A DNA stretch of 16,016 bases from Deltaproteobacteria bacterium RBG_13_61_14 (GCA_001797815.1 MGQK01000094.1:47614-63629), one strand, 5' to 3'; counted from the first letter of the stretch, positions 1 through 16,016 are shown. Notes: generated by a model not told the origin, from the letters alone. A program made the numbers and translations.

Positions 1-1683
1 CGATTTGCCGAGCTACTCAAGCCCGATCCCAACCGGGTGATCCTCAAGCAAACCGGATGCGTGGGGATGTGCTTCCGCGAGCCCTTGGTGGAGATCGTGG
101 AGGACGACCACCGCCGGACTCTCTATGGCGAGGTCACCTCGGATCGGGTGGACCGCATCGTGGAAGAACATCTGCGGGGGGGAAGGCTCATCCAGGAATG
201 GGTCGTTGAAGAGAAAGAGTTTCTGGCCAAACAAAAGCGGATCGTGCTTCGCAACTGCGGCGAAATTGACCCCTTCAGCCTGGAGGCCTATCAGGCCCGG
301 GATGGCTACCGCGCCTTGGAAAAGGTCCTCGCCTCCCTGACGCCGGAGCAGGTGATCGAGTGCATAGCGGAGTCGGGTTTGCGCGGACGGGGAGGGGCGG
401 GATTCCCGACCGGCACCAAATGGCGCCTGGCCCGGGCCGCGCCGGACCCGCACAAGTATGTGATTTGCAACGCGGACGAAGGAGACCCCGGCGCCTTTAT
501 GGACCGCAGCGTTCTGGAGGGAGACCCTCATTCGGTTCTGGAAGGGATGGCGATTGCCGGCTACGCCCTCGGCGCCGACCAGGGCTACATCTACGCGCGG
601 GCGGAATATCCCCAGGCGGTGCACCGGCTTCGTCACGCCATCGCCCGGGCGGAGGAAAAGAATCTCCTGGGCCGCAACATTTTCGGCCGGGGCTTTCATT
701 TTTCGATCCGACTGAAAGAAGGCGCGGGCGCGTTTGTCTGTGGCGAGGAAACCGCGCTGATTGCCTCGATTGAAGGGAAACGAGGGATGCCCCGGGTCCG
801 CCCGCCTTTTCCGGTCGAAGCCGGGCTCTGGGGACACCCGACCTGTATCAACAATGTCGAGACTCTGGCCAATGTTCCCTGGATCATTCTGAACGGCGCG
901 CCGGCCTTCGCTGCTTTCGGGACCGAGCGCTCCAAAGGAACGAAAGTGTTTGCCTTGGCCGGCAAGGTCAAGCGGGGCGGGCTGGTGGAAGTGCCCATGG
1001 GGATCACGCTCAACGAGGTCATCTACGGTATTGGCGGCGGAACGGTGTCGGGGGGGCCCTTTAAAGCGGTGCAGATGGGCGGGCCCTCGGGCGGATGCAT
1101 CCCGGCCAGCCTGGGCGACACCCCGATTGACTATGAGAATATCACGGCCACCGGCGCGATCATGGGTTCGGGCGGCATGGTGGTGATGGATCAGTCCACC
1201 TGCATGGTGGATGTCGCCCGCTTTTTCTTGAACTTTACCCAGAATGAGTCCTGCGGCAAATGCACCTTTTGTCGGATCGGCACCAAGCGGATGCTGGAAA
1301 TCCTCGAGCGGATTTGCATCGGCCAGGGCGAGGAAAAGGACTTGAAGATCCTGGCGGAGTTGGGCGAGCAGATCAAATCGTCCTCGCTTTGCGGCCTGGG
1401 CCAGACCGCTCCCAACCCGGTGCTGACCACCCTGCGCTATTTTTACCATGAGTATGAAGCCCATATCAAAGAGAAGAAATGTCCGGCCAAGGCCTGTCTG
1501 GCGCTGGTCGAGCTTTACATCAATCCCGAGCTCTGCTCCGGATGCGGGCTGTGCCTGAAAGCCTGTGATTCCGGGGCCATCAGCGGGGAGAAGAAAAAGC
1601 CCCATCAGATCGAGCCGAGCACTTGCGTGAAATGCGGCAAGTGTATCACGGTCTGCCGCCTGGGCGCGGTCGAGAAAAGGTAG
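1..1683 (+). CDS. NuoF/HydB-like NADH-binding flavoprotein (5' partial)
   Basis: Probably oxidises or reduces NAD(H) at an FMN and passes electrons through FeS clusters to the next subunit; no membrane segment is visible, so likely cytoplasmic. The frame is open from base 1, so the true start is upstream; an apparent GTG at 37 lies inside a domain. In order: the end of a thioredoxin-like [2Fe-2S] domain (GCVGMC, Cys codons at 58-60 and 70-72, the other Cys pair being off-window); the FMN/NADH fold with GRGGAGFPTG (about 385-414), NADEGDPGAF and CGEETALI; a SLBB-like section; a [4Fe-4S] site CGKCTFC plus SLCGLGQ (about 1250-1400); and a C-terminal two-cluster ferredoxin (CSGCGLCLKAC, CVKCGKCITVC). 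The C-terminal ferredoxin extension is typical of HydB-type subunits rather than plain complex I NuoF. The next gene starts 4 bp after the stop, so the two are co-transcribed. The family is sure; the partner and reaction are inferred. Confidence 0.93.
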   Translation, partial: RFAELLKPDPNRVILKQTGCVGMCFREPLVEIVEDDHRRTLYGEVTSDRVDRIVEEHLRGGRLIQEWVVEEKEFLAKQKRIVLRNCGEIDPFSLEAYQARDGYRALEKVLASLTPEQVIECIAESGLRGRGGAGFPTGTKWRLARAAPDPHKYVICNADEGDPGAFMDRSVLEGDPHSVLEGMAIAGYALGADQGYIYARAEYPQAVHRLRHAIARAEEKNLLGRNIFGRGFHFSIRLKEGAGAFVCGEETALIASIEGKRGMPRVRPPFPVEAGLWGHPTCINNVETLANVPWIILNGAPAFAAFGTERSKGTKVFALAGKVKRGGLVEVPMGITLNEVIYGIGGGTVSGGPFKAVQMGGPSGGCIPASLGDTPIDYENITATGAIMGSGGMVVMDQSTCMVDVARFFLNFTQNESCGKCTFCRIGTKRMLEILERICIGQGEEKDLKILAELGEQIKSSSLCGLGQTAPNPVLTTLRYFYHEYEAHIKEKKCPAKACLALVELYINPELCSGCGLCLKACDSGAISGEKKKPHQIEPSTCVKCGKCITVCRLGAVEKR

Positions 1684-1687
1684 AACC

Positions 1688-4600
1688 ATGTCTCCGATAC
1701 CCGATTCGGAACGGTTGCAACTGCCCGTGGAGTTGAAAATCAACGGGCAAAGCGTTCGGGCCCGTCCCGGACAGACCATTCTCGAGGTGGTCCGCGAGCA
1801 AGGGCTGGACGAGATCCCCACCCTTTGCTACGACCCCAAGCTCGAGTATTTCGGTTCCTGCTTTCTGTGTGTCGTGGAGGTGAAGGGAGCCCGGGGCTTG
1901 CTTCCCTCCTGCACCACCCGGATCCGGGACGGGATGGAAGTCTTCACCCGGAGTGAAAGGATTAGCAATACCCGCAAAACCGCGCTCGAACTCCTCCTCT
2001 CCGACCATTATGCCGACTGCACCTGTCCGGCCCAGCGCGCCTGCCCCGCGGGGGTGGACGTGCAGGGATATCTGGGCCTGGCCCGACTCGGACATTACGA
2101 AGAAGCTCTGCGCCTGATCAAGGAGCGCAATCCCCTGCCCATTGTCTGCGGCAGAGTTTGCGTGCGCAAGTGCGAAGTCAAGTGCCGGCGCAATGAGGTG
2201 GATAAGCCGGTGGGGATCAACTATGTCAAGCGCTATTGCGCGGAACATTCGCGGCATGAGGCGATTCGCCCCCAGGTGAAGCCGGCCACGGGCAAGCGGG
2301 TCGCGGTGGTGGGGGGAGGTCCGGCCGGATTAACCTGTGCCTATTATCTATCGCTCTTGGGCCATTCGGTCAAAATTTTTGAGGCCATGCCCCGGCTGGG
2401 CGGGATGCTCCGTTACGGGATTCCCGAATATCGCCTGCCCAAGGCCGAGTTAGACAAAGAAATAAGTGAAATTCTCCAATTGGGCACCGAGGTCGTCCTG
2501 GAAAAAAAGCTGGGACGGGATTTCACCGTGGAGAGCCTGCTGAAGCAGGATCAGTTTCAAGCGGTATTCCTGACTCCGGGCGCCCCGCTCAGCCAAAAAC
2601 TGGATATCCCGGGCGAGGAGGCCGAGGGAATCGAGTCGGCCTTGGATTTTCTCCGGGATACCGAGCTAGAGGGGCCGCGTCCCCTGCGGGGAAAGACCGT
2701 GGTGGTGGTCGGGGGAGGAAATGTCGCGGTAGATGGGGCGCGCACCGCCCTCCGCTGCGGCGCAAAACAGGTGACCATCCTCTACCGCCGCACCCGCAAA
2801 GAAATGCCCGCCCACCACGAAGAAGTGGACGCGGCCGAGCAGGAAGGGGTCCGGCTGGAGATGCTGGCGGCGCCGGTGGAAGTGATCGCCCAACAGGGGC
2901 GTTTGCAGGGATTGCGATGCATCAAGATGGAACTGGGCGAACCCGATGCCAGCGGCCGGCGGAGACCGGTGCCGATCCCCGGTTCCGAGTTTGACTATCC
3001 CTGTGATTATGTTCTCTCGGCGATCGGTCAAAAAACCGAACCCGAGGTGTTCGGCCAAGAGCCGGAAACGACCAGGCCCGCGATCAGCCGACGGGGCACG
3101 ATCCAGGTGGACGAGGCCACGATGGCCACCGATCGGCCCGGCGTGTTCGCGGGCGGGGATGCGGTGAGCGGGCCCGCCGTGGTGATTGACGCGATTGCGC
3201 AGGGTCATCGGGCGGCGGACGCGATCCACCAATATCTCTTGACCGGGGAGATGCAGGCCTCGCCACCTTCTTTTGTGAGTCAACGAGAGGTGTTTGGTCC
3301 GATCCCGGCCCGGATGTTCGAAGAGGTGGAGCGCATCCCCCGGCAGCAGATGCCCGAACGACTCCCCGAGGTCCGGAGGCAGGACTTTGCCGCGGTGGAG
3401 TTGGGTCTCTCGCAGGAGGAGATGGAAGCGGAAGCCAACCGCTGCCTGGAATGCGGGTGCAAAGCCCAGTTTGAATGCGCTCTCCGCCGATATGCCACCG
3501 AATACAACGTGGACATCATGAAAATGTCCGGGGCCGTGCGCCGGCATAAAGTGGACAACAGCCATCCCCTGATCACCCTCGATCCCAACAAGTGCATCCT
3601 CTGCGGCCGCTGCGTGCGGACTTGCGCGGACATTTTGAACCAGTCCATCCTGGGCTTTGTCAACCGGGGATTCACCAGCCAGATCAAGCCCGCCTTGGGA
3701 AAGCCCTTGGCGGAAACCCCTTGCATCAGCTGCGGGGCCTGTGTCGAAACGTGCCCGACCGGCGCCCTGACCGCCAAGCTGCCCTATGGCCGGCAGGGAC
3801 CCTGGAAAGTCAAGCAATTCCCCTCGGTGTGCGGCTTTTGCTCCGTGGGGTGCAGCCTGAGTCTCAATGTGGTGACCGAGGGGGTGCTGTGGGCCACGTC
3901 GCAGGTTAATTCCCATCCCGGCCAAGGGGACCTCTGCTGGAAAGGACGCTTCGGAACCGGTCTGATCCAGGGCCCGGACCGGCTTCGCCAACCCCTGGTC
4001 CGAAAAAACGGGCAACTAGAAGAAACGGATTGGGACGAGGCGATCAAGGAAGCCGCTCGGCTGCTGCAGGCGGTTCGAAATCAGAAAGGGCCTGAATCCG
4101 TGGCGGTTCTCGCGGCGCCTCGGATGACCTTGGAGGAATGTTATCTGGTGGGACGCCTCGCCCGCGCCGGCCTGGGCACTGACCAGATTGGCAGCTTCGG
4201 CCAAATTTACCGGGGAGGACCCCGGCAAGATCTGGACGACCTTGTGGGCGAAACGACTTCCACCTGCTCGCGCGAAGATATTGATTCCGCGGATGTGATC
4301 TGGCTAGTGGGGGCGGATCCATCCTCGACCCATCCGGTCATCAGCATGAGGGTGCGTCGGGCGGCCCGAAGGGGCGCCAAGATTATTGTAGTCAATTCCA
4401 GCAATATTGACTTGGTCCGCTCTTCCCGGCTTTGGCTCGATCCTCGCCGAGGGACGTTAGGGATTCTTCTGGCCGGCCTCCTGCGTCGGATCATGGATCG
4501 GAGCCTACTCAAACCGAGATTCTCGAACTTCCCGCCCGATGAGCTTCGAGATTTGAGGGATTCACTGGCGAACGCGACGCTGGACGAGGTGAGCCGGGTC

Positions 4601-5491
4601 TCAGGGGTAGAAGCCACCAAGATTGATGAAGTCGCGGATCTGCTGACGACCGCAAAAAAGGTGGTTGCGATCTACGATTTGCAGGACACCATGGAAAGCG
4701 CCCCGGACGACCTCACGGTCCTGACCCTGATCTTGATTCTCATGGATCATCTGACTCGGCTTGGCAGCGGGCTTCTCCTCTTGCAGCCTGACTGCAACTC
4801 CGAAGGAGCCCGGCTGGTGGGAATGAGAGAAGGCGTGCTCCCGGGTGGCTATCCTATTTCAAATCAGGCCATTCGCCGGAGAGTAGAGGAAGCCTGGAAG
4901 GTAAATCTGGAGGGGCTGGTGTCCTCCCACAAAGGAAACCTGTTCGGAAGACTGGTCTCCGGGGATATTGCCGCAGCGCTCGTGCTCCTGCAGGACCCCT
5001 TCCGGGACCCGGAAGCCAATCGCATCCTGGGCAAGCTGGAAGCGCTGGTGGTGGTAGATCTCTTCCTCACCGAAACCGCCAAAATGGCGCAAGTGGTGTT
5101 GCCGGCCGCCACCCTGGCCGAGAGCCAGGGAACCGTGGTCAGCTTTGATCGCCGGGTCCAAGCGGTAACCCAGGGGAACTCCCCACCCGGCGGGCTCACC
5201 ACCGCCGAAGTCATCGGCAAGCTCTCCCAGGCGCTGGGGCATCCCATTCCCTCCCTCGAAGCCGGAGAGATTCGGCGCGAGCTCTCGGTTTTAATCGGAA
5301 TATCGCCCGAACGGCTGGAAAAGGCTCGGGTCGAGTGGGAGAAATGGCCGGATTCCGGAAGCATTCCTCAACTTCAACGGCTCAAGAAAATTCAACTGGC
5401 CTCGCGGTTGTCGTCCCCCGTCCATTATCCGGATGCGACGATGGATAGCTATCTGCAACGGCGATTGACCCAAATGGGAATGTTCCGGTAG
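1688..5491 (+). CDS. GltD/NuoG-type fusion: NAD(P)H:FAD oxidoreductase with FeS and molybdopterin-like domains
   Basis: A 1267-aa multidomain redox protein. Residues 20-85 form a NuoG/FdhA-type [2Fe-2S] domain (C47, C58, C61, C75). Residues 95-190 are a Cys-rich Fer4_20-like domain as in GltD and NfnB (C111, C113, C119, C154, C158, C162, C166). Residues 203-520 are a GltD-like FAD/NAD(P)H domain with VAVVGGGPAG (205-214), a second dinucleotide motif VVVVGGGNVAVDG (338-350) and GVFAGGDAV (485-493). Residues 586-597 add CLECGCKAQFEC, and 636-689 form two [4Fe-4S] clusters (CILCGRCVRTC, CISCGACVETC). From about 710 comes a molybdopterin-oxidoreductase fold with a [4Fe-4S] site (C715, C718, C722, C750). 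By motif alignment Y841 (TAC 4208-4210) sits where formate dehydrogenase has Cys/Sec. The chain ends about 110 residues after the FDRRVQ motif, so the usual C-terminal cofactor-binding domain is absent. The ATG follows AAAAGG at 1676-1681. Formate dehydrogenase activity is unlikely; a NuoG-like electron-wiring role with a second NAD(P)H site is inferred. Confidence 0.9.
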   Translation: MSPIPDSERLQLPVELKINGQSVRARPGQTILEVVREQGLDEIPTLCYDPKLEYFGSCFLCVVEVKGARGLLPSCTTRIRDGMEVFTRSERISNTRKTALELLLSDHYADCTCPAQRACPAGVDVQGYLGLARLGHYEEALRLIKERNPLPIVCGRVCVRKCEVKCRRNEVDKPVGINYVKRYCAEHSRHEAIRPQVKPATGKRVAVVGGGPAGLTCAYYLSLLGHSVKIFEAMPRLGGMLRYGIPEYRLPKAELDKEISEILQLGTEVVLEKKLGRDFTVESLLKQDQFQAVFLTPGAPLSQKLDIPGEEAEGIESALDFLRDTELEGPRPLRGKTVVVVGGGNVAVDGARTALRCGAKQVTILYRRTRKEMPAHHEEVDAAEQEGVRLEMLAAPVEVIAQQGRLQGLRCIKMELGEPDASGRRRPVPIPGSEFDYPCDYVLSAIGQKTEPEVFGQEPETTRPAISRRGTIQVDEATMATDRPGVFAGGDAVSGPAVVIDAIAQGHRAADAIHQYLLTGEMQASPPSFVSQREVFGPIPARMFEEVERIPRQQMPERLPEVRRQDFAAVELGLSQEEMEAEANRCLECGCKAQFECALRRYATEYNVDIMKMSGAVRRHKVDNSHPLITLDPNKCILCGRCVRTCADILNQSILGFVNRGFTSQIKPALGKPLAETPCISCGACVETCPTGALTAKLPYGRQGPWKVKQFPSVCGFCSVGCSLSLNVVTEGVLWATSQVNSHPGQGDLCWKGRFGTGLIQGPDRLRQPLVRKNGQLEETDWDEAIKEAARLLQAVRNQKGPESVAVLAAPRMTLEECYLVGRLARAGLGTDQIGSFGQIYRGGPRQDLDDLVGETTSTCSREDIDSADVIWLVGADPSSTHPVISMRVRRAARRGAKIIVVNSSNIDLVRSSRLWLDPRRGTLGILLAGLLRRIMDRSLLKPRFSNFPPDELRDLRDSLANATLDEVSRVSGVEATKIDEVADLLTTAKKVVAIYDLQDTMESAPDDLTVLTLILILMDHLTRLGSGLLLLQPDCNSEGARLVGMREGVLPGGYPISNQAIRRRVEEAWKVNLEGLVSSHKGNLFGRLVSGDIAAALVLLQDPFRDPEANRILGKLEALVVVDLFLTETAKMAQVVLPAATLAESQGTVVSFDRRVQAVTQGNSPPGGLTTAEVIGKLSQALGHPIPSLEAGEIRRELSVLIGISPERLEKARVEWEKWPDSGSIPQLQRLKKIQLASRLSSPVHYPDATMDSYLQRRLTQMGMFR

Positions 5492-5570
5492 CATAACGAT
5501 CCGGGGGAGGGGCCGAGATCAGGGCATGGAAACAGGATCGAAACCCCCAAGCGCGTGCGCTAAAAAACCA

Positions 5571-5598
5571 TTGACTTCCTTTCTTTTCCAACTATACT
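5571..5598 (+). promoter_or_regulatory. Sigma-70-type promoter for the kinase/regulator operon
   Basis: TTGACT (5571-5576) and TATACT (5593-5598) are 16 bp apart; each box matches the consensus at 5 of 6 bases. Transcription would begin near 5605, leaving a leader of about 135 nt before the kinase start. It lies in the 249-bp gap after the redox operon, so the kinase and regulator can be expressed on their own. No clear rho-independent terminator for the redox operon is visible between 5492 and 5570, so read-through is also possible. Confidence 0.7.
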
Positions 5599-5722
5599 TG
5601 AAACCCGCAAGCCTTGAGAGGCGTCCCCCATTCCAGGGAGAGGTGAGGAAGCGCTTAAAAAAATCTGCGCGACGGGCTGATTGAAGTCAGGGAGGAACTC
5701 TTTTCAGGTTGGGTTGATCACC

Positions 5723-5731
5723 AGGAAGGAG
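5723..5731 (+). promoter_or_regulatory. Ribosome binding site fixing a TTG start
   Basis: AGGAAGGAG is followed by a 9-nt spacer and TTG at 5741. The longer in-frame reading from the TTG at 5681 has no comparable purine-rich site upstream, so translation most likely starts at 5741, removing 20 residues from the longest reading frame. Confidence 0.7.
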
Positions 5732-5740
5732 CAATCAAAG

Positions 5741-7225
5741 TTGTATATCTCCTCCTTCAGGGAAGAAGAGCTTCGGGTCCGAATCATTTGGTTTATCCGG
5801 CTACGCTGGCTCTTTTTGCTGGGATTGTTTTCCACGGTTCTGATTGCCACCCAGATTTTCCGGGTGGTGCTGCCGTTAAAGATAATCCTGGCGATCGGAG
5901 GGGCTATCTTTGCCTATAATCTGGCGCTTCATCTTTACCATCACTATACCAAGGACTCGGCCGAGAAAAATTTCCGGCAAATCCGGACGGAAGCCAATCT
6001 CCAGATTATTTTGGATCTGTTCAGTCTGACTTTGCTGATCCATTACTCGGGCGGTTTGGAAAACCCTTTTATCATGATATATCTGCTCCATGCGATTATC
6101 GCCAGCATCCTTCTCTCCCGCGCCGAGGTCTGGATTCTGGCCCTGGTCACTTTTTCTTGCTGCCTGCTTCTGATTATCCTGGAATACTTTGGAGTGATTC
6201 ATCATTATCATCTCGCCAATTTTTTTCCCAAAGATATTCACCGCGATTTGGTTTATGTCACCGGCGTCATCTTAACTGTCCTCGTTTCCCTCTTCGCCAC
6301 CATCTATATCAGCTCGACCATTGTCCAGGGGCTTTGGGTCCGGGAAGCCAAACTTTTTCTCGCGCAAAAATTGCTCCAGAAACAATCGGAAGAATTGCAG
6401 CAAACGAACCTGGTGAAGCAAAAGCAACTCGTGCAGGCGGAAAAGCTGGCTTCCCTGGGTCAATTGGTTTCCGGCTGCGCCCACGAGATCAACAACCCGA
6501 TCCAATTTATTCTGGGGAATATGCGGATTCTCAAGGAATCCTTTGAAGACCTTTTCCCCCTGCTGGAGCGCGAGACCCGGAACCGTCCGGATTTGACCAT
6601 CGCGCGACTGAGTCATGAGATGTTTGTGAAACACATCCCGATTCTCCTCGGCGATATGACCACCGGAGCCGAACGGATCCGGGATATAATTCTCGATTTG
6701 AAAACCTTCGCCCGGCTGGATGAAGGCCGGCTGGATGAGGAAGTCGACCTCAATGAAGTCGCGCAGATTTGTGAGCGGCTCGTCCACAATAAAATTAAAC
6801 GTTATCGGGTGGAGGAAAAACTTGCCCCGCAGCTGCCGAAAGTTAGGGGCAGCCGGAACAAACTGGAGCAGGTGGTCATGGCCTCCCTGATCAATGCGGC
6901 CGAGGCCCTGGGTAATCTTCGCAACGGCACGATTCAAATTGCCACCCGCATTGAAGCCGAGGCCAAGAGCGTCAGCCTTTCGATTTCCGACAATGGGCCG
7001 GGAATGACCGAGGAGGTCAAGAGCAGGATCTTCGACCCTTTCTTCACCACCAAACAGCGCACCGGCGGCACGGGCCTGGGCTTGTCCATCAGCCATGGAA
7101 TCATCAAGGAGCACGGAGGATATATTGAGGTCCGGAGCCGGATCGGCAAAGGCGCCACCTTCATCTTCCATTTGCCCGTGAGTGGTTGCAAAGGAGCAGA
7201 GGATGAACCGAATCCTGGTGATTGA
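5741..7225 (+). CDS. Six-TM sensor histidine kinase with RegB-like GGxxNPF motif
   Basis: A membrane sensor kinase of 494 aa (514 if the upstream TTG at 5681 is used). Numbered from the TTG at 5741, six hydrophobic segments lie near 20-40, 42-66, 85-105, 109-126, 129-153 and 172-195. Between TM3 and TM4 sits GGLENPF (104-110), matching the GGxxNPF motif implicated in quinone binding in RegB/PrrB redox sensors. A Gln/Lys/Glu-rich coiled-coil linker (about 205-240) leads to the H-box SGCAHEINNP with phospho-acceptor H248, then the N-box (LINAAEAL, N385), G1 (DNGPGM), F-box (FDPFFTTK) and G2 (GTGLGL, 443-448). No PAS or other sensor domain is present, so the membrane domain itself must sense. 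The 3' end overlaps the response regulator by 23 bp, implying translational coupling and a cognate pair. Sensing of quinone or redox state is inferred from the motif. Confidence 0.92.
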   Translation: MYISSFREEELRVRIIWFIRLRWLFLLGLFSTVLIATQIFRVVLPLKIILAIGGAIFAYNLALHLYHHYTKDSAEKNFRQIRTEANLQIILDLFSLTLLIHYSGGLENPFIMIYLLHAIIASILLSRAEVWILALVTFSCCLLLIILEYFGVIHHYHLANFFPKDIHRDLVYVTGVILTVLVSLFATIYISSTIVQGLWVREAKLFLAQKLLQKQSEELQQTNLVKQKQLVQAEKLASLGQLVSGCAHEINNPIQFILGNMRILKESFEDLFPLLERETRNRPDLTIARLSHEMFVKHIPILLGDMTTGAERIRDIILDLKTFARLDEGRLDEEVDLNEVAQICERLVHNKIKRYRVEEKLAPQLPKVRGSRNKLEQVVMASLINAAEALGNLRNGTIQIATRIEAEAKSVSLSISDNGPGMTEEVKSRIFDPFFTTKQRTGGTGLGLSISHGIIKEHGGYIEVRSRIGKGATFIFHLPVSGCKGAEDEPNPGD

Positions 7226-8618
7226 TGACGATCAAGCGGTCCTCAACTATCTTTTGGTCTCCCTCACCCAGGCGAATCGGTTTGAAGTCGAGGCGTTGAG
7301 CGATAGCACCCAAGCTTTGGCCCTCATTGCTTCGGGGCAATTCGATCTGATCCTCCTCGATATGGACATGCCGGAAACCAGCGGCTGGGAAATCCTCCAA
7401 TCCGTCCGCCAAAATCATCCGGAAATCGAAGTGGTCATCCTCACCGGAGTCGAGGATGTGTCGCTGGCGGTGGAATCCATGAAAATGGGCGCCTACGATT
7501 ATCTCTGCAAACCCGTGGATAACAACCGCCTGATTCTCACCCTGGAACGGGCCTTGGAGCGGTCCCAATTGCGCGGGGAAATCTCGCAATTGCGGGATCA
7601 GGTAAAGCTGGAAGGATTGCGGCACAAAGAGACTTTTAAGAACATTCTTACTCAAAATAAGAATTTTCTCCGGGTGCTCCGGAAGGTGGAGCAGATTGCG
7701 GAAAGCGAAAACAATGTGTTGATCTGGGGAGAAAGCGGCACCGGCAAGGAACTGGTCGCGAGAGCCATTCACCAGATCAGCCGACGTCGCGATAAGAACT
7801 TTATTGCGGTGAATGCCGGGGTTTTTGCCTCGGAACTTTTTGCTTCCGAGTTCTTCGGACACGAGAAAGGGGCCTTTACCGGAGCGGTGAGCACCAAGCC
7901 GGGCTTCTTTGAGGAGGCGAACGGCGGGAGCTTGTTCTTGGATGAGATCGGAGAACTCGAACTCCCGATTCAGGCAAAATTGTTGCGGGTGCTTCAAGAA
8001 GGAGAATACTTTCGACTTGGCTCCACCGAGCGGCGGGGCGCGGATGTCCGAATTATCGCTTCCACCAACAAAGATCTGGCCGCGGAAATCGAGAAGGGAA
8101 GATTCCGCCGGGATTTATATTACCGCCTGAACATCAGCTCGATTTTTCTTCCACCGCTGCGGGAGCGAAAAGGCGATGTGGAATTGCTGGCCTATTACTT
8201 TTTGGAAAGACGCGCCAAGCTCAATAGTAAAAAAATCGAGTTCATTTCCGAGGAAGTGCTGAGTGTGTTGGAGATGTATGACTATCCGGGCAACATCCGC
8301 GAATTGGAAAACATCCTGGCCGGAGCCGTGGTCCTGGAAAATAGCAACTCTTTGTCTCGGCGTTCGTTGCCCCCCTATTTGCTGAAAGCCATTGGGCCTC
8401 CCCGCGTCGTCCCCGTCCCCTCCGAGGTTCGCAAAACCCTGGCCAAACTTGAAGCGGACCACATCCAGCGCGTCCTCGAATACACCAGGGGAAACCGAAC
8501 CGCGGCCGCGGAGATTCTGGGCATTTCCAGAGTAGGACTTCTCAACAAAATGAAAAATTATGGAATTGAAATAGAACCGCAACCCCGGCGGGGCGGTCAA
8601 CGCCGGCCTGGTAACTAG
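7203..8618 (+). CDS. NtrC-family sigma-54 response regulator
   Basis: A 471-aa transcriptional activator that should be phosphorylated by the overlapping kinase and drive sigma-54 RNA polymerase. The start is the ATG at 7203, preceded by AAGGAG (7191-7196) with a 6-nt spacer; an in-frame GTG at 7182 lacks this. The receiver domain has acidic residues D8-D10, phospho-acceptor D53 (LLDMDMP), T81 and K103 (CKP). The AAA+ domain has Walker A GESGTGKE (176-183), the sigma-54-contacting loop GAFTGA (223-228), Walker B LFLDE (244-248) and the FRRDLYYRLN arginine-finger region (301-310). A Fis-type helix-turn-helix lies at about 430-452 (NRTAAAEILGISRVGL). All catalytic motifs are intact. I saw no convincing -24/-12 site in the window, so its targets are probably elsewhere. 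Confidence 0.95.
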   Translation: MNRILVIDDDQAVLNYLLVSLTQANRFEVEALSDSTQALALIASGQFDLILLDMDMPETSGWEILQSVRQNHPEIEVVILTGVEDVSLAVESMKMGAYDYLCKPVDNNRLILTLERALERSQLRGEISQLRDQVKLEGLRHKETFKNILTQNKNFLRVLRKVEQIAESENNVLIWGESGTGKELVARAIHQISRRRDKNFIAVNAGVFASELFASEFFGHEKGAFTGAVSTKPGFFEEANGGSLFLDEIGELELPIQAKLLRVLQEGEYFRLGSTERRGADVRIIASTNKDLAAEIEKGRFRRDLYYRLNISSIFLPPLRERKGDVELLAYYFLERRAKLNSKKIEFISEEVLSVLEMYDYPGNIRELENILAGAVVLENSNSLSRRSLPPYLLKAIGPPRVVPVPSEVRKTLAKLEADHIQRVLEYTRGNRTAAAEILGISRVGLLNKMKNYGIEIEPQPRRGGQRRPGN

Positions 8619-8697
8619 CCCGAAACGGTTAGCCCCTATCTGGGGGCATTCGGACCCTTCGGCAAAAGGCTCAGAAACTCCGCCCGTTGCCTTCGTG

Positions 8698-8730
8698 CTT
8701 CGATTCACAAATAGAATGAAGTATTTTTTT
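8698..8730 (+). terminator. Candidate rho-independent terminator after the kinase/regulator operon
   Basis: CTTCgATTC (8698-8706) pairs with GAATGAAG (8714-8721) around a 7-nt loop, giving 8 bp with one bulged G. It is followed by TA and seven T residues (8724-8730). The stem is AT-rich and therefore weak, but the U-tract is good and the position, 80 nt after the regulator stop, is right. A second small hairpin (GCCCC/GGGGC, 8632-8647) lies closer to the stop but has no T-tract. Confidence 0.5.
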
Positions 8731-8755
8731 GCTCGCAAAGGTTTATTTGCTCACT

Positions 8756-8805
8756 CCGCCCTCGGCCGTGAGCTCCATTCGGCCCGAGCTCATGGCCGAG
8801 GGCGG
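8756..8805. repeat. 20-bp inverted repeat with 10-nt loop
   Basis: The arms 8756-8775 and 8786-8805 are complementary at 19 of 20 positions; the odd one (G8768 against T8793) would be a G-U wobble in RNA. The 10-nt loop (CATTCGGCCC) is itself complementary at 9 of 10 positions to 8804-8813, just past the 3' arm. GCCGAACGG occurs at 8806-8814 and again at 8852-8860. No T-tract follows, so this is not a standard terminator. It could be a REP/MITE-like element or an RNA structure ahead of the M20 gene. The rest of the 287-bp gap (8619-8905) shows no credible gene. Confidence 0.75.
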
Positions 8806-8905
8806 GCCGAACGGAGCCTCCCTTCGGGTCTGAGCCTCAGGGTCGAAGACAGCCGAACGGTCGCGGCTACATCTCGCTCAGGTTCACGGAAGTAAGGACT
8901 TGAAG

Positions 8906-10252
8906 ATGGAGATCAATTGGGACAAGGTCGGAGAGCAGGCGGCGGAGCTCCTGGCCGCGCTGATCCGGATCAACACCTCTAACCCACCGGGCAACGAGGC
9001 CGCGGCCTGCGGGTTCCTCAAGCCCATTTATGCCAGGCTGGGCCTCGAACCGGTGCTGCTCGGGCCGGAGCCTAGCCGCCAGAGCATCATCGGCCGGCTG
9101 AAGGCGCAGAAGCCCGAGGGCGAGCCGCTCTTGCTCCTGTCCCACCTCGACACGGTCCCGGCCGACGCCAAGGAATGGTCCAAGCCCCCGTTCGCCGGCG
9201 CGATCGAAGGCGGCGAGGTCTGGGGCCGGGGCGCGCTCGATTGCAAGAACGCGACCGCGGTCGAGCTCACGGCGCTCAAGCTCTTCGTGGAAGCCGGGCA
9301 TCAGCCCAGGCGCGACATCATCCTGGCCGCTACCGCGGACGAGGAGATGGGAGGCGAGCGGGGAGTGGGCTGGCTGATCGAGAATCACTTTGATCTACTG
9401 GCCGCGGGTTTCGGGATCAACGAGGGCGGCGGCTTCAGCGTCAAGGTCGCCGGCCGCGAAGTCTTCCTCTGCCAGACCGGGGAGAAAGGCATCTGCTGGA
9501 TCAAGCTCACGGCCCAGGGCCCCTCCGGCCATGCCTCCACCCCGCCGGCCGAAACCGCGATGACCCGCCTGCTGGCCGCGCTCAACGCGGTCATGCGGCA
9601 TAAGCAGCCGCTCCGCCTGACCGACACGGTGCGGGTCCTGGTGGACCAGGTGGCGTCGCAATTCGGGCCGGTCGCCCGGGTCGCGGCCCGGGCCGCGCTC
9701 AGCCCGCTCTTGGAGGAATACGCGCTGCGCCGGATCAAGAGCGCGGAGAACCGAAACCTGGCGCGGGCGGTGATCCACAACACGGTCACGCTCACGGGCC
9801 TGAAAGGGGGAGACAAGGTGAACGTGATCCCGGGCGAGGTCATTGCCACCCTGGACTGCCGGGTGATTCCCGGCTTTACGCCCGATCAGATGCTGGCCGA
9901 GGTCCGGCAGATCGTGGAGCCTTTCGGCGTGACCGTGGAGACCATCGCCACCTCCACCGGCGGCGAGATGCCGGCCGACTCCGAGCTTTACCGCGCCATC
10001 GGCGAGACGCTGCGGGCGCACTCGCCCCAGGCGATCCTGGCACCCTACCTGATGCCCGGCGGCACCGACGGCCGCTACCTGGTGCAGAAGGGCGTGAAGG
10101 TGTATGGCTTCATCCCGCTGCAGATGGAAGCGGGCGAGAAGGAGCCGATCTTCCGCCGCTTCCACGGCAAGGACGAGCGCGTCTCCATCCAGAACTTGAT
10201 CTTCGGCGCCCGGCTTTTGTATGATCTCCTGGTCCGCTTCTGCGCGAGATAA
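8906..10252 (+). CDS. M20-family metallopeptidase (ArgE/DapE/CPG2-like)
   Basis: A 448-aa zinc hydrolase, probably cytoplasmic as there is no signal peptide, that cleaves an amide bond in a dipeptide, N-acyl amino acid or similar substrate. The ligand set is complete: H80 and D82 (SHLDTVPAD), bridging D112 (GALDCKNA), general base E146 with E147 (TADEEMGG), E173 (NEGGG) and H420 (FRRFHGKDE). A dimerisation-type insert begins around ITLTAQGPSGHAS-like residues 199-212 (GPSGHAS visible) and precedes the return to the catalytic fold near 300. The start is the ATG at 8906, with TAAGGA (8893-8898) 7 nt upstream; a TTG two codons earlier is less likely. The M24-like gene follows after 31 bp, likely in one operon. 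Exact substrate cannot be read from the sequence; length is ordinary for the family. Confidence 0.93.
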   Translation: MEINWDKVGEQAAELLAALIRINTSNPPGNEAAACGFLKPIYARLGLEPVLLGPEPSRQSIIGRLKAQKPEGEPLLLLSHLDTVPADAKEWSKPPFAGAIEGGEVWGRGALDCKNATAVELTALKLFVEAGHQPRRDIILAATADEEMGGERGVGWLIENHFDLLAAGFGINEGGGFSVKVAGREVFLCQTGEKGICWIKLTAQGPSGHASTPPAETAMTRLLAALNAVMRHKQPLRLTDTVRVLVDQVASQFGPVARVAARAALSPLLEEYALRRIKSAENRNLARAVIHNTVTLTGLKGGDKVNVIPGEVIATLDCRVIPGFTPDQMLAEVRQIVEPFGVTVETIATSTGGEMPADSELYRAIGETLRAHSPQAILAPYLMPGGTDGRYLVQKGVKVYGFIPLQMEAGEKEPIFRRFHGKDERVSIQNLIFGARLLYDLLVRFCAR

Positions 10253-10283
10253 TTCCGTTCCCAGACCGAGAAAGGATGGCCTC

Positions 10284-11666
10284 ATGCCTGGGCTGAACTC
10301 TGATCGGCTGAAGTCTTTGCGCCGCGAGTTTGAGCTGGTGATCAAGGTGCTGGAGAGCACGCCCGCGATTGACCGGACCTTCATGTGCCCGCGGGATGAG
10401 TTCGAGCGGCGGCAGCAGGCAACGGCCGAGGCGCTCAAGCGCGCCGGCTTCGAGGCCGGCCTGGTCTTCTCCGATGAGCACTATTGCGGGGACGTGCCTT
10501 ACCTCGGCGGCAACACCAATGTCTCGATCGAGCAGGTGGCGGGCGTGATCGGGCCGAAAGGATTCCACATCGCGGCCGGGCTTGAAGGCGGCTACATTGC
10601 CGAGCAGTTGGCGCCAAGAGCCGGGGCAGTGGTGCACAAGGTGGAGTTGCTGCAACTGGCGGACGAGAAGTATCCGATCCGGGCGGAGCGCTTGGAGGAC
10701 GTGATCGAGGCCGCGGCCGGGAAGAAGGTGGAGAGGATCGCGCTGCTCACGCCCCGGCAGGTGGTGCCCGCGGGTGTGGTGGAATACCTGGGAAAGCTTT
10801 TGGGCAAGGATGGAGTCGTTGACGCGCAGGAAATTTATTACCAAGTGAAATACGAGAAGTCGGACGTGGAGATGCGGCTGATCCGGGACGCGAGCGTGAT
10901 CGCCGACGCGATGCTGCGGGCGATGCTGGCGGTGCTCAAGCCGGGGATGCTGGAGACCGAGGTCGCGGCCTGGGCCTACTGGGTGGGGAAGGTTTTGGGC
11001 AGCGAGGAGAACGGGTTCAAGGTGATGGTGGGCGCGAACGAGGCCAACCGCACCTTGATCGGCGAGGCGCAGAACCGCCTGATCCGGGAGGGCGACTGGG
11101 TGCACCTGGGCGCGGCGCCCAAGCGCGACGGCTTGAACGCCTGCCTTCGGCGCTCGGTGATTGCGGTCGGCGACCCGGGGAAAGTGACCGCGGACCAGGC
11201 TTACTGGTTCGACCTGGTCGAGGGCGCTTACGAGGTGGGCCTGAAGAAATATATCGAGGTCGCGGAAAAAAATTTACCGGCCAGGCTCCAGGAGCAGGCC
11301 CTGGTGGACTACTTTGCCGCCAGGTCGGAGGAAGTGAGCAAACGGATCCGCAAAAAGATTCAGCTCGAGCGCTTGAAGCCCTACACCGGCACGCACAACG
11401 CCGGCTATACCGAGTGCCAGGAGTTTTATGGCGCGATCACTTTGGAAAGCAACGCCCCGTTGGGGAACCAAATTGTCACCATGCTCGACGTGGCCTTGCG
11501 CGGCTTCGGCGACCACTGGCACGACGTGGTCATCCCCGGCTTCGACTACCTGGTGATCGAGAACACGCTGGGCAAGTTCGGGAGCCGGGTGGAGGTCTTC
11601 AACCAGGTGCCGATCCGGGCGCAAGCGTTGGTAGGTCGCAGGTCGGAGGTCGGAGGTCGGATTTAG
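10284..11666 (+). CDS. M24-family (pita-bread) protein with degenerate metal site
   Basis: A 460-aa protein with the two-domain layout of Xaa-Pro aminopeptidase, prolidase and creatinase: an N-terminal creatinase-N-like domain (about 40-185) and a C-terminal pita-bread domain (about 190-445). The ATG at 10284 follows AAAGGA (10271-10276) with a 7-nt spacer. The sequence around VGANEANR, REGDWV, YTGTHNAGY and YLVIENTL aligns with M24 landmarks. However, the two Asp ligands are missing: by motif alignment GDxVxxD reads GDWVHLG (G276) and the second Asp position reads C287 (GLNACLRR). H371 and E426 remain, and D402 stands where a Glu is usual. It may therefore be a metal-independent hydrolase, as creatinase is, or a non-catalytic protein. 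The C-terminal codons run into a 7-bp tandem repeat. It lies downstream of the M20 peptidase, suggesting a shared peptide or amidine substrate pathway. Confidence 0.85.
   Translation: MPGLNSDRLKSLRREFELVIKVLESTPAIDRTFMCPRDEFERRQQATAEALKRAGFEAGLVFSDEHYCGDVPYLGGNTNVSIEQVAGVIGPKGFHIAAGLEGGYIAEQLAPRAGAVVHKVELLQLADEKYPIRAERLEDVIEAAAGKKVERIALLTPRQVVPAGVVEYLGKLLGKDGVVDAQEIYYQVKYEKSDVEMRLIRDASVIADAMLRAMLAVLKPGMLETEVAAWAYWVGKVLGSEENGFKVMVGANEANRTLIGEAQNRLIREGDWVHLGAAPKRDGLNACLRRSVIAVGDPGKVTADQAYWFDLVEGAYEVGLKKYIEVAEKNLPARLQEQALVDYFAARSEEVSKRIRKKIQLERLKPYTGTHNAGYTECQEFYGAITLESNAPLGNQIVTMLDVALRGFGDHWHDVVIPGFDYLVIENTLGKFGSRVEVFNQVPIRAQALVGRRSEVGGRI
11633..11660. repeat. Four tandem 7-bp repeats at the 3' end of the M24-like gene
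   Basis: AGGTCGC (11633-11639) is followed by three exact copies of AGGTCGG (11640-11660). The array encodes most of the last ten residues of the M24-like protein and ends just before its stop. As the unit is not a multiple of three, a gain or loss of one copy would change the frame and the C-terminus. Confidence 0.85.
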
Positions 11667-11699
11667 CTCCGGCTTTAATCTCCCCTTGCTCACAAATCC

Positions 11700-11728
11700 T
11701 TGACATGGAGCAAGAAAGTTGCAATACT
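11700..11728 (+). promoter_or_regulatory. Promoter of the tRNA-Gln/tRNA-Glu unit
   Basis: A perfect -35 box TTGACA (11700-11705) and AATACT (11723-11728, 4 of 6 matches) are separated by 17 bp. The predicted start is near 11735, about 9 nt before the mature 5' end of tRNA-Gln, which is the usual layout for a stable-RNA promoter. Confidence 0.7.
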
Positions 11729-11743
11729 TGAGGCAACTGATTT

Positions 11744-11817
11744 TCAGGGCTCGTCTAATGGTAGGACACTGGGCTCTGAACCCAGCAGTCGGGGTTCGAA
11801 TCCCTGGCCCTGAGCCA
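11744..11817 (+). tRNA. tRNA-Gln (anticodon CTG), CCA encoded
   Basis: A complete cloverleaf. The acceptor stem TCAGGGC/GCCCTGA has 7 of 7 pairs; the D-arm is GTC/GAC; the anticodon stem is CTGGG/CCCAG with loop CTCTGAA, giving anticodon CTG that reads CAG; the T-arm is CGGGG/CCCTG with loop TTCGAAT. Discriminator G11814 is followed by an encoded CCA (11815-11817). The U1-A72 first pair is typical of tRNA-Gln. Confidence 0.95.
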
Positions 11818-11830
11818 TGCTAACGCGAAG

Positions 11831-11845
11831 ACCGGAACCTCCGGT
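11831..11845 (+). other. Small hairpin in the tRNA spacer
   Basis: ACCGGA and TCCGGT pair around a 3-nt loop in the 38-nt spacer between the two tRNAs. It may separate the tRNAs in the precursor or serve as a processing signal; it has no T-tract and so is not a terminator. Confidence 0.35.
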
Positions 11846-11855
11846 TCTGAAAGAC

Positions 11856-11927
11856 GGCCCCATCGTCTAGCGGTTAGGACGCCGGGCTCTCAATCCGGAA
11901 GCACGGGTTCGATTCCCGTTGGGGCCA
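11856..11927 (+). tRNA. tRNA-Glu (anticodon CTC), CCA not encoded
   Basis: A complete cloverleaf. The acceptor stem GGCCCCA/TGGGGCC has 7 of 7 pairs; the anticodon stem is CCGGG/TCCGG (one G-T pair) with loop CTCTCAA, giving anticodon CTC that reads GAG; the T-arm is ACGGG/CCCGT with loop TTCGATT. Discriminator A11927 is followed by GAA, so CCA must be added by nucleotidyltransferase, unlike in the neighbouring tRNA-Gln. Confidence 0.95.
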
Positions 11928-11992
11928 GAAACGAGGGACAGCAGCACGAGCTATCGTCGCGTGACTACCCTCTCCCAGGTTTTTCCAGCCCG

Positions 11993-12027
11993 CCCCTTGC
12001 CGGCAAGGGGTTGATCCCTTCTTGTTT
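11993..12027 (+). terminator. Candidate terminator after the tRNA unit
   Basis: A perfect 18-bp palindrome, CCCCTTGCC then GGCAAGGGG (11993-12010), folds as 7 bp with a CCGG loop. It is followed by a pyrimidine-rich, T-containing stretch with only short T-runs. The strong stem and its place 66 nt after tRNA-Glu support termination; the imperfect T-tract makes it uncertain. Confidence 0.5.
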
Positions 12028-12050
12028 CCCGGTGTTCAGTGTGTTAGACT
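12022..12050 (+). promoter_or_regulatory. Possible promoter for the TPR/PATAN/phoH genes
   Basis: TTGTTT (12022-12027) and TAGACT (12045-12050) are 17 bp apart, matching the consensus at 3-4 of 6 bases each. It is the best candidate in the 176-bp gap between tRNA-Glu and the next gene, and lies just past the tRNA terminator. Confidence 0.35.
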
Positions 12051-12133
12051 AGGTGTGGGAAATGGTAACCTTTCCAACATTTGCTTGACCTCAGAACGGA
12101 CCAGTGGCAGACCATGAAAGAGAGGAGTTCGTT

Positions 12134-14080
12134 TTGAGGTTATTTTTATTTTCCGCCGCCGGGCGCCAGCGCTGGGCCTGCATCGCGGCGCTGATGCTGG
12201 CTCTGGGCGCCGGCTTTTCAGGCCGAGCCCAGGAAGAGGCCGCGGCCGCTCCTCCTCTGACGGACGCCGCCGCCCGGGCCGCGATCGAGCAAGCCTGGGA
12301 CGCGGCGCGGGAGACCGTGGTCAGTGGCCGCGATCCCAGCGCCCTGGAGCAGAACCTGGCCAGCCTCCGTCAGTCCCAGTGGGAGGCCGGGATCCGCGAC
12401 CTGCCCCTGATCGCCGCGGCCCTGATCCGGACCGCGGCCGATCAAGCCCGGAAAGGACAAACCAGCTCCGCGGAGCGGCTGCTGGATTGGTCCCGCCGCC
12501 TGGCCCCGCACCAGGCCGATTTCCACCTGGCCCGGGCCTGCTATTGGCTGGGCGCGGGCAAGATGGACCCGGCGGCAGCCGGGCGGGAGTATCTCCAGTT
12601 CTTGCGGAAGAGTCGGCAGGACTTTGACTGGTCGCTCCGTTTCCTGGCCCGCCTGCTCTGGATTGTGCTTTGGACCGGGTGGGTGGCCTTGAGCGTGCTG
12701 GCGCTGGCGCTCTTGGCCCGCTACCTGCGGGTGTATATGCATGACTTTCATCATCTCTTCCCCGCCGGCTTCTTGCCCCGGGGATTGATCACGGCCCTGG
12801 GTCTGGTCCTGCCCCTGGTTCCGCTCATGTTCGGGGCGCCGCTGTGGGTGGTCGCCGGCGTCTGGATCGCGGTCCTGAGCCTTTACAGCCGGACCAGCGA
12901 GCGGGTGATCGCCCTGGCCCTGCTCGCGGCGATAGGGGGGTTGCCCTATCTCCATGCGCTTTACGCGCATCTGCTGGCGGCGCCGGCGGATCCGGTGTTG
13001 GCCGCGGTGCTCCACGTCCGCCGGGGCGTCTATTCCGAGGCGGAGGTGAAGGCGCTTTTAGCCGAGGCGGCTTCTGATCCGGCGCCGCTCGATGTGCTGC
13101 TGGCGCTGGCCTCGGTGCACGAGCGCCAGGGCCGGATCGAGGAAGCGGGCAAGGACTTCCAGCGGTTGCTGGCGGATACCAGGTCTCAGAGCTCACCGTA
13201 TCAGGAGGTGATCTACAACAACCTCGGCAACCTCTGGGTGACCGCGGGCGATCACCGGCAGGCTCTGGCCTCGTATAAGGCCGCGGCTTTAGCCAATCCC
13301 TTGCCGGTGGAGGTGGCCTACAATTTAAGCCAGGTCTACCGCGCGCTTCTGGATATGGCCCAAGGGGATTCCTGGAACAACCGGGCGGCCGCGATTGATT
13401 CCGCCCGGGTGGACGAATGGGGGGAGGCGAGCACCGGCCTGCCCCTGGCCCGGCGGGTGGTGCAGATTCCGATCCCGCTGCCCCTGCTCTGGGCCCGGGC
13501 GCTCCTGGATACGCCCCGCGCCGAGGCGGTCCGCCAGGCCAGTTGGCGGGAGTGGGCAAGGGGAATGTCGTTCTGGGTTTTCAGTTTAGTTTTAGTCGCG
13601 GCCGGCCTGGGGGTGGTCCTGGGCTGGTCGCTGGCCGGCCGGCTTACGGTATCCCGGCCGTGCACCTCCTGCGGCCAGCCGGTTTGCCCGCGCTGCCACC
13701 ACCTGTCCAAGGACCCGAACCTTTGCTCGCCCTGCTACCACGTATTCCGGGCCCAGGGCGGCATTGATCCGCGGGTCAAGCTCGTGCGCAAGGCTTATGC
13801 GCGCCGCTTCCAGGAAGGCTGGCATACCGCCGGCCTGTTGGCCTCGGTCCTGGTGCCCGGCTCCGGGCATTTGCTGCAAGGGTCAACCGGGATCGGGATC
13901 GCGCTCCTCTTGCTGGCCAGCGGCTGGATCGCGGCTCTCCTGGCCCCGGCCGGGGTGTGGCGGCCGGAGGTGCCGGCCTTGGCGGACGGCCTCCCCTGGG
14001 GATGGCTGGCCGCAGCCGCCGGGTACCTGGTTTTGGTCATGGTCGGGACAGCGAGCTATGTCGCTCAGTTTCGAGACTAG
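12134..14080 (+). CDS. Membrane TPR protein with Cys-rich ribbon, unknown function
   Basis: I do not recognise a named family. The start chosen is the TTG at 12134, with AGAGGAG (12121-12127) 6 nt upstream and a basic, hydrophobic signal-peptide-like N-terminus; the longer reading from GTG at 12104 has a poor ribosome site. Numbered from 12134 (648 aa): signal peptide about 1-31; an Ala-rich helical part to about 165 that may hold degenerate TPRs; hydrophobic segments near 168-200, 214-254 and 258-283; TPR-like repeats about 315-410 (LASVHERQGRIEEAGKDF, YNNLGNLWVTAGDHRQAL); a TM near 478-500; a ribbon with CxxC pairs C510/C513, C518/C521 and C531/C534, able to bind Zn; and hydrophobic segments near 565-608 and 620-638. 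The PATAN protein follows 15 bp later, so the two probably work together. A scaffold for protein complexes at the membrane is the most one can infer. Confidence 0.8.
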   Translation: MRLFLFSAAGRQRWACIAALMLALGAGFSGRAQEEAAAAPPLTDAAARAAIEQAWDAARETVVSGRDPSALEQNLASLRQSQWEAGIRDLPLIAAALIRTAADQARKGQTSSAERLLDWSRRLAPHQADFHLARACYWLGAGKMDPAAAGREYLQFLRKSRQDFDWSLRFLARLLWIVLWTGWVALSVLALALLARYLRVYMHDFHHLFPAGFLPRGLITALGLVLPLVPLMFGAPLWVVAGVWIAVLSLYSRTSERVIALALLAAIGGLPYLHALYAHLLAAPADPVLAAVLHVRRGVYSEAEVKALLAEAASDPAPLDVLLALASVHERQGRIEEAGKDFQRLLADTRSQSSPYQEVIYNNLGNLWVTAGDHRQALASYKAAALANPLPVEVAYNLSQVYRALLDMAQGDSWNNRAAAIDSARVDEWGEASTGLPLARRVVQIPIPLPLLWARALLDTPRAEAVRQASWREWARGMSFWVFSLVLVAAGLGVVLGWSLAGRLTVSRPCTSCGQPVCPRCHHLSKDPNLCSPCYHVFRAQGGIDPRVKLVRKAYARRFQEGWHTAGLLASVLVPGSGHLLQGSTGIGIALLLLASGWIAALLAPAGVWRPEVPALADGLPWGWLAAAAGYLVLVMVGTASYVAQFRD

Positions 14081-14095
14081 GGGTATCAACTCGTC

Positions 14096-15193
14096 ATGGC
14101 GCTGAAAGGGACCTTACGGGATTTCGGCATCTCCGAGATCCTCCAACTGATCGGGCAGCAGAAAAAGTCCGGGACCCTGGTGGTGACCGGGCCCCAAGCG
14201 GTGGTGACCGTGCTCTTTGACGGCGGCCAGATCGTGGATGCTGCCACCCGGCCGGCCGTGCCCGAGTATGACCTGGGGATGATGATGACCCGGGCCGGGC
14301 TGATTCATCCGGCCCAGTTGGAAATGGCCCAGGCCCAGTCCAAGGAGAGCCTCCAGCCTTTGGAGCTGGTGTTGCAGAAGACCAAGGCGGCGGCCGAGGA
14401 AGACCTCCGGGAAATGAAACGACTGCGCCATCTCGAGATTCTTTACGACCTCTTCCTCTGGAAGGACGGAGAATACGAGTTCGAGGCCGGGCCGGTCAAC
14501 TATCTGGCCAAGCTCGTCATTCCCGTGTCCTCCGAACAGGTGCTCATGGACGGCTACCGGGTCAAAGACGAGTGGCCGGAACTGGCCCGCCAGATCCCCG
14601 ACCTGAACCTCCGTTTTCGCCGCGCGCCCGGGGATTTTTCCTCGATCGATCGGCTCGACCCGGAGGACGACCGGATTTACCGCCTGCTCGACGGCCAGCG
14701 CACGGTGCAGGACATCATCTTTTTGGGCCGGCGCGGCAAGTTCGAGACCCTTAAGACCCTGGCCCGGCTGCTGGAGCGGGGCCGAATCGAGGTGGTGGTG
14801 AGCGCGAAGGCCGGCCCCCGGCGGCCGGCGCCGGAGGCCCCGCGGCGGCGGACGCTCGCCTTTTCCGGGGCGTTTTTCGTGCTGGTGCTCCTGATGTTGA
14901 ACGGCGTCCGGCTCAATGTGCAGCGGAGCGGCTGGCTGGCCGGCCCCAGGGTCGAGGCGGACAGCCGCCTGGGCCTGCTCGCGCGCTGCCAGACCGAGCG
15001 GCTGAGAAACGGCCTCGCGGTCTACCGCCTTTGCTACGGCCAGCGGCCGGCCGAGTTGCAGGACCTGGTCCGCGCCGGACTCTGCCGCGCGAGCGATTTG
15101 AGATTTCCCGCCGGGAAGGCTTACTCCTACCAGCGCACCGGGGACGGCTTCCGTCTGGAGAGCCCGATCCTGTCCGCGGCAGAGGAGAAATAG
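14096..15193 (+). CDS. PATAN (DUF4388) domain membrane protein with pseudopilin-like tail
   Basis: A 365-aa protein. The N-terminal 1-95 matches the DUF4388/PATAN pattern (LKGTLRDFGISEILQLIG, then QQKKSGTLVV and FDGGQIVDA), a domain found in regulatory, gliding and signalling proteins of Myxococcota, Geobacter and cyanobacteria. The rest of DUF4388 continues through EYEFEAG (about 126-132), followed by a helical region of winged-helix character (about 185-235). One TM segment lies near 254-272. The C-terminal part (about 285-357) has the pattern of type II secretion/pseudopilin C-termini, with LRNGLAVYRLCYGQRPAEL then a short YSYQRTGDGFRLESP ending. The ATG at 14096 follows AGGGG with a long spacer. 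Spacing of 15 bp upstream and 5 bp to phoH downstream indicates one operon. Function unknown; a signal-adaptor role is inferred from the PATAN domain. Confidence 0.82.
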   Translation: MALKGTLRDFGISEILQLIGQQKKSGTLVVTGPQAVVTVLFDGGQIVDAATRPAVPEYDLGMMMTRAGLIHPAQLEMAQAQSKESLQPLELVLQKTKAAAEEDLREMKRLRHLEILYDLFLWKDGEYEFEAGPVNYLAKLVIPVSSEQVLMDGYRVKDEWPELARQIPDLNLRFRRAPGDFSSIDRLDPEDDRIYRLLDGQRTVQDIIFLGRRGKFETLKTLARLLERGRIEVVVSAKAGPRRPAPEAPRRRTLAFSGAFFVLVLLMLNGVRLNVQRSGWLAGPRVEADSRLGLLARCQTERLRNGLAVYRLCYGQRPAELQDLVRAGLCRASDLRFPAGKAYSYQRTGDGFRLESPILSAAEEK

Positions 15194-15198
15194 GCGAG

Positions 15199-16016
<818 letters not shown>

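Follow-up and report, generated by a model that had tools for sequence, protein, structure and literature searches.

The 16,016-nucleotide stretch analyzed here (the window; positions 47614-63629 of contig 94 in the 4.7 Mb, 132-contig, 95% complete draft genome of Deltaproteobacteria bacterium RBG_13_61_14) very probably carries the 3' part of an operon that encodes a soluble electron-bifurcating transhydrogenase of the Stn type (Nfn-Bfu), with three subunits and a catalytic cycle predicted by homology. This enzyme type, which was characterized in 2020-2023, is already known from other anaerobes, where the splitting of electron pairs keeps NADH, NADPH, and ferredoxin in balance, and sequence comparisons point to the window as a well-conserved and well-supported further member in an uncultured lineage. 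The gene order at the locus is a receiver/AsnC-domain gene, NuoE, NuoF, a GltD/NuoG fusion, a histidine kinase, and an NtrC-type gene. Window base 1 falls inside the NuoF gene, immediately 3' of an 11-base N run, and the ATG of this gene lies ~65 bases upstream of base 1 (window about -65), before that run. A frame check and Pfam searches recovered the HydB/NuoF-type frame (1-1683), the fusion frame (1688-5491), the 4 bp between them, and the domain types described in an initial annotation of the sequence. That annotation had envisaged a two-subunit system, whereas the next gene upstream, encoded in the same direction, is a NuoE/HydC-type homologue of 175 aa (window -604 to -77; PF01257, E 2.2e-49), i.e., a third subunit. 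It is preceded by the gene for a 339-aa receiver-domain protein with AsnC/Lrp-type ligand-binding similarity, and the upstream neighborhood of base 1 includes no HydA or FdhA gene.

Stn/Nfn-Bfu chains were the top PDB matches (phmmer) for all three proteins. The NuoF-type protein matched 9bov_B (825 bits), 8oh5_B, i.e., Sporomusa ovata StnB (817 bits), and 9n5u_B (778 bits), with lower scores for NiFe-Bfu (756 bits) and HydB (729 bits), while the fusion matched 9bov_A (851 bits), 8oh5_C, i.e., StnC (768 bits), and 9n5u_A (644 bits); for both proteins, homology to the best solved relative is far above chance. The best PDB relatives of the NuoE-type protein were 9n5u_C, 8oh5_A, and 9bov_C. In a maximum-likelihood tree built from 21 NuoF-type sequences, the window protein was placed inside a 13-row Stn/Nfn-Bfu clade (support 98/97) that also holds 9BOV, Stn of S. 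ovata, and Nfn-Bfu of Thermococcus sibiricus. It sits next to one genome of the same order and two Acidobacteriota metagenome-assembled genomes (MAGs), and apart from NiFe-Bfu, A. woodii HydB, and all six paralogues found in the window genome. Two of these paralogues (contigs 66 and 114) formed long branches of unsure placement, which leaves the window clade unaffected. The nuoE-nuoF-gltD/nuoG order is conserved in Acidobacteriota and Ignavibacteriota MAGs, although the relatives listed are close ones rather than a census, because they were found with one contig scan seeded by peptides of the window protein. Taken together, sequence, architecture, gene order, and tree match StnABC/Nfn-Bfu, which supports the initial proposal of a bifurcating or transhydrogenase-like enzyme predicted to join NADH, NADPH, and ferredoxin.

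The StnB/HydB/BfuB-like subunit is represented by its 3' 560 codons (1..1683, + strand, as for all window features below), in a frame that runs off the window's 5' edge. Pfam searches (NCBIfam was also run) identified Complex1_51K, SLBB, NADH_4Fe-4S, and C-terminal 2x[4Fe-4S] ferredoxin domains, with the Nuo51 FMN-binding domain at aa 122-293 (364..879; PF01512, E 1.2e-49) and the NADH_4Fe-4S domain at aa 404-488 (1210..1464), ending by the B2-cluster His (EAHIKEKKCPAK). The ferredoxin domain (1513..1668) is, by homology to StnB, the putative site of ferredoxin reduction (PMC10482914). In alignments, the B2 His is common to the window protein, StnB, NiFe-Bfu, and HydB, and the other features of the BfuBC core, i.e., the C-terminal 2x[4Fe-4S] domain of BfuB and the [2Fe-2S] ligands of BfuC, are present as well. 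For the N-terminal [2Fe-2S] cluster of BfuB (B5), a C-x3-C pair was seen (TGCVGMC), while the first pair sits beside the N run, where the NuoF N-terminus is partly unreadable; the S. ovata structure shows B1-B4 only (PMC10482914). This core bears directly on whether the complex could instead be an NADPH oxidoreductase like Nso or Sfr, which does not bifurcate and, unlike a transhydrogenase, would deliver electrons to a terminal acceptor such as sulfur or Fe(III). NsoABC and SfrAB do share the GltD/NuoG parts (PMC7483475), and an NfnAB encoded elsewhere in the genome would be available for ordinary transhydrogenation. However, the B2 His occurs in virtually all Bfu enzymes, non-bifurcating homologues lack both this His and the C-terminal ferredoxin domain (PMC9304861), and the tree groups the window with characterized bifurcating enzymes; an Nso/Sfr-type role is, in our view, improbable.

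The second window protein (1688..5491, 1267 aa) is a StnC- or Nfn-type BfuA-like subunit, in which Pfam, PDB, and alignment evidence shows a GltD/NfnB module inserted into a NuoG/FdhF-like protein. Its Pfam matches comprise Fer2_4, Fer4_20 (GltD/DPD-type FeS), Pyr_redox_2, a NuoG-type dicluster, Molybdop_Fe4S4, and Molybdopterin. Along the protein, an N-terminal [2Fe-2S] domain (aa 13-89, 1724..1954; PF13510, E 1.9e-18) is followed by a GltD-type FeS segment (aa 111-191, 2018..2260), a Pyr_redox_2 module with FAD and NADP(H) sites (2297..3205; GGGPAG and GGGNVAVDGA...YRRTRKEMPA), and the NuoG FeS part that resumes after the insertion, with a CxxCxCx5C motif and two four-Cys ferredoxin-type sets (3440..3772). 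The solved homologue 8OH5 is S. ovata StnABC, in which StnC is likewise described as fusing GltD and NuoG, its FdhF-like part being catalytically inactive (PMC10482914). Over 858 aligned residues (MAFFT; StnC residues 4-861), the window fusion and StnC share 43.5% identity, and solved homologues this similar already define its fold. Residues conserved with StnC include R239 (here R249), the cluster Cys, the GGGN...YRR NADP(H) segment, and K170, a strictly conserved Lys near the FAD-proximal cluster that corresponds to Lys181 in the window. A flavin-less GltD module, which the initial annotation had named as evidence that would count against its proposal, is not what we found, as both dinucleotide-binding motifs are kept.

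By homology to mutational and structural work on StnABC, we infer the activity and direction of the window complex. The GltD-module FAD would oxidize NADPH (PMC10482914), and the electrons would then move one at a time through the FeS clusters of the NuoG-like part until they reach the FMN in the HydB-like subunit, where the NuoE-like subunit would supply a movable gate in the form of its [2Fe-2S] cluster. The FMN would then split electrons between NAD+ and ferredoxin, the latter reached via the C-terminal ferredoxin domain; the physiological direction may also be the opposite, from NADH and reduced ferredoxin to NADPH. The initial annotation had laid the emphasis on an NfnB-like bifurcating FAD, which differs from the solved Stn complex, where the GltD FAD is a non-bifurcating NADPH site and the HydB-like subunit's FMN has been assigned as the bifurcating flavin (PMC10482914). 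A classical NfnB-like mechanism, with the GltD FAD bifurcating and the HydB-like FMN merely collecting electrons, would fit the homology of the module to NfnB and the retention of an Arg equivalent to StnC R239. In the solved homologue, however, this Arg makes no bond to FAD N5, and once the StnA cluster is deleted, the coupled reactions are lost but NADPH:viologen activity remains (PMC10482914). Since the operon also lacks an NfnA-like partner, we consider such a mechanism very unlikely, and bifurcation at the FMN the better reading of the cycle.

The C-terminal half of the fusion could suggest another enzyme altogether, namely a molybdopterin enzyme, such as a formate dehydrogenase (FDH), that uses GltD as its diaphorase, i.e., an NADPH-linked FDH, as it matches the FDH alpha model TIGR01591 (308 bits) as well as FdhF structures. 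Yet this score is far under the TIGR01591 equivalog cut-off of 666, no C-terminal molybdopterin dinucleotide-binding domain was detected by Pfam in the window fusion, and the domain (3812..5191) is degenerate: its [4Fe-4S] Cys are kept, but the FdhF active-site "LCH" aligns with "IYR", so that the catalytic Cys/Sec-His is replaced by Tyr-Arg (GQIYRGG). No relative in the alignment displays Cys/Sec-His at this position, S. ovata Stn is without formate:viologen activity (PMC7483475), and a separate Sec-FDH is encoded on contig 16 of the same genome ("ARLUHSS" when the in-frame TGA is read as Sec). With its active-site residues replaced and Sec kept in the genome's real FDH, FDH activity was rejected for the fusion, and we see almost no chance that an NADPH-linked FDH is encoded here. 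We infer that the FdhF-like C-terminal domain is structural rather than catalytic. A hydrogenase accessory role was rejected as well: no H-cluster subunit was found in or near the operon, and the only two PF02906 matches genome-wide, i.e., the two H-cluster proteins, are on contigs 28 and 21. The absence of adjoining HydA and FdhA genes and the replaced FDH residues are consistent with the initial suggestion that neither hydrogenase nor FDH catalysis is involved.

Within the predicted Stn-type complex, the FeS ligands near the GltD insertion differ from those of StnC. In the Stn literature, an HxxxCxxxCxxxCP motif before the insertion is conserved in StnC and NsoC, without being stated as a family criterion. 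Where StnC has HxxxC-x3-C-x3-CP, the window protein displays C111-x-C113-x5-C119 (HxxxC-x-C-x5-CP), a spacing common to the window, two same-order relatives, and two Acidobacteriota MAGs; members of this group in the alignment (the window and loci L022, L023, and L024) have an additional Cys at 154. The StnC spacing is retained in Ignavibacteriota, Aminicenantes, and genome G032, and we treat the changed spacing as variation within the Stn/Nfn-Bfu family, a clade-specific change that, from the alignment, looks like a ligand exchange. In addition, StnC C114 is replaced by Val125 in the window protein; two homologues have Val or Ile at this position (PMC10482914). Because of this substitution and the one rearranged FeS-ligand segment, cluster content and potentials may differ from those of StnC.

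The window genome also encodes a canonical NfnA/NfnB pair on contig 11 (NfnA best PDB match 5jca_S, 312 bits), so that the Stn-type complex need not be the main source of NADPH. NfnA was detected at ≥50% identity in 8 of the 13 genomes having this complex, while its absence from the other 5 is not firm because several genomes are incomplete. The NfnB gene adjoins NfnA in 7 of the 8; in the eighth, the stretch examined ends there. Kremp et al. found that acetogens hardly ever have both Stn and Nfn (PMC7483475).

Downstream of the fusion, domain searches identified a predicted membrane histidine kinase (5681..7225), whose N-terminal part is weakly similar to RegB/PrrB/ActS redox sensors (97.5 bits, family cut-off 350), and an NtrC-type sigma-54-dependent response regulator with receiver, AAA+ (GAFTGA), and Fis HTH domains (7182..8618), suggesting that the operon appears to have its own gene-regulation system. 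The full order from the receiver/AsnC gene to the NtrC gene recurs in Ignavibacteriota loci L025, L026, L028, and the contig-cut L030, despite a StnC-like identity of just ~40%, and L022, from genome G002 of the window's taxonomic order, retains StnC-kinase-NtrC. Across phyla, kinase similarity is confined to the C-terminal half. For the full-length receiver/AsnC protein, 8 genomes have a single match each, located on a different contig from the StnC-like gene in G002, G066, and G067, the last of which has a cut second copy at the operon. No kinase/NtrC pair adjoins the operon in L023, L024, L027, and G001.

Candidate promoters were evaluated with a weighted sigma-54-like scan (TGGCACGN4TTGCW) that was written after the window-genome site had been spotted by eye, so that statistics for this site are post hoc and the other genomes offer a fairer test. 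The site in the window genome, GGGCACGAGATATGCT, lies 58 bases upstream of the receiver gene and shares the top score across both strands of 18 kb. This score is reached in 0.16% of cases when the 303-base upstream stretch is mononucleotide-shuffled, and by 0.8% of random 170-base stretches (both post hoc). In G002, where the receiver gene and the operon are on different contigs, TGGCACGGGATGTGCT lies 162 bases upstream of the receiver gene and is the top site of a 3-kb locus, while TGGTATGTTCCTTGCA is the top site of each 21-kb locus in L025 and L028, which are close relatives and in effect one observation; L026 has a weaker site, TGGCACCTTACTTGAT (rank 5). No comparable upstream site was found in G001, L023, L024, or L027, all of which also lack the adjoining kinase/NtrC pair; the overall sample of loci is small. 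An rpoN gene was found in the window genome. Inverted repeats upstream of the operon, as candidate NtrC-type sites, were limited to short or AT-rich pairs with no common motif, and a literature search for a linkage between Stn and regulators returned nothing relevant within the library of papers covered. A sigma-54 promoter upstream of the receiver/AsnC-domain gene probably drives the operon, with activation probably coming from the kinase/NtrC-type pair whose genes follow directly downstream.

More tentatively, we can imagine that in this lineage and in Ignavibacteriota, Stn acts as a separately regulated redox valve alongside NfnAB, with its own kinase/NtrC pair, sigma-54 promoter, and receiver/AsnC first gene, and that the rearranged FeS relay near the GltD FAD in the window clade suits a role or direction unlike that of acetogen Stn; we hold this to be possible rather than likely. 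Overall, these loci extend the range of Stn/Nfn-Bfu to an uncultured lineage, represented by three of the genomes in the collection, as well as to MAGs of Acidobacteriota, Ignavibacteriota, and Aminicenantes. The regulatory linkage, NfnAB coexistence, and ligand change are modest additions to a known enzyme. The coexistence and the Stn-linked regulators make it testable why one transhydrogenase is used versus the other.

Among known systems, S. ovata StnABC (PDB 8OH5/8OH9; PMC7483475, PMC10482914) shares with the window the NuoE - NuoF - GltD/NuoG order, GltD inside the NuoG-like protein, a dead FdhF-like domain retaining the cluster Cys, the K170 and R239 equivalents, and the HydB-type ferredoxin domain. 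It differs in that the window has Val for C114, C-x-C-x5-C for C-x3-C-x3-C, the additional Cys 154, regulators flanking the operon, NfnAB elsewhere in the genome, and a lineage outside the groups surveyed in those studies. T. sibiricus Nfn-Bfu (PDB 9N5U; PMC9304861) has the same three-subunit plan, and its NfnC is the top NuoE-like match, but its BfuA is ~200 residues shorter than that of S. ovata and without the A4 cluster Cys, whereas the window protein resembles the S. ovata one in being full-length. PDB 9BOV/9BP5 (molybdopterin oxidoreductase / NADH dehydrogenase / 24 kDa subunit) is the top-scoring solved homologue of both window proteins, a likeness of sequence match alone. The bifurcating [FeFe]-hydrogenase HydABC has the HydB and HydC subunits (BfuBC core) in common with the window, which has an NADPH module instead of an H-cluster subunit. 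Finally, NfnAB has a similar GltD/NfnB-like FAD/NADPH module and would catalyze the same overall reaction; unlike NfnAB, the window operon is without NfnA, and bifurcation would be carried out by the HydBC-type FMN module.

The first gene of the Stn-like operon, a position that is kept in several phyla, encodes a protein with a receiver domain and one or two AsnC/Lrp-type ligand-binding domains (positions 15974-16990 of stretch L003, upstream of the window). A DNA-binding domain was sought in this receiver/AsnC-type protein, and none was detected.

On contig C16 of the same draft genome (L062:3863-8906), a HydB-type gene is followed by one for a formate dehydrogenase alpha subunit, in which a TGA is read in frame where the active-site residue lies (ARLUHSS), and this locus is probably a selenocysteine formate dehydrogenase of the Bfu type. 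On contig C77 (3000-14000, stretch L065), a HydB-type gene and a short FeS protein are immediately preceded by frames similar to 2-oxoacid:ferredoxin oxidoreductase subunits. Judged only by inspecting the sequence and searching for paralogues, this arrangement resembles the predicted Por-Bfu type. Contig C114 (L066:3486-8140) carries a NuoE-NuoF fusion and a HoxU-like FeS protein, with a frame containing hydrogenase-like sequence downstream, which probably together represent an NAD-linked [NiFe]-hydrogenase. On contig C55, a 1144-aa frame combining a GltD module with a C-terminal ferredoxin (L067:4832-8266) adjoins 2-oxoacid oxidoreductase-like frames.

Finally, domain matches on contig C76 revealed a HydB/NuoF-type flavoprotein and a GltD module within a single 1036-aa frame (70399-73509, i.e., L063:4400-7510; Complex1_51K, NADH_4Fe-4S, Fer4_20, and Pyr_redox_2). 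The next frame, close to the contig end, is of the [2Fe-2S] type. Compared to the window's Stn-like proteins, this fusion contains the same two flavin modules but in a different, one-frame arrangement.
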